Assembly (NCBI GenBank): GCA_016744805.1
Contig: JADGDQ010000007.1
Location: forward strand, 1-64,000
Direction of reading: 5' to 3'
DNA: 64,000 nucleotides
DNA from: Sulfurovaceae bacterium
GTDB lineage: Bacteria; Campylobacterota; Campylobacteria; Campylobacterales; Sulfurovaceae
Shown: one piece after another, positions 1-64,000 of the stretch
Layout: each line of letters begins with the position of its first letter
Numbering within the stretch: the first letter of the stretch is position 1
Position numbers and translations under genes: made by a program
The notes under the pieces: generated by a model
Database searches by the model: none
Told to the model about the DNA's origin: nothing
Seen by the model: only the letters and a program-made list of their open reading frames with translations

Positions 1-1009
1 CTATCAATTTATCTGCTGTATCATCTACACTATAAGCTACTTCTCCAAAAATATTTTTTTCTAAATCTATCTCTGAACCAACTTTTTTGATATACTCATC
101 TCTATCAAATTGAAAAAATAGTACAGGTTTTTTAAGATAATAAAAATCTGAACAAATACTAGAATAATCTGTGAGCATCATTTTTGCACTCATAATAGAC
201 TCAGAAATTCTAGCACTTGGTTTGAGTATAGTTATCATTGTATTCTCATACGCTTCAAACTCAGGCAAAAATCTATGAAACATATGATGCAAATAAAAAT
301 GAATATGAATACTATGCTTCTTTAGATAAGTATTTAAAAGAGGGTGTCCAAGAAGTTGCGTATACTGCTCAAAAAATTCTGTACCTTCCAGAGTTTTATT
401 ATGAGATAACCAACCTCTCCAAGTGGGAGCTATAAGAATCATCTTTTGCTTACTATCAATAGCTCTTAGGCAATCATGTCTAGCACTTCCTAGTATTTCA
501 ATATTAGAAGATTTAATTCCATAGCCTAGCATAGCTTTTTTTTCTAATGAAGTAGAAGCACTCGCTAGATTATAACTTCTAAAAATACTCTCTTTAATAT
601 CTTGAATAATACCATTTTTTTTAGGCATTTTTTTAAAGGCTATAGTGCCATGGCTTAGATAGACTTTGAACTTTTTTTTATATACTCTTCGTATACAAGG
701 AAGCACAAATACAAAAGGAGCAATATCCAAATTGAGTGTATCAGAAAATAAAACTACCTTAGAGTTATAAAAATAGAGATAACTTTTTATACTCCCTTTG
801 ATAAGCTTTTTACTTTTTATCTGTTTAGATACTAAAGCATCTTTATTCATAACCCAATAGATATCTATATGAGGGTGATTATCTAGAATATACTCATAAA
901 AGACTTTAGAGTTATCTGTATAAAGGCTTCCATTATGTCCACCAATAAGCCAAAGATTCTCTCTATTTTTAGTAAAAAAAGATATAAACAGTGCAATATA
1001 TGCGTTCAT
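1..1009 (-). CDS. CDP-glycerol glycerophosphotransferase-family protein (3' end beyond window)
   Basis: This reading frame is open from an ATG at 1009 to the left edge, about 336 codons without a stop, so the C-terminus is missing. The visible protein contains YLSHGTIAFKKMP and later MLTDYSSICSDFYYLKKPV followed by FFQFDRDEY, the typical pattern of TagB/TagF-type enzymes. These transfer polyol-phosphate units from CDP-activated donors to a glycan at the cytoplasmic membrane face. No membrane segment is obvious, which fits a peripheral protein. It is the last visible gene of the leftward operon after the GT4 gene, 22 bases downstream of it, so it probably helps decorate the same surface polysaccharide. 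In Gram-negative bacteria such proteins act on capsule or O-antigen rather than teichoic acid. The donor is unknown. The ribosome binding site is weak, so the start is less certain than the family. Confidence 0.8.
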   Translation of the reverse strand, partial: MNAYIALFISFFTKNRENLWLIGGHNGSLYTDNSKVFYEYILDNHPHIDIYWVMNKDALVSKQIKSKKLIKGSIKSYLYFYNSKVVLFSDTLNLDIAPFVFVLPCIRRVYKKKFKVYLSHGTIAFKKMPKKNGIIQDIKESIFRSYNLASASTSLEKKAMLGYGIKSSNIEILGSARHDCLRAIDSKQKMILIAPTWRGWLSHNKTLEGTEFFEQYTQLLGHPLLNTYLKKHSIHIHFYLHHMFHRFLPEFEAYENTMITILKPSARISESIMSAKMMLTDYSSICSDFYYLKKPVLFFQFDRDEYIKKVGSEIDLEKNIFGEVAYSVDDTADKLI

Positions 1010-1031
1010 AATATATTGTATATTTCTAATG

Positions 1032-2102
1032 CTATTCAATAGTATCCTTAATAATCTCTACTAATTTCTTCGCTGATTTCTCCCAACTAAATTTATTAAA
1101 TATAATATCATCTATTATGGGAGGTTTTTCTAATATCTTTTTCATTCCATCAGATATAGCTCTAACATCATAAGGATCAACATAATAAGCACTCTCTTCA
1201 AATAATTCTCTAAATACTGCTATATCACTTAATAGTGTTGGTGTACCTAACTTCAAAGCTTCAAGCGGAGGCATACCAAATCCTTCATAAATAGATAAAA
1301 ATATAAAAGCTTGTGTATTTTCAAGTAGAGTTATCTTCTCTTCATCTGAAATATAACCTGTAAATATAACTTCATTTTCTAAAGCATTACTCTTGATATA
1401 TTCCATAACATCATCGTATAACCAGCCTTTTTTCCCTGCAAAAACAAGTTTGATGGGATCAGCTGTTTGTACCTTAAACTCTTTAAATGCCTTAACTAAT
1501 TGTAGGGGATTTTTGCGTGGTTCAAGTGTGCCTAAAAAAAGAAAATATTTATCTTTGATAGCATATTTTGTTTTAAGCGTATCTATAAGAAGCGGACTTT
1601 GAGGAAGAAGATCTACATTTGCATAGATATACTCTAGAGGTTTATGACTTTGATTAATAGAGAGTAAGTATGGCTTTATATCTCTCAATGATGATTGTGA
1701 TATTGTCACTAAAATGTCACTATTATTTATACTTATAGGTAATCTCTCTCTCCACTTTTTGGTATATTCTGGAGTTTGAATATCATCAAATAAAACAAGA
1801 CCTATATCATAAATAATATTTACAACTTTTGTTTGTTTGGGTTTAAAGAGTGGCAAAAACATAAATTGATTTTCTATATAAATATCATATCCACCAAATT
1901 GTAGCTTCAAAGGAAGATAGACACGATTATATAAAAACCTATAGAGTCTACAATGTACAAGACTTCTACACCTACTCTTTGTAATCTCTATATTCTCTAT
2001 CGCCTCTAACTCTTGATAGAGATTTTTAACAAAAAGAGGAATACCTGTTTTATTATCTCTACACGCAGGACTATAATCAAAGAGTATTTTGAGTTTAGCC
2101 AT
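1032..2102 (-). CDS. glycosyltransferase family 4 (GT-B fold)
   Basis: A 356-residue cytoplasmic glycosyltransferase. The N-terminal half carries an acceptor-side Rossmann-like fold beginning KILFDYSPACRDNKTGIP. The C-terminal half has the donor-binding signature FLGTLEPRKNP, then FIFLSIYEGFGMPPLEA, the EX7E motif of retaining GT4 enzymes, and the common GTPTLLSDI segment. This is the family of mannosyl- and other hexosyl-transferases that extend O-antigen or capsule units. Its start overlaps the end of the upstream reductase gene by 8 bases, which implies translational coupling. Since the two preceding genes make a GDP-deoxyhexose, this enzyme may transfer that sugar or a mannose. The exact donor and linkage cannot be read from sequence. 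Confidence 0.88.
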   Translation of the reverse strand: MAKLKILFDYSPACRDNKTGIPLFVKNLYQELEAIENIEITKSRCRSLVHCRLYRFLYNRVYLPLKLQFGGYDIYIENQFMFLPLFKPKQTKVVNIIYDIGLVLFDDIQTPEYTKKWRERLPISINNSDILVTISQSSLRDIKPYLLSINQSHKPLEYIYANVDLLPQSPLLIDTLKTKYAIKDKYFLFLGTLEPRKNPLQLVKAFKEFKVQTADPIKLVFAGKKGWLYDDVMEYIKSNALENEVIFTGYISDEEKITLLENTQAFIFLSIYEGFGMPPLEALKLGTPTLLSDIAVFRELFEESAYYVDPYDVRAISDGMKKILEKPPIIDDIIFNKFSWEKSAKKLVEIIKDTIE

Positions 2103-2991
2103 TATACATCGAGGTAAGTGTGTCTTTTAAAGAGAGTTTTGGAAGTGTACCAATAATAGACTCTAGTTTTTGCGTGCAACCTGCCAAAGAGGCTATATCA
2201 TTTGGACGCACAAAAGCAGGATTTACTGCTACTTCTATAGTATAACCTGCTATGGTATTCATCTGCTCGATAACATCCAAAAGCTTGATAGGCTGATTTG
2301 AAGAGAGATTTACAAGCACTGATGCATCATCACAAAGCATAAGCTTATAATAACTCTGCACAATAAAATCTATACTATTAAACTCTCTAGCTACATCTAA
2401 ATTACCTAACTCTATAGTTTTGGCTCTCTCTTTGTAGTGTTTGATTATCTTTGGAATCAAAAAATGGTCTGCTTGTCCTAACCCTGTATAGTTAAATGGA
2501 CGCGTAATAATAAGTGGAAGTCTCTCAAAATAGTTAGCACTTATAAGCTCCATAGCTAGTTTACTACACCCATAATGATTAACTGCTTGTGGAGTCATAG
2601 ACTCATCTAAAACCTCTTTGCCCTGATTGCCATACACCGTAGCAGAACTGGCAAGAATCACCTTTTTGGGCTCTATCTTATGCTTAATTAGTGATTGTAA
2701 AAGGTTTTCTGTTCCTAGTACATTGACATCATAAATAAGTGACGCATTACTCTCTCCCACAAAAGAGATAGCTGCAATATGGATAACATAATCTGGTCGA
2801 ATACTCTCTAATACTTTATCTATTTGTGCTACTTGTGTAATATCACACTGATAGTGATTTTCACACATAGGAGTATCTATAACTGTACCATACACCTCAT
2901 ACCCTAGACTTACAAGGTAACGCTCTAAATGTATACCTGTAAATCCATTAATCCCTGTAATCAGGACACTAAAACGAGAAGCCAATTTCAT
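2095..2991 (-). CDS. rmd: NAD(P)-dependent epimerase/dehydratase, probable GDP-6-deoxy-D-lyxo-4-hexulose reductase (Rmd-like)
   Basis: A 298-residue extended short-chain dehydrogenase. It begins with the Rossmann nucleotide-binding motif TGINGFTG (about residues 12-19) and has the catalytic pair in YGCSK (about residues 160-164) after an SSATVYG strand. Rmd-type enzymes reduce GDP-4-keto-6-deoxy-mannose, the product of Gmd, to GDP-D-rhamnose. Related family members make GDP-fucose or GDP-6-deoxy-talose. The direct coupling to gmd, with a 23-base overlap, is the main reason for choosing this substrate. The start ATG at 2991 follows an AAGAAG ribosome binding site. A fucose synthase is less likely because that family is usually longer, but it is not excluded. 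Confidence 0.75.
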
Positions 2992-4003
2992 TTCTTCTTA
3001 AATCCTCTTTTACCATCATAGCACATAACTCTTCTAGGGTACACTTTGGCTCCCATCCTAAAATATCTTTTGCTTTTTGAGGATTTCCTATAAGCAATTC
3101 TACCTCTGCTGGTCTATAGAATTTTGGGTTGACTCGAACTACAGTTTTGCCTGAAGCTTTATCAATAGCTACCTCATCTTCACCCTCTCCACTAAACTCT
3201 ACCTCTATACCTGCACCCTTAAATGCCATAGTTACAAAATCTCGTACAGTCTCTGTACGGTTGGTTGCCAAAACAAAAGTATCAGGCTCTTTGGCTTGAA
3301 GCATAAGATACATACCCTCTACATAATCTTTAGCATATCCCCAATCTCTTTTGGCATCCATATTACCAAGCTCCATACAATCGAGTTTGCCTAGCTTAAT
3401 CTTGGCTACGCTATCTGTAATTTTTCGTGTTACAAACTCTTGACCTCTAAGTGGTGATTCATGGTTAAACAGTATACCACTTGAAGCAAACATATTATAA
3501 GACTCTCTATAGTTAATAACCATCCAATGAGCATAGAGCTTGGCTACGCCATAAGGGCTTCGTGGATAAAAAGGTGTAGACTCTTTTTGTGGAATCTCTT
3601 GAACCTCTCCAAACATCTCAGAAGTACTTGCTTGATAAAATTTAATTGTTGGGTCTATAATACGAATAGCTTCAAGTAGATGCACACACCCAAGCCCTGT
3701 AATATGAGCAGTTGCTAATGGCTGTTCAAAAGAGACACCCACAAAACTTTGTGCTGCTAGATTATAAATCTCTTGAGGCTTAATATCTGATACCATTCTA
3801 ATAGAGTTTGATTGGTCTGTAAGGTCATACTCTACAAGATGAAGATTTGGGTTATCTTCAATTCCAAGCTCCTCAATTCTCCAAAAATTTACAGAAGAAG
3901 TACGACGATAAGTACCATAGACTTCATATCCCTTTTCTAATAAAAGTTCTGCCAAATAGGCTGCATCTTGTCCTGTAATTCCTGTAATTATCGCTCTTTT
4001 CAT
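2969..4003 (-). CDS. gmd: GDP-mannose 4,6-dehydratase
   Basis: This enzyme converts GDP-D-mannose to GDP-4-keto-6-deoxy-D-mannose in the cytoplasm, the first committed step to GDP-rhamnose, GDP-fucose and GDP-perosamine. The protein starts [19 protein letters not shown], a classical Gmd N-terminus with the NADP-binding GxxGxxG pattern. It carries STSEMFGEV and the catalytic YGVAK, and ends with a region rich in [15 protein letters not shown], also diagnostic. I place the start at 4003. A longer frame opens at 4111, but its extra 36 codons do not resemble the family and would overlap the divergent secretion gene. The resulting 344 residues match the usual length. It leads the leftward glycan operon. 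In Caulobacter a comparable gene supplies the O-antigen that anchors the S-layer. Confidence 0.95.
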
Positions 4004-4023
4004 TACCTTAATATTCCTTGTGT

Positions 4024-4071
4024 TAGTATATAATTTACTTTTCTTTGGTATAATAAGTAAATTATACACTA
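4024..4071. promoter_or_regulatory. palindromic divergent control region between gmd and the type I exporter
   Basis: Two 17-base arms (4024-4040 and 4055-4071) are inverted copies with one mismatch, separated by 14 bases. The inner 12 bases, TATAATTTACTT and its complement, match perfectly. Each arm contains a TATAAT box, on the plus strand at 4029-4034 and on the minus strand at 4066-4061. A further plus-strand TATAAT lies at 4049-4054 in the spacer. The layout therefore gives face-to-face promoters for the divergent operons, and the symmetry also suits a dimeric regulator. No function has been shown. Confidence 0.6.
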
Positions 4072-4096
4072 AAAATTCTTTCAAAGGATAATTCCA

Positions 4097-5827
4097 TTGG
4101 CAACAAACCACCCCAATACTAAGCAGAATAAATCAGATCTTCAAAAAGCACTCAAAGAGATAAAAGCTATCTTTGTCTCTATAGGAATATATAGTTTTTT
4201 TCTTAATCTTCTTATGCTTGCTCCACCATTTTATATGCTAGTAGTCTATGATATTGTTATTCCCTCTAATAATCTTGATACACTCTTGCTTGTTACGCTT
4301 ATTACCGTCTCATTTTTTATAGGTATGTGGATACTCGATTATGTACGAGCAAAGCTTCTTATCTATGCATCTAATAAACTAGACCTTATACTCAATAAAC
4401 GCATCTTTGATGCCACTTTTGACTTGGCAGCAAAATACCCAAACAAAGCCAATATTCAACCAGTACGAGACTTTAGTACTATCAAAAACTTTTTGGGTGG
4501 CAATGCTGTTGTTTCATTTTTTGATTTTCCTTGGTTTCCACTCTATATAGCAATTATGTTTGCTTTTAGTCCTGTCTTTGGACTCTATGGGTTGGGGGCT
4601 ACTGTTATTATTATTTTGCTTACTTTTCTTAATGAAAAAGCCACCAAAGAGGGGCTTGAGTCTTCAAATGAAGAGTATCGTAAAGCAGTAGGATTTTTTG
4701 ATAATAATATTCGTAATGTAGAAGTTGTGAAGGCTATGGGGATGAAAGAGAATCTCCACCGTATTTGGATGGATAAATATAACCGCTACCTTATGACCCA
4801 TACAAAAGCGAGTCAAACAGCCTCTTTTTACTCAAATGCTTCCAAGTCATTTAGAATGCTTGCATCATCTATGATGTATGGTGTGGGTGCTATGCTGGTT
4901 ATTGCGGGTATGATATCTCCTGGTATGCTTATAGCAGGACCTGTGCTTTTGGGTCGTGCCTTGCAACCTATTTCACAAGTTATTGGCTCATGGAAGAGCT
5001 TTACAAGTGCCAAAATAGCCTACAATAAACTCAATGAACTCTTAGTAGAGTTTCCCCAAGAAGAGGAGAAATTATCTCTGCCTGACCCACAAGGTATTAT
5101 ACGATTTGAGAGCGTTGTTACTATTCCACCATTAGGAGAAAAAGCAGTCCTCAAAGGTATCTCTTTGCAGATAAACTCTGGTGATATGGTCGGGATTATT
5201 GGTCCTAGTGCTGCTGGTAAATCCTCTTTTGTTAAGACTGCTGTAGGGGTTTGGACTCCTAGTAGTGGGCATATTCGTATTGATGGAGCAGATATTGCTC
5301 AATATAACTCTGTAGCCCTAGGGCAACATATGGGATATTTACCACAAGATATAGAGCTGTTTGAGGGAACAATAGCCCAAAATATATCAAGGTTTGATGA
5401 AGATGCAACAGATGAAGATATTATCAATGCTGCCAAACTCTCAGGAACACATGAACTCATCCTCAATCTCCCTCATGGCTATGGTACGCGAGTAGGTGTG
5501 GGTGGTATGTCTCTCTCTGGTGGTCAAAAACAGAGAATTGGACTTGCAAGAGCAATCTATGGTAACCCAAAAATAGTAATCCTTGATGAACCAAACTCTA
5601 ACCTAGATGATGCAGGAGAGTATGCTCTGATGATGGCTCTTAGAGTCCTCAAAGACAAAGGGGTTACTGTGCTGTTTGTAACACACAAAAACAACCTTCT
5701 TGGACTTGCAGATAAACTTGTGCTTATGAAAGATGGTCTTGTTATGCAGTATGACCAAAGCCAAAAAGTAATAGAGTCACTCAGTAGTGCCAACAAAACA
5801 GCGACCAAGCAAATAGAGGGTAAATAA
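4097..5827 (+). CDS. type I secretion ABC transporter/permease (PrtD/RsaD-like)
   Basis: A 576-residue half-transporter fusing an N-terminal membrane domain (segments roughly at 25-85, 140-180 and 255-290) to a C-terminal ATPase. Walker A is GPSAAGKSS at 369-377, the signature LSGGQ is at 473-477, Walker B ILDEP is at 495-499, and a VTHKN switch histidine follows. There is no C39 peptidase or peptidase-like N-terminal domain. This places it with the PrtD/RsaD/SapD branch that exports RTX proteases and S-layer proteins using an uncleaved C-terminal signal. The start is TTG, chosen because an AAAGGA ribosome binding site at 4083-4088 sits at proper distance and no in-frame ATG is near. It heads the exporter operon, and the next gene begins 2 bases after its stop. 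The likely cargo is the DUF4214/RTX protein at 11732. Confidence 0.93.
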
Positions 5828-5829
5828 GA

Positions 5830-7155
5830 ATGAATAAAACGATAGAAGAACACCACCAAGAACTTGATGCCACACAAACGCTATCTCATAAACAGGGCTT
5901 TATTACCATTGTTTTAATATTTGGTCTTTTTGGAATTTGGAGTGTATTTGCCCAAATAGAGACGACGATTACCGCCTCAGGCAAGATTATTACACAAAGC
6001 TATAATAAATCCGTCAAAAGTACTCGTGGGGGGGTGGTCAAAGAGATTTTTGTCAAAGAGGGAGACCTTGTCAAAAAAGACCAACCACTCTTACGGCTAG
6101 AGAGTATCAATGAGAGAGCCAAGCTCTCTTCTACTGTGAGAAAACATGATGCCAATATTATCTCAATATGTCGCCTCAATGAGGAGTCAAAACTAAGCAA
6201 ACAACTCAACTGTGATGCCCTCAAAGAGTCTCTCTTTGATCCAACACAATTTCCGCTACTTATGAGTGAAGCTACAATGCTCTTTGGATCAAATATCCAT
6301 AGCCTTGATGCAAAAATTAATCTTTTAAAGAGTCAAAATAGGGTCTCTATCTCTCAAAATAGTGGCTTAGTAGACCAACTAACTTCAAACAAAAAACTTC
6401 TTGCTTCTTATAAAAAAGAGCTTAGCAAATGGAAAAAGCTTCTTAAGCAAGATGCTGTAGATGAGCTAAAAGCTGTAGATACCCAAAGAAAAATTATTCA
6501 AACTATACTGCAACTAGACTCTATCAAATCTAGGATAGAAGAGAATAATGCCACTATTGAGTCTCGAAAACAGGAGATAGTCTTGGCAAAAGAGCAGTTT
6601 AAAAATACAGCTCTTACCAAAAAGAACGAGCTTACTTTGGATAATAAATTAAATTATGAGAGTATTATAGCTCTTAAAGATACTGTAGAGAGCCTTACTA
6701 TCAAATCTCCTAGTGATGGATTGGTTACAGATATGAAAATTCGCTCCACAGGAGAGGTAGTCACTCCTCAAAAACAGATTATCTCTATTGTACCTAATAC
6801 AAAAGACCTTATTATAGAGGCGTTTGTAATCCCTACAGATATAGAGAAGCTCTACAAAGGACAAACTACAGAGATATCTTTTCCTGCGTTTGTTGACCCC
6901 TCTGCTCTGCCTATTACAGGAGAGATTACCTATATATCAGCAGATATTATCACCCCAGAGAACTCTCAAGAGAGCTTTTATACCATCCGCATAGAATTTG
7001 ATGATAAGGGTTTAGAGGCTATAGAAAAAAATAAATTCAAAATAGTCCCAGGTATGCCAGCTGCTGCGTTTGTGCATACAGGTAAAAGGACGCTTATAGC
7101 CTACCTTATGAATCCAGTTATCCAAATGTTTAAAGGAATTTTCCATGCAAACTAA
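5830..7155 (+). CDS. type I secretion membrane-fusion protein (HlyD/PrtE family)
   Basis: A 441-residue periplasmic adaptor that links the inner-membrane ABC exporter to the TolC channel. A single membrane anchor lies near residues 25-45 (GFITIVLIFGLFGIWSVFA). Next comes the lipoyl-like half GKIITQ and VKEIFVKEGDLVKKDQPLL, a long alpha-helical hairpin rich in Lys, Glu and Leu, the second lipoyl half IKSPSDGLVTDMKI, and a beta-barrel with YISADIITPE. This order is that of the HlyD family. The gene begins 2 bases after the ABC gene and its last 11 bases overlap the tolC-like gene, so the three are translated as one unit. The cytoplasmic N-terminus is short, as in PrtE rather than HlyD itself. 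Confidence 0.93.
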   Translation: MNKTIEEHHQELDATQTLSHKQGFITIVLIFGLFGIWSVFAQIETTITASGKIITQSYNKSVKSTRGGVVKEIFVKEGDLVKKDQPLLRLESINERAKLSSTVRKHDANIISICRLNEESKLSKQLNCDALKESLFDPTQFPLLMSEATMLFGSNIHSLDAKINLLKSQNRVSISQNSGLVDQLTSNKKLLASYKKELSKWKKLLKQDAVDELKAVDTQRKIIQTILQLDSIKSRIEENNATIESRKQEIVLAKEQFKNTALTKKNELTLDNKLNYESIIALKDTVESLTIKSPSDGLVTDMKIRSTGEVVTPQKQIISIVPNTKDLIIEAFVIPTDIEKLYKGQTTEISFPAFVDPSALPITGEITYISADIITPENSQESFYTIRIEFDDKGLEAIEKNKFKIVPGMPAAAFVHTGKRTLIAYLMNPVIQMFKGIFHAN

Positions 7156-8452
7156 GATTATACTCTCTTTGCTTCTCTTTAGCTCTCTCTCGTATGCCAA
7201 AGACTTAAGTGAGCTTTGCCAAAAAGGTATTACCCATAATCCAAAGATTAAAAGCTTTGAGCATAAAACCCGTGCGAGTCATAGCTTTTATGATCAAAAT
7301 GAAGATAGATATAAACCCTCTCTTACCCTTAGTGGTCAGATAGGACAACAAGAGTACACTTATGATAATGCTTTGGGTGGTACGCAATATTCAGGAGAGA
7401 CGCATAGCTATAGAGCTACCCTTAAGCAGGTTATCTATAACTCCTCTCTAGGCTATGGACTCGAAGATGCCAAACATAAAATAACCCTAGCCTCTTTGCA
7501 AGAAGAGGATGAGAGAGCCAAGCTTATCACACAAATTTTGCAAAACTCTTTTGAGCTAGTCAAACTCCAACAGACGATGGACTTGTATCACCAAAAAGAG
7601 CAAATTTTAGAAAAAGCCTACCAAAATATCCAAAAGAGCCATGCCTTGCAACTAGCCTCCAAGGTAGATACATTTCAAGCCCTAGCAAGACTCCAACAGA
7701 GCCGTAGTGATTTGACAAAAGTCAAACAGATATATAACCAAACACTCTTTAATCTAAGACTCCTCACAAAATACGAAGAGGTAGAGCAGTATACAGATAA
7801 ACTCCAATTTAATACCAACTCTATAGCCAAAGAGTACCGCTCTTTAAATCTCTCTGCAATTAAATCACAATACCATAACTCTACAAGTGTTAAGCTAGAC
7901 AAACAACTAGCCACCATAGCCAAAGCACAAATTGGTCTGCGTCAAAGCCAAAGGGACCCCTCTTTGAGTATAGTCCTTAGTGGTGGTGACGCGGGTGGAA
8001 CGCTAGATAGTGTTACAAGACAAAATGAGACCTCTGCTATGCTTACACTAGATTTTCCAATCTATCAAGGTGGAGCGGTTGAAGATAGTAAACAAGAGGC
8101 AAAACATCTCTATCTAGCAGCTTTAAGTGAAGCCGAAAATACAGAGATGAGTATCAAAATATCACTCCAAAAAGCACTGCAAGATATAGCCTCTGGTCTA
8201 GAGAGTGCCAAAGCAGACAAGATAGCTATAGAGGCTTCAAAAAACTACCTACAAGCTACCATGCAAAGCTATGAAGCAGGAGTAGGAAGCCTTACCGATG
8301 CCTACCTAGCAGAAGCAGAATACCACGATAGCCAAGTGCGACAAATCAATACAAATGCCTCTATATTTAGCTCCCTAGCAGAGGTCTACTATTACACAGG
8401 CAGAGCAGATATAGCCAATATTAAAAAAATGCAAAAGATGCATATCAATTAA
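7145..8452 (+). CDS. TolC-family outer membrane channel of the type I system
   Basis: A 435-residue outer membrane efflux protein. Residues 1-18 form a signal peptide ending SSLSYA before KDLSELC. The mature part shows the two-fold repeat of the family, with beta segments and long helices. Examples are the heptad-rich stretch from about 110 to 200 and the conserved YEAGVGSLTDAYLAEAEYH near residues 375-395, a typical TolC region. It would form the trimeric channel-tunnel through which the surface protein leaves the cell. It overlaps the adaptor gene by 11 bases and closes the three-gene exporter operon. A REP-like palindrome starts 11 bases after its stop and may act as a transcript end. Confidence 0.92.
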   Translation: MQTKIILSLLLFSSLSYAKDLSELCQKGITHNPKIKSFEHKTRASHSFYDQNEDRYKPSLTLSGQIGQQEYTYDNALGGTQYSGETHSYRATLKQVIYNSSLGYGLEDAKHKITLASLQEEDERAKLITQILQNSFELVKLQQTMDLYHQKEQILEKAYQNIQKSHALQLASKVDTFQALARLQQSRSDLTKVKQIYNQTLFNLRLLTKYEEVEQYTDKLQFNTNSIAKEYRSLNLSAIKSQYHNSTSVKLDKQLATIAKAQIGLRQSQRDPSLSIVLSGGDAGGTLDSVTRQNETSAMLTLDFPIYQGGAVEDSKQEAKHLYLAALSEAENTEMSIKISLQKALQDIASGLESAKADKIAIEASKNYLQATMQSYEAGVGSLTDAYLAEAEYHDSQVRQINTNASIFSSLAEVYYYTGRADIANIKKMQKMHIN

Positions 8453-8462
8453 AAGCTAAACA

Positions 8463-8530
8463 AGGGCAACCACAAGGGATTGCCCCTACGGAATATTTTT
8501 TATTGTAGGGGTGCCCCTTGTGGGTACCCT
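8463..8530. repeat. REP-like imperfect palindrome
   Basis: Arms 8463-8490 and 8504-8530 are imperfect inverted copies. The inner ends read GCCCCTAC and GTAGGGG, and the outer parts AGGGCAACCACAAGGG and CCCTTGTGGGTACCCT. The loop is about 13 bases and AT-rich. The GTAGGGG edge resembles the GTAG tetranucleotide typical of REP elements mobilised by REP-associated tyrosine transposases, one of which is encoded at 18123-18899. The position, between the tolC-like gene and sapC, also allows a transcription-terminator role. Confidence 0.7.
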
Positions 8531-8574
8531 AGAGATAGACCTCTAAAGAAGGTATACAAATTTAAAGGAAAAAA

Positions 8575-9258
8575 ATGTACAAAAATGTAAAAATACTTAA
8601 CCCAAAAGAGCATAGCTTTTACCGATATACTGCTCCTGATACACTCTATTTTGCAAAAGATCTTAACCTTGTTCCTATTACATTTAGTGAAATCAAACTG
8701 CTTTGTTGTGATTTTCCTATTGTTATTATCAAAAATAAAGAGGAGTATATGCTTACTCTTTTGGTAGGAGAAAAAACAAATCAAGCCCTAGACGAAAATG
8801 GCAAATGGCAAGGAGAGTATCTGCCTGCATTTATTCGTAAATATCCTTTTATACTCTCTAACATAGAAAACCAAGAGCAACTTCATTTAGGATTTGATAT
8901 GGAGAGTGGGTGTTTTAGCTCACCAGAAGGTCAAGCACTCTTTGAAGCAGATGGCACACCCACTCATATAATCACAGAGAGTATGAGTCTCCTAGAGAAT
9001 ATAGCAAAAGAGATGCAGATTACAGGTGGTATATTAGCCAAACTCGCAGAGTATGAAGTATTAGAACAGAGTAGCTATACCGTCACAAAAGAGGGCGAAG
9101 AACCAAGAGCTGTAGGTGGATTTTTTGTTATTAATAGAGAAAAAATATCTAAACTTGAAGATGAAAAACTTCTACAGATAAGCAAAAATGGCTGGATGGA
9201 GATGATAGAACTCCACGCCCTTTCACTTAAAAATATCAGTCGTTTAGGCAATAGCTAG
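8575..9258 (+). CDS. sapC: SapC family protein
   Basis: A 227-residue protein without signal peptide or membrane segment. The pattern HSFYRYTAPDTLYFAKD, ITFSEIKLLCCDFPIVI, then WQGEYLPAFIRKYPFIL and the repeated Phe/Asp-rich segment ESGCFSSPEGQALF is that of the SapC family. The family is named from the Campylobacter fetus S-layer locus, where the gene accompanies the S-layer type I exporter. Its biochemical role is not established. The C-terminal part (GGFFVINREKISKLEDEKL) is the commonly conserved dock-like segment. The neighbourhood, just downstream of ABC, HlyD and TolC genes and near a DUF4214/RTX surface protein, repeats the C. fetus association. The start ATG at 8575 follows an AAAGGAAAAA ribosome site. 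Confidence 0.88.
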   Translation: MYKNVKILNPKEHSFYRYTAPDTLYFAKDLNLVPITFSEIKLLCCDFPIVIIKNKEEYMLTLLVGEKTNQALDENGKWQGEYLPAFIRKYPFILSNIENQEQLHLGFDMESGCFSSPEGQALFEADGTPTHIITESMSLLENIAKEMQITGGILAKLAEYEVLEQSSYTVTKEGEEPRAVGGFFVINREKISKLEDEKLLQISKNGWMEMIELHALSLKNISRLGNS

Positions 9259-9304
9259 ATAACTTCATCGGAAGTGGTGCTTTAGCTCCAGCAAATGGCT
9301 GAGG

Positions 9305-10243
9305 CTAAAGCCACAGTTCCGATACCATTTTCAACTCCTCTATCATCTGCTTAGTTCGTATCTGCCTACCTTTAGCATTTAGATGAAAGTTGGTATTAAA
9401 ATATAGCTCTTTAGGGTACATATAATCATAAGGTTTACCAATATAGTTATAGCCCTGCTCTCTGACTCTAGTAGCAAGAGTATTATAATACTCTCTCTCT
9501 TTTGGGTTACTATGATAGAAATCACTCTCCATAAGTGTACTTGGCATAAAAATAACTTTTACCTCTTTTGCTCTGCACCACTCTACAAACCTAGATAGAT
9601 ACTCCCATGCTAAAGCCTCTTTTTTGTATGTAGCTCCATAAGTTTCAGGTTTTGAGACAAACTCTAATGAACCTTTTGTATTGTTTTGGTCGCCTCTATG
9701 GTCTATATTATGTACTCCATAGACTCCCTTTATTGTCCTGTCTTTAGTATCACTATAGCCTCTGTAGAGTCGCTCTATGCTCACATGCCACGCCATCCAA
9801 AACTGCTCTTGATAACTCAATATATCTAGCATATCAGGCTCTCTAGCATAGAGATAATCTATCATCTGCACAATAGGCTCTCCATCATAACTATAAAGCG
9901 GATACTCCAAAGGCAAAAATACAATATCCCCTTCTCTGATAACTCTCTTGCCATGCTCTAATATAGGAAGCAAATCAATCCCTGCATTTACACACATATT
10001 TACCACAGGCATAGCAAATGCCTTTGCTAACATAGCACTATCTATCCCAAAAAGCCCATTAGACCCTGATACTATCACTATTTTGGGTTTTGTAATACTC
10101 TGTGCATACTCTGTCTTTTTGGCATAAACCTCTGCTACCCACTGCGAACCTTTAGTAGAATTACCAATCTGCCCCCAAACTATAGCAAAATAAAGCCCCA
10201 ACCATAGAAGCATAAAGATAAAAAAGTAACGGATAAATGTCAT
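9305..10243 (-). CDS. membrane-anchored SGNH/DltD-like protein, probable polysaccharide O-acetylation partner
   Basis: A 312-residue protein with an N-terminal membrane anchor (about residues 5-25) and a periplasmic domain. VSGSNGLFGID at about 58-68 resembles the nucleophile block of SGNH-like acyl-transferring proteins. NFHLNAKGRQ near residues 285-294 resembles the His block. The acid normally three residues before that His is not visible as Asp. The gene begins 8 bases after the MBOAT stop, on the same strand, so the pair probably moves acetyl groups across the membrane and onto an exported glycan, as AlgI with AlgJ/X or DltB with DltD do. The target may be the polysaccharide of the adjacent gmd operon. 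A catalytic role is inferred, not demonstrated. Confidence 0.7.
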   Translation of the reverse strand: MTFIRYFFIFMLLWLGLYFAIVWGQIGNSTKGSQWVAEVYAKKTEYAQSITKPKIVIVSGSNGLFGIDSAMLAKAFAMPVVNMCVNAGIDLLPILEHGKRVIREGDIVFLPLEYPLYSYDGEPIVQMIDYLYAREPDMLDILSYQEQFWMAWHVSIERLYRGYSDTKDRTIKGVYGVHNIDHRGDQNNTKGSLEFVSKPETYGATYKKEALAWEYLSRFVEWCRAKEVKVIFMPSTLMESDFYHSNPKEREYYNTLATRVREQGYNYIGKPYDYMYPKELYFNTNFHLNAKGRQIRTKQMIEELKMVSELWL

Positions 10244-10251
10244 AAATACTC

Positions 10252-11592
10252 CTAAAAATTAAAATAAACAAAACTCATAGCAGGGGCTGTAGCCATCATT
10301 TTAAGGGCTATAAAGCTAAGCAACGAAGCAAACAGAGCGTGGTACCACTTTAGTTTTTTAAATGTCCCATAATCAATTATCTCTTTGCCATTTGGTATAA
10401 ACCAAACAACTATTAAGCCTCCTACTACCCATAAGTGCTGCGTTGAAAACAGCACCCTACCGTCAAAGCTAAATAAAACCCCATAATATGCTATGGCTTC
10501 ATCCAAACTATTTGCTCGAAACAGCACCCAAAGCAGTGTTACTATGATAAAAGTAAAAAATATTTTAAAGTAGGGTGGGAGCATCCCACCAATATGCGTT
10601 TTATTATGGTGGGATGCTCCCACCCTACGATAGAAATGCACTACCACAAGCAATACTCCATGTGCCATTCCCCAAAGCAAAAATGTCCACCCTACTCCAT
10701 GCCACACCCCACCAATACTCATAGTAAGTAGCAAACTCGCCACTTCACGAGAGCGTCCATGTCTGTTGCCACCCAAAGGAATATAGATATAATACTTCAA
10801 AAATTCAGACAAAGTTATATGCCATCTCCGCCAAAAATCTACTATATTTGTAGCCTTATAGGGAGAGCGGAAATTTACAGGTAATACAATCCCAAAAAGC
10901 AATCCAAGCCCAATAGCCATATCACTATAGGCACTAAAATCAAAATAAATCCCCAAAGAGTACGCCACAATCCCCACCCAAGCCTCTAGTGACGAGAGTG
11001 TATCTATATGCCCAAACGCCCCATTGGCTATTGCCATTACGCTATCTGCCAAGACTACCTTTTTGAATAACCCAATACAAAAGAGCATCACCCCACTCCC
11101 CATTATAGCTCTATTACCCAATGCCCCTCGTTCTACTTGCGTAAGTAAATCTTGGTAATGCACAATGGGTCCTGCGATAAGTTGAGGAAAAAACAGCACA
11201 AAAAAGAGGTATTTACTAAAGCTCTCTAGCCGTACTTTACCCTGATACACATCTACCAAAAATGCAATCTGTTGAAAGGTATAAAAACTAATAGCCAAAG
11301 GCAAAAGCACCCCAGTACCCTGCACAAGTGTATATTTAAAATAGAGCAGAGGCAAAAGATTAGCCACAATAGCCACACCCAACCAAACCTTATTTTTTAC
11401 TCTTTTGGCAAATAGATAATTCACCCCTACAGAAGTAAGCAAAAGCCCCAAATGCTCTAACGACCAAACGGAGTAGAAAACCACAGAAGCCAAGACCAAA
11501 AACCCCAACCTATACTGGGCCTCTAAAAGCCTAAAACCTATTAAAACAAGTGGTAAAAATATAAATATAAACAGATAACTATTAAATAACAT
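10252..11592 (-). CDS. MBOAT family O-acyltransferase (AlgI/DltB-like) carrying an in-frame palindrome
   Basis: A 446-residue polytopic membrane protein. It shows NFRSPYKATNIVDFWRRWH followed by LSEFLKYYIYIPLGGNR, then GGVWHGVGWTFLLWGMAHG, the hallmark MBOAT block whose His is thought to be catalytic, and TLLWVLFRA. AlgI-type members pass acyl groups from a cytoplasmic donor to a periplasmic partner, here the SGNH-like gene that follows by 8 bases. The coding sequence contains a 59-base perfect palindrome (10570-10628) that reads through as RVGASHHNKTHIGGMLPP, between the MBOAT block and the next membrane helix. That stretch is unlike the rest of the protein and falls in a loop, so the enzyme may still work. 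The gene diverges from the surface-layer gene across 139 bases. Confidence 0.9.
   Translation of the reverse strand: MLFNSYLFIFIFLPLVLIGFRLLEAQYRLGFLVLASVVFYSVWSLEHLGLLLTSVGVNYLFAKRVKNKVWLGVAIVANLLPLLYFKYTLVQGTGVLLPLAISFYTFQQIAFLVDVYQGKVRLESFSKYLFFVLFFPQLIAGPIVHYQDLLTQVERGALGNRAIMGSGVMLFCIGLFKKVVLADSVMAIANGAFGHIDTLSSLEAWVGIVAYSLGIYFDFSAYSDMAIGLGLLFGIVLPVNFRSPYKATNIVDFWRRWHITLSEFLKYYIYIPLGGNRHGRSREVASLLLTMSIGGVWHGVGWTFLLWGMAHGVLLVVVHFYRRVGASHHNKTHIGGMLPPYFKIFFTFIIVTLLWVLFRANSLDEAIAYYGVLFSFDGRVLFSTQHLWVVGGLIVVWFIPNGKEIIDYGTFKKLKWYHALFASLLSFIALKMMATAPAMSFVYFNF
10570..10628. repeat. perfect 22-bp inverted repeat inside the MBOAT gene
   Basis: Positions 10570-10591 (starting GTAGGGTGGGAGC) and 10607-10628 are exact reverse complements with a 15-base loop. 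The arms are GC-rich compared with the AT-rich surrounding gene, and the outer tetranucleotide is GTAG on both sides. It looks like a mobilised REP element that landed in a coding region and stayed open, in the manner of palindromic elements reported inside Rickettsia genes. Confidence 0.85.
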
Positions 11593-11645
11593 TTGCTAAA
11601 AACCCCTAAAAAATAGAATAATATCACCAAATATATCAAACTTAG

Positions 11646-11674
11646 TTGACTTTTAAATTTAATTAGACTATAAT
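11646..11674 (+). promoter_or_regulatory. strong sigma-70 promoter for the surface-layer-like gene
   Basis: TTGACT at 11646-11651 and TATAAT at 11669-11674 are separated by 17 bases, a near-consensus promoter. A leader of roughly 50 bases follows, with a small AAGTG/CACTT inverted pair, then AAGGAGG and an ATG at 11732. High expression is expected, as for an S-layer protein. Confidence 0.8.
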
Positions 11675-11731
11675 ATCTCCAAGTGTTGTATGTGTACACT
11701 TATAAACACAACTATTTTTAAGGAGGTTACT

Positions 11732-13963
11732 ATGGCAGTAACAAACGAACAAGTCACGGAATTATATGTAGCGTATTTTGAGAGAGCACCAGATGCAGAT
11801 GGTTTAGCATATTGGGTAAATGATTCAGGTTTGACTATTGAGCAAATTTCTCAAAGTTTCTTTGACCAGCCAGAGACACAAGCGAAATATCCAGAGAGCA
11901 TGAGTAGTGCAGAGTATATTGAAACTATTTATCAAAATGTATTTGATAGATCAGCAGATGCAGCAGGTGCTGTCTACTGGGCATCAGAGCTAGATTCAGG
12001 TAATATCCAAAGATCAGACATGGTTATGGCTGTTGTAAATGGTGCTATAGATTCAGACACTTCAAAAGATGCTACTATTCTTGCAAACAAAACAGCTGTA
12101 GGTTTAGACTTTGCAGAAAATGGTCTCAATGATACTACACAAGCCATAGATGTAATGAGTGGCGTAACAGCTGAAGCTGATTCAGTAACAGAAGCTAAAG
12201 CAAAAACAGATGTATATGCTGAAGAAACTTTTCAATATAAACTAACCTCAGGCGTAGATAATATTGTAGGTTCAACTAATGATGATCTTATCAAAGGTAT
12301 TTTAGGTACAGTTGTAGCAACAACAACATTTACTGATGGTGATGTGATTGATGGTGGAGAGGGTAATGATACTCTTGTTCTCTCTGGTGCAACTGATGCT
12401 AGTAAAGTTTCAACTACAATTTCAAATGTAGAGAATATAGAACTAAAAGCAGTTACGGCAGCAACTACTCTTGATGCAAAAGCGTGGACGGGTGTAGAAA
12501 AATATACTGTTAACAAAGCAGGATTCGCAACAACTGTAGAAGATGTAGCAAATACATTAAAATCTGTAGAACTAAGTGGAGCAACTGCTGCTGTTACAAC
12601 AACAATTGATTTAGCAGATGGCTTAGCAGACTCTACAGTAGATGTATTAGTTAAGAATTCAGCTGTAGTTAATACTTTAGATATTTCAGATGATAGTGTA
12701 GAAGAGTACAACCTAACATCTACAGGAAACTCAACAGGTGCAGGATTTACAGCTAATAGTTCAGTGAATCTTTCAACTATTAATGTTAATGGTGATAGTG
12801 CTATTATTGTTGCCCTTGCAAGTAGTGAAAACCTTGAGAAGATAGATGCATCAACTCTTGAAGCAGGATTAACTTATATTGATGCTGCGTTAGCTACAGA
12901 TTTAAAAATTACTGGTGGTACTGGTGCAAATACTATCACTACAGGAACTGGTGACGATACTATCACTACAGGAGCTGGTAACGACACTATTACTGGTACA
13001 GCAGGAGATAATACTATTGTTACTGGTGATGGTGTAAATAGCATTACTACAGGAGGAGGTGACGACACTATTACTGGTGGTGCTGGTGTTGATACAATCA
13101 CTACTTCAGGTGCTGGTAATGATACAATCGCTACAGCTGCAGGTAAAGATGTAATTACTACTGGTGCTGGTAAAAATACTATTAACTCAGGTGCAGATGA
13201 TGATACAATTACTGCTGGTGGTGTTGATACTATTGATGCTGGTGCTGGTAATGATACTATTTCTGGTACATTTGCTGGTTCAAGTTCGACCGTTGTAGCA
13301 ACTATTAATGCTGGAGATGGAGATGATTCAATTAGTGTTGGTGGTGGTTATGTCAAAATTACAGAGGCAGCTGGTACAGACTCACTAAGTGTAACTGCTG
13401 GGGAACTAGTAGTAGAAGCAGGTACTTACTCAGCAATTAATATTACTGGTGGAACACTAGATCTTAGTAAACTAGCAAACAACTTTACTGTTTCTAGTGT
13501 TGCTGGTACTTTAAAAACTGGTTCAGGTGAAGATACTATTACTATGGCTGCTGGTGGTGGTACAGTAGATGCTGGTACGAGTGCAGATATTATAACTGGA
13601 GCAGGAGGTACAGATATTATAGATTATAGTGAATTTAATGCTACTACAAACCTATTGAGTGGTACTACTACTGCAACTATGGATACTATCAACTTATTTA
13701 CAACGGGAACAGATAAATTAAAATTTGGTGTTGCTAATGTTGATGGTACTAATGCTGATAATGATGGCTCAGGTGCAGCTGTTGCAGACTATGCTGCTGC
13801 TTTAGCTTCTGCTAATGCATTAATGGATGGTACAGTAATTTATGTTTCTGAGAAAGACGCTACTAATAGTTATGTATTCTACGATGCTGATGGTGATGGT
13901 ACTGCAGATTTAGCTGTAACTATGGCAGGTATTGTAGCTCTTGCTGATGGTGACATCTCTTAA
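11732..13963 (+). CDS. DUF4214/RTX-repeat surface-layer-like protein, probable type I cargo
   Basis: A 743-residue secreted protein. Residues about 8-110 form a DUF4214 domain (ELYVAYFERAPDADGLAYW, then IYQNVFDRSADAAGAVYW). The middle is Thr/Ala/Asp-rich beta structure. Residues about 393-520 hold RTX-like nonapeptides such as TGTGDDTITTGAGNDTI that should bind calcium. The last 60 residues (VIYVSEKDATNSYVFYDAD and onward) look like an uncleaved type I secretion signal. There is no N-terminal signal peptide and no cysteine, both typical of RTX-type S-layer proteins. I choose ATG 11732 because AAGGAGG sits just before it; an upstream ATG at 11690 has no such site. The exporter is likely the three-gene system at 4097-8452. 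An adhesin or biofilm matrix protein is the alternative. Confidence 0.85.
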   Translation: MAVTNEQVTELYVAYFERAPDADGLAYWVNDSGLTIEQISQSFFDQPETQAKYPESMSSAEYIETIYQNVFDRSADAAGAVYWASELDSGNIQRSDMVMAVVNGAIDSDTSKDATILANKTAVGLDFAENGLNDTTQAIDVMSGVTAEADSVTEAKAKTDVYAEETFQYKLTSGVDNIVGSTNDDLIKGILGTVVATTTFTDGDVIDGGEGNDTLVLSGATDASKVSTTISNVENIELKAVTAATTLDAKAWTGVEKYTVNKAGFATTVEDVANTLKSVELSGATAAVTTTIDLADGLADSTVDVLVKNSAVVNTLDISDDSVEEYNLTSTGNSTGAGFTANSSVNLSTINVNGDSAIIVALASSENLEKIDASTLEAGLTYIDAALATDLKITGGTGANTITTGTGDDTITTGAGNDTITGTAGDNTIVTGDGVNSITTGGGDDTITGGAGVDTITTSGAGNDTIATAAGKDVITTGAGKNTINSGADDDTITAGGVDTIDAGAGNDTISGTFAGSSSTVVATINAGDGDDSISVGGGYVKITEAAGTDSLSVTAGELVVEAGTYSAINITGGTLDLSKLANNFTVSSVAGTLKTGSGEDTITMAAGGGTVDAGTSADIITGAGGTDIIDYSEFNATTNLLSGTTTATMDTINLFTTGTDKLKFGVANVDGTNADNDGSGAAVADYAAALASANALMDGTVIYVSEKDATNSYVFYDADGDGTADLAVTMAGIVALADGDIS

Positions 13964-13977
13964 CAATTTTTAATACT

Positions 13978-14002
13978 ACCCTCACCTAAAAAGTGTGAGG
14001 GT
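13978..14002 (+). terminator. hairpin after the surface-layer-like gene
   Basis: ACCCTCAC at 13978-13985 pairs with GTGAGGGT at 13995-14002 across a 9-base loop, 15 bases after the stop codon. The T-run that follows is weak, so it may act more as an mRNA 3'-end stabiliser than as a strong terminator. Confidence 0.55.
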
Positions 14003-14048
14003 GGCTAGATTTAAATCATTTAAAGTCAGACCTGAAATTAAAATTAAA

Positions 14049-14070
14049 GGGTCAGGTGATGCATTATGCG
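14049..14070 (+). repeat. boundary repeat, copy 1
   Basis: The first full copy of a 22-base repeat that begins GGGTCAGGTGATGCATTATG. It stands just upstream of the first MNT promoter (TATAAT at 14098-14103). Related copies follow at 14484-14522, 15154-15171, 15616-15637 and, inverted, 18932-18954. Confidence 0.85.
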
Positions 14071-14477
14071 TTACTATTAACTTTTATACTATTTTACTAT
14101 AATAATTCCAAAAGAGGCTATCTCAATGAGATTCTCCTTGGCAGAGATAAATCATCTTAAAACTACGCTCTCTAAACTCTCTACAGAAGCTAAAATATAT
14201 CTTTTTGGAAGTCGTGTAGATGAAAATAAAAGAGGTGGAGATATTGACCTTTTGATTCTCTCTAGCAAACTTACACGCAAAGATATAAGAGAAATCAGAA
14301 TAGAGTTTTGCAAGGAGTTTGGAGAGCAAAAAATAGATATTCTCCTAGATACACCTACACCTAGCAATCCATTTACACAATTAATTTTTCCTAAGGCTAT
14401 AGAGTTATGATGATAGAAAAACTAAATCAAGATTATAAGCTACTACAAAAACAACTCTTTTGGCTTGATATATCCTA
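14054..14477 (+). repeat. 424-bp direct duplication, copy A
   Basis: This segment matches 15155-15578 at a constant offset of 1101 bases with no gaps. I count about ten substitutions by eye. It carries part of the boundary repeat, a promoter, a complete MNT gene and the first 23 codons of its HEPN partner. Confidence 0.93.
14126..14410 (+). CDS. MNT-domain nucleotidyltransferase (MntA-like antitoxin), copy A
   Basis: A 94-residue minimal nucleotidyltransferase. The active-site pattern is complete: GSR at 28-30, then GGDIDLLIL with the metal-binding Asp39 and Asp41, and a third acidic residue at Asp71 in KIDILLD. Proteins of this family pair with HEPN ribonucleases, and the MntA type silences its HepT toxin by adding AMP residues. 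Here the partner gene, which overlaps by ATGA at 14407, is only a 24-codon remnant, so the antitoxin appears to stand alone. A TATAAT box at 14098-14103 lies upstream. The 15227-15511 copy is almost identical. Whether it still acts on a HEPN protein elsewhere in the genome cannot be told here. Confidence 0.85.
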   Translation: MRFSLAEINHLKTTLSKLSTEAKIYLFGSRVDENKRGGDIDLLILSSKLTRKDIREIRIEFCKEFGEQKIDILLDTPTPSNPFTQLIFPKAIEL

Positions 14478-14481
14478 CTAA
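14407..14481 (+). pseudogene. truncated HEPN (HepT-like) toxin gene, copy A
   Basis: The frame starts ATG at 14407 in ATGA overlap with the MNT gene and encodes 24 residues, starting MMIEKLNQDYKLLQKQLFW and ending LDISY, then stops at TAA 14479-14481. The sequence resembles the first helix of HEPN partners. The rest of the domain, including the RNase RX4-6H motif, is missing. The break lies exactly where the boundary repeat begins. Confidence 0.65.
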
Positions 14482-14483
14482 TA

Positions 14484-14522
14484 GGGTCAGGTGATATCAG
14501 GGGTCAGGTGATGCATTATGCG
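14484..14522 (+). repeat. boundary repeat, copy 2 (partial plus full)
   Basis: A partial copy, GGGTCAGGTGAT at 14484-14495, is followed by a full copy at 14501-14522. They lie between the first HEPN remnant and the end of the frameshifted nuclease-like gene, whose stop codon begins 3 bases further on. Confidence 0.85.
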
Positions 14523-14525
14523 TTT

Positions 14526-15102
14526 TTAATAACTTCTAATCTCTTTATGCTTCTCCACCATAATATCACCCTTTTTTTGCAATACAAAAAACCCCTCATC
14601 ATTGGCTTTTTTTACTAACTCATCTTTAATAGTAAATCCTGCTACAGCTCCATATATTTTAAAGTTTTTATAGTTAGGAAAAAGCTCTCTAAAGTTTGCT
14701 ATTTGCCTATTCTTTAGATTATCTATATTCTTTGTTTCGTATCTTATTTTTTATCTCTACAATCAATACACTATCACCATTGAACATAATAATATCATAC
14801 TCACCTTTAAGGTCATGCCTAGCATATTGATATAAATTTCTCTCTATATTGTCAAATTGTAACCCTGCTATATTCTTATTCTCTTTTAGTATATTAAAAA
14901 AATAATCTTCGGTAATTTCACCTTGGGTTTTACTAATGCCGTCTATATTTATGGATAGATTCTTTATAAATTCTTTTGTCTCTTTAAACTGCTTATCAGT
15001 CTCTTTAAACTTTTCATCAGTCTCTTTAAATCTTTGAGCTGTCTCTTTTTGCAAGCCTTTTATCTCTAATATCGCTTCTGCTAAATCTTCTTTTGTTACC
15101 AT
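14526..15102 (-). pseudogene. frameshifted coiled-coil/PD-(D/E)XK nuclease-like gene (DUF3782-like)
   Basis: From ATG 15102 the frame gives a coiled-coil N-terminus with repeated KETDEKF-type heptads, then a nuclease-like core (GEYDIIMFNGDSVLIVEIKNK, giving the D and ExK pattern). It then hits a stop at 14719-14721. One base later the reading continues in another frame as YETKNIDNLKNRQIANF, then NFKIYGAVAGFTIKDE, to a stop at 14526-14528. Both halves together match the usual architecture of this family at about 190 residues. The total span is one base more than a multiple of three, so a single-base change near the A-run at about 14749-14754 explains it. The ancestral function is unknown; such proteins often sit in mobile or repeat-rich regions. 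Confidence 0.75.
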
Positions 15103-15153
15103 AATTACAACCTTTTTTTAAATTATAGCATGATGATTATATCTTGTTGATAC

Positions 15154-15171
15154 GAGGTAATGCATTATGCG
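15154..15171 (+). repeat. boundary repeat, copy 3 (degenerate)
   Basis: GAGGTAATGCATTATGCG is a 5'-shortened, slightly altered copy. It lies 51 bases beyond the start of the frameshifted nuclease-like gene and opens duplication copy B. Confidence 0.75.
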
Positions 15172-15578
15172 TTACTATTAACTTTTATACTATTTTGCTA
15201 TAATAATCCCAAAAGAGGCTATCTCAATGAGACTCTCCTTGGCAGAAATAAATCATCTTAAGACTACTCTCTCTAAACTCTCTACAGAAGCTAAAATATA
15301 TCTTTTTGGAAGTCGCGTAGATGAAAATAAAAGAGGTGGAGATATTGACCTTTTGATTCTCTCTAGCAAACTTACACGCAAAGATATAAGAGAAATCAGA
15401 ATAGAGTTTTGCAAAGAGTTTGGAGAGCAAAAAATAGATATACTCCTAGATACACCTACACCTAGCAATCCATTTACACAATTAATTTTTCCTAAGGCTA
15501 TAGAGTTATGATGATAGAAAAACTAAATCAAGATTATAAGCTACTACAAAAACAACTCTTTTGGCTTGATATATCCTA
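15155..15578 (+). repeat. 424-bp direct duplication, copy B
   Basis: The second copy of the 14054-14477 segment. The match ends at the same codon of the HEPN remnant, after which the two loci diverge. Copy B continues AATGAATCCATTATTAG, while copy A goes directly into boundary repeat. Confidence 0.93.
15227..15511 (+). CDS. MNT-domain nucleotidyltransferase (MntA-like antitoxin), copy B
   Basis: A 94-residue protein that differs from copy A at residue 3 (Leu for Phe) and is otherwise the same by eye, with GSR, Asp39, Asp41 and Asp71 all kept. Most substitutions between the copies are silent, which suggests the protein has been under selection since the duplication or that the copies have been converted to each other. 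A TATAAT box at 15199-15204 lies upstream. It is followed in ATGA overlap by another short HEPN remnant. Confidence 0.85.
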   Translation: MRLSLAEINHLKTTLSKLSTEAKIYLFGSRVDENKRGGDIDLLILSSKLTRKDIREIRIEFCKEFGEQKIDILLDTPTPSNPFTQLIFPKAIEL

Positions 15579-15603
15579 TAATGAATCCATTATTAGTTAT
15601 TAG
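15508..15603 (+). pseudogene. truncated HEPN (HepT-like) toxin gene, copy B
   Basis: The 31-codon frame repeats the first 24 residues of copy A and continues NESIISY before TAG at 15601-15603. The SYNE step is how intact HepT-like partners continue, so copy B keeps slightly more of the ancestor. The catalytic part of the domain is absent. Confidence 0.6.
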
Positions 15604-15615
15604 GGTCACTTATTA

Positions 15616-15637
15616 GGGTCAGGTGATGCATTATGCG
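15616..15637 (+). repeat. boundary repeat, copy 4
   Basis: A full copy, preceded by a fragment GGGTCAC at 15603-15609. It ends 16 bases before the TATAAT box of the lamin-tail gene. Confidence 0.85.
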
Positions 15638-15650
15638 TTTAATAATTTTA

Positions 15651-15659
15651 TGCTATAAT
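15651..15659 (+). promoter_or_regulatory. extended -10 promoter of the lamin-tail/DUF4214 gene
   Basis: TGCTATAAT at 15651-15659 is an extended -10 element. AGGAG at 15677-15681 and the ATG at 15689 follow. Confidence 0.6.
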
Positions 15660-15688
15660 GAATACTATTATTTTCTAGGAGTATTCTA

Positions 15689-17203
15689 ATGACAAACCAA
15701 GAACTTAAAGCCCTCGTTAGCAAGAGTAAACTTGTGAAAACTTCTCTTGTAATCTTCTTACTACTCTTTTTTCAACCCCACCTCTTGGCTCAATTAATTA
15801 TTACTGGTGTATTAGATGGTCCTCGAACAGGAGGGAAGCCAAAATGTATTGAACTCTATGCACTAGAGGCTATTGAGGAGTTGAGTATCTATGGTGTTGG
15901 ATCGGTAAATAATGGCAAAGGGGTCTCCAAAAAAGAGTTTACCTTTCCTGAAGGCTCTTTGGATAGGGGAGAGTTTATCTATGTGAGCTATGAGGCTGAG
16001 GAGTTTGCTCAGTTTTTTGGTTTTGCTCCTGAGTATACAGGTGGGGTGGCAAGTATTAATGGAGATGATGCTATTGAGCTATTTGAGGGAGATAGTGTGA
16101 TAGATGTTTTTGGAGATATTTATACCGATGGCACAGGAGAGGCGTGGGAGTATAGGGATGGATGGGTCTATAGAAGAGAGCATGTTACTAGCCCCTCTGA
16201 TACCTTTAGTATGGATGAGTGGGAGTTGAGTGGTGTAGGTGCTTTGGATGATGAGAGCAATAATAGCCTCGCTAGTAACCCCTTTCCTCTTAAAAGTTTC
16301 CACGCTACTCTGCTACAGAGTGGTTTTACACTCTCTACAACGGCTCTAGTAGTGAGTGAATCTAGCAATAGCTTTAGTGTGGTGTTGGATATAGAACCTA
16401 AAAGTGATGTAGTGTTGGATATTACTAGTGAAAATAGTGCCAAGATAACGCTCTCTCCCCAGACGCTTACATTTTCGCAGACGACTTGGAATATCCCCCA
16501 AATAGTAACGCTTAACGCTGTAGATGCTAACCAAGTCACTCAAATTACTATAAGTGTAGATGCCACCCATAGTGATGATAGTTTTGATGACCTAAGAGAT
16601 AAAAGTGTGACTGTTACAAGTAGAGAGAGTAGTGTGCAACCTCTCTTTAGACCTTTTGTAACAGAGCCTATAATTGAAGTAGAAAAAGTAGAAAAAGTAG
16701 AAGAAGTAGAAATTGAAGAACAAAAAGAAAGCAAAATAGAAGAGCCAAACCCCATAGAAAATATAGATACAGATAGCCTATTAGCAATGATTACCAAACT
16801 CTATATTACCACATTTGGCAGGGCTCCAGAGATGAGAGGGAGTAACTATTGGCTCTATAAATCTAAGCTCAATTTAGAAGATATAGCAAGAAGTTTTTTT
16901 GACCAAGAGGAGACTCAACAAAAGTATCCTCAGGGCTTTAGTGATTATGACTTTATTGTCTCTATCTATAACCATATATACAATAGAGACCCAGACCAAG
17001 CAGGTGGGGATTATTGGCTCCAAGAGTTAGAGAGTGGCAACATAGAGAGACCACTCCTTATCTTGGCACTTATTAGAGGAGCAAAAGGTGAAGATGCCCT
17101 AATGTTGAAAAAGCAGACTAGAGTGGGTATAGATTTTGCAAAGAGTGGTTCTGTTGATTTGGATTTGGCTAAAAGAGTCTTTGATGAGATAAGGTATAAA
17201 TAA
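15689..17203 (+). CDS. secreted lamin-tail-like protein with C-terminal DUF4214
   Basis: A 504-residue protein. Residues about 14-35 (KTSLVIFLLLFFQPHLLAQ) form a Sec signal peptide. Residues about 36-155 resemble a lamin-tail (LTD) beta-fold: ITGVLDGPRTGGKPKCIELY, then GDDAIELFEGDSVIDVFGD. Residues about 205-305 form a beta-domain with TLTFSQTTWNIPQIVTLNAVD, typical of surface proteins. An acidic Glu/Val/Lys linker follows. DUF4214 occupies about 370-485 (KLYITTFGRAPEMRGSNYW, then YNRDPDQAGGDYW). The last domain matches the N-terminal domain of the S-layer-like protein at 11732. No type I signal is seen, so export is probably through Sec to the periplasm or surface. The function is unknown. 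Confidence 0.75.
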   Translation: MTNQELKALVSKSKLVKTSLVIFLLLFFQPHLLAQLIITGVLDGPRTGGKPKCIELYALEAIEELSIYGVGSVNNGKGVSKKEFTFPEGSLDRGEFIYVSYEAEEFAQFFGFAPEYTGGVASINGDDAIELFEGDSVIDVFGDIYTDGTGEAWEYRDGWVYRREHVTSPSDTFSMDEWELSGVGALDDESNNSLASNPFPLKSFHATLLQSGFTLSTTALVVSESSNSFSVVLDIEPKSDVVLDITSENSAKITLSPQTLTFSQTTWNIPQIVTLNAVDANQVTQITISVDATHSDDSFDDLRDKSVTVTSRESSVQPLFRPFVTEPIIEVEKVEKVEEVEIEEQKESKIEEPNPIENIDTDSLLAMITKLYITTFGRAPEMRGSNYWLYKSKLNLEDIARSFFDQEETQQKYPQGFSDYDFIVSIYNHIYNRDPDQAGGDYWLQELESGNIERPLLILALIRGAKGEDALMLKKQTRVGIDFAKSGSVDLDLAKRVFDEIRYK

Positions 17204-17237
17204 TAGATTATTTTTTCTATAATAAAAAAGGATAAAT

Positions 17238-18113
17238 ATGTGTCAAGTATCAAAATATATCAACCTATTTACTGATTTTGGATTTAAAAAGATATTTGGA
17301 GACCCAAATAGTACCGAGCTACTTCAGAGTCTACTCAATGATATTTTACAATTTAAAGACAGAGACAGAATCAAAAAAATTATATTTAAAAATGGTGAGC
17401 TATTGCCAGAAGCACCCGAAGAGAGAAAAGCCATTATAGACCTGCTCTGTGAAGATGAGAAAGGGAATCAATTTATTGTAGAACTACAAAAAGTATCCCA
17501 AGAACATTTCCAAAGTAGAGCCCTCTACTATACTTCATTTCCTATACAGCAACAAGGGATAAAAGGTGGATGGAATTTTGAACTCACGCCTGTCTATTTT
17601 GTAGGACTCCTTAACTTTGAGATAGAGAGGTTTAAAGATAAAGAAGAGTATCTCCATCATGGTAAAATTGTAGATATATATACGCAAGAGATTATGTATG
17701 ATAAGCTAAATATGGTATACCTTGAAATACCAAAATTAAAAAAAACCAAAAAAGAACTCTCTAATCACTTAGAGTGGTGGATATATACTTTCCAAAATCT
17801 CCATACAATGCATACTATACCCATAGAGCTTCAAGATGATGTGATTAAAAGTGCATTTGAAAAAGCCGAATTTGCATCCATGCCAAAGAGTCAACAAGAG
17901 AATTACCATAAGAACTTAAAAGTCTATAGAGACTTAGTAAATAGTTTTGATTTTGCTATAAAAAGTGGACATAAAGAGGGCAAAAAAGCAGGAATGAAAG
18001 AGGGCAAAAAAGAGAAAAGCTTAGAAATAGCCAAAAACCTATTAGCCACTGATATGGAGTTGGATCTTATATCTAAAATTACAGGTTTAGATATAGAGGA
18101 TATTAAAGAATAG
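17238..18113 (+). CDS. Rpn-family PD-(D/E)XK recombination-promoting nuclease/putative transposase
   Basis: A 291-residue protein opening with YINLFTDFGFKKIFGDPN, the diagnostic N-terminus of the Rpn/PDDEXK_2 family. The nuclease core is visible as Asp68 (KAIIDLL) and Glu82-x-Gln84 (IVELQ). The C-terminal tail has Lys/Gly-rich repeats (HKEGKKAGMKEGKKEK) and a helix (ATDMELDLISKITGLDIEDIKE), also usual in this family. E. coli RpnA-type members cut DNA and raise RecA-independent recombination; whether this copy is active is unknown. It lies 34 bases after the lamin-tail gene on the same strand and converges on the tyrosine transposase gene with a 9-base gap. Confidence 0.88.
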   Translation: MCQVSKYINLFTDFGFKKIFGDPNSTELLQSLLNDILQFKDRDRIKKIIFKNGELLPEAPEERKAIIDLLCEDEKGNQFIVELQKVSQEHFQSRALYYTSFPIQQQGIKGGWNFELTPVYFVGLLNFEIERFKDKEEYLHHGKIVDIYTQEIMYDKLNMVYLEIPKLKKTKKELSNHLEWWIYTFQNLHTMHTIPIELQDDVIKSAFEKAEFASMPKSQQENYHKNLKVYRDLVNSFDFAIKSGHKEGKKAGMKEGKKEKSLEIAKNLLATDMELDLISKITGLDIEDIKE

Positions 18114-18122
18114 AGAATAACT

Positions 18123-18899
18123 TTAAGCCCCATTTATATCTATTTTTTTAATAACTCTCTGCACCGTAGATTGTGCTACTTTCAAAGCTTTGGCTATGGC
18201 GTGTTGTGAGTATCCTAGTTTGTAGGCTTTGCATATAATGCTATTTCTCTCTTTTTTATCTTCAAAACTCTTAAGCATCTTTTGTAGTTTTGCTATATCT
18301 AGCTCTTTTGTATGTGGTACACCCATAAGTGAAGAGGCTCGTTTGAGGTCTTGGAGTTGCTCTTGATCTACTGTTGCATATAAAAATTTTCGTATAGCAT
18401 CTTTGTCCTCTTTGTAGTTTTGTACTATATAAGAGTTTTTAAGCCATTTGGCTAAAGAGTCATAATTGAGAAACTGATGCCCTGAGCTATAAGGGTACTC
18501 TTCTATTGTATGAGCTAATTTGGCTTTGATGGGATTTTGTTCTATATAGATTATAAGTGTATAGAGGTAGGCTTCATCTGTAACAAACCACGAAGCAAAA
18601 CGCCCTTGCCATAGATGCCCTACTCTTTTATATTTTTTGTTAAAGTAAATAGCGTAATTGGCATTGATTTGACGCATAAACTTAGAGAGATTATTTTGTT
18701 GTGTCTCTATAAGTAGATGGTAGTGGTTGGGCATAAGAGCATAACTGTGCATAATAATAGTAAACTCTTTTGTGTATCTCTCTAATAACTCTTCAAAATA
18801 CTCATAATCATCTCTATCCAAAAATATAACTCTTTTTTCTACTCCTCTATTGATAATATGATAATATCCTGCCATATCTACTCGTGGTCTTCTTGCCAT
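18123..18899 (-). CDS. REP-associated tyrosine transposase (RAYT, Y1/HUH family)
   Basis: A 258-residue HUH-type single-strand transposase. The start RPRVDMAGYYHIINRGV is typical of RAYTs. The HUH motif is His59-Tyr60-His61 in LMPNHYHLLIE, followed by GHLWQGRFASWFV. The catalytic Tyr is probably Tyr118 in IYIEQNPIKAKLA. A C-terminal helix-turn-helix (YSQHAIAKALKVAQSTVQ, about 230-247) may recognise DNA. RAYTs are usually single-copy, domesticated genes that spread short palindromic REP sequences. The gene appears intact. An inverted copy of the boundary repeat lies 32 bases beyond its start (18932-18954), as expected for its own flanking element. Confidence 0.9.
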   Translation of the reverse strand: MARRPRVDMAGYYHIINRGVEKRVIFLDRDDYEYFEELLERYTKEFTIIMHSYALMPNHYHLLIETQQNNLSKFMRQINANYAIYFNKKYKRVGHLWQGRFASWFVTDEAYLYTLIIYIEQNPIKAKLAHTIEEYPYSSGHQFLNYDSLAKWLKNSYIVQNYKEDKDAIRKFLYATVDQEQLQDLKRASSLMGVPHTKELDIAKLQKMLKSFEDKKERNSIICKAYKLGYSQHAIAKALKVAQSTVQRVIKKIDINGA

Positions 18900-18931
18900 A
18901 ATGTATCCTTTTTAAGTTATTATAGCATTTT

Positions 18932-18954
18932 TGCATAAAGCATCACCTGACCCC
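18932..18954 (-). repeat. boundary repeat, inverted copy 5
   Basis: On the minus strand this reads GGGGTCAGGTGATGCTTTAT and onward, close to copies 1-4 but in opposite orientation. It marks the right end of the accessory patch, between the transposase start and the formate dehydrogenase-like gene. Confidence 0.8.
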
Positions 18955-19010
18955 ATAAAGCTCTAAGGCAAAATAGGTTAAAACTACAGATATAAATCAA
19001 GGCTAATAGA

Positions 19011-21113
19011 ATGAAAAATAATAATATTCAAGAGATAGAGAGTGTCTGTACCTATTGTGGGGTGGGATGTGATATTACAGGTGTTGTAGAAAACAATAAA
19101 ATTACCAAAATATATGCTCAAAAAGATGGGCTAGTCTCGCAAGGGAAGCTCTGTATTAAGGGTAAATATGGCTATGACTTTGTGGATGCTTCTGACCGTA
19201 TTAGAGAACCACGCATCAAAAAAAGCTTTTTAGAGAAAAACCCTCTTATCCTCCAAGCAGTACAAGAGAGACTCGTAGAGTTTGACAGCAACTATATGAG
19301 CTGTGACTTGGATACTGCTACTACTATTGCTACAATGAAGCTCTCAGAGGTCAAAGAGCAGTATGGAAGAGAGAGTTTTTGTGCTATTGGTGGAGCAAGA
19401 ACAAGTTGCGAGAGTGCCTACTCATTTCAAAAGTTTTGTAGAGAGACTATGGAGTCGCCTCATGTAGATAACTGTGCTAGAGTCTGCCACTCTCCATCAC
19501 TCAAAGGTATGCGTGCAACCATTGGTGAGGGTGCTGCTACCAACCCCTATAATGATATATATGAGACAGAGTATATGGTTGTTATTGGCTCTAATACTAT
19601 GGAGGCTCACCCTATTATCGCCAACCGTATGGTAGATATGGCAAAAAAGCTAAATAACCTCGCAGTGATTGATGTGCGAGAGACCAAGCTTGCTAAATAT
19701 GCAAAACAAAACTGTATTATCCCCTATGAAGCCAACCTTTTGGTACTTAATATGATGGCTTTTGTGATTATTGATGAGGAGCTGTATGATAAGAGCTTTA
19801 TAGAGACACGCACCAAAGAGTTTGATGCTTTCAAAGAGAAAATTCTTAATGACCCTTATGCTAATCCAAACTTTTTTAAAGAGATAGAGGGGTATGAGTA
19901 TCTAGCAAAGATGATACCAAATATTGCAAGAGAGTATGCGGTCAAAAAGTCTATGCTCTTTTGGGGTCTAGGAATTACCGAACATCTTGATGGTTCGTAT
20001 GCAGTTATGGCGATGACACATCTTGCTATGATGACAGGAAATGTAGGAAAAACTGGTGCAGGGCTTATGCCTCTTAGAGGGCAAAATAATGTCCAAGGGG
20101 CTTGTGATATGGGTTGCCTCCCCTACTACCTCCCAGACTATCAAGAACCCAAAGAGATAGGTCTAATGACTCCTCAACTTATAGATGCTATGCTAGAGGG
20201 AAACATCAAAGCATTACTCAATATGGGTGAAGATATTATGCATATTCACCCTAATATCAACAAAATAGAAAAAGCCTTAGAGAAGCTAGAGTTTATTATG
20301 GTGCAAGAGCTTTTTATGACAGATATAGCCCAAAAAGCTGATATTGTGATTGGAGTGAAGTCTGCGTATGAGAAGACGGGTGTTTATGTAAATGCCATGC
20401 GTAGACTCCACCTTTCGCAACCTCTTGTCCAGAGTGATTTGCCTGATGATTGGGAAGTACTCACGATGATGGATAGTAAACTAGGCGGAAACTTTAATTT
20501 CACAACAAGCCAAGAGGTGTGGGATGAGGTACGCAAAGTAGCCCCAAATAGATTTAGTGGAGCAGACTATTATCGCTTAGAGAGACACCGCAAAAGAGGT
20601 ATGCAGTGGCCAATCTATCACGAAGATACTCCTGTACTGCATCTTTTGGATTTTAGAACAGAAGATGGCTTAGGGAACTATGTCTACCATCAGTACCAAC
20701 CAAGAGGTATGGTTCAGGAGATATTAGATAAAGCATTCTATAATAATAGCCTAGAGGGATACTATCTCACCACAGGACGCACTTTAGCCCACTATAATAA
20801 CTCTGCTCAAACTAAAAGAAGTAAAAAATTATTAAGTAAATATGATGAAGATGTTCTATTAGCCCCTATAGAAGATGAGGGAAAACTAGGTGACTGGGTA
20901 GTACTCAAAACCCAATATGGAGAGACAAATCCTCTACCTGTAAAGTATACAGACAAAGTCAAACCCAAAACACTCTTTAGTACTTTTCACCATAGTAGTT
21001 CACGCATCAATGCGATATTTGGAGATGAGTGTGATGAGTTGATTATGACAGCTCGTTTTAAATCATTAAAAGTAACTGTCGTTCTAGCAGATACTCAGAT
21101 TGGGTGTGGGTAA
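19011..21113 (+). CDS. fdhA: formate dehydrogenase-like molybdopterin oxidoreductase, catalytic subunit
   Basis: A 700-residue cytoplasmic protein without Tat signal. An N-terminal 4Fe-4S site uses Cys13, Cys16, Cys20 and Cys48 (VCTYCGVGC and KLCIKGKYG). NCARVCHSPSL follows, placing Cys159-His160 where E. coli FdhF has Sec140-His141, so the metal ligand is cysteine rather than selenocysteine. Other matches are GANNVQGACDMG-like RGQNNVQGACDMGCLPYYL and a C-terminal cofactor-binding domain ending DTQIGCG. It should oxidise formate or reduce CO2 at a bis-MGD molybdenum or tungsten centre. No electron-transfer subunit or chaperone gene lies next to it, so the partner is unknown. The gene stands between the accessory patch and tsf, and its end is 7 bases from the convergent tsf stop. 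Confidence 0.85.
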   Translation: MKNNNIQEIESVCTYCGVGCDITGVVENNKITKIYAQKDGLVSQGKLCIKGKYGYDFVDASDRIREPRIKKSFLEKNPLILQAVQERLVEFDSNYMSCDLDTATTIATMKLSEVKEQYGRESFCAIGGARTSCESAYSFQKFCRETMESPHVDNCARVCHSPSLKGMRATIGEGAATNPYNDIYETEYMVVIGSNTMEAHPIIANRMVDMAKKLNNLAVIDVRETKLAKYAKQNCIIPYEANLLVLNMMAFVIIDEELYDKSFIETRTKEFDAFKEKILNDPYANPNFFKEIEGYEYLAKMIPNIAREYAVKKSMLFWGLGITEHLDGSYAVMAMTHLAMMTGNVGKTGAGLMPLRGQNNVQGACDMGCLPYYLPDYQEPKEIGLMTPQLIDAMLEGNIKALLNMGEDIMHIHPNINKIEKALEKLEFIMVQELFMTDIAQKADIVIGVKSAYEKTGVYVNAMRRLHLSQPLVQSDLPDDWEVLTMMDSKLGGNFNFTTSQEVWDEVRKVAPNRFSGADYYRLERHRKRGMQWPIYHEDTPVLHLLDFRTEDGLGNYVYHQYQPRGMVQEILDKAFYNNSLEGYYLTTGRTLAHYNNSAQTKRSKKLLSKYDEDVLLAPIEDEGKLGDWVVLKTQYGETNPLPVKYTDKVKPKTLFSTFHHSSSRINAIFGDECDELIMTARFKSLKVTVVLADTQIGCG

Positions 21114-21121
21114 AAACCCAC
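21106..21121. terminator. hairpin shared by the convergent fdhA-like and tsf ends
   Basis: GTGGGT at 21106-21111 and ACCCAC at 21116-21121 pair across an AAAA loop. The hairpin overlaps the stop of the rightward gene and touches that of tsf, so it could end both transcripts. No T-run follows on either strand, which lowers confidence. Confidence 0.4.
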
Positions 21122-22182
21122 TAACCCATCTGCTTTGCAACTTCTGCTGCAAAGTCTTCTTCTTCTACTTCTATACCTTCACCAACTTCTAATCGAGTAA
21201 ATGCAGTAATCTCTGCACTACCACCTGCTGATTTAGCTTTCTCTTCAATATACTGAGCAACAGTTTTACTATCATCCATTACAAAATTTTGATCCAAAAG
21301 ACACTGCTCTTGGTCAAGTGTTGTATTGTCTGCAATAAATCTAGCTATTTTACCAGGTAAGATTCTATCCCAGATTTTTTCTGGTTTCCCTTCTGCTTTA
21401 AGCTCCTCTTTGAGTGCATTCTCTGCATCTGCCATAACAGCATCTGTAAGTTGACTCATAGAGATATACTGCGGAATATTTTTGAGTGTTTTACCCAATC
21501 TACTAAGCTCTTCATTCTCTTTTTCTATAGCAACAATACGACCTTGAGTCTCTTGAGCTACAAAATCTGCATCAAAGTCTTTGTAACTAAGTGTAGATGG
21601 ACTCATAGCTGCTGCATGCATAGCAACATCTCTAAGAGCAGATTTCATAGCTTCTGCTGTAGAGGCACTATCACATTTTGCTTCAATAATAACAGCTACT
21701 TGACCATTAGCATGAACATACCCATTTACAGCTACATTCTCATCTGCATCAATCAAAGCAGAACGACGCACTACTAGTTTTTCTCCAATAGTTGCAACTT
21801 GTTGAGAAAGATACTCAGAAAATGGCTCACCATTAATAGTAGAAGCATTAATATCTTCTGCATTTGTAATACTGTTATCAAAAGCATGTGTTACAACATC
21901 TGTAAGGATTGCTTTAAATTTATCATTTTGAGCAACAAAATCTGTTTGAGAATTAATCTCAATAATTGCAGCTTTGCTTCCTTCAACTTTAACAGTCACA
22001 GCACCTTCGGCAGCTACTTTTCCTGCTTTTTTAGCAGCAGCACCCATACCTTGGTCTCTAAGCCACTCAACAGCTTTATCCATATCACCATCAGACTCAG
22101 TTAATGCTTTTTTACAGTCCATCATCCCTGCATCAGTCATCTCTCTAAGTTTTTTAATATCTTTTGGTCCAAAGTTTGCCAT
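21121..22182 (-). CDS. tsf: translation elongation factor Ts
   Basis: A 353-residue guanine-nucleotide exchange factor for EF-Tu. The N-terminal UBA-like domain has KKLREMTDAGMMDCKKALTE, the classic signature, and DKAVEWLRDQG. The core contains INSQTDFVAQNDKF, which contacts EF-Tu. An extended insertion and the C-terminal ILPGKIARFIADNTTLDQEQ region follow. The length is near that of Campylobacterota EF-Ts, longer than the E. coli form. It begins 2 bases after the rpsB stop on the same strand, the universal rpsB-tsf pairing, and is expected to be co-transcribed from the rpsB promoter. Confidence 0.98.
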   Translation of the reverse strand: MANFGPKDIKKLREMTDAGMMDCKKALTESDGDMDKAVEWLRDQGMGAAAKKAGKVAAEGAVTVKVEGSKAAIIEINSQTDFVAQNDKFKAILTDVVTHAFDNSITNAEDINASTINGEPFSEYLSQQVATIGEKLVVRRSALIDADENVAVNGYVHANGQVAVIIEAKCDSASTAEAMKSALRDVAMHAAAMSPSTLSYKDFDADFVAQETQGRIVAIEKENEELSRLGKTLKNIPQYISMSQLTDAVMADAENALKEELKAEGKPEKIWDRILPGKIARFIADNTTLDQEQCLLDQNFVMDDSKTVAQYIEEKAKSAGGSAEITAFTRLEVGEGIEVEEEDFAAEVAKQMG

Positions 22183-22184
22183 AT

Positions 22185-23009
22185 TTACGCTTCCTCTGTT
22201 TTTGTTTCTACTGCTGGTGTTTCTACTGCTGGTTCTTTAGTTTCCTCTTCTTTTACTTCGGCAACCATCTCAGCAATATCTTCGTCACTTACCTGTGCTA
22301 CTTGCTCTACTGCTTCACCTTTAGCTTCTGCTGCTGCTGCTTGACCTTCGATAATAGCTTCTGCCATCTCTTTACAGAAAAGGTTAATAGAACGGATAGC
22401 ATCATCATTTCCAGGAATTGGATAGTCGATAACATCAGGGTCACAGTTTGTATCAAGTGGAGCTACAACTTTCATACCAAGTCTTCTTGCTTCTTTAACT
22501 GCAATATGCTCTTTTACTGCATCCACAACAAAAAGCATATCTGGCATTTTTTTCATATATCTGTAACCCTCAAGGTATGAGTTAAGCTTCTCTTTTTTAC
22601 GAAGCAACATCAATGCCTCTTTTTTTGTAAGAAGTTCAATCTGACCATTCTCTTGCATCTGCTCGATAATTTCGAGTTTACGGATAGATTTTTTGATTGT
22701 TGGGTAGTTAGTAAGCATACCACCTAACCATCTATTAGCAACAAAAGGCATACCACATCTAAGCGCATGCTCTTTTACTGCTGATCTTGCTTGTTTTTTT
22801 GTTCCAACAAAAAGTACTGTTTGACCCTCTGCTGCTGCATCTCTTACTACATTGTAAGTATATTTGAAGTATCTCAAAGTCTTTTGAAGATCGATAATAT
22901 AGATATTTTTTCTCTCACCAAAGATGAACTTCTTCATTTTTGGATTCCATCTTCTTGTCTGATGCCCAAAGTGTACACCACATTCGAGTAAGTCTTTCAT
23001 TGTTACCAT
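22185..23009 (-). CDS. rpsB: 30S ribosomal protein S2
   Basis: A 274-residue ribosomal protein. [20 protein letters not shown] is the universal S2 start region. [32 protein letters not shown] and the Asp/Asn-rich block [20 protein letters not shown] complete the family pattern. The last 50 residues are an acidic Ala/Glu/Val-rich tail, common in this phylum. It is encoded first in the rpsB-tsf operon, with AAGGAGA before the ATG. A leader of about 160 bases precedes it. Confidence 0.98.
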
Positions 23010-23175
23010 TTTATCTCCTTGATAAAGTAAATTTAATTTTTATAGACCGTAGTCTTTAGGTTTAATCCTCTGTAGTCCTTAACACAAAATACCTATTAAT
23101 AGGGTGTGCAACCTGACAAGGAATAACTACATGAGTATTTCCAAGCCCAAATTTTGAACAAGGGTCGTGATTATA
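23010..23175 (-). promoter_or_regulatory. rpsB promoter and long 5' leader
   Basis: On the minus strand a TATAAT box at 23175-23170 starts a leader of about 155 bases before rpsB. The leader contains CCTATTAATAGG, a perfect palindrome, and two spaced GACTAC repeats, and ends in AAGGAGA. S2 is often autoregulated through its leader in proteobacteria, and the length here suits such control. I did not recognise a specific known fold. Confidence 0.4.
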
Positions 23176-23182
23176 TCCAAAT

Positions 23183-23650
23183 TTATATTAATTCTTGCAA
23201 TTTTTGTTGCACAGCTTCGACATGCCCTTTTACTCTAACTTTTTCCCACTTTTGAGCCACTGTACCATCTGGGTCTATCAAAAAGGTACTTCTTACAACT
23301 CCCATATACTCTTTGCCAAAATTTTTCTTCTGTTGCCATACACCAAACGCTTTACATAACTCTTTCTCTTCATCTGCTAAAAGTGTAATTTTTAACTCTT
23401 TTTTGGCTATAAAGTTACGGTGTTTCAAAGGGCTATCAGGACTTACACCCAAAACTATAGCGTTTAAACTCTCAAAATTAGGAAGAGCTTCTGTAAATTC
23501 ACAGGCCTCTGTTGTACACCCTGGGGTATTATCTTTTGGATAAAAATAGAGTACTACCCAACGCCCTTTAATATCTCTCCAACAAATCTCCTCTTCATCT
23601 TGATTGGGCAAACAGAAATCTGCTACTTTATCTCCTATATTTATCATCAC
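23183..23650 (-). CDS. bcp: thioredoxin-dependent thiol peroxidase (BCP/PrxQ-type peroxiredoxin)
   Basis: A 155-residue cytoplasmic peroxiredoxin. YFYPKDNTPGCTTEACEF places the peroxidatic Cys at 45 and the resolving Cys at 50, the atypical 2-Cys arrangement of the BCP/PrxQ group. LGVSPDSPLKHRNFIAKKEL and VVRSTFLIDPDG are further family marks. It reduces peroxides and is regenerated by thioredoxin. It stands alone, transcribed toward rpsB and divergent from the small gene at 23689. Methionine codons 1 and 2 are both possible starts. Confidence 0.95.
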   Translation of the reverse strand: MMINIGDKVADFCLPNQDEEEICWRDIKGRWVVLYFYPKDNTPGCTTEACEFTEALPNFESLNAIVLGVSPDSPLKHRNFIAKKELKITLLADEEKELCKAFGVWQQKKNFGKEYMGVVRSTFLIDPDGTVAQKWEKVRVKGHVEAVQQKLQELI

Positions 23651-23688
23651 TACTTCCTTTTATACTATTTTTTTGGTAGTATATCCAA

Positions 23689-23901
23689 ATGAATTCAATC
23701 AAACAAACAAAAGAAGAACTCCTATTAGATATAGAGCAACTTATCTCTTATGGCAAAGAAGAACCTACAATCAATCCTAAACTTTTAGTATATATGGATG
23801 AAGCATCGCTTATAAGTATCAAAAAAGGTTTACTAAGTAGAGTAGGAGTATTAAGTGATGCAGATAAAATATGGTTAGAGCAGTTTAAAAAATATGAGTA
23901 G
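23689..23901 (+). CDS. small conserved-looking protein upstream of yidD, function unknown
   Basis: A 70-residue, mostly helical, charged protein with no signal peptide or membrane segment. Its stop overlaps the yidD start by 8 bases, which implies translational coupling. The composition (KEELLLDIEQLISYGKEE, then SLISIKKGLLSRVGVLSDADKIWLEQF) suggests a folded two- or three-helix domain. I recognise no family. Confidence 0.65.
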   Translation: MNSIKQTKEELLLDIEQLISYGKEEPTINPKLLVYMDEASLISIKKGLLSRVGVLSDADKIWLEQFKKYE

Positions 23902-24235
23902 TAAATTTTGGATAGCTCCTATTAAAGGATACCAGTATATCTCCAAGATGCTTCCAGCAGGATGTAGATACTACCCTACTTGTTCAGAGTATGCAAAGTG
24001 GTCATTTGAAACCTCTCCTGCTCATATAGCCCTCTACCATAGCTCTTTGCGAATACTCTCGTGTAATCCACTCTTTGATGGTGGCATAGACTATCCTCTT
24101 ATCACATACAAAGTACCCTCTTGCATAGTACCCTATACAAAAACAATAAGACTTAAATATTGGTTTGTCCCCAAAATACAATCACCTACAAAATATTTTG
24201 TTATTGGGGTTTTAGATAGTCTCCAAAAAAAGTAA
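23894..24235 (+). CDS. yidD: membrane protein insertion efficiency factor YidD
   Basis: A 113-residue member of the YidD (DUF37) family. IKGYQYISKMLPAGCRYYP, TCSEYAKWSFETSPA and the motif RILSCNPLFDGGIDYP are all diagnostic, including the conserved cysteines. YidD is a peripheral inner-membrane protein that aids YidC-dependent insertion. In many bacteria it lies in the rpmH-rnpA-yidD-yidC block, but here it is separate, coupled to a small unknown gene. The C-terminal 30 residues are a basic extension. Confidence 0.93.
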   Translation: MSSKFWIAPIKGYQYISKMLPAGCRYYPTCSEYAKWSFETSPAHIALYHSSLRILSCNPLFDGGIDYPLITYKVPSCIVPYTKTIRLKYWFVPKIQSPTKYFVIGVLDSLQKK

Positions 24236-24238
24236 TAA

Positions 24239-24835
24239 CTATCTTTTAAACTTTCTTGATGTACCAACTCCAGCTACAGGTTGTGCTTTAACTACTGGCT
24301 TAGTTTCTGATTTGGCTACAACTATAGGCTTTTCTACTTTGGGTACTACTGCTGCTATTACTTCTATAGGTTTTTCTTCTAGCACTGGTTTAGCAGATTT
24401 TTTTTGTCTATTCGTTGTTATATTCTCATCCATAGGCTGATAAGTTAATGCTCTTTGAGGCATAAGATAATACTCTTTTCCCACTCTAATTTGATAATGA
24501 TTACTTGCTAATTTTTGAGTGCGAACAAGCTCTTTTTTATTTTGAGTTCTAAATCTTCCAGCAGCAAAATAAAAAATACGGTATGAGATAGAGTTATGAA
24601 CAGCCGAATTTTCGACTATTATTTTCATAACTTTATTTTCGTAATAGACTGCATAATCACACACATCATCAAAAGTTGGATTATTCACAGAACAGCGTAA
24701 CATTCCTGCATTATAAAAGTTATTAGCTGATTGCTTAGAAGTATCTTTATAAGATTTTTTTGCATTTCTTGAACTACTACACCCAACTAACAGTAATAAA
24801 ATACCAAGCAAACCTATAGCTATCTTTTGCTTCAC
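24239..24835 (-). CDS. lipoprotein of unknown function
   Basis: A 198-residue protein with a lipoprotein signal, MKQKIAIGLLGILLLLVGC, giving lipidation at Cys19. A compact domain (about 40-140) follows, then a Pro/Val/Lys-rich, probably unstructured C-terminal tail (VEKPIVVAKSETKPVVKAQ). The start codon is GTG at 24835, which shares its first base with the hisD stop (TAGTG), and AAGGAAA stands at the right distance. It is therefore coupled to hisD but is not obviously linked to histidine biosynthesis. I recognise no named family. Confidence 0.75.
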   Translation of the reverse strand: MKQKIAIGLLGILLLLVGCSSSRNAKKSYKDTSKQSANNFYNAGMLRCSVNNPTFDDVCDYAVYYENKVMKIIVENSAVHNSISYRIFYFAAGRFRTQNKKELVRTQKLASNHYQIRVGKEYYLMPQRALTYQPMDENITTNRQKKSAKPVLEEKPIEVIAAVVPKVEKPIVVAKSETKPVVKAQPVAGVGTSRKFKR

Positions 24836-26130
24836 TACGATTTCCTTATACGCATCTCAACAGATTTAGCATGAGCGGTTAGCCCTTCTGTATGTGCAAT
24901 AAGTGCACATGCTTCTCCTAATTCATCTATGCCTGCTTTACTCATAGATATAATCGAAGATTTTTTTAGATAATGCTCTACACTCAGTGGTGAATAAAAT
25001 TTTGCTGTTCCACCTGTGGGGAGTGTATGATTAGGTCCTGCTATATAATCACCAATAGGTTCTGGTGTATTTTCACCCAAAAATATTGCTCCAGCATGTT
25101 TAATTTTTGGAAGTAACTCTAAAGGACTCTCTGTCATTACCTCTAAGTGTTCAGGGGCTATACGATTCATAAGATCTATAGCCTCATCCATACTATTAGT
25201 TACAATAATAGCACCTCGCTCTTCTATAGATTTTCTAGCTATATCTTCTCTACTAAGAGTAGATAAAAACTCTTCTACCTTATCACTTACTCTATTTGCT
25301 AACTCTGTATCTGTAGTAATAAGTATAGAACTAGCCATCTCATCATGCTCTGCCTGAGAGAGTAAATCCATAGCTAAATAATCTTCTTTTGCACTGCTAT
25401 CAGCAAGTATTCCTATTTCACTAGGACCAGCTATCATATCTATGTTTACTTCACCATATACTAGCTTTTTAGCCGTTGCCACAAATATATTTCCCGGTCC
25501 TGTAATTACATCCACCTTGGCAATACTCTGCGTACCATACGCCATAGCTCCAATAGCAGAAGCACCCCCTACTTTGTACACTTTAGTCACTTTACACAGA
25601 TGACAAGCAGCTAACAGTAATTCATTAATCTCATTATCAGGTGTAGGAGTACAGACTACTATCTCTTCAACCCCAGCCACAATAGCAGGAATAGCATTCA
25701 TCAAAAGTGAACTAGGATAGGCAGCTTTCCCCCCAGGGATATAAAGTCCTGCACAATCAACAGCAGTAACTTTCTGCCCCAACATAGATCCATTTTTTTC
25801 AAAATCAATCCAAGATTTTGGCATAAGCTTTTGATGATAACTCTCAATACGATTATATGCTAAATGCAGAGCATCACGAAGATTAGGCTCAAGAGCATCA
25901 TAAGCCTCTTTCATAGCATCCGTAGAGACCAAAAGCTCTGCATCTTCTGTTGGTTCCCAACGATCAAATTTAGCTATTTGAGATTTAAGAGCCTTGTTAC
26001 CATCTGCCTTAATTGCATCAAGTAGAGTTTTAACTGTGGCAGTTACTCCCTCTATATCCATAGCTCCTCGTGCTAATAGTGTATCAAAACTCCCCTCAAA
26101 CGACTCATCACTACTAAAAAATATTTTCAT
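24835..26130 (-). CDS. hisD: histidinol dehydrogenase
   Basis: A 431-residue enzyme that oxidises L-histidinol to L-histidine in two NAD-dependent steps using a zinc ion. Key blocks are GLYIPGGKAAYPSSLLMNAIP, KVDVITGPGNIFVATAKK, IAGPSEIGILAD, DLLSQAEHDEMASSIL with the zinc-binding Gln and His, and APEHLEVMTESP followed by GPNHTLPTGGTAKFYSPLSV. All catalytic signatures are present. It is not in a his operon here; the downstream lipoprotein gene is coupled to it. The promoter probably lies in the AT-rich 26131-26263 gap. Confidence 0.97.
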   Translation of the reverse strand: MKIFFSSDESFEGSFDTLLARGAMDIEGVTATVKTLLDAIKADGNKALKSQIAKFDRWEPTEDAELLVSTDAMKEAYDALEPNLRDALHLAYNRIESYHQKLMPKSWIDFEKNGSMLGQKVTAVDCAGLYIPGGKAAYPSSLLMNAIPAIVAGVEEIVVCTPTPDNEINELLLAACHLCKVTKVYKVGGASAIGAMAYGTQSIAKVDVITGPGNIFVATAKKLVYGEVNIDMIAGPSEIGILADSSAKEDYLAMDLLSQAEHDEMASSILITTDTELANRVSDKVEEFLSTLSREDIARKSIEERGAIIVTNSMDEAIDLMNRIAPEHLEVMTESPLELLPKIKHAGAIFLGENTPEPIGDYIAGPNHTLPTGGTAKFYSPLSVEHYLKKSSIISMSKAGIDELGEACALIAHTEGLTAHAKSVEMRIRKS

Positions 26131-26263
26131 TCACTATTCCTTTTATTTTCATTCTTAATTATATTATTGTAATTTTAGCTAAATTTTATAGAACTTAGTA
26201 TGAGTAGTAAAGTTTTTGATATAAGTGTGTAAAAATTTGGATAAAAGTAGTTTTTATAAAGAG

Positions 26264-26282
26264 TCCCCACAAAGCTGTGGGA
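26264..26282 (-). terminator. terminator after fusA
   Basis: On the minus strand TCCCACA and TGTGGGGA pair across a four-base loop, 19 bases after the fusA stop, followed by CTCTTTATAAAAA. It probably ends the rpsL-rpsG-fusA transcript. Confidence 0.65.
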
Positions 26283-26300
26283 ACAAAAGTTAATTAAATA

Positions 26301-28382
26301 TTAACCATTTCTTTTTGCAATAATCTCTTTTGCAACATTTTGTGGAACTTCATCATAGTGATCAAATTCCATAGCATAAGTTGCACGACCTTGTGTCATA
26401 GATCTAAGGTCTGTAGAGTATCCAAACATCTCTGAAAGAGGTACGAATGCATCTACAATTTTGTTACCAGAACGGTCACCCATTCCAGATACTTGACCTC
26501 TTCTTTTAGAGATGTCACCAATAACATCACCCATAAAGTCTTCTGGTACTTCTACTTCAACTTTCATCATTGGCTCAAGGATAACAGGGTTAGCCTCTCT
26601 ACAACCATCTCTGAAACCCATAGAACCAGCAAGTTTAAACGCCATTTCAGATGAATCGACATCATGGTAGCTTCCATCATAAAGAGTTACTTTAACATCT
26701 TCAATAGGATAACCCGCTTGAATACCTCTACCCATAGCTTCTGTAATACCTTTGTTTACCGCAGGGATAAACTCTTTAGGGATTACACCACCTTTAATTT
26801 GGTCGATAAACTCATATCCTTTACCAACTTCTTGTGGTTCGATTTTGAGATATACATGACCAAACTGACCACGACCACCAGACTGCTTCGCATATTTGTA
26901 CTCTTTTTGTACTGCCTTACGAATTGTCTCACGGTATGCAACTTGTGGAGCACCAATATCAGCTTCTACTTTAAATTCTCTCATCATTCTATCTACAAGA
27001 ATTTCAAGGTGAAGTTCACCCATTCCTGAGATAATAGTTTGACCAGACTCTTCATCTGTAGCAACTCTAAATGATGGATCTTCTTGAGCTAGTTTCCCTA
27101 GAGCGATACCCATTTTTTCTTGGTCAGCTTTTGTTTTTGGCTCAACTGCAACAGAGATAACTGGATCTGGAAATTCCATTCTCTCTAGGATTACTCTATC
27201 TTTTTCACCAGCAAGAGTATCACCTGTAAGTGTAGTCTTAAGACCAACAACAGCACCAATCTCACCAGCATAAAGAGCATCAACTTCTTCTCTTTTGATA
27301 GCATGCATCTTCAAAAGACGACCGATTCGTTCTTTTTTGCCTTTTGTTGTATTATATACATACGAACCAGACTGAAGTACACCACGGTATACACGCACAA
27401 ATGTCAACTGACCAACAAATGGATCTGTCATAATTTTAAAGCCAAGAGCAGCAAACTCACCCTCATCAGATGACTCAACAGTTACTTCTGTACCATCTTC
27501 ATACTCACCTTTAATCTCTTCAACTTCAGTTGGAGCAGGAAGGTATGAAACAACTGCGTCAAGAAGAGTCTGAACACCTTTGTTTTTAAATGCAGTACCA
27601 CAAGTCATAGGAATCATAGTAATAGCAAGAGTTGCAGCTTTGATACCAGCTCTAATCTCATCTTCAGAAAGCTCTTCGCCTTCCATGAATTTTTCCATAA
27701 GTTCATCACTAGTCTCAGAAACTGCTTCAATAAGCTTTTCTCTATACTCTTGTGCTAACTCTACTAGATCTTCAGGAATATCAACTACTTCAAACTCTTG
27801 ACCCATTTTACTTTGATCATCGCCCCAGATAGTTGCTTTCATTGTTACCAAATCTACAACACCCTGAAACTCTTCTTCAGCACCAATAGGGATTTGAATA
27901 GGAACAGCATTTGATTTAAGTCTATCATTGATTTGTCTTTCAACTTCAAAGAAATCCGCACCAGTTCTGTCCATTTTGTTAACAAAAACCATTCTTGGTA
28001 CACGGTATTTATTTGCTTGTCTCCAAACAGTTTCAGATTGTGGCTGAACACCACCAACTGAACAAAATACTGCAACAGCACCATCAAGAACTCTCATAGA
28101 TCGCTCAACTTCAATAGTAAAGTCAACGTGACCTGGAGTATCAATAATATTGATTTGGTGACCTTCCCACTCACAAGTAGTAGCAGCAGAAGTAATAGTA
28201 ATACCTCTCTCTTGCTCTTGCTCCATCCAGTCCATAGTTGCTGCACCGTCGTGTACTTCACCTATTTTGTGAGATACACCTGTGTAGAATAATATTCTTT
28301 CTGTTGTCGTTGTTTTCCCTGCATCAATGTGAGCTGCAATACCAATATTTCTTACTTTTTCAAGTTTATGCGTTCTTGACAT
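26301..28382 (-). CDS. fusA: translation elongation factor G
   Basis: A 693-residue GTPase that drives ribosomal translocation. G1 is [15 protein letters not shown] near residues 17-31, followed by [17 protein letters not shown] (G3) and [10 protein letters not shown] (G4). The later domains show [14 protein letters not shown] and [16 protein letters not shown], then the domain V region [20 protein letters not shown]. The length and all five domains are standard. It is third in the leftward str operon, 11 bases after rpsG. No tuf gene follows, the only EF-Tu gene in the window being at 47474. Confidence 0.98.
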
Positions 28383-28393
28383 AATCTACTTCC

Positions 28394-28885
<492 letters not shown>

Positions 28886-28963
28886 TTAGTTTAATTTACT
28901 CAAGTATCATCCCCTAAGGATTTATGATAATACCTGCCTACTCTCGACTCTTGTAACTGCTCT

Positions 28964-29335
28964 CTATTTAGGTTTTTTAGTACCGTATTTAGATCTTGCA
29001 ACTCTTCTATTAGCAACACCTGAAGCATCCAATGCACCACGAACAATATGATACTTAACACCTGGTAAATCTTTTACTCTTCCGCCTCTTACAAGTACGA
29101 TTGAGTGCTCTTGAAGGTTGTGACCCTCTCCACCAATATATGAAATTACTTCAAATCCACTAGTTAATCTAACTTTTGCAACTTTTCTCAAAGCAGAGTT
29201 AGGCTTTTTTGGTGTAGTTGTATATACTCTAGTACAAACACCTCTTCTTTGTGGACAGCTTACTAAAGCTGGTGATTTTGATTTTTTAATCACTTTTTTG
29301 CGTTCTTTACGAATCAACTGGTTAATAGTTGGCAA
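28964..29335 (-). CDS. rpsL: 30S ribosomal protein S12
   Basis: A 123-residue decoding-centre protein: [39 protein letters not shown], then [27 protein letters not shown]. Lys43 in [11 protein letters not shown] and the later Lys in PGVKYH are the wild-type residues at the two positions where streptomycin-resistance changes usually fall, so no resistance allele is seen. It heads the rpsL-rpsG-fusA operon. The upstream 150 bases contain a TATAAT-like box on the minus strand and a GAGGCGTAAAGCCT inverted pair. Confidence 0.98.
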
Positions 29336-29486
29336 ATCGTCTCCTTTTTTAATGTATGGTTAATTAGAATCTAGGCTTTACGCCTCAAAAAAATACGCTT
29401 ATATATATAAGTATCTTTTGGAGGGGCAAAATAGTTAGAATCCAAGGCATTATAGTGAAAATACCTTTTATTCTGCTTATATTTGC

Positions 29487-30221
29487 TTAATCTTGTGTGA
29501 GATATTTTAGCGTTACAAATGGTGAAGCTACCTTGGCAATTGTTTCAAATGGAGAGGTAAAGTCATCTGATGCTACACGAAAAGATTTCCATTTGTTTGG
29601 CTGAACATAGATAATATCATTTGGTTTAATAAGAAGATTAGAGGCTTGAAGAACAGTAAAACTTGTAAGGTCTATTCTTCGCATTCTCATAGTATTATTT
29701 CCATCATGCGTAATTACAAAAACTTGATCTCTTTGAGCCGAATCAGTAAGCCCACCTGCCGTTGCTACTGCTTGAATCACCGACATAGTCTCATTTTCTA
29801 ATCGAATTACCCCTGATCTTTTAACTTCACCCAATATATAGGCTCTTTTATTCATAACTTCTATATTTAAAGATGGCTCAGTAAGATATTTTTTGTATTT
29901 TTTTTCTAACATTGTGGCTGCCTCATACTGTGTATACCCTGCTATTTTAATTCTATGGATCAGCGGTAATGAGATATATCCTTGGCTATCAACTAAAATA
30001 CCTTTTTCATTCATTTTTGTTGGTGTTAACTCTGGGTATTGATAAATAATAACAGATAATCTATCTTGTGGTACAATTTTATACTCTATTTTTTCTAACT
30101 TCTTTTTTGTTTCACTTTTCACAATAGTATTACTTTGGAGAAGCTCATAATCAGATCTACCTTGATTACAAGCTGTAAAAGTAAAAATAAATAATAATAC
30201 TATACTAAAATCTCTTTTCAT
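29487..30221 (-). CDS. Wza-like polysaccharide export lipoprotein
   Basis: A 244-residue outer-membrane-associated protein. The signal MKRDFSIVLLFIFTFTAC gives lipidation at Cys18. The polysaccharide-export domain follows as IVPQDRLSVIIYQYPELTP and VDSQGYISLPLIHRIKIAG, then two SLBB-like beta-grasp units, YILGEVKRSGVIRLEN with VIQAVATAGGLTDSAQ, and NLLIKPNDIIYVQPN. This family forms the outer-membrane exit pore for capsule or exopolysaccharide. It is shorter than E. coli Wza. It is the last gene of a leftward group with a histidine kinase, a broken TonB-dependent receptor and a Wzz/GumC-like protein. Confidence 0.9.
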   Translation of the reverse strand: MKRDFSIVLLFIFTFTACNQGRSDYELLQSNTIVKSETKKKLEKIEYKIVPQDRLSVIIYQYPELTPTKMNEKGILVDSQGYISLPLIHRIKIAGYTQYEAATMLEKKYKKYLTEPSLNIEVMNKRAYILGEVKRSGVIRLENETMSVIQAVATAGGLTDSAQRDQVFVITHDGNNTMRMRRIDLTSFTVLQASNLLIKPNDIIYVQPNKWKSFRVASDDFTSPFETIAKVASPFVTLKYLTQD

Positions 30222-30298
30222 AATGTCCTCTTTATACTCTAGATAAGTGGCATTATTATATCAAGAATAGTAAAAAACTAAAGATATATAACAAGAAA

Positions 30299-32110
30299 TT
30301 AAAGAGGAGAACTACTCTTTGGAAAAAATAATCTATACTCTGTACCATTCTCAAAGGAGTACTCTTTGGTAGTTGCATTTAGTTTGCTTGTAAACTCCTC
30401 TATAAGCTGTACCCCAAATCCACCCTCACAAGCGTCAATATCAAAACCATCTCCATTATCTTGCACTATTAGTCTAACATTTCCATCCTCTGCTCTACAC
30501 GATAGTTCTATGGTACATCGCTCTTGTTTATTATGGTGTTTGATAGCATTGGGAAGAAGTTCATTGAGGATAACTCCCAAGTAGAATGCTTCATCAGAGA
30601 GTAGTTTACAATTCTCTATATTATACTCTATATATAACTCCTCTTTTGGATAGCTTCTTAGGAGTGCATCTACGATATGTCCCATATACTCAGAGGCATC
30701 TATCTCTCTATAGTCATCTAAGCCTAGAAGATATTCATGGATAAATGACATGGATTTAATCCGATTAATTAACTCTATAAGACCCTCTTTCTGCTCTCTA
30801 CCTTTTTGATTTTGTTGCTCTATCCAGAGTAGACTTGTAACCATATGGAAATTATTTTTGACTCTATGGTAGACCTCTTGTAGGAGAATCTCTTTCTCTT
30901 TGAGGAGTTGGTTTACTCTTTGTGTCCGCTCTCGTACCTCTTGTTCAAGTTTTTGTGTATAGTTTGCTCGTTGGTAACATAATCTCTCTTCTGCTTGGAG
31001 CTTTTTTTGCGTCTCTTCATTGATTCTATTGGCTAATATGATAGTAAAGAGCATAAAGTTTATCATGGTTATTACCATAAAACTATACTGGTTTATATCA
31101 TTATTCTCCAAAAGACCACCATACATATTTGCCATCATCCAAGAACTCACAAGCTGTATTAGCAGTGCAAAGAGATAAATCCTAGCCTTAGTAACTCGAT
31201 GATAGATGGCAAGAGCTGTACTGATAATCAAAAGAGCATAGAGGAGTGTTGAAAATTTGGCTAACATCCCATACCATGGAGAGGTAGAGTAGTTGATCAT
31301 TACAATAAAAAATACCATAGAGACAAGTATAAGATTGAGTAGCATATTTAATCGTGGTGCAATCTTTTTTAATTGCAAAAGCTCTTTGGAGAAGAGTATA
31401 AAAAAGATAAGTGCTATAGGTGAGAACATACGAAAAATTTGGATAATAAGAGGTGTAGCAAAGGTACTATGCAGAGAGTTCACCATAAAAACAAAACTAC
31501 CAAAAAAGAGGAGATAGCCTAGATAGTAGCCATAAACTGACTCTTTAAGTGTAACAAAAAGGAAGAGGTTGATAGTTATACTCATAAGTAATACTCCAAA
31601 AAAGAGTGCAAAAAAGAGATAGTAATAGCTTTGATACTCTATAAGAGTACTTAGCCCTTCAAAGAGCAAAAACTCCCCCACAATCGCTACATCACTCTTG
31701 ATCTTTACAAAAACTCTTGTATGGTATTGAATAGGAAGTTTAAGTGTTGGTTTGCTTGTCCATATACTATCACTACGATTCTCTTGGCCATAACCTACCT
31801 CTTTTTCGTGCCATTTTGCACTGCTATCTTGGTAATAAAAGGTAAACTCTTTGGCAAATAGATTGGTAAAATAGAGGTAGAGTTGCTCCTCTGTAGCATC
31901 AGAGCTAATATCAATAGCAAACCAGTGAGCAGAGTTTTTATGACGGTATCCTAAACTAAAGCGACTGGGTACAACATTAGAGAACTTCTTCTTTTGGATA
32001 CTCTCTATGGTCTCTCTCTCTTCCCTATCTTCTAAATAAAAGAGTGTAAAATTACTATTAGCTCCAAGAATCATAGAGAAGAGTAAAAATAACCAAAGAG
32101 AGCGTACCAT
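30299..32110 (-). CDS. 7TMR-DISM sensor histidine kinase (HisKA_2 type)
   Basis: A 603-residue membrane sensor. It has a signal peptide, then a periplasmic 7TMR-DISM extracellular domain (about 25-175, with SLGYRHKNSAHWFAIDI). Seven membrane helices occupy about 180-395, followed by a coiled coil and an H-box EVYHRVKNNFHMVTSLL of the HisKA_2 class. The ATPase has an N-box NELLPNAIKHH and G-boxes DNGDGF and GGFGVQLIEEF. There is no receiver domain and no response regulator gene beside it, so it is an orphan. It lies 4 bases after the TonB-dependent receptor stop and 77 bases before the Wza-like gene, suggesting control of envelope or polysaccharide functions. The signal it senses is unknown, though DISM domains often bind carbohydrates. 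Confidence 0.9.
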   Translation of the reverse strand: MVRSLWLFLLFSMILGANSNFTLFYLEDREERETIESIQKKKFSNVVPSRFSLGYRHKNSAHWFAIDISSDATEEQLYLYFTNLFAKEFTFYYQDSSAKWHEKEVGYGQENRSDSIWTSKPTLKLPIQYHTRVFVKIKSDVAIVGEFLLFEGLSTLIEYQSYYYLFFALFFGVLLMSITINLFLFVTLKESVYGYYLGYLLFFGSFVFMVNSLHSTFATPLIIQIFRMFSPIALIFFILFSKELLQLKKIAPRLNMLLNLILVSMVFFIVMINYSTSPWYGMLAKFSTLLYALLIISTALAIYHRVTKARIYLFALLIQLVSSWMMANMYGGLLENNDINQYSFMVITMINFMLFTIILANRINEETQKKLQAEERLCYQRANYTQKLEQEVRERTQRVNQLLKEKEILLQEVYHRVKNNFHMVTSLLWIEQQNQKGREQKEGLIELINRIKSMSFIHEYLLGLDDYREIDASEYMGHIVDALLRSYPKEELYIEYNIENCKLLSDEAFYLGVILNELLPNAIKHHNKQERCTIELSCRAEDGNVRLIVQDNGDGFDIDACEGGFGVQLIEEFTSKLNATTKEYSFENGTEYRLFFPKSSSPL

Positions 32111-32114
32111 ACTA

Positions 32115-34109
32115 TTAAAACTCTTTAGAGATAGCTACACCTACAACTCGTGGAGCTCCAAAGTGATAATAGTTATTACTAGGTGTAGAAATCATAAAAT
32201 CAACATATTCACTATCAAAAATATTTTTACCATAAAGTTCAACTTCCCATCCTAGCTTTTTATATCCTAAACTTAAATTACTCACACTATAGCCATCCTC
32301 TAGTGCTGTATTTTGAGCATTATAGTAGCGTTTACCCATATAACTTACAGAGGCATTAAGATAGAGAGTATCACTCAAACTATATCTCAATCCAAGAGAA
32401 GCTGTAGCCTGAGGTGTATCTATTACATAATGGTCACTGTAATCTATTCCATTTAGTAGAAGAGTATCATATTTTGCTTGTGTCACTCCTAAAGAACTAT
32501 AGAGCAAAAGTTCATCTTTTTGGTAGTGCATATCAAGCTCCAAACCATAACTGTAAGCCCTATCAGCATTGGAGAGAGAACTACCAAAGGTATCACTAAA
32601 AGAGACCACTCTCATATCTTTGATAGCGTTATAAAATAGCACACTATTAAGATGAAATCTATCCCCAAGTTTGCCCTTATAGCCTAGCTCATAACTTCTA
32701 ACTATCTCCTCTTTATAGGGAATAAGAGTATCTAAAGAGCGATAGTTATAGCCACCTATACGAAAACCTTGTGAGTAGGTAAGATAGAGAAGAGATTGGT
32801 TCTTTGTAAAGTAGCTAAGAGATAAGAGAGGCAAAAGCTTTTTCCAGCTATTTGAAGCATCTGCATGGGTAGACTCCTCTCCAAAGTTATTCATTATTCT
32901 ATCAAAATCTCATTGACTCTCTTGGTATCGAAAACCTGCTGTTAATAGAAAACTATCACCCAAATAATAGTTATATTTTGCACTCAAAGCCAACACCTCA
33001 TCAGGGTCTTCAATACTATTTTTACTGCTTAATGGTATTGGATACAGATGCCATAGTATCTGATCTTCTCTATACTCAAACCGAAGCTTTTTAGAGTAGA
33101 AGAGTCCAAGCTTTATATCAGAGTTATCAAAAGAGCGTTGTAGCTCTATATCTTGTGTAAACTCCTCAATATCTGTATCGGTAAGGAGTGTCACTCCCTC
33201 TAATACTGCTATATAGTCACTACTATCCATCGTCTGTTTGACATAGCTTGTAGATGAACTAAGTCTATACTCTCCCCATTTGTAATGAGCAAAAAGTCCT
33301 AAACGATCACTCTGAAGTTTGTTAAATCCATCTATAGCCTCATCATCAATAGAGCGTATATTATTTTTCCTATTCGTAGTAAAGGGTGAACCGCCATCAT
33401 CACTTGTAGCGTGTGCATAATGGAGTGCTATATCAAAATCATCTGATGGAGTAAAGTGTAACTTTGCATTGATTGTAGAGATATCTTCTTTATCAAACCG
33501 ATTACCTGTAAGAGTATTGAGAGAGTAACCATTAAAACCCTCTTTATTAAATGAGAGTGAGTAGTTGAGACTCTTGTAGGGTGTCGCTCCTAAAATATAT
33601 CCACTAAGAGATTGGTGCTGATATGAACCTAGTTCAAAAGAGAGCTTAGCTTGGGTATCTTGGCTTGGGGCGTGAGTAGAGACCCTCATGACACCCGACT
33701 GAGCTCCCTTACCAAATATCGCCCCATACGCCCCTTTTGTAAACTCAACAGTAGTAATATTATTCATATCTAATAGACCATAACCATAACTAAAAGGAAG
33801 AGGTATACCATCTATATAGACAGCTACACTACTCTGATATGCCACATAATTACTCACTCCTCTAAGTGTAAAAGTTTTCTTATTTCGACTTCCAATACCT
33901 GAAATATTAAGGTTAGGAATAAGCGAAGCTAAATCACTAAGAGTATCCACTTGATAGGTTTCTGCCTTCGATGCATCTACAAAATCAACACTCATAGCCT
34001 CGCTACTACTTAACTCTTCTCTACTCTGTGTAGTTATCACATCTATAGAGCCTAAATTCAAAGCATAAAGGCTCATAGGAAGCATCATAACGAGTATCTC
34101 TTTATACAT
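32115..34109 (-). pseudogene. TonB-dependent receptor interrupted by an in-frame TGA
   Basis: The frame is continuous for 665 codons except for a TGA at codon 400 (32912-32910). The first part (399 residues) has a signal peptide, the plug domain (LSDLASLIPNLNISGIGSRN, then YIDGIPLPFSYGYGL) and early barrel strands to AGFRYQESQ. The second part resumes at once as DFDRIMNNFGEES and runs to a C-terminus GAPRVVGVAISKEF, the normal end of a beta-barrel with terminal Phe. No bases are missing, so a single substitution would restore it. Sequence around the stop (QES, stop, DFDR) suggests an Arg, Gly or Trp codon was hit. Its start overlaps the Wzz/GumC-like stop by one base (TGATG). The substrate is unknown. 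Confidence 0.88.
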
Positions 34110-35203
34110 CAGAAAAGCTCCCTAAAAAATCTTAGGTAAAAATTATAATTTCTATAACTCTCTTCTCTATTTTTATCTACAATATAGGCTCTGCTACTCT
34201 TTGTCTGTTTGAGTGTAAGATTGAGCTTTTTCTCCAAAAGAGTATTATAGAGTTTTCTCTTGCTATAGAGTTGCTCTTTGAAGCTTGTTACAACTCTATC
34301 ACTCGATGGTATTTTTTCTATAAATACTCTCTCTTTTTTAATATACTCTTGCAGAAGTCTCTTCTCTTGCTTATAACTTTTTTGATTATTTTTGATAATA
34401 GTGAGCGTAATCTTTTTGAGTTCTAAGATTTTTCGTTTTAATTTAATAACCTCTGGATACTCTTTTGTATAATCACCAAGAAGTATCTTCATCTGAATAA
34501 TTGATTGCTGGAGTTGCCTAATGCTCTCTTCTAAAATCTTGTTTTCTCTCTCTTTACTACTATAGAGACCAGCAACAAGGAGTCTCTCTATATTTTTATT
34601 TGTCTGTAACTGTCTGGAGACTCTTTTAAGAATATCTAACTCTATAGTTATTTTTAAAAGTCTCTTATTCAATATTTCAAGAGTATTTACTCTCTTTTGG
34701 GCTACTGTAGTTGTGACTATATAATGATTTTCTTCTCTAAACTTCTCTAATCTAAGTGCTAAGTCGTTGATACTCTGCTTGAGTGTTTGAAGCCTATTAT
34801 CTATGGTATTTGATAACACTAATTGACTATTTGTACTCTCTTGATTATAGTGTGTAGTATAGATATTGGCTATAGAATTTAAAATATTTTTTGCTTGAGG
34901 AGTTGCCTGTTTTGAGATAGATATTTTGAGAATAGATGAATGCTTGACTCGCTCTACAAAAACTCTTTGTTGAATAGAAGATAGCTTTGTGCTAGAGATA
35001 TTAAGCTCTTGAAGTGCTTTTGTGATAATAGCTTGGGATTTGATAATTTCTGTTTGGGTATCTAAGATATTTTCCAAATTTCCAGAAGGGGTTTCTATGC
35101 CTATAGTTGTATAGATATACTCTGTCGTAAACTTTAAATAGAAATAGAGTGAAGCTATAGATACTAAAATAAGTAATAAAATGGTTAAAAAGAGTTTTTT
35201 CAT
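34109..35203 (-). CDS. Wzz/GumC-like polysaccharide chain-length or export protein without kinase domain
   Basis: A 364-residue protein with one N-terminal membrane helix (about 2-24), then a long periplasmic alpha-helical region rich in Leu, Lys, Glu and Gln that should form coiled coils (roughly 120-330). The segment FIEKIPSSDRVVTSFKEQLY, then KRKLYNTLLEKKLNLTLKQ, resembles the GNVR-containing end of GumC/Wzz proteins. The second membrane helix usual in this family is not visible and the protein ends RFFRELF. It comes 48 bases after rpoC and is coupled to the TonB-dependent receptor by TGATG. Work with the Wza-like protein at 29487 in one export route is likely. Confidence 0.65.
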   Translation of the reverse strand: MKKLFLTILLLILVSIASLYFYLKFTTEYIYTTIGIETPSGNLENILDTQTEIIKSQAIITKALQELNISSTKLSSIQQRVFVERVKHSSILKISISKQATPQAKNILNSIANIYTTHYNQESTNSQLVLSNTIDNRLQTLKQSINDLALRLEKFREENHYIVTTTVAQKRVNTLEILNKRLLKITIELDILKRVSRQLQTNKNIERLLVAGLYSSKERENKILEESIRQLQQSIIQMKILLGDYTKEYPEVIKLKRKILELKKITLTIIKNNQKSYKQEKRLLQEYIKKERVFIEKIPSSDRVVTSFKEQLYSKRKLYNTLLEKKLNLTLKQTKSSRAYIVDKNREESYRNYNFYLRFFRELF

Positions 35204-35251
35204 AAATATCCTAAACTATGAGTACCCACAAAGGATACCCATAAAAACTCT

Positions 35252-43940
<8,689 letters not shown>

Positions 43941-44080
43941 TTATATAGTTTATAGATTTGATTATTTAGTTCGGGTTTGGGTTAGTTTTGTATAGATATA
44001 CAAATAAACTATTGTAAAGAGCGTAAATATTAACCCCTAATAGCTTGTCACTATATCTAAAAGTAGAATAAAAAATAGAA

Positions 44081-44106
44081 TATCCAAGAGAAAGACCTCT
44101 TGGATA
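44081..44106 (-). terminator. rplL-rpoB attenuator hairpin
   Basis: On the minus strand TATCCAAGAG and CTCTTGGATA pair perfectly over 10 bases across a six-base loop, 8 bases after the rplL stop, followed by TTCTATTTTTTATT. It looks like an intrinsic terminator that must be partly read through to express rpoBC, as in E. coli, where the rplL-rpoB gap holds a known attenuator. Confidence 0.8.
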
Positions 44107-44114
44107 ATAGAAAA

Positions 44115-44480
44115 TTATTTAAGTTCGCAAGCAGCGCCAGCTTCTTCGATTTGCTTTTTAATCTCTTCAGCTTCTTCTTTAGAAGCACCCTCTTTAAGTA
44201 CAGTTGGTACATCTTCAACAGCTGATTTAGCCTCTTTAAGACCAAGACCAGTAATTGCTCTTACTACTTTAATAGCATTGATTTTCTTAGCACCTGCATC
44301 TGTAAGTACTACATCAAACTCTGTTTGCTCTTCTACTGCTTCAGCTACTGCACCACCAGCTACTACTGTAGCTTGAGCAGATACGCCAAATTTTTCTTCA
44401 AATTCTTTCACAAGCTCAGAAAGCTCAAGAACAGATAGGTTAGAGATAAATTCTAATACATCTTCTTTAGTTGTTGCCAT
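44115..44480 (-). CDS. rplL: 50S ribosomal protein L7/L12
   Basis: A 121-residue stalk protein. The N-terminal dimerisation helix is [19 protein letters not shown], then an Ala/Val/Glu-rich hinge, and the C-terminal factor-binding domain [20 protein letters not shown] followed by [19 protein letters not shown]. It recruits translation GTPases. It directly follows rplJ (45 bases), forming the conserved L10-L12 pair. Confidence 0.98.
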
Positions 44481-44525
44481 GTTTATTTCCTTATTTTATT
44501 CGTTAATTATGGTGTAGAGTAAAAT

Positions 44526-45011
44526 CTACGCCTCTTCTTCTTTTTTAGTTGCTAGTGCTGAAAGTCCAATAGTAAAGTTCTGTACTGGAGCATTCCAAAC
44601 ATTAAGTAACATACCAATAAGTTCATCTCTACTTGGAAGTTTAGCCATTGCATTGATTGTAGCCAAATCAACAACTTTTCCTTCAAGAAGACCAGTTTTT
44701 ATTGCAAAAAATTCTTTGTTATCATCAGCTGCTTTATCAGCTACCTTACAAGTAGATATTTGGTCATTACCCCAAATAACTAAGTTTGTATCAACAAATG
44801 CTACTTCCTCTTGACCTGCATTTTTAAGTGCAATTGCAGCTAAAGTATTTTTAACAACTTTAACTTCACTATCGTTTTCACGAGCCAAGTTTCTTACTTC
44901 TTCTAGCTTCTCAACAGTCATACCTTTGTAATTACATACGATAATTGCAGCAGTATCTGTAAATGATTCTGTCATCTGAGCAACAAGTTCTACTTTTTCT
45001 GTTTTAGTCAT
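44526..45011 (-). CDS. rplJ: 50S ribosomal protein L10
   Basis: A 161-residue stalk base protein. MTKTEKVELVAQMTESFTDT and VCNYKGMTVEKLEEVRNLAR are standard. The C-terminal helix that binds L12 dimers is LSALATKKEEEA. L10 with L12 usually represses its own operon by binding the leader, and a structured 113-base leader precedes this gene. Confidence 0.97.
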   Translation of the reverse strand: MTKTEKVELVAQMTESFTDTAAIIVCNYKGMTVEKLEEVRNLARENDSEVKVVKNTLAAIALKNAGQEEVAFVDTNLVIWGNDQISTCKVADKAADDNKEFFAIKTGLLEGKVVDLATINAMAKLPSRDELIGMLLNVWNAPVQNFTIGLSALATKKEEEA

Positions 45012-45124
45012 ATTTTCTCCTTCCGACCTCTAACTGGGTTGTTGTAAACAACACCTATCTCTAGGATAAGTTTATATTAAGCTCTAGCCCCTGTTATCTT
45101 AAGCCTAAGATAATTATTTAAAAT
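45012..45124 (-). promoter_or_regulatory. probable L10 leader (autoregulatory) between rplA and rplJ
   Basis: The 113-base gap holds, on the minus strand, a perfect hairpin TTATCTTA/TAAGATAA, then GTTGTT/AACAAC, and an AGAGGTCGGAAGGAG segment before the ATG. The position and the several stems suit the ribosomal-protein leader that L10-L12 binds. I could not fold it formally, so the assignment rests mainly on position. Confidence 0.5.
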
Positions 45125-45829
45125 TTATTTTATTTCTGCTATTTCTGCTAAATCAAGAGTAACTGATGGACTCATTGTTAGTGATATTGCTGCATTAGTA
45201 ATATATTTACCTTTTGCTGAAGCTGGTTTTGCTTTGTTGATTTTTTCAACAAATGTTTTAAAATTTTCTGTTATTTTTGCTTCATCAAAACTTGCTTTAC
45301 CGATACCAGCGTGAATATTACCTTTTTTATCAACTCTAAAGTTTACTTGCCCACCTTTAGCATTGTTAATAGCTGTTGTTACATCCATAGTTACAGTACC
45401 TGTCTTAGGGTTTGGCATCAAACCTTTTGGACCAAGAATTCTTGCTACTTTTCCTAATACACCCATCATATCAGGTGTAGAGATAACTGTATCAAAATCA
45501 AGATTACCTGCTTGAATCATCTCAATTAATTCATCAGCGTTACATAAATCTGCACCTGCTGCCTTTGCTTCGTCAGCTTTAGCACCTTTTGCAAAGACAG
45601 CAACTTTAACTGTTTTACCTGTTCCATTTGGAAGGACAACAGACCCTCTAATCATTTGATCTGCATGTCTAGGATCTACATTAAGATTCAATGCTACCTC
45701 TACAGTCTCATCAAACTTAGCTGATTTTAAACCTGCAAGGATATTAAATGCTTCATCAACACCATATACTTTAGTGCTATCATACTTTTCTAATAATTGT
45801 TGTGTTCTTTTACTTATTTTTTTTGCCAT
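45125..45829 (-). CDS. rplA: 50S ribosomal protein L1
   Basis: A 234-residue protein binding the 23S rRNA L1 stalk. [20 protein letters not shown], then [19 protein letters not shown], and the signature [18 protein letters not shown] are diagnostic. It follows rplK by 56 bases in the usual rplKA arrangement. L1 often represses its own operon in bacteria. Confidence 0.98.
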
Positions 45830-45885
45830 AGTTTTCTCCGCTTATTTGCTCCCACGATATTTTAAATCTCTTGTGGTAATTAAGA

Positions 45886-46311
45886 TTACTCAGTAATTTC
45901 TACGCCCATACTTCTACAAGAACCTGCAATAATTTTTGCAGCCATCTCTTTGTCATTTGTATTAAGGTCAGCTATTTTTTGAACAATAATTTCATCAAGT
46001 TGTGCTTGACTAATAGAACCTACTTTAGTAGTAATAGGATTATCAGTACCTTTCTTAATACCAGCAGCTTTCATGATTAAATCACTTGCAGGTGGTTGTT
46101 TTGTCTCAAAAGTAAAACTTCTATCAGAATAAACTGTAATAATTACAGGTATTTTGAATCCCATTTTATCTTTTGTTTTTTCATTAAATGCTTTACAAAA
46201 CTCCATAATATTTACACCACGCTGTCCAAGAGCAGGACCAACTGGTGGTGATGGGTTTGCTGTGCCAGCAGGTATCATAAGCTTAAATTTATCAGCTATC
46301 TTTTTTGCCAT
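45886..46311 (-). CDS. rplK: 50S ribosomal protein L11
   Basis: A 141-residue protein of the GTPase-associated centre. [20 protein letters not shown] and [19 protein letters not shown] are the conserved N-terminal blocks. The C-terminal rRNA-binding domain ends [12 protein letters not shown]. The proline pair that thiopeptides contact (PSPPVGP) is wild type. It follows nusG by 82 bases. Confidence 0.98.
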
Positions 46312-46393
46312 CTTTTTTTCCTTTTATTAAATTAAATTATATAAGTAAAGAGAAAACCTTTTCTTATATACTATCTTGTAGATCATTATAGTA

Positions 46394-46924
46394 TTAAATA
46401 ATTTTCTCTACTTGTGTGTAGTCAATTTCGACTGGAGTATTACGACCAAAAATAGAGACATTAAGTTTCAGTTTGCCATGATCTAGATCATACTCTTCAA
46501 CCATTCCTGTAAAGTTAGCAAACGGCCCATCAACTATACGAACTATCTCGTTAGCCTCAAAATCTACTTTAGGTCTAGGAGCAGATTTATTTTCCATCTT
46601 CTCTAAAATTACTCTAATATCAGATTCGCTAAGTGCTGTGGGTGTTTTTTGTTCTCCAATAAATCTGGAGACTCTAGGAAGGCTCTGTACCTTATGCCAA
46701 AGATCTGTATCAAGACTAATACTAGCAAAAACATAACCTGGATACAAAGATCGTTCTGTTATCTTTTTATCACCATTTTTAACTTCGATAACCTCTTCTG
46801 TAGGCACTACGATTCTATCAACTTTTTCTTCAATTCCATAATCAACTGCAAGTTGCTCAATCGCTTTTTTTACCGACTGTTCACTTCCTGCATAAACTTG
46901 GATTGCATACCATTGAAAATCCAT
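46394..46924 (-). CDS. nusG: transcription termination/antitermination factor NusG
   Basis: A 176-residue factor that binds RNA polymerase and couples it to the ribosome or Rho. The NGN domain starts WYAIQVYAGSEQSVKKAIEQ and includes RSLYPGYVFASISLD. The C-terminal KOW domain is VRIVDGPFANFTGMVEEYD, then IFGRNTPVEIDYTQVEKI. It begins 8 bases after the secE stop, the near-universal secE-nusG pair. Confidence 0.98.
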   Translation of the reverse strand: MDFQWYAIQVYAGSEQSVKKAIEQLAVDYGIEEKVDRIVVPTEEVIEVKNGDKKITERSLYPGYVFASISLDTDLWHKVQSLPRVSRFIGEQKTPTALSESDIRVILEKMENKSAPRPKVDFEANEIVRIVDGPFANFTGMVEEYDLDHGKLKLNVSIFGRNTPVEIDYTQVEKII

Positions 46925-46932
46925 CTGTAATC

Positions 46933-47112
46933 CTATAGAACTGATGAAACAATTGATGACATCAAGAGGTCAACCAATGCTAAAAATATAGATATAACAG
47001 TTACTACTAGAATAACTGCTAAAAATGCTTGTCTTACTTGTACTTTTGTCGGAAATATAACTTTATGAATTTCTTCTCTAGCGTGTGCTATAAATGTTGA
47101 AAGTTTTCCCAT
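46933..47112 (-). CDS. secE: preprotein translocase subunit SecE
   Basis: A 59-residue inner-membrane protein too short for many gene lists. It reads MGKLSTFIAHAREEIHKVIF, then PTKVQVRQAFLAVILVVTVI, then a hydrophobic segment ending SSIVSSVL. The amphipathic helix with the FP/PT step followed by one membrane helix is the minimal single-span SecE of this phylum. It clamps SecY. It lies between tRNA-Trp and nusG, exactly as expected. Confidence 0.95.
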   Translation of the reverse strand: MGKLSTFIAHAREEIHKVIFPTKVQVRQAFLAVILVVTVISIFLALVDLLMSSIVSSVL

Positions 47113-47130
47113 TGTTGTTTACCTTAATTG

Positions 47131-47206
47131 TGGCAGGCCAAGAGGGACTCGAACCCCCGGCACCTGGTTTTGGAGACCAGTGCTCTACCAACTGAGCTAT
47201 TGGCCT
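47131..47206 (-). tRNA. trnW: tRNA-Trp (anticodon CCA)
   Basis: The minus strand folds as a standard cloverleaf beginning AGGCCAATAGCTCAGTTGG, with anticodon CCA in the loop of CTGGTCTCCAAAACCAG and T-arm GGGTTCGAGTC. The 3' CCA is encoded. It lies between rpmG and secE, a common site for trpT in this phylum. Confidence 0.97.
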
Positions 47207-47265
47207 AAATATTATTTAGGTTACGATTCTAGCTGGACTAAAATCGTGGGTCTTAAAGAGTAAGC

Positions 47266-47418
47266 TTACAGCTTCATCTCTTTATGAACAGTATGACATT
47301 TGCACCATTTACAGTACTTTTTAAGTGCCAATTTACCTGTTGTTGTTTTTTTATTTTTAGTTGTGTGATAATTGCGTCTTGTACACTTTTCACATCCTAA
47401 ATGTATAGTTTCTCTCAT
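47266..47418 (-). CDS. rpmG: 50S ribosomal protein L33
   Basis: A 50-residue protein starting MRETIHLGCEKCTRRNYHTT and ending KEMKL. It is the zinc-binding type, with Cys9, Cys12, Cys36 and Cys39 (CEKC and CKWC). It lies between tuf and tRNA-Trp, its usual place in Campylobacterota and many other bacteria. Confidence 0.96.
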   Translation of the reverse strand: MRETIHLGCEKCTRRNYHTTKNKKTTTGKLALKKYCKWCKCHTVHKEMKL

Positions 47419-47473
47419 AGTATTCCTTAGTTTCGCGATAGATTGACTAGAGCCGAAGCTCTAACCATTAAAC

Positions 47474-48682
47474 TTATGCGATTACCTTAGTAACAACACC
47501 AGCACCAACAGTTCTACCACCCTCACGGATTGCAAATCTTGTACCATCTTCTAGTGCAACTGGTGCAATAAGTTCAACATTAATCTTAACATTATCACCT
47601 GGCATAACCATTTCAGTACCCTCTAGGAGTTGAACTGAACCAGTTACATCTGTTGTTCTTACATAGAATTGTGGTCTATAGTTATTAAAGAATGGTGTAT
47701 GTCTACCACCCTCTTCTTTAGTAAGTACATAAACTTCCGCTTCAAATTTAGTATGTGGAGTGATTGATCCTGGCTTACAAAGAACCATACCTCTTTGTAC
47801 TGCTTCTTTATCAATACCACGGATAAGTACACCAGCATTATCACCAGCTTCACCACAATCCATCTCTTTACGGAACATTTCAACACCTGTTACAGTTGTT
47901 GATTGTGTATCTTTGATACCAACGATTTCAACTGATTCACCGACACAAACTGTACCTCTATCGATTTTACCAGTTACAACTGTACCACGACCTTGGATAG
48001 AGAAAATATCTTCAATTGGCATCAAGAAATCTTGATCTGTTTCTCTTACTGGTTCAGGGATATAACCATCTACTTCAGCCATAAGAGTAATAATTTTTTC
48101 TGACCACTCACCAAGAGTACCAGATTTTGCTTCTTCTAGTGCTTGGAATGCAGAACCAGCTACGATTGGAGTATCATCACCTGGGAATTCATATTCAGAA
48201 AGAAGTTCTCTAACTTCCATCTCTACAAGCTCTAACATCTCTTCTCTATCTTCATCATCAAGTTGATCTTCTTTATTCAAGAATACAACGATATATGGTA
48301 CACCAACTTGGCGAGAAAGAAGAATATGCTCTCTAGTTTGTGCCATTGGACCATCAGTAGCAGCAATAACAAGAATAGCACCATCCATTTGAGCAGCACC
48401 AGTAATCATGTTTTTAACATAATCGGCGTGACCTGGACAATCTACGTGTGCATAGTGACGACTTTCAGTTTCATACTCAACATGAGAAGTAGCAATTGTA
48501 ATACCTCTTTCTCTCTCTTCTGGAGCATTATCAATAGCGTCATAATCCATCAATGCAGTATTATTTTTTGTTGCAAGAACAGCTGTAATTGCTGCAGTTA
48601 ATGTAGTTTTACCGTGGTCAACATGTCCAATTGTACCGATGTTAACATGTGGTTTGGTTCGTTCAAATTTTTCTTTAGCCAT
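47474..48682 (-). CDS. tuf: translation elongation factor Tu
   Basis: A 402-residue GTPase delivering aminoacyl-tRNA to the ribosome. G1 is [15 protein letters not shown] near residues 19-33, G2 [14 protein letters not shown]3 [12 protein letters not shown] and G4 [13 protein letters not shown]. The C-terminal domain ends [16 protein letters not shown]. It lies after tRNA-Thr(GGT) as the E. coli tufB gene does. It is the only tuf in the window, and the str operon at 26301-29335 lacks one. Confidence 0.99.
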
Positions 48683-48792
48683 TGTAATTCTCCTAGCTTT
48701 ATGTTTTTTGTAAATACGGCTGATATTATATCAGGTTTTTCTCAAATTTTATTGAGAGATTTCTCAAATGGTCACAGGACCCCATACCGCCG

Positions 48793-48845
48793 AATATGGA
48801 CAGAACTATTACCAACTAATTTAGAGTAATACTTTTGTCCATATT
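48793..48845 (-). promoter_or_regulatory. long hairpin between tRNA-Thr(GGT) and tuf
   Basis: AATATGGACA at 48793-48802 and TGTCCATATT at 48836-48845 are perfect 10-base inverted copies. Inside, the TATTAC and GTAATA parts pair again, so the RNA can form a long interrupted stem. It is transcribed with the tRNA-tuf precursor, 5 bases from the tRNA 3' end, and could be a processing site, for example for RNase III. Confidence 0.6.
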
Positions 48846-48850
48846 GCGAG

Positions 48851-48925
48851 TGGAGCCCAGAAGCGGAATTGAACCGCCGACCTCTTCCTTACCAAGGAAG
48901 TGCTCTGCCTCTGAGCTATCTGGGC
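48851..48925 (-). tRNA. trnT: tRNA-Thr (anticodon GGT)
   Basis: The minus strand reads GCCCAGATAGCTCAGAGG onward, with the anticodon arm CTTCC-TTGGTAA-GGAAG giving GGT, T-arm GGCGGTTCAATTCCGC and an encoded 3' end CCA. It corresponds to E. coli thrT in the same order before tuf. Confidence 0.97.
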
Positions 48926-49028
48926 ATTTATTTATTTTAATAGTTAATAATCATTGTTTGTTGAAAGGTTTTGTAATGTGAAGTTTTTTATCGGATATAG
49001 ATGATAATTCACACAGTTCCCAGTATTA

Positions 49029-49104
49029 TGGAGCGGGCGAAGAGATTCGAACTCTCGACAGCCTGCTTGGAAGGCAGGAACTCTAGCCACTGAGCTACGC
49101 CCGC
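49029..49104 (-). tRNA. trnG: tRNA-Gly (anticodon TCC)
   Basis: The minus strand starts GCGGGCGTAGCTCAGTGG, with anticodon loop CTTCCAA between CCTGC and GCAGG giving TCC, T-arm GAGAGTTCGAATCTC and an encoded CCA. It corresponds to E. coli glyT in position. Confidence 0.97.
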
Positions 49105-49127
49105 ATACAAATGCGATTTAACATATA

Positions 49128-49212
<85 letters not shown>

Positions 49213-49259
49213 TTAATGTTATAATCTTTTACTGGTCAAACACTGATAATTATTTTTTA

Positions 49260-49336
49260 TGGAGCTGGTGAAGGGACTCGAACCCCCGACCTGCTGATTA
49301 CAAATCAGCTGCTCTAGCCAACTGAGCTACACCAGC
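49260..49336 (-). tRNA. trnT: tRNA-Thr (anticodon TGT)
   Basis: The minus strand starts GCTGGTGTAGCTCAGTTGG, the anticodon loop TTTGTAA between CTGAT and ATCAG gives TGT, and CCA is encoded. It is the first gene of the tRNA-tuf transcript, as thrU is in E. coli. Confidence 0.97.
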
Positions 49337-49374
49337 ACCATCATCTCTAAGTCATTTACTTGAAATGTGACGGA

Positions 49375-49403
49375 ATTATAGACAAAAAAATATTATTTGT
49401 CAA
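49375..49403 (-). promoter_or_regulatory. consensus sigma-70 promoter of the tRNA-tuf-secE-nusG-rpl-rpo super-operon
   Basis: On the minus strand TTGACA (49403-49398) and TATAAT (49380-49375) are both exact consensus with a 17-base spacer. The first tRNA starts about 39 bases downstream. This is the strongest promoter I see in the window. Confidence 0.9.
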
Positions 49404-49447
49404 GTCTTTTTCTAAATTTCTTTTAAATTCTTTTTTTTTTATTTTTA

Positions 49448-49456
49448 TGCTATAAT
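49448..49456 (+). promoter_or_regulatory. extended -10 promoter of the yaaA-like gene
   Basis: TGCTATAAT after a T-rich run is the common promoter form in Campylobacterota. The coding start at 49495 follows a CAAGGAATAA ribosome site. Confidence 0.65.
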
Positions 49457-49494
49457 ATACTTACATTAAATATTATAAATCAAGGAATAACTAT

Positions 49495-50229
49495 ATGAAA
49501 ATCCTTTTAGCTCCTAGTGAAACAAAAATATCAGGTGGTATAGATGCATTTAATATAAATTCTTTGCTCTTTAGCTCTCTTAGTCCATCAAGAGTAAAAC
49601 TACTCCATAGCTATATGAATATTTTACAAAAGGGAGATATAGAAGTACTTTCCAAAATGTTTGGCTTAAAAAAAACTAGTGATATATTAAGGTATAAAAA
49701 AGATATTATCTATGAACCTACACTAAAAGCTATCCAACGATACACAGGTGTTGCCTTTGACTATTTGGATTACCCTTCATTAGATACAAATGCACAAGAG
49801 TATATTGATAATAGCGTTATAATTTTTTCAAACCTCTTTGGACCTATTCGTGCAGATGATTATATCCCCGAATATAGACTTAAACAAGGACAAGGTATAG
49901 GTGAGATAAAAGTAGAAAAATTCTACAATGAATACTCATCAACTTTAGTTGAAAAATATTTAACTTCCCAAGAGATACTTGATCTTCGTGCAGGATTTTA
50001 TGATAAGTTCTATAAACCCTCTAAGCCTTATACAACTCTAAAATTTATAAAAGATGGCAAAGTAATCAGCCATTGGGCAAAAGCTTACAGAGGTATTATA
50101 CTTCGCCATCTGGCTCTTCATAATATTACAACTCTTGATGATTTTATAAAACTCCCCATAGAAAATCTCTCTATCTATGAGATTATCCAAAAAAAGCATC
50201 ACCAAGAAATTATCTATACAATTAAATAA
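49495..50229 (+). CDS. yaaA: YaaA-family peroxide-stress protein (DUF328)
   Basis: A 244-residue cytoplasmic protein. MKILLAPSETKISGG, AIQRYTGVAFDYLDY, VIIFSNLFGPIRADDYIPEY, then FIKDGKVISHWAKAYRG are the family's conserved blocks. E. coli YaaA binds DNA and limits free iron and oxidative damage under peroxide stress. The gene is alone, diverges from the tRNA-tuf operon and converges on the DUF493 gene with an 8-base overlap of the ends. Length and motifs appear complete. Confidence 0.88.
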   Translation: MKILLAPSETKISGGIDAFNINSLLFSSLSPSRVKLLHSYMNILQKGDIEVLSKMFGLKKTSDILRYKKDIIYEPTLKAIQRYTGVAFDYLDYPSLDTNAQEYIDNSVIIFSNLFGPIRADDYIPEYRLKQGQGIGEIKVEKFYNEYSSTLVEKYLTSQEILDLRAGFYDKFYKPSKPYTTLKFIKDGKVISHWAKAYRGIILRHLALHNITTLDDFIKLPIENLSIYEIIQKKHHQEIIYTIK

Positions 50230-50494
50230 CCATTTTTACATCATTATGATCTTGAAAACACTTAAAAAGTTCATCTCTTTGGGCTTGGCTCTCTACTATA
50301 CAACTAGCATTATAGCTGTGAAACTTACCACCCTTAGAGCTATTTCCTAAAGAGCATAAATACTCTTTATCTCCCATAACCTCTTGAATACATATATGTA
50401 AAGCATTAACATCTTTACCAATTATCTTAAATCCCCATTGTGTAGGATAATCTATCTGTGGTTTATCTGGCGTGTTGCTATCTAGTGTTAACAT
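50222..50494 (-). CDS. DUF493 (YbeD-like) protein
   Basis: A 90-residue ferredoxin-like-fold protein. IDYPTQWGFKIIGKDVNALH, then GGKFHSYNASCIVESQAQRDE matches the DUF493/YbeD pattern of a small regulatory domain resembling ACT modules. The E. coli member lies near the lipoate genes, but its role is unsettled. It follows moaC by 20 bases and is probably co-transcribed with it. Confidence 0.75.
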   Translation of the reverse strand: MLTLDSNTPDKPQIDYPTQWGFKIIGKDVNALHICIQEVMGDKEYLCSLGNSSKGGKFHSYNASCIVESQAQRDELFKCFQDHNDVKMVI

Positions 50495-50514
50495 ACTTAA
50501 TCTCCTCTAAAAAA

Positions 50515-51009
50515 TTATTTTCTCTTGAAATCTCCATTTTTTCCACCATCTTTGGATTCTAATTGGATATTCTTAATAACCATACCTTTATCAATGGCTT
50601 TTAACATATCATAAATAGTCAATAGTCCTACACTCACTCCTGTTAAAGCTTCCATTTCAACACCAGTACGCCCAATTAGTTTTGCTGTTACTGTGAGCTT
50701 AAAGCCTGGTAGCTGTGTTAACTCTTCAATATTTGTTTTAATAGAAGTTAGCATTAAAGGATGACACATAGGAATAAGAGTACTTGTCTGCTTAGCTCCT
50801 TGAATAGCAGCTATAACAGCTGTTTGCAGTACAGGACCTTTTTTTGTATTATTAGCCACCACTGCATCAAATGCCTCTTGTGTCACTTCTATAATACCAC
50901 TAGCAACTGCTATACGCAAAGTTTCTGATTTATCCCCTACATCTACCATTTTTGGTTTGTTTTGTTCATCTAAATGTGTTAAATCCACATATAACTCCTC
51001 TTTTTTCAA
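50515..51009 (-). CDS. moaC: cyclic pyranopterin monophosphate synthase MoaC
   Basis: A 164-residue enzyme of molybdenum-cofactor synthesis. It converts 3',8-cyclo-dihydro-GTP, the MoaA product, to cyclic pyranopterin. [20 protein letters not shown], the substrate-binding [20 protein letters not shown], and the catalytic [20 protein letters not shown] are all present. It probably serves the molybdo-enzyme at 19011 among others. The upstream control region is shared with the divergent resolvase-like gene. Confidence 0.97.
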
Positions 51010-51155
51010 ATTTATTTCTTAAGTATTTTAGCATAAATGGATGAGGAAACTAAACAGATATGACGACTAAACAGTATAATTGACGAAAATATTGTATTTT
51101 TAAGTGTGTTTTATCATCAAATAAGCTAGTATTATATAAATGATAAAGGTAGAAT

Positions 51156-51818
51156 ATGATTTATGCTTATTTGCGACAACTCTTAGGACAAAGAAATATT
51201 ACTGACCAACAGAGTAATATTCTCTCCTTTTCATTAGCACAAGAGTTGCGTATAGATAAAGAGGTGATTGAATACTCCAATCAAAATAGTCCTATAGAAG
51301 AGAGAGAACAATTTGAAAATTTTGTTCATGGACTAAAAGATGGTGATGCCATCATAGTAGATGAACTTTGGATGTTGAGTGAAAAGGTTGATGAGATTAT
51401 AAAAATAATACACTGTATGCTAAGCAGAGGTATATTACTTTATAGTGCCTCATCTAGGACTATTATAACTACAAATAGTACCATAGGAGAACTTTTTCCT
51501 CTACTTAACAGAGTTCGTGAAGAGCAAAAAAATAGACAAAATCAAATAGGTCGTCCCAAAGGTAGCAGGTCAAAATCAAAGTTTGATCCATACCAAGCAG
51601 AGATAATTGAATACCTTAAAGAGGGGCTAAGTGTTTCTGCTATTGCTAGAAAGATTGTAGTAAGTCGTAGTTCACTTAAAGATTATATACAATCAAGAGG
51701 AATAAAAGAGATGATTGAGCGATCTTGGATAGAGATTACTCCATCTATAGGAGAGGCTAAAATGGATAATAAACTTCTTATTTGTCCATTTGAAAAACAA
51801 CAATCTAAAACAACTTAA
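51156..51818 (+). CDS. resolvase-like regulator lacking the recombinase catalytic residues
   Basis: A 220-residue protein with the serine-resolvase fold. MIYAYLR aligns to the family N-terminus, but the next residues QLL replace VST, so the nucleophilic Ser is Leu9. In ELWMLSEKV (70-78) the two catalytic Arg of the DRLGRD block are Met73 and Glu76. The C-terminal half has GRPKGSRSKSK (132-142), like the arm that grips the minor groove, and a helix-turn-helix LSVSAIARKIVVSRSSLKDY (159-178). It should bind DNA but not recombine it. A 10-base gap separates it from ccoG, and its position suggests control of respiration genes. The last 25 residues are an unrelated tail. Confidence 0.8.
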   Translation: MIYAYLRQLLGQRNITDQQSNILSFSLAQELRIDKEVIEYSNQNSPIEEREQFENFVHGLKDGDAIIVDELWMLSEKVDEIIKIIHCMLSRGILLYSASSRTIITTNSTIGELFPLLNRVREEQKNRQNQIGRPKGSRSKSKFDPYQAEIIEYLKEGLSVSAIARKIVVSRSSLKDYIQSRGIKEMIERSWIEITPSIGEAKMDNKLLICPFEKQQSKTT

Positions 51819-51828
51819 AGGAGATAAG

Positions 51829-53277
51829 ATGGATGAAAAAAACCACAGTGTAAATACATCAAACAAGAATCAAACAAAAGAGTATCTAAAAGATTGGGTA
51901 CCATATCGTATCAAACGCTACTGGGCCTATGCAGTAGCAACTATTATTGCTCTTGCAATGCCTTGGATTACTATTGGAGGTAATCACCTTTTTTTACTAA
52001 GTTTTGACCAAAAGAAACTACATCTTGCAGGTATTGCTTTTGATATGCAAGAACTCTATTTAATGCCATTTTTACTAATGCTTCTATTTATAGGTATTTT
52101 TGCTGTTACTGCCGTGGGTGGTCGTGCATGGTGTGGATGGGCTTGTCCTCAAACTATTTTTCGTGTTATCTATAGAGATGGTATAGAGACCAAGTTATTA
52201 GGTCTTCATAAACGCATTAAAAATAAACAAAAAACTCCTGATATGAGCAAAGGTGAAAATCAAATTAAAAAAGTAATAGCCATACTTCTTTGGACAATAC
52301 TCTCTTTTGTTGCGGCAGCTGATTTCCTTTGGTTTTTTGTGCCACCTGAAGACTTTTTTAGATACTTATCAAATCCTAGTGAACATTTAATGCTAGTGGG
52401 GATACTTATAGGTATCGCTCTCTTTATAGTTATTGATGTTGTATTTATTAAAGAAGATTTTTGTGTTTATATCTGTCCTTATAGCCGTGTGCAGTCTGTA
52501 CTTTATGATGAAGATACTGTTATGGCAGTGTATGATCCAATTAGAGGTGGAGATATTTATGAAGGGCATGGATACCAAAGAGAAAAAGTTTATGATAAGA
52601 AAAAAGAGCTTTTATCAGCTAACCCAACTGCTGAATGTACAACATGTGAAAGTTGTGTAACAATATGTCCTACACATATAGATATAAGAAAAGGTCTTCA
52701 ACTAGAATGTATTAACTGTTTAGAGTGTGTAGATGCTTGTACTTCTGTTATGGGGGCTTTAGGAAAACCTAGTCTTGTGCGATGGACAAGTGAAAAAGAG
52801 GGTCTAAGACATGCAGGAAAAACAAATTTCTTTAGAGGTAAAGTAATTGCCTACGCAGCAGTATTGTTTATTACGCTTATTGCTCTATTTGCTATGGGAA
52901 GTACAAAAGAGAATATGTTATTAAATGTGAATAAAACAACAAGACTCTATAAAATACTTGATACAGGTGTTGTCCAAAATAGTTATATATTTTTATTTAC
53001 CAATACAGATAGTAAAGAGCATACTTACTTTTTTGAAATTGTAGGAAATGATGATATTAAAATTGTAAGACCAAAAGAGGGCTTCAGATTAGGTGCGGGT
53101 AAAAAGAAGAAAAAAGTTGTGCTACTTCAAACTAGTAAAAAATTAGCTAAGGACAAACGAAAAGATGTTCCTATTCCAGTAACAATTAAAGCCTATGCAC
53201 AAGATGATAAAGAAAATATAGTTGTAACAAGAAAAACTGTATTTGTTTATCCTCGTATAGATTTAGTGGAGAAGTAA
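51829..53277 (+). CDS. ccoG: cbb3 oxidase maturation protein CcoG (RdxA/FixG)
   Basis: A 482-residue membrane iron-sulfur protein. It has membrane helices near 30-55, 75-100, 155-180 and 185-210, and GGRAWCGWACPQTIF with the conserved cysteines. Two 4Fe-4S motifs are CTTCESCVTICP and CINCLECVDAC. A final membrane helix precedes a periplasmic Ig-like C-terminal domain. It reduces copper for delivery to the cbb3 oxidase binuclear centre. I use ATG 51829, with AAAGGAG just upstream, over an open frame at 51790. Its substrate oxidase ccoNOQP is at 60807. Confidence 0.93.
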   Translation: MDEKNHSVNTSNKNQTKEYLKDWVPYRIKRYWAYAVATIIALAMPWITIGGNHLFLLSFDQKKLHLAGIAFDMQELYLMPFLLMLLFIGIFAVTAVGGRAWCGWACPQTIFRVIYRDGIETKLLGLHKRIKNKQKTPDMSKGENQIKKVIAILLWTILSFVAAADFLWFFVPPEDFFRYLSNPSEHLMLVGILIGIALFIVIDVVFIKEDFCVYICPYSRVQSVLYDEDTVMAVYDPIRGGDIYEGHGYQREKVYDKKKELLSANPTAECTTCESCVTICPTHIDIRKGLQLECINCLECVDACTSVMGALGKPSLVRWTSEKEGLRHAGKTNFFRGKVIAYAAVLFITLIALFAMGSTKENMLLNVNKTTRLYKILDTGVVQNSYIFLFTNTDSKEHTYFFEIVGNDDIKIVRPKEGFRLGAGKKKKKVVLLQTSKKLAKDKRKDVPIPVTIKAYAQDDKENIVVTRKTVFVYPRIDLVEK

Positions 53278-53280
53278 ATT

Positions 53281-53475
53281 ATGAAAAACAGTGAACCAAC
53301 ACTTGAAGAGATAGAAGACTATAATGGCAAAGAGAGTAAAGAGAAGCGTATGACTATCTGGATAGTTATACTCTCTGGACTCTTGATAGGTGCAATTTAC
53401 ACTATTATTCAAACAAATAGTAGTGTAGAAGATCAACAAAATAATATAGAAAAAATAGGTATAATTAAGCATTAA
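53281..53475 (+). CDS. small single-span membrane protein after ccoG
   Basis: A 64-residue protein. An acidic N-terminal half (TLEEIEDYNGKESKEKR) precedes one membrane helix (MTIWIVILSGLLIGAIYTII) and a short polar tail. It begins 3 bases after ccoG and 19 bases before the flavoprotein gene, so it is part of the operon. It may be an assembly or stability factor for cbb3 oxidase, in the manner of FixH/CcoS, but it matches neither clearly. Confidence 0.7.
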   Translation: MKNSEPTLEEIEDYNGKESKEKRMTIWIVILSGLLIGAIYTIIQTNSSVEDQQNNIEKIGIIKH

Positions 53476-53494
53476 AATAACACAAAGGGAAAAC

Positions 53495-54664
53495 ATGGGA
53501 AGTGTATTAATATTAGGTGGAGGATTTGCAGGTGTAGAAGCAGCTATCTACTTACGCAAAAATAATATGGATGTAACATTAATTAGTAATAGAGATTACT
53601 TCTATATCTATCCCACCTCTATCTGGATTCCTACAGGTGGGGCAACAAGAGAAAGTGTGAGTATACCATTAGATGAATTAGCACGAGAACACAATTTTAA
53701 ACTTATTGTTGATCCCATTATAGATTTTGATGCAAAGCAAAAAAAAGTCTCTCTAGGGAGTGGTCGTATATTAGATGAGTATCAATATATAGTAGTAGCA
53801 CTCGGTCAAGATAAGATTAAAATGAAAGGTATAGAGAATACCCTTTCTATCTGTGGTGCTCCACAAGAAGCAACACAACTCCATCATAAACTCCAAGAAC
53901 TCATAGTAAAAGGCTCAGGAAAAATAGCTATGGGCTTTGGAGGCAATCCAACAGATAGCTCTGCTGTACGGGGAGGTCCTGCATTTGAAGTGCTTTTTAA
54001 TGTCCATACTATGCTCAAAAGAAAAGGAATTAGAGACAAATTTGAACTTACATTTTTTGCACCAATGGAAAAACCAGGTCAAAAAATGGGAGACAATGCT
54101 CTTGTAATGATGGATAAAATGTTTGCCATGACAAATATCAAGAAAAAAGTAGGAAGTAAAATAACATCTTTTGATCCTGATGGTATTAATTTTGAAGATA
54201 ATAAAAAAATAGAATCTGATGTAACTATGTTTATATCCGCAGGTACGGGTCACTCCGTTCTTGCTAACTCTGGTCTTCCTTTAAGTGAGGCGGGGTTTGT
54301 AGTCACAAATGAATATAATGAAATAGAAGGTTTTGAAGATATATATGCTATTGGTGATAGTGTAGCTCTTCTTGGACCACAGTGGAGAGCAAAACAAGGG
54401 CATGTCGCTGAAGTAATGGCAAAAAATATTGGCTACAACCTCTTTAACCATTCACAAAACATCTCTTCTAAAAAAAGTTATATAGAACATCTTAATATTT
54501 TATGTGTTATGGATACAGGAGATGGTGCTGCTTTTGTCTATCGAGATGATAATGGTGGAAAAATGATACCTCTACCTATAGTAGGACATTGGATGAAAAA
54601 GGGTTGGGGATGGTATTTTCGTAACTCAAAACTGGGAAAAATTCCTAGAATTCCAGGAATGTAA
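53495..54664 (+). CDS. SQR/NDH-2-like FAD-dependent oxidoreductase
   Basis: A 389-residue flavoprotein. VLILGGGFAGVEAAIYLRK (4-22) binds FAD, and the late IYAIGDSVAL completes the site. The overall layout, with NRDYFYIYPTSIWIPTGG, resembles sulfide:quinone oxidoreductases. Only two cysteines are present, Cys120 and Cys337. The middle cysteine of canonical SQRs, expected near residue 159, is replaced in VRGGPAFE. Membrane-monotopic features near the C-terminus (GHWMKKGWGWYF) suit quinone contact. It may be a divergent SQR-type or another quinone reductase. It lies in the ccoG operon and is followed after one base by the HAD phosphatase gene. Confidence 0.8.
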   Translation: MGSVLILGGGFAGVEAAIYLRKNNMDVTLISNRDYFYIYPTSIWIPTGGATRESVSIPLDELAREHNFKLIVDPIIDFDAKQKKVSLGSGRILDEYQYIVVALGQDKIKMKGIENTLSICGAPQEATQLHHKLQELIVKGSGKIAMGFGGNPTDSSAVRGGPAFEVLFNVHTMLKRKGIRDKFELTFFAPMEKPGQKMGDNALVMMDKMFAMTNIKKKVGSKITSFDPDGINFEDNKKIESDVTMFISAGTGHSVLANSGLPLSEAGFVVTNEYNEIEGFEDIYAIGDSVALLGPQWRAKQGHVAEVMAKNIGYNLFNHSQNISSKKSYIEHLNILCVMDTGDGAAFVYRDDNGGKMIPLPIVGHWMKKGWGWYFRNSKLGKIPRIPGM

Positions 54665-54665
54665 T

Positions 54666-55316
54666 ATGAGTGTAACGAAAAAAAAAATTATTCTTTTTGA
54701 TTTAGATGGCACACTTATAGATTCTACTGAAGCAATACTAGAGAGCTTTCACTATGCGTTTGAACACTTTGCTCTCAAAACCCCTGATGATAGTCTAATA
54801 GTGGCTCAAATAGGGTATCCTTTAGACTCCATGTTTATAGCACTAGGAGTCTCTAAGGAAAATGTATGGGATTTTGTAAGTAAATATAAAGAACATTATA
54901 GAAAAATAAGCAGAGCAAAAACTTTTTTGCTCCCCCAAGCAAAAGAAGCTGTAGAAGAAGCATCTAAAATAGCACGACTAGGTATTGTCACTACCAAGAC
55001 TGCATTATACTCTAAAGAGCTACTTGAATATATGGAGATTATGCACTATTTTGAAGTTCTTATAGGACGAGAAGATGTAATTAACCCAAAACCTAACCCA
55101 GAACCAATACTTAAAGCTTTGTCAAAGCTTCAAAGTGATACAAATAAGTGTTGGATGATAGGAGATACTTGTATGGATATGAATGCTGCGAAATCGGCAA
55201 AAGTTCATTCTATTGGAGTTACTTGTGGCTATGGTTCACAAGAGCAATTATCTAAGTGTGCTACCATTATCACCACAAATGCGTTTGAAGCAGTAGCTTC
55301 TATAAGTTGCTATTAA
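54666..55316 (+). CDS. gph: HAD hydrolase, probable phosphoglycolate phosphatase
   Basis: A 216-residue HAD-superfamily phosphatase. The nucleophile motif is ILFDLDGTLIDSTEAI, motif II GIVTTKT, motif III the Lys in NPKPNPEPI and motif IV MIGDTCMDMNAAKSA. The cap domain is the alpha-helical type 1. Enzymes with this layout remove phosphate from 2-phosphoglycolate or nucleoside monophosphates. It starts one base after the flavoprotein gene stop, so it is translated with the ccoG group. The exact substrate cannot be told from sequence. Confidence 0.82.
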   Translation: MSVTKKKIILFDLDGTLIDSTEAILESFHYAFEHFALKTPDDSLIVAQIGYPLDSMFIALGVSKENVWDFVSKYKEHYRKISRAKTFLLPQAKEAVEEASKIARLGIVTTKTALYSKELLEYMEIMHYFEVLIGREDVINPKPNPEPILKALSKLQSDTNKCWMIGDTCMDMNAAKSAKVHSIGVTCGYGSQEQLSKCATIITTNAFEAVASISCY

Positions 55317-55393
55317 AAAAATTGTAAATTCAAGCACTCTTTAAGAGAGGGGAGATTACAATAAGCAGAACAAATCAAATGATAGGAGAAATC

Positions 55394-55957
55394 ATGACAG
55401 AGATAAGATGGCATAGCCGAGCTGGTCAAGGTGCTGTATCTGGTGCCAAAGGTCTAGGTGATGTTGTAGCTACAACGGGGAAAGAGGTTCAGGCTTTTGC
55501 ACTTTATGGTTCTGCAAAAAGAGGAGCCGCTCTGCGAGCTTATAATAGGATTTCAGATGAGCAGATTTTTAATCATGCAAAATTTATGAATCCAGACTTT
55601 GTGCTTGTTATTGACCCTGCTTTGGCATTTACCGACAATATTGAAGTAAATGAAAAAGAGGCTACAAAATATATTATCACTACTCACCTCTCTAAAGAGG
55701 AATTAATAGAAGGGATTCCTGCTCTCAAAGGTAAAGAAGATAGAGTCTATACTGTTGATTGTGTTCAGATTTCTCTTGATACTATTGGTCGTTCTATTCC
55801 AAATGCCCCAATGCTTGGTGCATTTGTTAAGATCTCAGGTATGTTTGAATTAGACTATTTTTTAGAAAACATGGCAAGAGTACTCGCAAAATTCCCACAA
55901 AAGATTATTGATGGTAATATGAAAGCAATTACTCGTGCATATAATGAAGTTAAGTAG
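55394..55957 (+). CDS. porC: pyruvate:ferredoxin oxidoreductase gamma subunit
   Basis: A 187-residue subunit starting MTEIRWHSRAGQGAVSGAKG, the universal POR gamma opening. FALYGSAKRGAALRAYNRIS and GRSIPNAPMLGAFVKISG complete the pattern. The start is placed at the second ATG (55394), after AGGAG at 55384-55388, rather than the one at 55379. It heads porCDAB, which links pyruvate and acetyl-CoA plus CO2 through ferredoxin. In Campylobacterota the reductive direction serves the reductive TCA cycle. Confidence 0.94.
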   Translation: MTEIRWHSRAGQGAVSGAKGLGDVVATTGKEVQAFALYGSAKRGAALRAYNRISDEQIFNHAKFMNPDFVLVIDPALAFTDNIEVNEKEATKYIITTHLSKEELIEGIPALKGKEDRVYTVDCVQISLDTIGRSIPNAPMLGAFVKISGMFELDYFLENMARVLAKFPQKIIDGNMKAITRAYNEVK

Positions 55958-55970
55958 AGAGGGGTAAAAC

Positions 55971-56441
55971 ATGAGCATAGAAGCACAAGATTTAGACTTA
56001 TTGGCAAATGACAATAGAGGTAAACATCAACTTGAAGCTGGTTTTGACCTTTTAGGTTGGGATGAGGTAACACAGGGTTCTGTACTTGCATCATTTGAAG
56101 GAGATGCTTCAGATGTAGCACATAAGAAATCTGAAGAGAGAACATACTCTAATTATAATTCATATACAGCAACTGTTGCTTCTTGGAGAGTTATTAAACC
56201 AGTCTACAATAGAGATATCTGTATTGATTGTCAAAACTGTTGGGTATGGTGTCCTGATACATCTATCATCTCTAGAGATAAGCAAATGCTAGGTATTGAC
56301 TATGATCACTGTAAAGGGTGTGGTATTTGTGTAGAGGTTTGTCCTACAAACCCAAAATCACTCTTAATGTTTGGTGAATATAGCGATTTAGGTGAGTCTT
56401 TAGCTGATTGGCCAGAGAAAAAGAAAAAAGAAGAGAAATAA
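55971..56441 (+). CDS. porD: pyruvate:ferredoxin oxidoreductase delta subunit (2[4Fe-4S])
   Basis: A 156-residue ferredoxin-like subunit. It has two clusters: CIDCQNCWVWCPD and CKGCGICVEVCPTNP. The first 80 residues are an extension without cysteines that is longer than in archaeal PorD but usual in this phylum. It carries electrons between the TPP subunit and the soluble ferredoxin. The Lys/Glu tail (KKKKEEK) is not conserved. It lies 13 bases after porC and 9 bases before porA. Confidence 0.94.
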   Translation: MSIEAQDLDLLANDNRGKHQLEAGFDLLGWDEVTQGSVLASFEGDASDVAHKKSEERTYSNYNSYTATVASWRVIKPVYNRDICIDCQNCWVWCPDTSIISRDKQMLGIDYDHCKGCGICVEVCPTNPKSLLMFGEYSDLGESLADWPEKKKKEEK

Positions 56442-56450
56442 GGAGTCATT

Positions 56451-57683
56451 ATGGCAGTAAAATTTGATTTAAATGAAAGAGAAGTATGGGATGGTAACTA
56501 CGCTGCATCTCAAGCTTTGAGACAAGCTGATGTTGATGTTGTTGTGGCATATCCTATTACTCCATCTACGCCAATTGTTGAAAACTATGGTAGCTATGTA
56601 GCTAATGGCTATATTGATGGTGAGTTTGTTATGGTTGAATCTGAGCATGCAGCGATGTCAGGATGTATTGGTGCTTCTGCTTCTGGTGGTCGTGTATCTA
56701 CTGCTACATCATCTCAAGGTTTTGCGTTGATGGCAGAGGTTCTTTATCAAGCATCAGGAATGAGACTTCCTATTGTACTTAATGTTGTAAACCGTGCATT
56801 AGCATCTCCATTGAATGTTCGTGGTGACCATGCTGATATGTATTTAGGTCGTGATAGTGGTTGGTTGCAGATAGGAGCATTTAATGCTCAAGAGGCTTAT
56901 GATCTTGCATTATGTGCTTTTAAAATTGCTGAAAACCCATCAGTAAGACTTCCTATGATGGTTCATCAAGATGGATTTATTACTTCACACACAGCTCAAA
57001 ATGTATATCCATTAAGTGATGAAGCCGCTATTAATTTTGTAGGTAAAATTCAACCTATTGATGATATGCTTGACTTTTCAAGACCAGTAACTTATGGTGC
57101 ACAAACCGAAGAAGATTGGCACTTTGAACACAAAGCAAAACAGCATAAAGCTATTATGGATTCAAAACCAGTAATAGATGCTGTTCTTGCTGAGTTTAAA
57201 GAGCTTACAGGTAGAGAGTACAAAAGAGTTGAAACTTATGATATGGAAGATGCAGATGTAGCTATCATCGGTCTTGGTACTACAGTTGAAACTGCTAGAG
57301 TTGCTGCTAAAAACATGAGAGAAAAAGGTGTTAAAGCAGGTGTTGTAGCTATTAGATGCTTTAGACCATTCCCTCTCGAAGAGGTAAGAGAAGCACTGAA
57401 AAACTGTAAAGCTATTGCTGTAACAGATCGTTCATCTCCAGGTGGAGCAATGGGTGCATTCTTTAATGAAGTATCTGCTGCTATGTATACATCAACAAAT
57501 AGACCAATTATTACAAACTTTATTTATGGTCTTGGTGGTCGTGACTTCTCTATTGCTGAAGCAGAGAGAATTTATGCAGAACAAATGGCTCATATCGAAG
57601 CGGGTCATATTACTACAGATATTCAACAGTTTAGTGGACTTAGAGGTCCTAAACTTGGATTTTTTAGAACAGAAAGGAGTTAA
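56451..57683 (+). CDS. porA: pyruvate:ferredoxin oxidoreductase alpha subunit
   Basis: A 410-residue subunit holding the pyrimidine-side TPP domain. VVVAYPITPSTPIVENYG, MVESEHAAMSGCIGASASGG and the Rossmann-like domain II VAIIGLGTTVETARVAAKNM are typical. RCFRPFPLEEVREALKNCK is the conserved C-terminal block. Length and order agree with four-subunit POR enzymes. It is followed after 3 bases by porB. Confidence 0.95.
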   Translation: MAVKFDLNEREVWDGNYAASQALRQADVDVVVAYPITPSTPIVENYGSYVANGYIDGEFVMVESEHAAMSGCIGASASGGRVSTATSSQGFALMAEVLYQASGMRLPIVLNVVNRALASPLNVRGDHADMYLGRDSGWLQIGAFNAQEAYDLALCAFKIAENPSVRLPMMVHQDGFITSHTAQNVYPLSDEAAINFVGKIQPIDDMLDFSRPVTYGAQTEEDWHFEHKAKQHKAIMDSKPVIDAVLAEFKELTGREYKRVETYDMEDADVAIIGLGTTVETARVAAKNMREKGVKAGVVAIRCFRPFPLEEVREALKNCKAIAVTDRSSPGGAMGAFFNEVSAAMYTSTNRPIITNFIYGLGGRDFSIAEAERIYAEQMAHIEAGHITTDIQQFSGLRGPKLGFFRTERS

Positions 57684-57686
57684 AGA

Positions 57687-58640
57687 ATGGCAATCACATC
57701 AATTAAGAACTTAAAAGAGTTCTCTACAAATAATGATAGATTTGAGGGTGCACATACTCTTTGTCCTGGTTGTGCCCACTCTATGATCGTTAGAGAGCTT
57801 ATGAACTGTACTGATGACAACTTAGTTCTTGCAGCTAATACAGGTTGTCTAGAGGTGTCTACAGCAGTATATCCATATACTTCTTGGGATACTTCTTGGA
57901 TTCATATTGGTTTTGAAAATGCAGCAACTGCTGTTACTGGTTCAGAAGTAATGCACAAAGTAAGAAAAAGAAAAGGTACACTCAAAGACAACGATGCTCC
58001 AGTAAAATTTGTAGCATTTGGTGGTGACGGTAGTACTTTTGATATTGGTTTCCAATGGCTAAGTGGAGCTATGGAGAGAGGTCATGACTTTACATATATC
58101 TGTCTTGACAACGAAAACTATGCAAATACTGGTGGACAGAGATCTTCAGCTACACCTATTGGTGCAACTACTTCTACTGCCCAAGCTGGAACACATAGCT
58201 ACGGTAAAAAAGAGAAGAAAAAAGACATCGTCTCTATTATGGCAGCACATGGTGCACCGTATGTAGCACAACTTGCTCCAAACAAATGGAAAAGTATGGC
58301 AAAAGGTTTCCAAAAAGCTCTAGAGACTGAGGGACCTTGTTTTATTAATACTGTTTCTGCTTGTTGTACAGAGTGGAGATTTGACCCAAAAGATACTATT
58401 CATATTACAGACCTAGCAACAGACTCTTTAATGTTCCCTGTATATGAAATTATTGAAGGTCATGAGCTTAACATTCTTTATAGACCAAAAAATGTTATGC
58501 CAGTTGAAGAGTACCTTAATGCTCAAGGGCGTTATAGACACCTCTTTAAACCAGAGAATAAACATGTAATAGAACTAATCCAAAGCGATATTGATAAATA
58601 TTGGGATATGCTTCAAAGAAGAGAAGAAGCAAGAGTTTAA
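57687..58640 (+). CDS. porB: pyruvate:ferredoxin oxidoreductase beta subunit
   Basis: A 317-residue subunit with the pyrophosphate-side TPP domain. TLCPGCAHSMIVRELM holds the first cysteines of its 4Fe-4S cluster, and FGGDGSTFDIGFQWLSGAME plus DNENYANTGGQRS form the metal-pyrophosphate site. The later SACCTEWRF gives further cysteines. It closes the por operon, and a strong hairpin follows 28 bases after the stop. Confidence 0.95.
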   Translation: MAITSIKNLKEFSTNNDRFEGAHTLCPGCAHSMIVRELMNCTDDNLVLAANTGCLEVSTAVYPYTSWDTSWIHIGFENAATAVTGSEVMHKVRKRKGTLKDNDAPVKFVAFGGDGSTFDIGFQWLSGAMERGHDFTYICLDNENYANTGGQRSSATPIGATTSTAQAGTHSYGKKEKKKDIVSIMAAHGAPYVAQLAPNKWKSMAKGFQKALETEGPCFINTVSACCTEWRFDPKDTIHITDLATDSLMFPVYEIIEGHELNILYRPKNVMPVEEYLNAQGRYRHLFKPENKHVIELIQSDIDKYWDMLQRREEARV

Positions 58641-58668
58641 TCTACACGATAAAGTATGCATACAAATT

Positions 58669-58699
58669 ATTAAGAGTATCTCCTAGAGATGCTCTTAAT
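58669..58699 (+). terminator. hairpin ending the por operon
   Basis: ATTAAGAGTATCTC (58669-58682) and GAGATGCTCTTAAT (58686-58699) pair over 14 bases with one wobble across a CTA loop. The T-run is poor, but the position directly after porB and before a separate gene fits a terminator. Confidence 0.7.
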
Positions 58700-58728
58700 C
58701 TAATACAAAATTCACTATACTACCTCTT

Positions 58729-59064
58729 ATGAAAACAAAAGAACGATTATATATTTCTGATTTTATAGAAGATCCTATAATAACCTATCCTGCCTATTAC
58801 AGTCTTAGTAAAAGTATGCACAATAATGAAATGCTTCATGCCTCACTAGAAGCCATACACAAAGTAGAATTTACACACTATCATCAACCAAAAGAGTATG
58901 AAGAGATATTTGCACTTTTAGATTCAGGACAGTTTCCTATATATAAAGAGCATTATGCTATAGGATATTTTGGTGGCAGAGTAATGTATTTAGAATCCTA
59001 TGGATGGAAAAGTATGCCTATAACAAAAGATGCTTTTACTATGGAAAATTGGCTAGTTTTTTAG
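58729..59064 (+). CDS. small protein of unknown function
   Basis: A 111-residue soluble protein rich in Tyr, Glu and His (KVEFTHYHQPKEYEEIFALL, then GYFGGRVMYLESYGWKSMP). It has no signal, membrane helix or metal-binding cysteine. It stands alone between the por terminator and ddl, with its own start. I recognise no family. The single cluster of aromatic residues suggests a compact alpha/beta domain. Confidence 0.6.
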   Translation: MKTKERLYISDFIEDPIITYPAYYSLSKSMHNNEMLHASLEAIHKVEFTHYHQPKEYEEIFALLDSGQFPIYKEHYAIGYFGGRVMYLESYGWKSMPITKDAFTMENWLVF

Positions 59065-59122
59065 ATTATAATTAATAATATGCTAAAATACGCCTAATTC
59101 AAGATAAAAAGGTGTAGGATAT

Positions 59123-60163
59123 ATGAAAATCGCAATAGTATTTGGTGGATCAAGTTACGAACATGAGATTAGTATCGTAAGTGCCATTACAATGAAAAAA
59201 GTACTGAAAAATAGTGAACTAAGTTTTATCTTTGTTGATAAAAATCGTATACTGTATCTAATTGAACCAGACAATATGAAGTCCAAATTTTTTAGTTCAA
59301 CCTCCTACAAAAAAAGTAAAAAACTTTCCCTTAAAAATGGTGCTTTTATTGTAGAAAAAATGTTTGGAACTCAAGAACTCTCAACAGAAGTGGTCTTGAA
59401 CCTTATCCATGGAAGAGATGGAGAAGATGGAAAAATTGCCTCGTTGATGGAGTTTTATAAAATACCTTTTATTTCACCTAGAGTAGAAGCATCAGCATTA
59501 AGTTACAATAAACTCTATACAAAGTTTTTGGCAGAAAGTTTAGGTGTAAAAGTTGTAGAGTATCAACACCTAAGTAAAAGTGATGAGAGAAAACTTACAT
59601 TGTCTTATCCTGTAATTATTAAACCTGTAAGATTAGGAAGTAGTATAGGTGTGAGTATTGTCAAAGAAGAATCACAATTAGAGTATGCTCTTGATGTTGC
59701 TTTTGAATTTGATAATGATGTGATTATAGAGCCTTTTATTGATGGAGTCAGAGAATACAATCAAGCAGGTGCAAAAAGTACGGAGTGGGAACTCTCTATT
59801 ATTGAAGAACCACAAAAAGAAGAATTTTTAGACTTTGAAAAGAAATATATGGATTTTTCTCGTGATGAACAAGTAAACTCTGCTCAAATAAGTATAGAGA
59901 TACAGACAAAAATTCAAGAAACATTTAAAAAAATATATGATCCACTCTTTTTAGGTTCTATCATCCGCTGTGACTTTTTTGTTGTAGGAGGCGAAGTACT
60001 TTTGAATGAAATTAATCCTATCCCAGGGTCTATGGCAAATTATCTTTTTGAAGATTTTGAATCTATGTTACAAAGAATTGCTTCTAGTCTTCCTAAAGAA
60101 CGAAATATTGTTATTGATTATCAATATATTGATTCAATACAACAGGCTAAAGGAAAAGCGTAA
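59123..60163 (+). CDS. ddl: D-alanine--D-alanine ligase
   Basis: A 346-residue ATP-grasp enzyme that joins two D-alanines for peptidoglycan. IVFGGSSYEHEISIVSAITM is the conserved N-terminus; LNLIHGRDGEDGKIASLMEF and YPVIIKPVRLGSSIGVSIV hold substrate and ATP sites. The metal-binding IRCDFFVVGGEVLLNEINPIPG is complete. It lies 58 bases after the unknown gene and 39 bases before the DUF1566 gene. Its fold and length suit the Campylobacterota enzyme. Confidence 0.95.
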   Translation: MKIAIVFGGSSYEHEISIVSAITMKKVLKNSELSFIFVDKNRILYLIEPDNMKSKFFSSTSYKKSKKLSLKNGAFIVEKMFGTQELSTEVVLNLIHGRDGEDGKIASLMEFYKIPFISPRVEASALSYNKLYTKFLAESLGVKVVEYQHLSKSDERKLTLSYPVIIKPVRLGSSIGVSIVKEESQLEYALDVAFEFDNDVIIEPFIDGVREYNQAGAKSTEWELSIIEEPQKEEFLDFEKKYMDFSRDEQVNSAQISIEIQTKIQETFKKIYDPLFLGSIIRCDFFVVGGEVLLNEINPIPGSMANYLFEDFESMLQRIASSLPKERNIVIDYQYIDSIQQAKGKA

Positions 60164-60202
60164 CTTATAATAAATAGTTACCTAAAAAATAAAGGAGTTA
60201 GC

Positions 60203-60610
60203 ATGAAAAATGTTTTGTTAGTTTTACTTAGTATAGGGGTTTTATCTGCGGGGGATATGGTTATTCATAAAAAAACTGGTCTTATGTGGCAAGATACACA
60301 ATCAGTAATAGTTCAAAAAGTTACCTTTGATGAGGCAAAACAAGTCTGTAAAGAATTAAAGATAAATAATTATAACGATTGGCGTATCCCAACAATCAAT
60401 GAACTTCTAACGATTGTTGATTACAATAAATATGATCCTGCAATTCTTGATGGCTTCTCATCAGTTGAAGCTTTTTACTACTGGTCATCAACACCATATA
60501 CAGGAGATATAGATAAGGTCTGGGGTGTAAAGTTTAAAGATGGTGCAATTGATGGAAATGGTAAAAATTATGACCGTTATGTCCGTTGTGTTAGGGTCTC
60601 TAAAAAGTAA
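60203..60610 (+). CDS. exported DUF1566-domain protein
   Basis: A 135-residue protein with a signal peptide (MKNVLLVLLSIGVLSAG) and a DUF1566/Lcl C-terminal-type fold. The pattern is KKTGLMWQD, FDEAKQVCKELKINNYNDWR, IPTINELLTIVDYNKYDP, then YWSSTPY and YVRCVRV, in which the two cysteines may form a disulfide. Such domains occur in lectin-like and surface proteins, and their ligand is unknown. It has its own ribosome site (AAAGGAG) and is followed by a terminator. Confidence 0.85.
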   Translation: MKNVLLVLLSIGVLSAGDMVIHKKTGLMWQDTQSVIVQKVTFDEAKQVCKELKINNYNDWRIPTINELLTIVDYNKYDPAILDGFSSVEAFYYWSSTPYTGDIDKVWGVKFKDGAIDGNGKNYDRYVRCVRVSKK

Positions 60611-60614
60611 CTAT

Positions 60615-60639
60615 TAATAGGAGTTCTTTTCTCCTATTA
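60615..60639 (+). terminator. intrinsic terminator after the DUF1566 gene
   Basis: TAATAGGAG and CTCCTATTA pair perfectly over 9 bases across a TTCTTTT loop, followed by TCACATTTTT. It separates ddl and its neighbour from the ccoNOQP operon. Confidence 0.85.
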
Positions 60640-60746
60640 TCACATTTTTATGTGAAATTATGAAACAACTTTCTTTAATTATAACTTAATATATATATAC
60701 TTATTACAAAGTTTATTTATTAAGCATCTCTTACAAAAAATCATCT

Positions 60747-60780
60747 TATAATTTACGGTTTAGTCTGTTTCATTAGACTA
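60747..60780 (+). promoter_or_regulatory. ccoNOQP promoter and leader hairpin
   Basis: TATAAT at 60747-60752 is followed by TAGTCT (60761-60766) and AGACTA (60775-60780), a six-base hairpin at the start of the predicted leader. The ATG of ccoN at 60807 follows AAGGGGG. I found no clear FNR site. Confidence 0.5.
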
Positions 60781-60806
60781 TAGTAATTTTTTCAAGGGGG
60801 TATTGC

Positions 60807-62273
60807 ATGCAATCAAACGCTGCATTGGAATATGATTATTCTGTAGCAAAATTGTTTACTTATACGACGATTTTGTTTGGATTTTTAGGTATGCTTATTG
60901 GTACGCTTATCGCGGCTCAAATGGCATTTCCAGAACTCAACTACATGCTAGGTGAATATGGTACATTCTCACGATTGAGACCTGTTCATACTAATACAGT
61001 TGTATTTGGGTTTACACTAAGTGGTGTCTTCGCGACATTCTATTATGTTGGGCAGAGAGTACTTAAAGTCTCTATGGCTGAATCTAAATTTCTCATGTTT
61101 ATGGGTAAATTTCACTTTTGGCTCTACTTTGTAGGTGCTCTTTTAGCAACTGTTTCTCTTCTTTTAGGATACAGCCAATCTAAAGAGTATGCACAATATG
61201 AGTGGCCAATAGATATTGTTATTGTTCTTATTTGGGTAAGTTGGGGTGTTTCACTCTTTGGTCTTATCGGAATTAGAAGAGAAAAAACACTTTATATCTC
61301 TATGTGGTACTACATTGCTACATTCTTAGGTATAGCTATGCTTTACCTCTTTAACAACATGTCAGTTCCTACTTACTTTGCTACAGAAGGTCTTGGTAAC
61401 ATTATGCACTCTGTTTCAATGTATTCAGGTACAAATGACGCTCTCGTACAGTGGTGGTATGGTCATAATGCTGTTGCATTTGGTTTTACTGTGCCTATTG
61501 TTGCTATGGTATATTATTTCCTTCCAAAAGAGTCAGGTCAAGCTATCTATTCATATAAGCTTTCACTTTTATCTTTCTGGGGACTAATGTTTGTTTACCT
61601 TTGGGCTGGTTCACACCACCTTCTCTACTCTACAGTTCCAGATTGGATGCAAACTATGGGATCAGTATTCTCTATAGTTCTAATTCTTCCATCTTGGGGT
61701 AGTGCTATCAACATGCTTCTTACTATGAAGGGTGAGTGGAATCAGTTAACAGAAAATCCACTTATTAAGTTTATGGTACTAGCATCTACATTCTATATGC
61801 TTTCAACTCTTGAAGGACCAATTCAGGCTATTAAATCAGTCAATGCAATTGCACACTTTACAGATTGGATTCCAGGACATGTTCACGATGGTGTACTTGG
61901 TTGGGTTGTATTTATGATTATGGCTGCACTTTTCCATATGGCTCCAAGAATGTTCAAAAGAGAAATTTACTCTAAAAGTTTAATAGAAAAGCAATTCTGG
62001 CTTCAAACTACAGCTGTTGTACTCTACTTCACATCTATGTGGATCGCAGGTATCACACAAGGTATGATGTGGAGAGCTGTTGATGAGTATGGTAACTTAA
62101 TGTATTCATTTATTGATACAGTTGCAGTACTTCAACCTTACTATGCAATTAGAGCCCTTTCTGGTGTATTATACCTAACAGGTTTCTTAATGTTCGCATA
62201 CAATATGATCAAAACTATGACAGCTTCAAGAGAATTAACTCAAGAGCCACAGTTTAGATCACCTATGGCATAA
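60807..62273 (+). CDS. ccoN: cbb3-type cytochrome c oxidase subunit I
   Basis: A 488-residue polytopic haem-copper oxidase subunit with about twelve membrane helices. RLRPVHTNTVVFGFTLSGVF gives the low-spin haem ligand region; WWYGHNAVAFGFTVPI and AGSHHLLYSTVP bind copper B; and FTDWIPGHVHDGVLGWV gives the last haem ligands. The Tyr that crosslinks in C-type oxidases is in the expected helix region. It is the first of ccoNOQP, a high-affinity oxidase typical of microaerophiles in this phylum. It is served by ccoG at 51829. Confidence 0.97.
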   Translation: MQSNAALEYDYSVAKLFTYTTILFGFLGMLIGTLIAAQMAFPELNYMLGEYGTFSRLRPVHTNTVVFGFTLSGVFATFYYVGQRVLKVSMAESKFLMFMGKFHFWLYFVGALLATVSLLLGYSQSKEYAQYEWPIDIVIVLIWVSWGVSLFGLIGIRREKTLYISMWYYIATFLGIAMLYLFNNMSVPTYFATEGLGNIMHSVSMYSGTNDALVQWWYGHNAVAFGFTVPIVAMVYYFLPKESGQAIYSYKLSLLSFWGLMFVYLWAGSHHLLYSTVPDWMQTMGSVFSIVLILPSWGSAINMLLTMKGEWNQLTENPLIKFMVLASTFYMLSTLEGPIQAIKSVNAIAHFTDWIPGHVHDGVLGWVVFMIMAALFHMAPRMFKREIYSKSLIEKQFWLQTTAVVLYFTSMWIAGITQGMMWRAVDEYGNLMYSFIDTVAVLQPYYAIRALSGVLYLTGFLMFAYNMIKTMTASRELTQEPQFRSPMA

Positions 62274-62287
62274 GGAGGTAGGTTATT

Positions 62288-62953
62288 ATGTTTCATTGGT
62301 TAGAAAAAAATCCATTCTTCTTCTCTGTAGGAGTATTCGTTGTTATCGCATTTGCAGGTCTTGTTGAGATCTTGCCAAACTTTGCTGAAGCATCCAGACC
62401 AGTTGTAGGGCTTAAGCCTTACACTGTTCTTGAGCTTGCAGGTAAAGAAGTTTATAAAAAAGATGCTTGTATCGCTTGTCATTCGCAGTTGATTAGACCA
62501 TTTAAATCAGAAACTGATAGATATGGTCAAGTATCACTCTCGGGTGAGTATGCGTATGATAGACCGTTCCTTTGGGGTTCAAAAAGAACTGGTCCAGATC
62601 TTCACCGTGTAGGAAACTACCGTACAACAGATTGGCATGAAAACCATATGTGGGATCCAAAATCAGTTGTACCTCAGTCAATCATGCCAGCATACAAACA
62701 TATGTTTACAAATATCGCTGATATTGAAACAGCTTATGCTGAAGCAGTAACAGTTAAAAATGTATTTGCAACACCTTATGGTGATGAGTTCAAAGGCACA
62801 AGAGCTGCTTGGGAAGCACATAAACCAAAAGTATTAGCAGATGCAAAACTAATCACTGCTGATATGAAAAACAAAGATGTTAAAGATGCAGTAGAAGCAG
62901 GAAATATTCCTGAAATTGTTGCACTTATTGCATATATGAATAGATTGAAGTAA
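62288..62953 (+). CDS. ccoO: cbb3-type cytochrome c oxidase subunit II (monohaem)
   Basis: A 221-residue membrane-anchored cytochrome c. One N-terminal helix (about 10-30) precedes the haem motif CIACH at 61-65 and an axial Met in QSIMPAYKHMF. SGEYAYDRPFLWGSKRTGPD is a family hallmark. The strong site AAGGAGG stands before the start. It passes electrons to CcoN. Confidence 0.97.
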   Translation: MFHWLEKNPFFFSVGVFVVIAFAGLVEILPNFAEASRPVVGLKPYTVLELAGKEVYKKDACIACHSQLIRPFKSETDRYGQVSLSGEYAYDRPFLWGSKRTGPDLHRVGNYRTTDWHENHMWDPKSVVPQSIMPAYKHMFTNIADIETAYAEAVTVKNVFATPYGDEFKGTRAAWEAHKPKVLADAKLITADMKNKDVKDAVEAGNIPEIVALIAYMNRLK

Positions 62954-62964
62954 GAGGATAAAAA

Positions 62965-63183
62965 GTGGACATAAGAGAATTACAAGGCTATGCCAACTTC
63001 TTTATGACTATCTTTTTAGTAATCATGCTATATGGGTATATTATTCATCTGTATAGAAGCGAAAAAAAGGGTGAAAGTGATTATGAGAAATTTGGGAATA
63101 TTGCATTGGATGATGAAATAGATAGTAAACCCATTGTTCCTAATCCTAAGACCATGAACGAAAATGAGGAGCAAAATAAATGA
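62965..63183 (+). CDS. ccoQ: cbb3 oxidase small subunit CcoQ
   Basis: A 72-residue single-span protein with a GTG start. MDIRELQGYANFFMTIFLVI then MLYGYIIHLYRSEKKGESDY is the common CcoQ pattern of a helix followed by a charged tail. The site AGAGGAT precedes the GTG by a few bases. Its stop overlaps the ccoP start (ATGA), so it is coupled to ccoP. It stabilises the oxidase complex. Confidence 0.9.
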   Translation: MDIRELQGYANFFMTIFLVIMLYGYIIHLYRSEKKGESDYEKFGNIALDDEIDSKPIVPNPKTMNENEEQNK

Positions 63184-64000
63184 ATGCGTTAATGATAAAA
63201 GGACTTATTTTTGCAGCTGTGCTTATTGGAGCAACGGTTGCAGTAGTTAGCTCTATGAATATTGATTTAAGTGATCCAATTAATATGATTACTATGATTG
63301 GTGCTGTAGCAATTGCTGGTCTCTCTGTAGGTGTATCTATTAAATATATCAATCAGATGAAGACTGATACAGCTACAGGTGAACTTGTAGATCATAACTG
63401 GGATGGTATTGGTGAGTATAAAAATGAACTTCCTTCAGGATGGGCATTTTCATTCTTAGGGACACTTATTTGGGCTATATGGTATATGCTTGCAGGATAT
63501 CCTGTAAATGCTTTTAGTCAAATTGGTCAATACAATGAAGAAGTACTTGCACACCAAGAAAAATTTGAGGCAAAACATAAAAATGCTGATGCCGCAACAT
63601 TACAACAGATGGGTGAATCAATCTTTCTTGTTCAGTGTGCTCCATGTCATGGTGAGACAGGTGATGGTCTCTCAGGAAAAGCTCAAGACTTTGCAACAAG
63701 AGAGAGTAAAGAACAGATTTTAGATGTAATAGCAAATGGTTCTAACCAACTAAAGTATCCTATGGGTGCAATGCCTGGTGGTATGGCTAGTGGTGCTGAT
63801 GCAGAAGCTATTGCTGATTATATTGTTGGTGGTATGAAAGGTGAAGCTCCTGCATCTTATGGTGTATGTGCTGGATGTCATGGTGCTGATGGTGCAGGAA
63901 ATGGTGGTACAGCTCCAAATATAGCTGACTATGATGATGTTCTTGTACACAATGTACTAGAAAATGGGAAAAAAGGTGTCATAGGTATTATGCCATCATT
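63180..64000 (+). CDS. ccoP: cbb3-type cytochrome c oxidase subunit III, dihaem (3' end beyond window)
   Basis: The frame opens ATG at 63180 in ATGA overlap with ccoQ and stays open to the right edge, 273 codons. The protein begins MNALMIKGLIFAAVLIGATV and has an N-terminal domain with two hydrophobic segments plus a third anchor (GWAFSFLGTLIWAIWYMLAG). Two haem-c motifs follow, CAPCH near residue 153 and CAGCH near residue 230. The final Met-ligand region is just reached at the edge (GIMPS). It carries electrons from soluble cytochromes to CcoO and CcoN. Only the end of the second haem domain is missing. Confidence 0.95.
   Translation, partial: MNALMIKGLIFAAVLIGATVAVVSSMNIDLSDPINMITMIGAVAIAGLSVGVSIKYINQMKTDTATGELVDHNWDGIGEYKNELPSGWAFSFLGTLIWAIWYMLAGYPVNAFSQIGQYNEEVLAHQEKFEAKHKNADAATLQQMGESIFLVQCAPCHGETGDGLSGKAQDFATRESKEQILDVIANGSNQLKYPMGAMPGGMASGADAEAIADYIVGGMKGEAPASYGVCAGCHGADGAGNGGTAPNIADYDDVLVHNVLENGKKGVIGIMPS

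Follow-up and report, generated by a model that had tools for sequence, protein, structure and literature searches.

A short repeat recurs through an array of genes and gene fragments at positions 14049–18954 of the Sulfurovaceae DNA analysed here (64,000 nucleotides, hereafter the window), with a transposase gene at one end. To which element does the repeat belong, and did that element assemble the array? A sequence-only reading had proposed that a RAYT, or recombination between its repeats, assembled or multiplied gene cassettes at this site. The features of the locus are given below, with the repeat named as the terminal inverted repeat (TIR) that it proved to be.

14034..14070, +, outermost TIR copy (14049–14070, GGGTCAGGTGATGCATTATGCG) with AAATTA-like micro-repeats before it
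14126..14410, +, MNT nucleotidyltransferase (MntA-like), copy 1 of the TIR–MNT–HEPN' unit; NTP_transf_2 2e-7
14407..14481, +, HEPN gene, cut after 24 codons
14484..14499, +, partial TIR (GGGTCAGGTGATATCA)
14500..14522, +, TIR copy on the 3' flank of the nuclease-like fragment, which converges on it
14719..15102, −, nuclease-like fragment, frame broken downstream
15150..15171, +, degenerate TIR (ATACGAGGTAATGCATTATGCG)
15227..15511, +, MNT copy 2
15508..15603, +, HEPN gene, truncated after 31 codons at its junction with the following TIR
15597..15615, +, junction micro-tandem duplication TTATTAGGGTCAC TTATTA(GGGTCAGG), of a kind seen across the family
15616..15637, +, TIR copy, shared with the sister genome at the equivalent position
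15689..17203, +, secreted-type DUF4214 protein; Pfam match
17238..18113, +, Rpn/PDDEXK_2 nuclease with a TIR on neither side; Pfam match
18123..18899, −, TIRYT: Y1 HuH transposase with C-terminal helix-turn-helix (HTH); Y1_Tnp 6e-16, weak HTH matches
18932..18954, −, transposase-proximal TIR (GGGGTCAGGTGATGCTTTATGCA), about 54 nt 5' of the transposase ATG

Repeat copies and gene fragments in the window

Exact copies of the repeat (GGGTCAGGTGATGCATTATG) were found on the forward strand at 14049, 14501 and 15616, and 18953–18934 (−) is an inverted copy that departs at one base; 100 dinucleotide shuffles gave 0 matches. The 22-base repeat reported earlier is hence real in three exact copies and one inverted copy, but the copy at 14484 comprises the 5' half only, and the one placed at 15154 (15150–15171) is degenerate with a damaged head. 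The same letters, ATACGAGGT, replace the TIR head in this degenerate copy and in an unrelated TIR at another locus (L237). The copies at 14049, 15150, 15616 and 18953 lie 54–77 nt 5' of a start codon and match the orientation of the gene. Repeats do fall at several gene boundaries, as had been claimed, but no TIR copy separates the DUF4214 gene from Rpn or Rpn from the transposase. A whole-genome search allowing up to three mismatches returned ten sites, including sites on contigs C58, C50 (two), C17, C32 and C66, and none for a reversed control pattern; the repeat was also found in relatives. The literal repeat, searched for in the literature, matched only unrelated papers.

Family searches bore out the tyrosine transposase beside the inverted repeat, the MNT genes, the Rpn nuclease (PDDEXK_2) and DUF4214, and did not confirm two other labels. 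The supposed lamin-tail domain of the DUF4214 protein gave only a weak ExeM match, and the supposed nuclease at 14719–15102 matched nothing in Pfam or NCBIfam.

The MNT copies agree at 97% over a 300-nt stretch, and the homology between their units extends from inside one TIR up to the next TIR. Their coding parts differ by six synonymous changes and one non-synonymous change, a ratio which suggests that both copies were under selection for a time. The MNT protein matched its Pfam family above the cut-off, but scored 20.9 bits against the NCBIfam MntA model, under the 60-bit cut-off. The HEPN genes span 24 and 31 codons in the window versus about 146 in relatives, where MNT–HEPN genes are mostly complete. 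With HEPN truncated in both units, a complete MntA–HepT pair (type VII toxin–antitoxin) is not present. We also rejected MNT genes as regular cargo of the element, since no TIR was found within 100 nt upstream of the MNT–HEPN orthologues in relatives. The antitoxin-like MNT copies are nearly free of amino-acid change though both HEPN partners are truncated, and they are possible orphan antitoxins.

The genome is a draft assembly of 94 contigs, and the array could in principle be an artefact of contigs mis-joined through repeats. We consider this scarcely credible, because the MNT copies differ at several positions and the outer gene order is the same in the assembly of a sister genome.

The repeat as the end of the transposase element

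The constant head (GGGGTCAGGT or a close variant) was present upstream of the transposase gene at every one of the 30 loci fetched first, of which the window is one, and 55 of the 78 elements having an upstream copy carried a matching inverse within 60 nt after the stop codon. Each TIR consists of the constant head GGGGTCAGG and a short, element-specific direct repeat; TAATGATAA, ACGTAATCG, TGCTAATGC, ACAATGACAA, TAGTAATAG, TTGAATATCCAC and others were found in different elements. In this variable part, the two ends of one element differed on average by 1.1 mismatches per 12 positions, compared with 6.2 between elements (50 pairs). One genome (G069) contains two copies at different sites, with 878 bp in common that are bounded by TIRs and with unrelated flanks. 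Taken together, the head 5' of the gene, the inverse after the stop codon, the matching ends and the paired copies identify the repeat as the terminal inverted repeat of the transposase. The repeat in the window is the end of the adjacent Y1 transposase element, and the earlier attribution of the repeat to the transposase was correct.

A typical element of the family contains the transposase gene alone. Mini-elements of about 115–285 bp with a TIR at both ends also occur, and paired TIRs elsewhere enclose mostly transposase remnants or mini-elements, or the copies are single; many of the genomes are metagenome assemblies, and several loci have only 1–1.5 kb of flank. Searches of plasmid and phage collections returned only distant relatives (22–39% identical among the matches listed) and no named mobile carrier. 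Lone TIR-like copies lie 70–150 nt 5' of host genes in the same orientation at L334/L099, L078 (exbB), L331 (GH57-like), L332 and L333 (nucleotidyltransferase); the exbB copy is common to both sister genomes.

The TIR precedes the transposase ATG by a median of 61 nt, and 65 of 77 cases show a TATA-like box. Such spacing would suit stray TIRs kept as promoter or operator sites, at which the transposase HTH or the promoter-proximal end regulates the downstream gene, and so would the TIR-like copies found 5' of exbB, a GH57-like hydrolase, nucleotidyltransferases and RHS genes in the same orientation. We nevertheless consider regulation unlikely as the reason for these copies. The second TIR, after the stop codon, has the variable part as well, at a place that calls for no promoter; several of the stray copies are convergent with genes or lie beside transposase remnants; and conservation was seen only between the two sister genomes.

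These features agree with TIRYTs (TIRtrons), small bacterial mobile elements that form a known family with few studies so far, described by Di Nocera (2013; PMC3733652) as RAYT-like Y1 transposases with flanking TIRs of the consensus GGGGWSAS. The window transposase has a RAYT-like Y1 domain with a HuH motif (HYH at residues 59–61), and GGGGWSAS-type TIRs lie on both sides: GGGGTCAG at 18954 (−) and, in the opposite orientation, the copies at 15616 and 14049 (+), which lie a long way from the stop codon. As with the TIRYTs covered there, the genome also has TIR copies that are stray or paired. Compared with those same elements, the window has a displaced distal end, passenger genes and stacked TIR-bounded units. 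The transposase also resembles TnpA_Y1 subclass 2.1, defined by a long protein with a C-terminal HTH and no hairpin REP nearby (Quentin 2018; PMC6006769). It is long, lacks a nearby hairpin REP and has a C-terminal HTH, seen as weak HTH matches and as three helices in the predicted structure (residues 215–227, 232–239 and 243–255, the last being the recognition helix), separated from the catalytic domain by a low-confidence linker at 193–198.

Is the transposase instead a classical RAYT acting with hairpin REP sequences? Its predicted fold matches TnpA_REP (PDB 4er8), so the catalytic fold is the same, and the 14049 copy can form an 8-bp stem of −2.2 kcal/mol. However, seven of eight tested TIRs showed little or no folding (0 to −1.8 kcal/mol; z from −1.7 to 0.6), no GTAG/GTGG foot was found beside a hairpin, and the variable part is a direct repeat. 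TnpA_REP 4er8 recognises a hairpin with a GTAG foot, and its solved chain lacks the HTH. We regard a classical RAYT as very improbable, and assignment to the REPtrons, which have a hairpin with a GTAG/GTGG foot, was rejected. The RAYT/REP naming was accordingly given up, as the ends have no consistent REP hairpin and the TIRYT description fits.

IS200/IS605 elements have hairpin ends and are not known to have an HTH or inverted repeats at their tips. By homology, they have the HuH Y1 chemistry in common with the window transposase. The TIRs, the region assessed here, showed no subterminal hairpins, and membership of IS200/IS605 was rejected. Integron gene cassettes go with attC sites and a tyrosine integrase; no integrase was present among the ORFs examined here. 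A REPIN-like mini-element, GGTCAGACGATGCATAATGCATAGCTCATACTTCGCTACACATTACGCATCATCAGACCCC, about 60 bp long, was read in three copies (L011 5656; L012 3492 and 5234), and matches to its first 20 bases located two more (G000, C20 and C77).

Co-variation of the recognition helix and the TIR

A few residues in the tail of the transposase closely predict the letters of the TIR. In the helix motif xQyzV, residues yz pair with the half-site of the variable repeat as follows: PA with ATAA, QA with ACAA, PT with ATAG, ST with ACGT, AT with ATGC, and SA or AA with AAAATGACAA. In the predicted structure, yz occupy positions two and three of the recognition helix. The rule fitted 51 of 52 elements, whereas 20,000 shuffles gave 10.4 on average and never more than 23. 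The sole misfit is the transposase of the window itself, which has AQST then QR and an ATGC half-site at 7-nt spacing. The rule was fixed in writing before a second set of elements was fetched. In that set it held for 10 of 11 elements by script and for 11 of 11 on inspection (L237, ACAATGACAA, has a degenerate head), where class frequencies alone predict 1.8; there is some relatedness between training and test elements, and close relatives occur both within the test set and between it and the training set.

On the tree of the catalytic domain, TIR class changed 25 times (minimum 5; shuffled mean 31.8). In the tree pairs listed for each class, the helix class changed likewise or stayed, and the opposite change never occurred. 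Where nearest neighbours differed in TIR class, the helix class also differed in 28 of the 28 rows listed, with catalytic domains up to 91% identical and some pairs counted from both sides. TIR and helix class switch together while the catalytic domain stays alike. In two of three TIR-switched pairs, nucleotide identity drops sharply near residue 195, in the linker. Sign tests for single TIR classes reached no significance because independent pairs are too few, so that the joint tests carry the recognition claim.

From this co-variation, the C-terminal HTH appears to read the TIR. The 2018 study of subclass 2.1 doubted that the C-terminal domain reads a target, or thought that it had evolved to a new one, and left its role open for this widespread group (PMC6006769); the co-variation found here argues for TIR reading. 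Neither the variable direct repeat nor its link to the HTH was found in the consulted passages of PMC3733652. On balance, we favour an exchangeable module in which the initial residues of the recognition helix would specify the variable repeat, and helix and both TIRs would be swapped while the HuH domain stays. Stray TIRs would then serve as docking points at which foreign pieces stack, as in the window. The proposed exchange can be likened to the target domains of restriction–modification systems, which gain new specificity by swapping. The residue-to-base rule makes the role of the C-terminal domain directly testable, and it would allow the partner DNA of many uncharacterised transposases to be predicted from sequence.

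Probable growth of the array at the distal end

The sister genome (Sulfurovaceae MAG, isolate BB41) has, in order, a bapA-like gene, a TIR, the DUF4214 gene, the transposase (on the other strand), an inverted TIR and fdhA. The window retains this outer gene order, with Rpn as an extra gene separating the DUF4214 gene from the transposase. To the left of the 15616 TIR, it contains two units of TIR, MNT and truncated HEPN with the nuclease-like fragment between them. The sister locus lacks both MNT units, the fragment and Rpn. For the DUF4214 protein, the sister alone yielded a full-length orthologue, likewise encoded between TIRs at this site. In both genomes, the second element end lies 1.5–2.5 kb from the transposase with the passenger gene or genes in between; the TIR at 15616..15637 is the probable distal end, assigned from one sister genome.

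Synonymous divergence between window and sister is 0.21 for the transposase (18123–18899) and 0.69 for the neighbouring fdhA (19011–21113), and the lower value may reflect a later exchange. In the sister transposase (L076 5852–6613), the HuH motif HYH is changed to HYD, which may render it catalytically inactive. The regions upstream of fdhA differ in gene content across the genus and yielded no clean empty site, and the stretches fetched from other members, some of them short, contained no TIR head motif. One genome (G001) has a matching right flank (ATAAAGAGCTTTAAGC) with the element absent, which does no more than suggest an empty site.

We consider it probable that the repeats are ends of a TIRYT element whose HuH domain acts at the head and whose HTH acts on the variable part, and that pieces accumulated at the distal end. 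The Y1 HuH transposase gene would normally be enclosed by TIRs composed of constant head and variable direct repeat. The data show that the repeat is the end of the transposase element, that the two genomes differ, that the duplicated unit has TIR boundaries and that helix and TIR co-vary across relatives; binding, cleavage and the order and cause of the rearrangements are inferred. The HuH domain would act at the constant head and the C-terminal HTH would likely recognise the variable part, in which case each transposase would act on its own ends. In the window lineage, about 2.5 kb would separate the distal end from the stop codon of the transposase gene, and the DUF4214 gene and Rpn would lie in that interval. 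TIR-bounded pieces, namely the truncated MNT–HEPN module, duplicated, and the nuclease-like fragment, would have gathered there, most simply by insertion at direct TIR copies and by unequal recombination between them. Ordinary recombination between direct TIR copies could equally build or collapse such an array. Since recombination between the 14049 and 15616 copies would yield the left side of the sister, the comparison does not polarise gain versus loss.

A more active role, in which the transposase or its family captures genes and assembles them as TIR-bounded cassettes, could also account for TIR-bounded units that differ between window and sister, for a duplicated MNT unit that begins and ends at TIRs, and for a passenger gene between inverted TIRs in both genomes. 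We consider such capture distinctly improbable. The second TIR directly follows the stop codon in 55 of 78 elements, the MNT orthologues have no TIR close upstream, and recombination accounts for the array without an active process. Among the loci searched, many of which have short flanks, only the window/sister locus clearly has an intact passenger gene that separates the transposase from the second TIR. Of the 175 family genomes, 18 contained exact copies of the 14-mer GGGTCAGGTGATGC, and a run of three in the same orientation occurred in the window only, in a scan confined to this TIR type and to exact matches. The cassette proposal thus holds in so far as repeat-bounded units differ between window and sister, but the uniqueness of the triple array gives no support to a general cassette role for RAYTs. 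Such a role is unlikely, and local recombination or accretion at the distal end is likely. The pile-up of unrelated genes at TIRs looks like a local accident; scattered transposase ends may make an intergenic site a place where gene fragments pile up.

A 9-mer spanning the element edge recurred within 70 nt outward at 14 of 79 left and 13 of 51 right edges, compared with 20 of 1852 control positions; micro-tandem duplications, such as GGTATAGGGGTCA GGTATAGGGGTCAGG, thus mark about 20% of element junctions versus 1% of controls. Repeated or aborted insertion, or template switching at a nicked edge, are possible sources of these repeats. The base preceding the element is A at 72 of 79 left and 45 of 52 right edges.

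Follow-up and report, generated by a model that had tools for sequence, protein, structure and literature searches.

HepT/MntA systems, which are type VII toxin-antitoxin (TA) modules, are the closest described counterparts of the genes analysed here. Their MNT antitoxin is an adenylyltransferase whose motif is given as GSX10DXD in the available text of PMC7641770, and their HEPN toxin carries an RX4HXY motif. Antitoxins without a toxin are abundant according to the accessible parts of PMC7192599, which count 2253 of them in genomes of the Klebsiella pneumoniae complex, and their role as anti-addiction modules was proposed there and in the corresponding part of PMC7354431. A literature search on solitary or orphan antitoxins of the MNT and HEPN type returned only work on TA systems in general. 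The edges of the locus have their counterpart in TIRtrons, whose TIR motif is GGGGWSAS and whose ends are single, dimeric or clustered (PMC3733652, in the portion available), and in the TIRYT transposases, most of whose described members are placed in TnpA-REP subclass 2.1, where the C-terminus carries an HTH (PMC6006769, likewise). A search of the literature on REP-associated tyrosine transposases in Epsilonproteobacteria found nothing.

The window is a stretch of 64,000 nucleotides of contig JADGDQ010000007.1 (64.7 kb) from the draft assembly GCA_016744805.1 of a Sulfurovaceae bacterium (94 contigs, 2.33 Mb, 92.7% complete). Its segments 14054–14477 and 15155–15578 form an ungapped match of 424 nt with exactly 10 differences (8 transitions), in agreement with the roughly ten estimated in the original prediction. 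Each segment carries on the forward strand an intact MNT nucleotidyltransferase gene coding 94 residues (copy 1, 14126–14410; copy 2, 15227–15511), and both products match Pfam NTP_transf_2 above its cut-off (PF01909, 31.7 bits for copy 1, cut-off 21). The active site announced for both copies is present (GS-x9-DxD with Asp39, Asp41 and Asp71), and the proteins differ, as had been stated, at a single residue; this is residue 3, Phe in copy 1 and Leu in copy 2. Relatives mostly begin with MRL, so that Leu3 of copy 2 is the ancestral-looking residue. Upstream of the gene there are three of the ten differences, the MNT frame has seven and the 70-nt HEPN stub none. The count of silent and replacement changes that the original prediction had proposed gave six silent changes and one replacement; random mutation is expected to yield a silent fraction of 0.215 to 0.283 (kappa 1 to 6), and the probability of at least six silent changes in seven is 0.0006–0.003 over this kappa range, for a small number of coding changes (n = 7). 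This excess argues, at the sequence level, against free decay, and the MNT indeed looks both intact and constrained. The unchanged stub is uninformative on the neutral rate because zero changes in 70 nt have a probability of 0.13 at the rate of the remaining sequence. A whole-genome search with the first MNT unit found these two copies as its only full-length matches, which excludes chance similarity. A scan of a collection of genome contigs with the MNT returned only two distant loci (46–48% identity).

The window MNT shares with HepT/MntA the GS..DxD motif followed by a third Asp, and a partner HEPN frame that starts at the MNT stop. It differs in the spacing GSx9DxD in place of the published GSX10DXD and in its score against the NCBIfam MntA equivalog model (20.9 bits, cut-off 60). 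Matches in PADLOC were weak only, and the sole solved structure matched by sequence was the distant HI0073 (PDB 1no5, E 0.0044). To judge by family and motif, the MNT has probably remained an adenylyltransferase. Close relatives of 49–63% identity were collected by family and class searches; 28 loci entered the comparison and 27 passed the motif filter GSRx8DxD, L016 having failed and been dropped. All 29 MNTs that cleared this filter have the GSx9DxD spacing, which marks it as a subfamily trait; the intact motif in 29/29 is conditional on the filter itself.

A further departure from HepT/MntA is that the window toxin gene is cut to stubs of 24 and 31 codons, where RX4HXY is missing. Stub 1 (14407–14481, forward) overlaps the MNT stop by 4 nt and shows 69% identity over 26 residues to the start of a full HEPN; stub 2 (15508–15603, forward) has about 26–27 HEPN-like codons, with 74% identity over 27 residues to an intact HEPN. 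In 22 of the 27 close relatives a HEPN of 142–149 residues begins at the MNT stop, and by this comparison the window stubs are true truncations. The predicted lengths of 24 and 31 codons were thus read correctly; of the claim that both partners are cut at the same codon, the truncation stands and the identical codon does not, since HEPN homology ends at codon 24 in copy 1 (..LDISY) and at about codon 26–27 in copy 2 (..LDISYNES). The last few residues of stub 2 derive from the flanking terminal-repeat array, a short iterated flank of the form TTATTA-GGGTCA-TTATTA-GGGTCAGG with small variations. The search for an intact HepT-like gene elsewhere in the genome, also proposed originally, came out negative: in the 92.7% complete assembly a full-HEPN query matched the two stubs only. 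A fused or relocated HEPN elsewhere in the genome was ruled out by this same result. A PDB search with a related HEPN gave matches at chance level only.

That a toxin is lost while an intact, duplicated antitoxin stays had been regarded as unusual, a view that the relatives weaken. Full-length HEPN with RX4HXY, as in HepT/MntA, is found in 21/27 loci, while the motif of L010 reads K....Y, with R and H lost. In five others HEPN is shortened or missing and the MNT motif is intact: about 10 residues are left before another gene in L089, an internal deletion is found in L093, no HEPN was found in L096, a 117-residue HEPN is cut before the next gene in L101, and about 29 residues precede the end of another gene in L146, a cut close to that of the window. 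HEPN is therefore lost, truncated or active-site-altered with MNT kept in 6/27 loci, and toxin loss with retained MNT is recurrent rather than unique; these loci were found via MNT, so that loci with HEPN kept and MNT lost fall outside what the comparison could detect. Orphan antitoxins are abundant elsewhere too, as in the Klebsiella genomes (PMC7192599, available part), which share with the window an antitoxin without toxin; the window unit differs in being duplicated, bounded by transposon ends and of an enzyme-type (MNT) antitoxin.

Both MNT units are headed by a terminal repeat. The exact TIR-like sequence GGGTCAGGTGATGCATTATGCG is found on the forward strand at 14049–14070, ahead of unit 1, at 14501–14522, adjoining the 3′ end of a reverse gene, and at 15616–15637; a degraded copy at 15150–15171 (repeat family D4; 46 nt of it match the copy at 14049 at 87%) heads unit 2, and a partial remnant, GGGTCAGGTGAT, lies at the right edge of unit 1 (14484–14495). 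The block is laid out head-to-tail as repeat-MNT-stub, repeat-reverse gene, repeat-MNT-stub, repeat-DUF4214. GGGTCAGGTGATGCATTATGCG with up to 3 mismatches has 10 sites in the genome and its reversed-pattern control none. The reverse gene (14526–15102) consists of two open frames offset by a frameshift near 14720–14750, and has weak nuclease-like matches below cut-off (NERD, DUF3782 and PDDEXK); like the RAYT genes, it has its stop beside a terminal repeat in inverted orientation. The repeats of both MNT units (14055–14075 and 15156–15176) score as terminator-like hairpins. Four terminator-like sites were found in the region against 0.5 ± 0.7 expected, and promoter-like sites were not above chance (11 against 8.2 ± 2.9). 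None of the 27 relatives has a GGGTCAGG-type end in the 120 nt upstream of its MNT gene; GGGTCAGG is present somewhere in two of these loci, in neither case within those 120 nt. The repeat head was thus probably acquired. A terminal motif native to the MNT operon was ruled out, being absent from the 120 nt upstream in 27/27 (one chance GGTGATGC, in L094).

The window contains the likely source of these ends about 3 kb downstream of the MNT array. A reverse-strand gene (18123–18899, 258 residues) codes a Y1/HUH tyrosine transposase of RAYT/TIRYT type (PF01797, 59.1 bits; NCBIfam REP_Tyr_transpos, 71.8 bits, cut-off 80) whose C-terminal region is HTH-like, HTH models matching near residues 217–257 below their cut-offs. 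The repeat edges match the end of this transposase: a reverse-strand copy of GGGTCAGGTGATGCATTATGCG with 2 mismatches lies 5′ of its start (18932–18953), and the end GGGGTCAG, 54 nt upstream of the start, fits GGGGWSAS. Two other RAYT-type transposases of the genome have GGGTCAGG at -72 and -60 (C31, C58). In a comparison of 34 Y1 loci (29 taken from a larger table of matches, and five of the own genome), 15 of the 20 RAYT-type ORFs have the 8-mer GGGTCAGG in the 150 nt preceding them, and the 15 other Y1 loci have it nowhere. Of the 18 RAYT ORFs in this main set that exceed 200 residues, 8 have an inverted copy just 3′ of the stop, as do 3 of 4 additional loci. Judged by these correspondences, the repeat edges of the MNT units are terminal repeats of this tyrosine (Y1/HUH) transposase family, and the idea of a cassette cargo gains strength from unit edges that are transposon terminal repeats. 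The likeness to TIRYT/TIRtron, as far as its described parts go, comprises a Y1 transposase with an HTH-like C-terminus, an end fitting GGGGWSAS upstream, and single, paired and clustered ends. The difference is that several direct-orientation ends here head non-transposase genes and that the transposase copy has no right-hand end, the inverted end on its other side being absent in the window and in the sister genome G005. A literature search for the letters GGGTCAGG returned only unrelated papers among the matches listed.

These ends are dispersed beyond the window. The 14-mer GGGTCAGGTGATGC is present in 12 of 100 family genomes, own included, with a reversed control of zero in the genomes listed, and G067 has two pairs of inverted ends spaced about 113–126 bp, as in a miniature element. 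At 8 of 50 distinct ends the sequence flanking the terminal repeat on its outer side is iterated, and a GGGTCA remnant separates the copies (window 15588–15637 and L105, L107, L112, L115, L121, L124 and L127), possibly from failed or repeated insertion. Two related KilA-N domain genes flank a terminal repeat in L123 (G008).

The sister locus in G005, of the same genus, lacks the block. It is homologous to window 15616–17224 (82%) and 18145–20000 (90%), without block 14049–15615 and without the PDDEXK_2 gene region (17225–18144), and the left break of homology is window 15616, the first base of a terminal repeat. Collinear in both are the DUF4214 gene (15689–17203, forward; preceded in G005 by one terminal repeat only), the transposase and the gene that follows (19011–21113, formate-dehydrogenase-like by eye). 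The N-terminal part of the DUF4214 protein has matches in 4 of 175 family genomes, own included, the only close one being in G005. The PDDEXK_2 family gene of about 0.9 kb (17238–18113, forward; PF12784, 193.7 bits) is absent from the G005 locus. With only one close sister locus, gain here and loss in G005 are not distinguishable.

The reading that we consider most likely, with moderate confidence, is that a single truncated MNT unit was duplicated as a repeat-headed block and still encodes a constrained enzyme. An MNT-HEPN (type VII-like) operon would have lost nearly the whole HEPN toxin gene, toxin-first loss being expected because antitoxin-first loss would be harmful. The remaining unit (terminal repeat, MNT and stub) would then have been duplicated within the terminal-repeat cluster of a RAYT/TIRYT-type transposase. 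The single truncation presumably preceded duplication, copy 1 having later undergone a small indel at its right end. Both MNT copies would still encode a working adenylyltransferase that purifying selection maintains. Copying could have been carried out by the transposase or by recombination between terminal repeats. A normal two-ended element is expected to have an inverted right-hand repeat. Against transposition, neither MNT unit has one, repeats in direct orientation only being found (14049, 14501 and 15616), and the transposase copy lacks one too; the MNT unit hence does not have the inverted repeats at both ends of a two-ended non-autonomous element. In favour of transposition are repeats dispersed elsewhere in the genome whose left edges are sharp and coincide with related ends: a 122-bp repeat of 97% identity on C32 and C66 (L041/L042) that starts sharply at GAGGTCTGGTGATGCATTATGC, and about 130 bp behind GGGACTGGTGATGCATTATGCG duplicated on C50 (L039; 88% identity, complement of 1033–1161 and 3269–3390). 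The second C50 copy leads into an ORF that is RHS-like by eye.

A possible reading, held tentatively, is that the unit is a selected anti-addiction cargo whose orphan MNT would AMPylate and silence those HEPN toxins of its subfamily that incoming elements carry, the duplication raising dosage. It draws on the intact active site, the excess of silent changes, the proposals of anti-addiction modules cited above and the occurrence of the cognate subfamily elsewhere in the family and class, but the cognate HEPN was found in none of 72,556 plasmid or 50,697 phage records, viral contigs held no related MNT, and the MNT activity is itself a prediction. Somewhat doubtful, if possible, is that the locus is a passive remnant of toxin-first decay in which chance recombination between terminal repeats duplicated the unit so recently that the MNT is undecayed. 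The small divergence of the copies (10/424 sites), the little-decayed stub (74% identity to intact HEPN) and the frameshift in the adjoining reverse gene agree with it, while the six silent changes out of seven do not. The MNT may have been retained either for protection against HEPN toxins or by residual constraint. It is an unlikely, more speculative extension that RAYT/TIRYT-type transposases, starting from a single terminal repeat and stopping at variable right ends, can copy adjacent host DNA into head-to-tail arrays of cassettes, of which that in the window would carry a disarmed TA module as portable anti-HEPN immunity.

Action of the orphan MNT in trans on a HEPN of contig C92, adding antitoxin dose, seems quite improbable. 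An intact MNT-HEPN pair is present there (L008, RX4HXY read by eye) and its MNT is 45% identical to that of the window, but the HEPNs are of different subfamilies, the full HEPN of the window's subfamily having no match to that of C92 at E up to 10. The neighbour of the C92 pair is a 494-residue protein that matches the RAMP superfamily weakly (19.9 bits, cut-off 22.1). Misassembly of one copy into two, conceivable in a draft of 94 contigs, is very improbable against 10 site differences, unlike right ends and unique sequence between the copies on one 64.7-kb contig.

In place of a cut shared to the codon, the favoured reading offers a testable anatomy, in which terminal repeats of a tyrosine-transposase family frame a disarmed TA gene. 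Since the 27-locus comparison places toxin loss with MNT kept in several loci, the decay order of an abundant TA type becomes directly open to study. Should AMPylation of HEPN by the MNT persist, the unit would provide a simple case, found in nature, of an antitoxin that spreads while its toxin does not.
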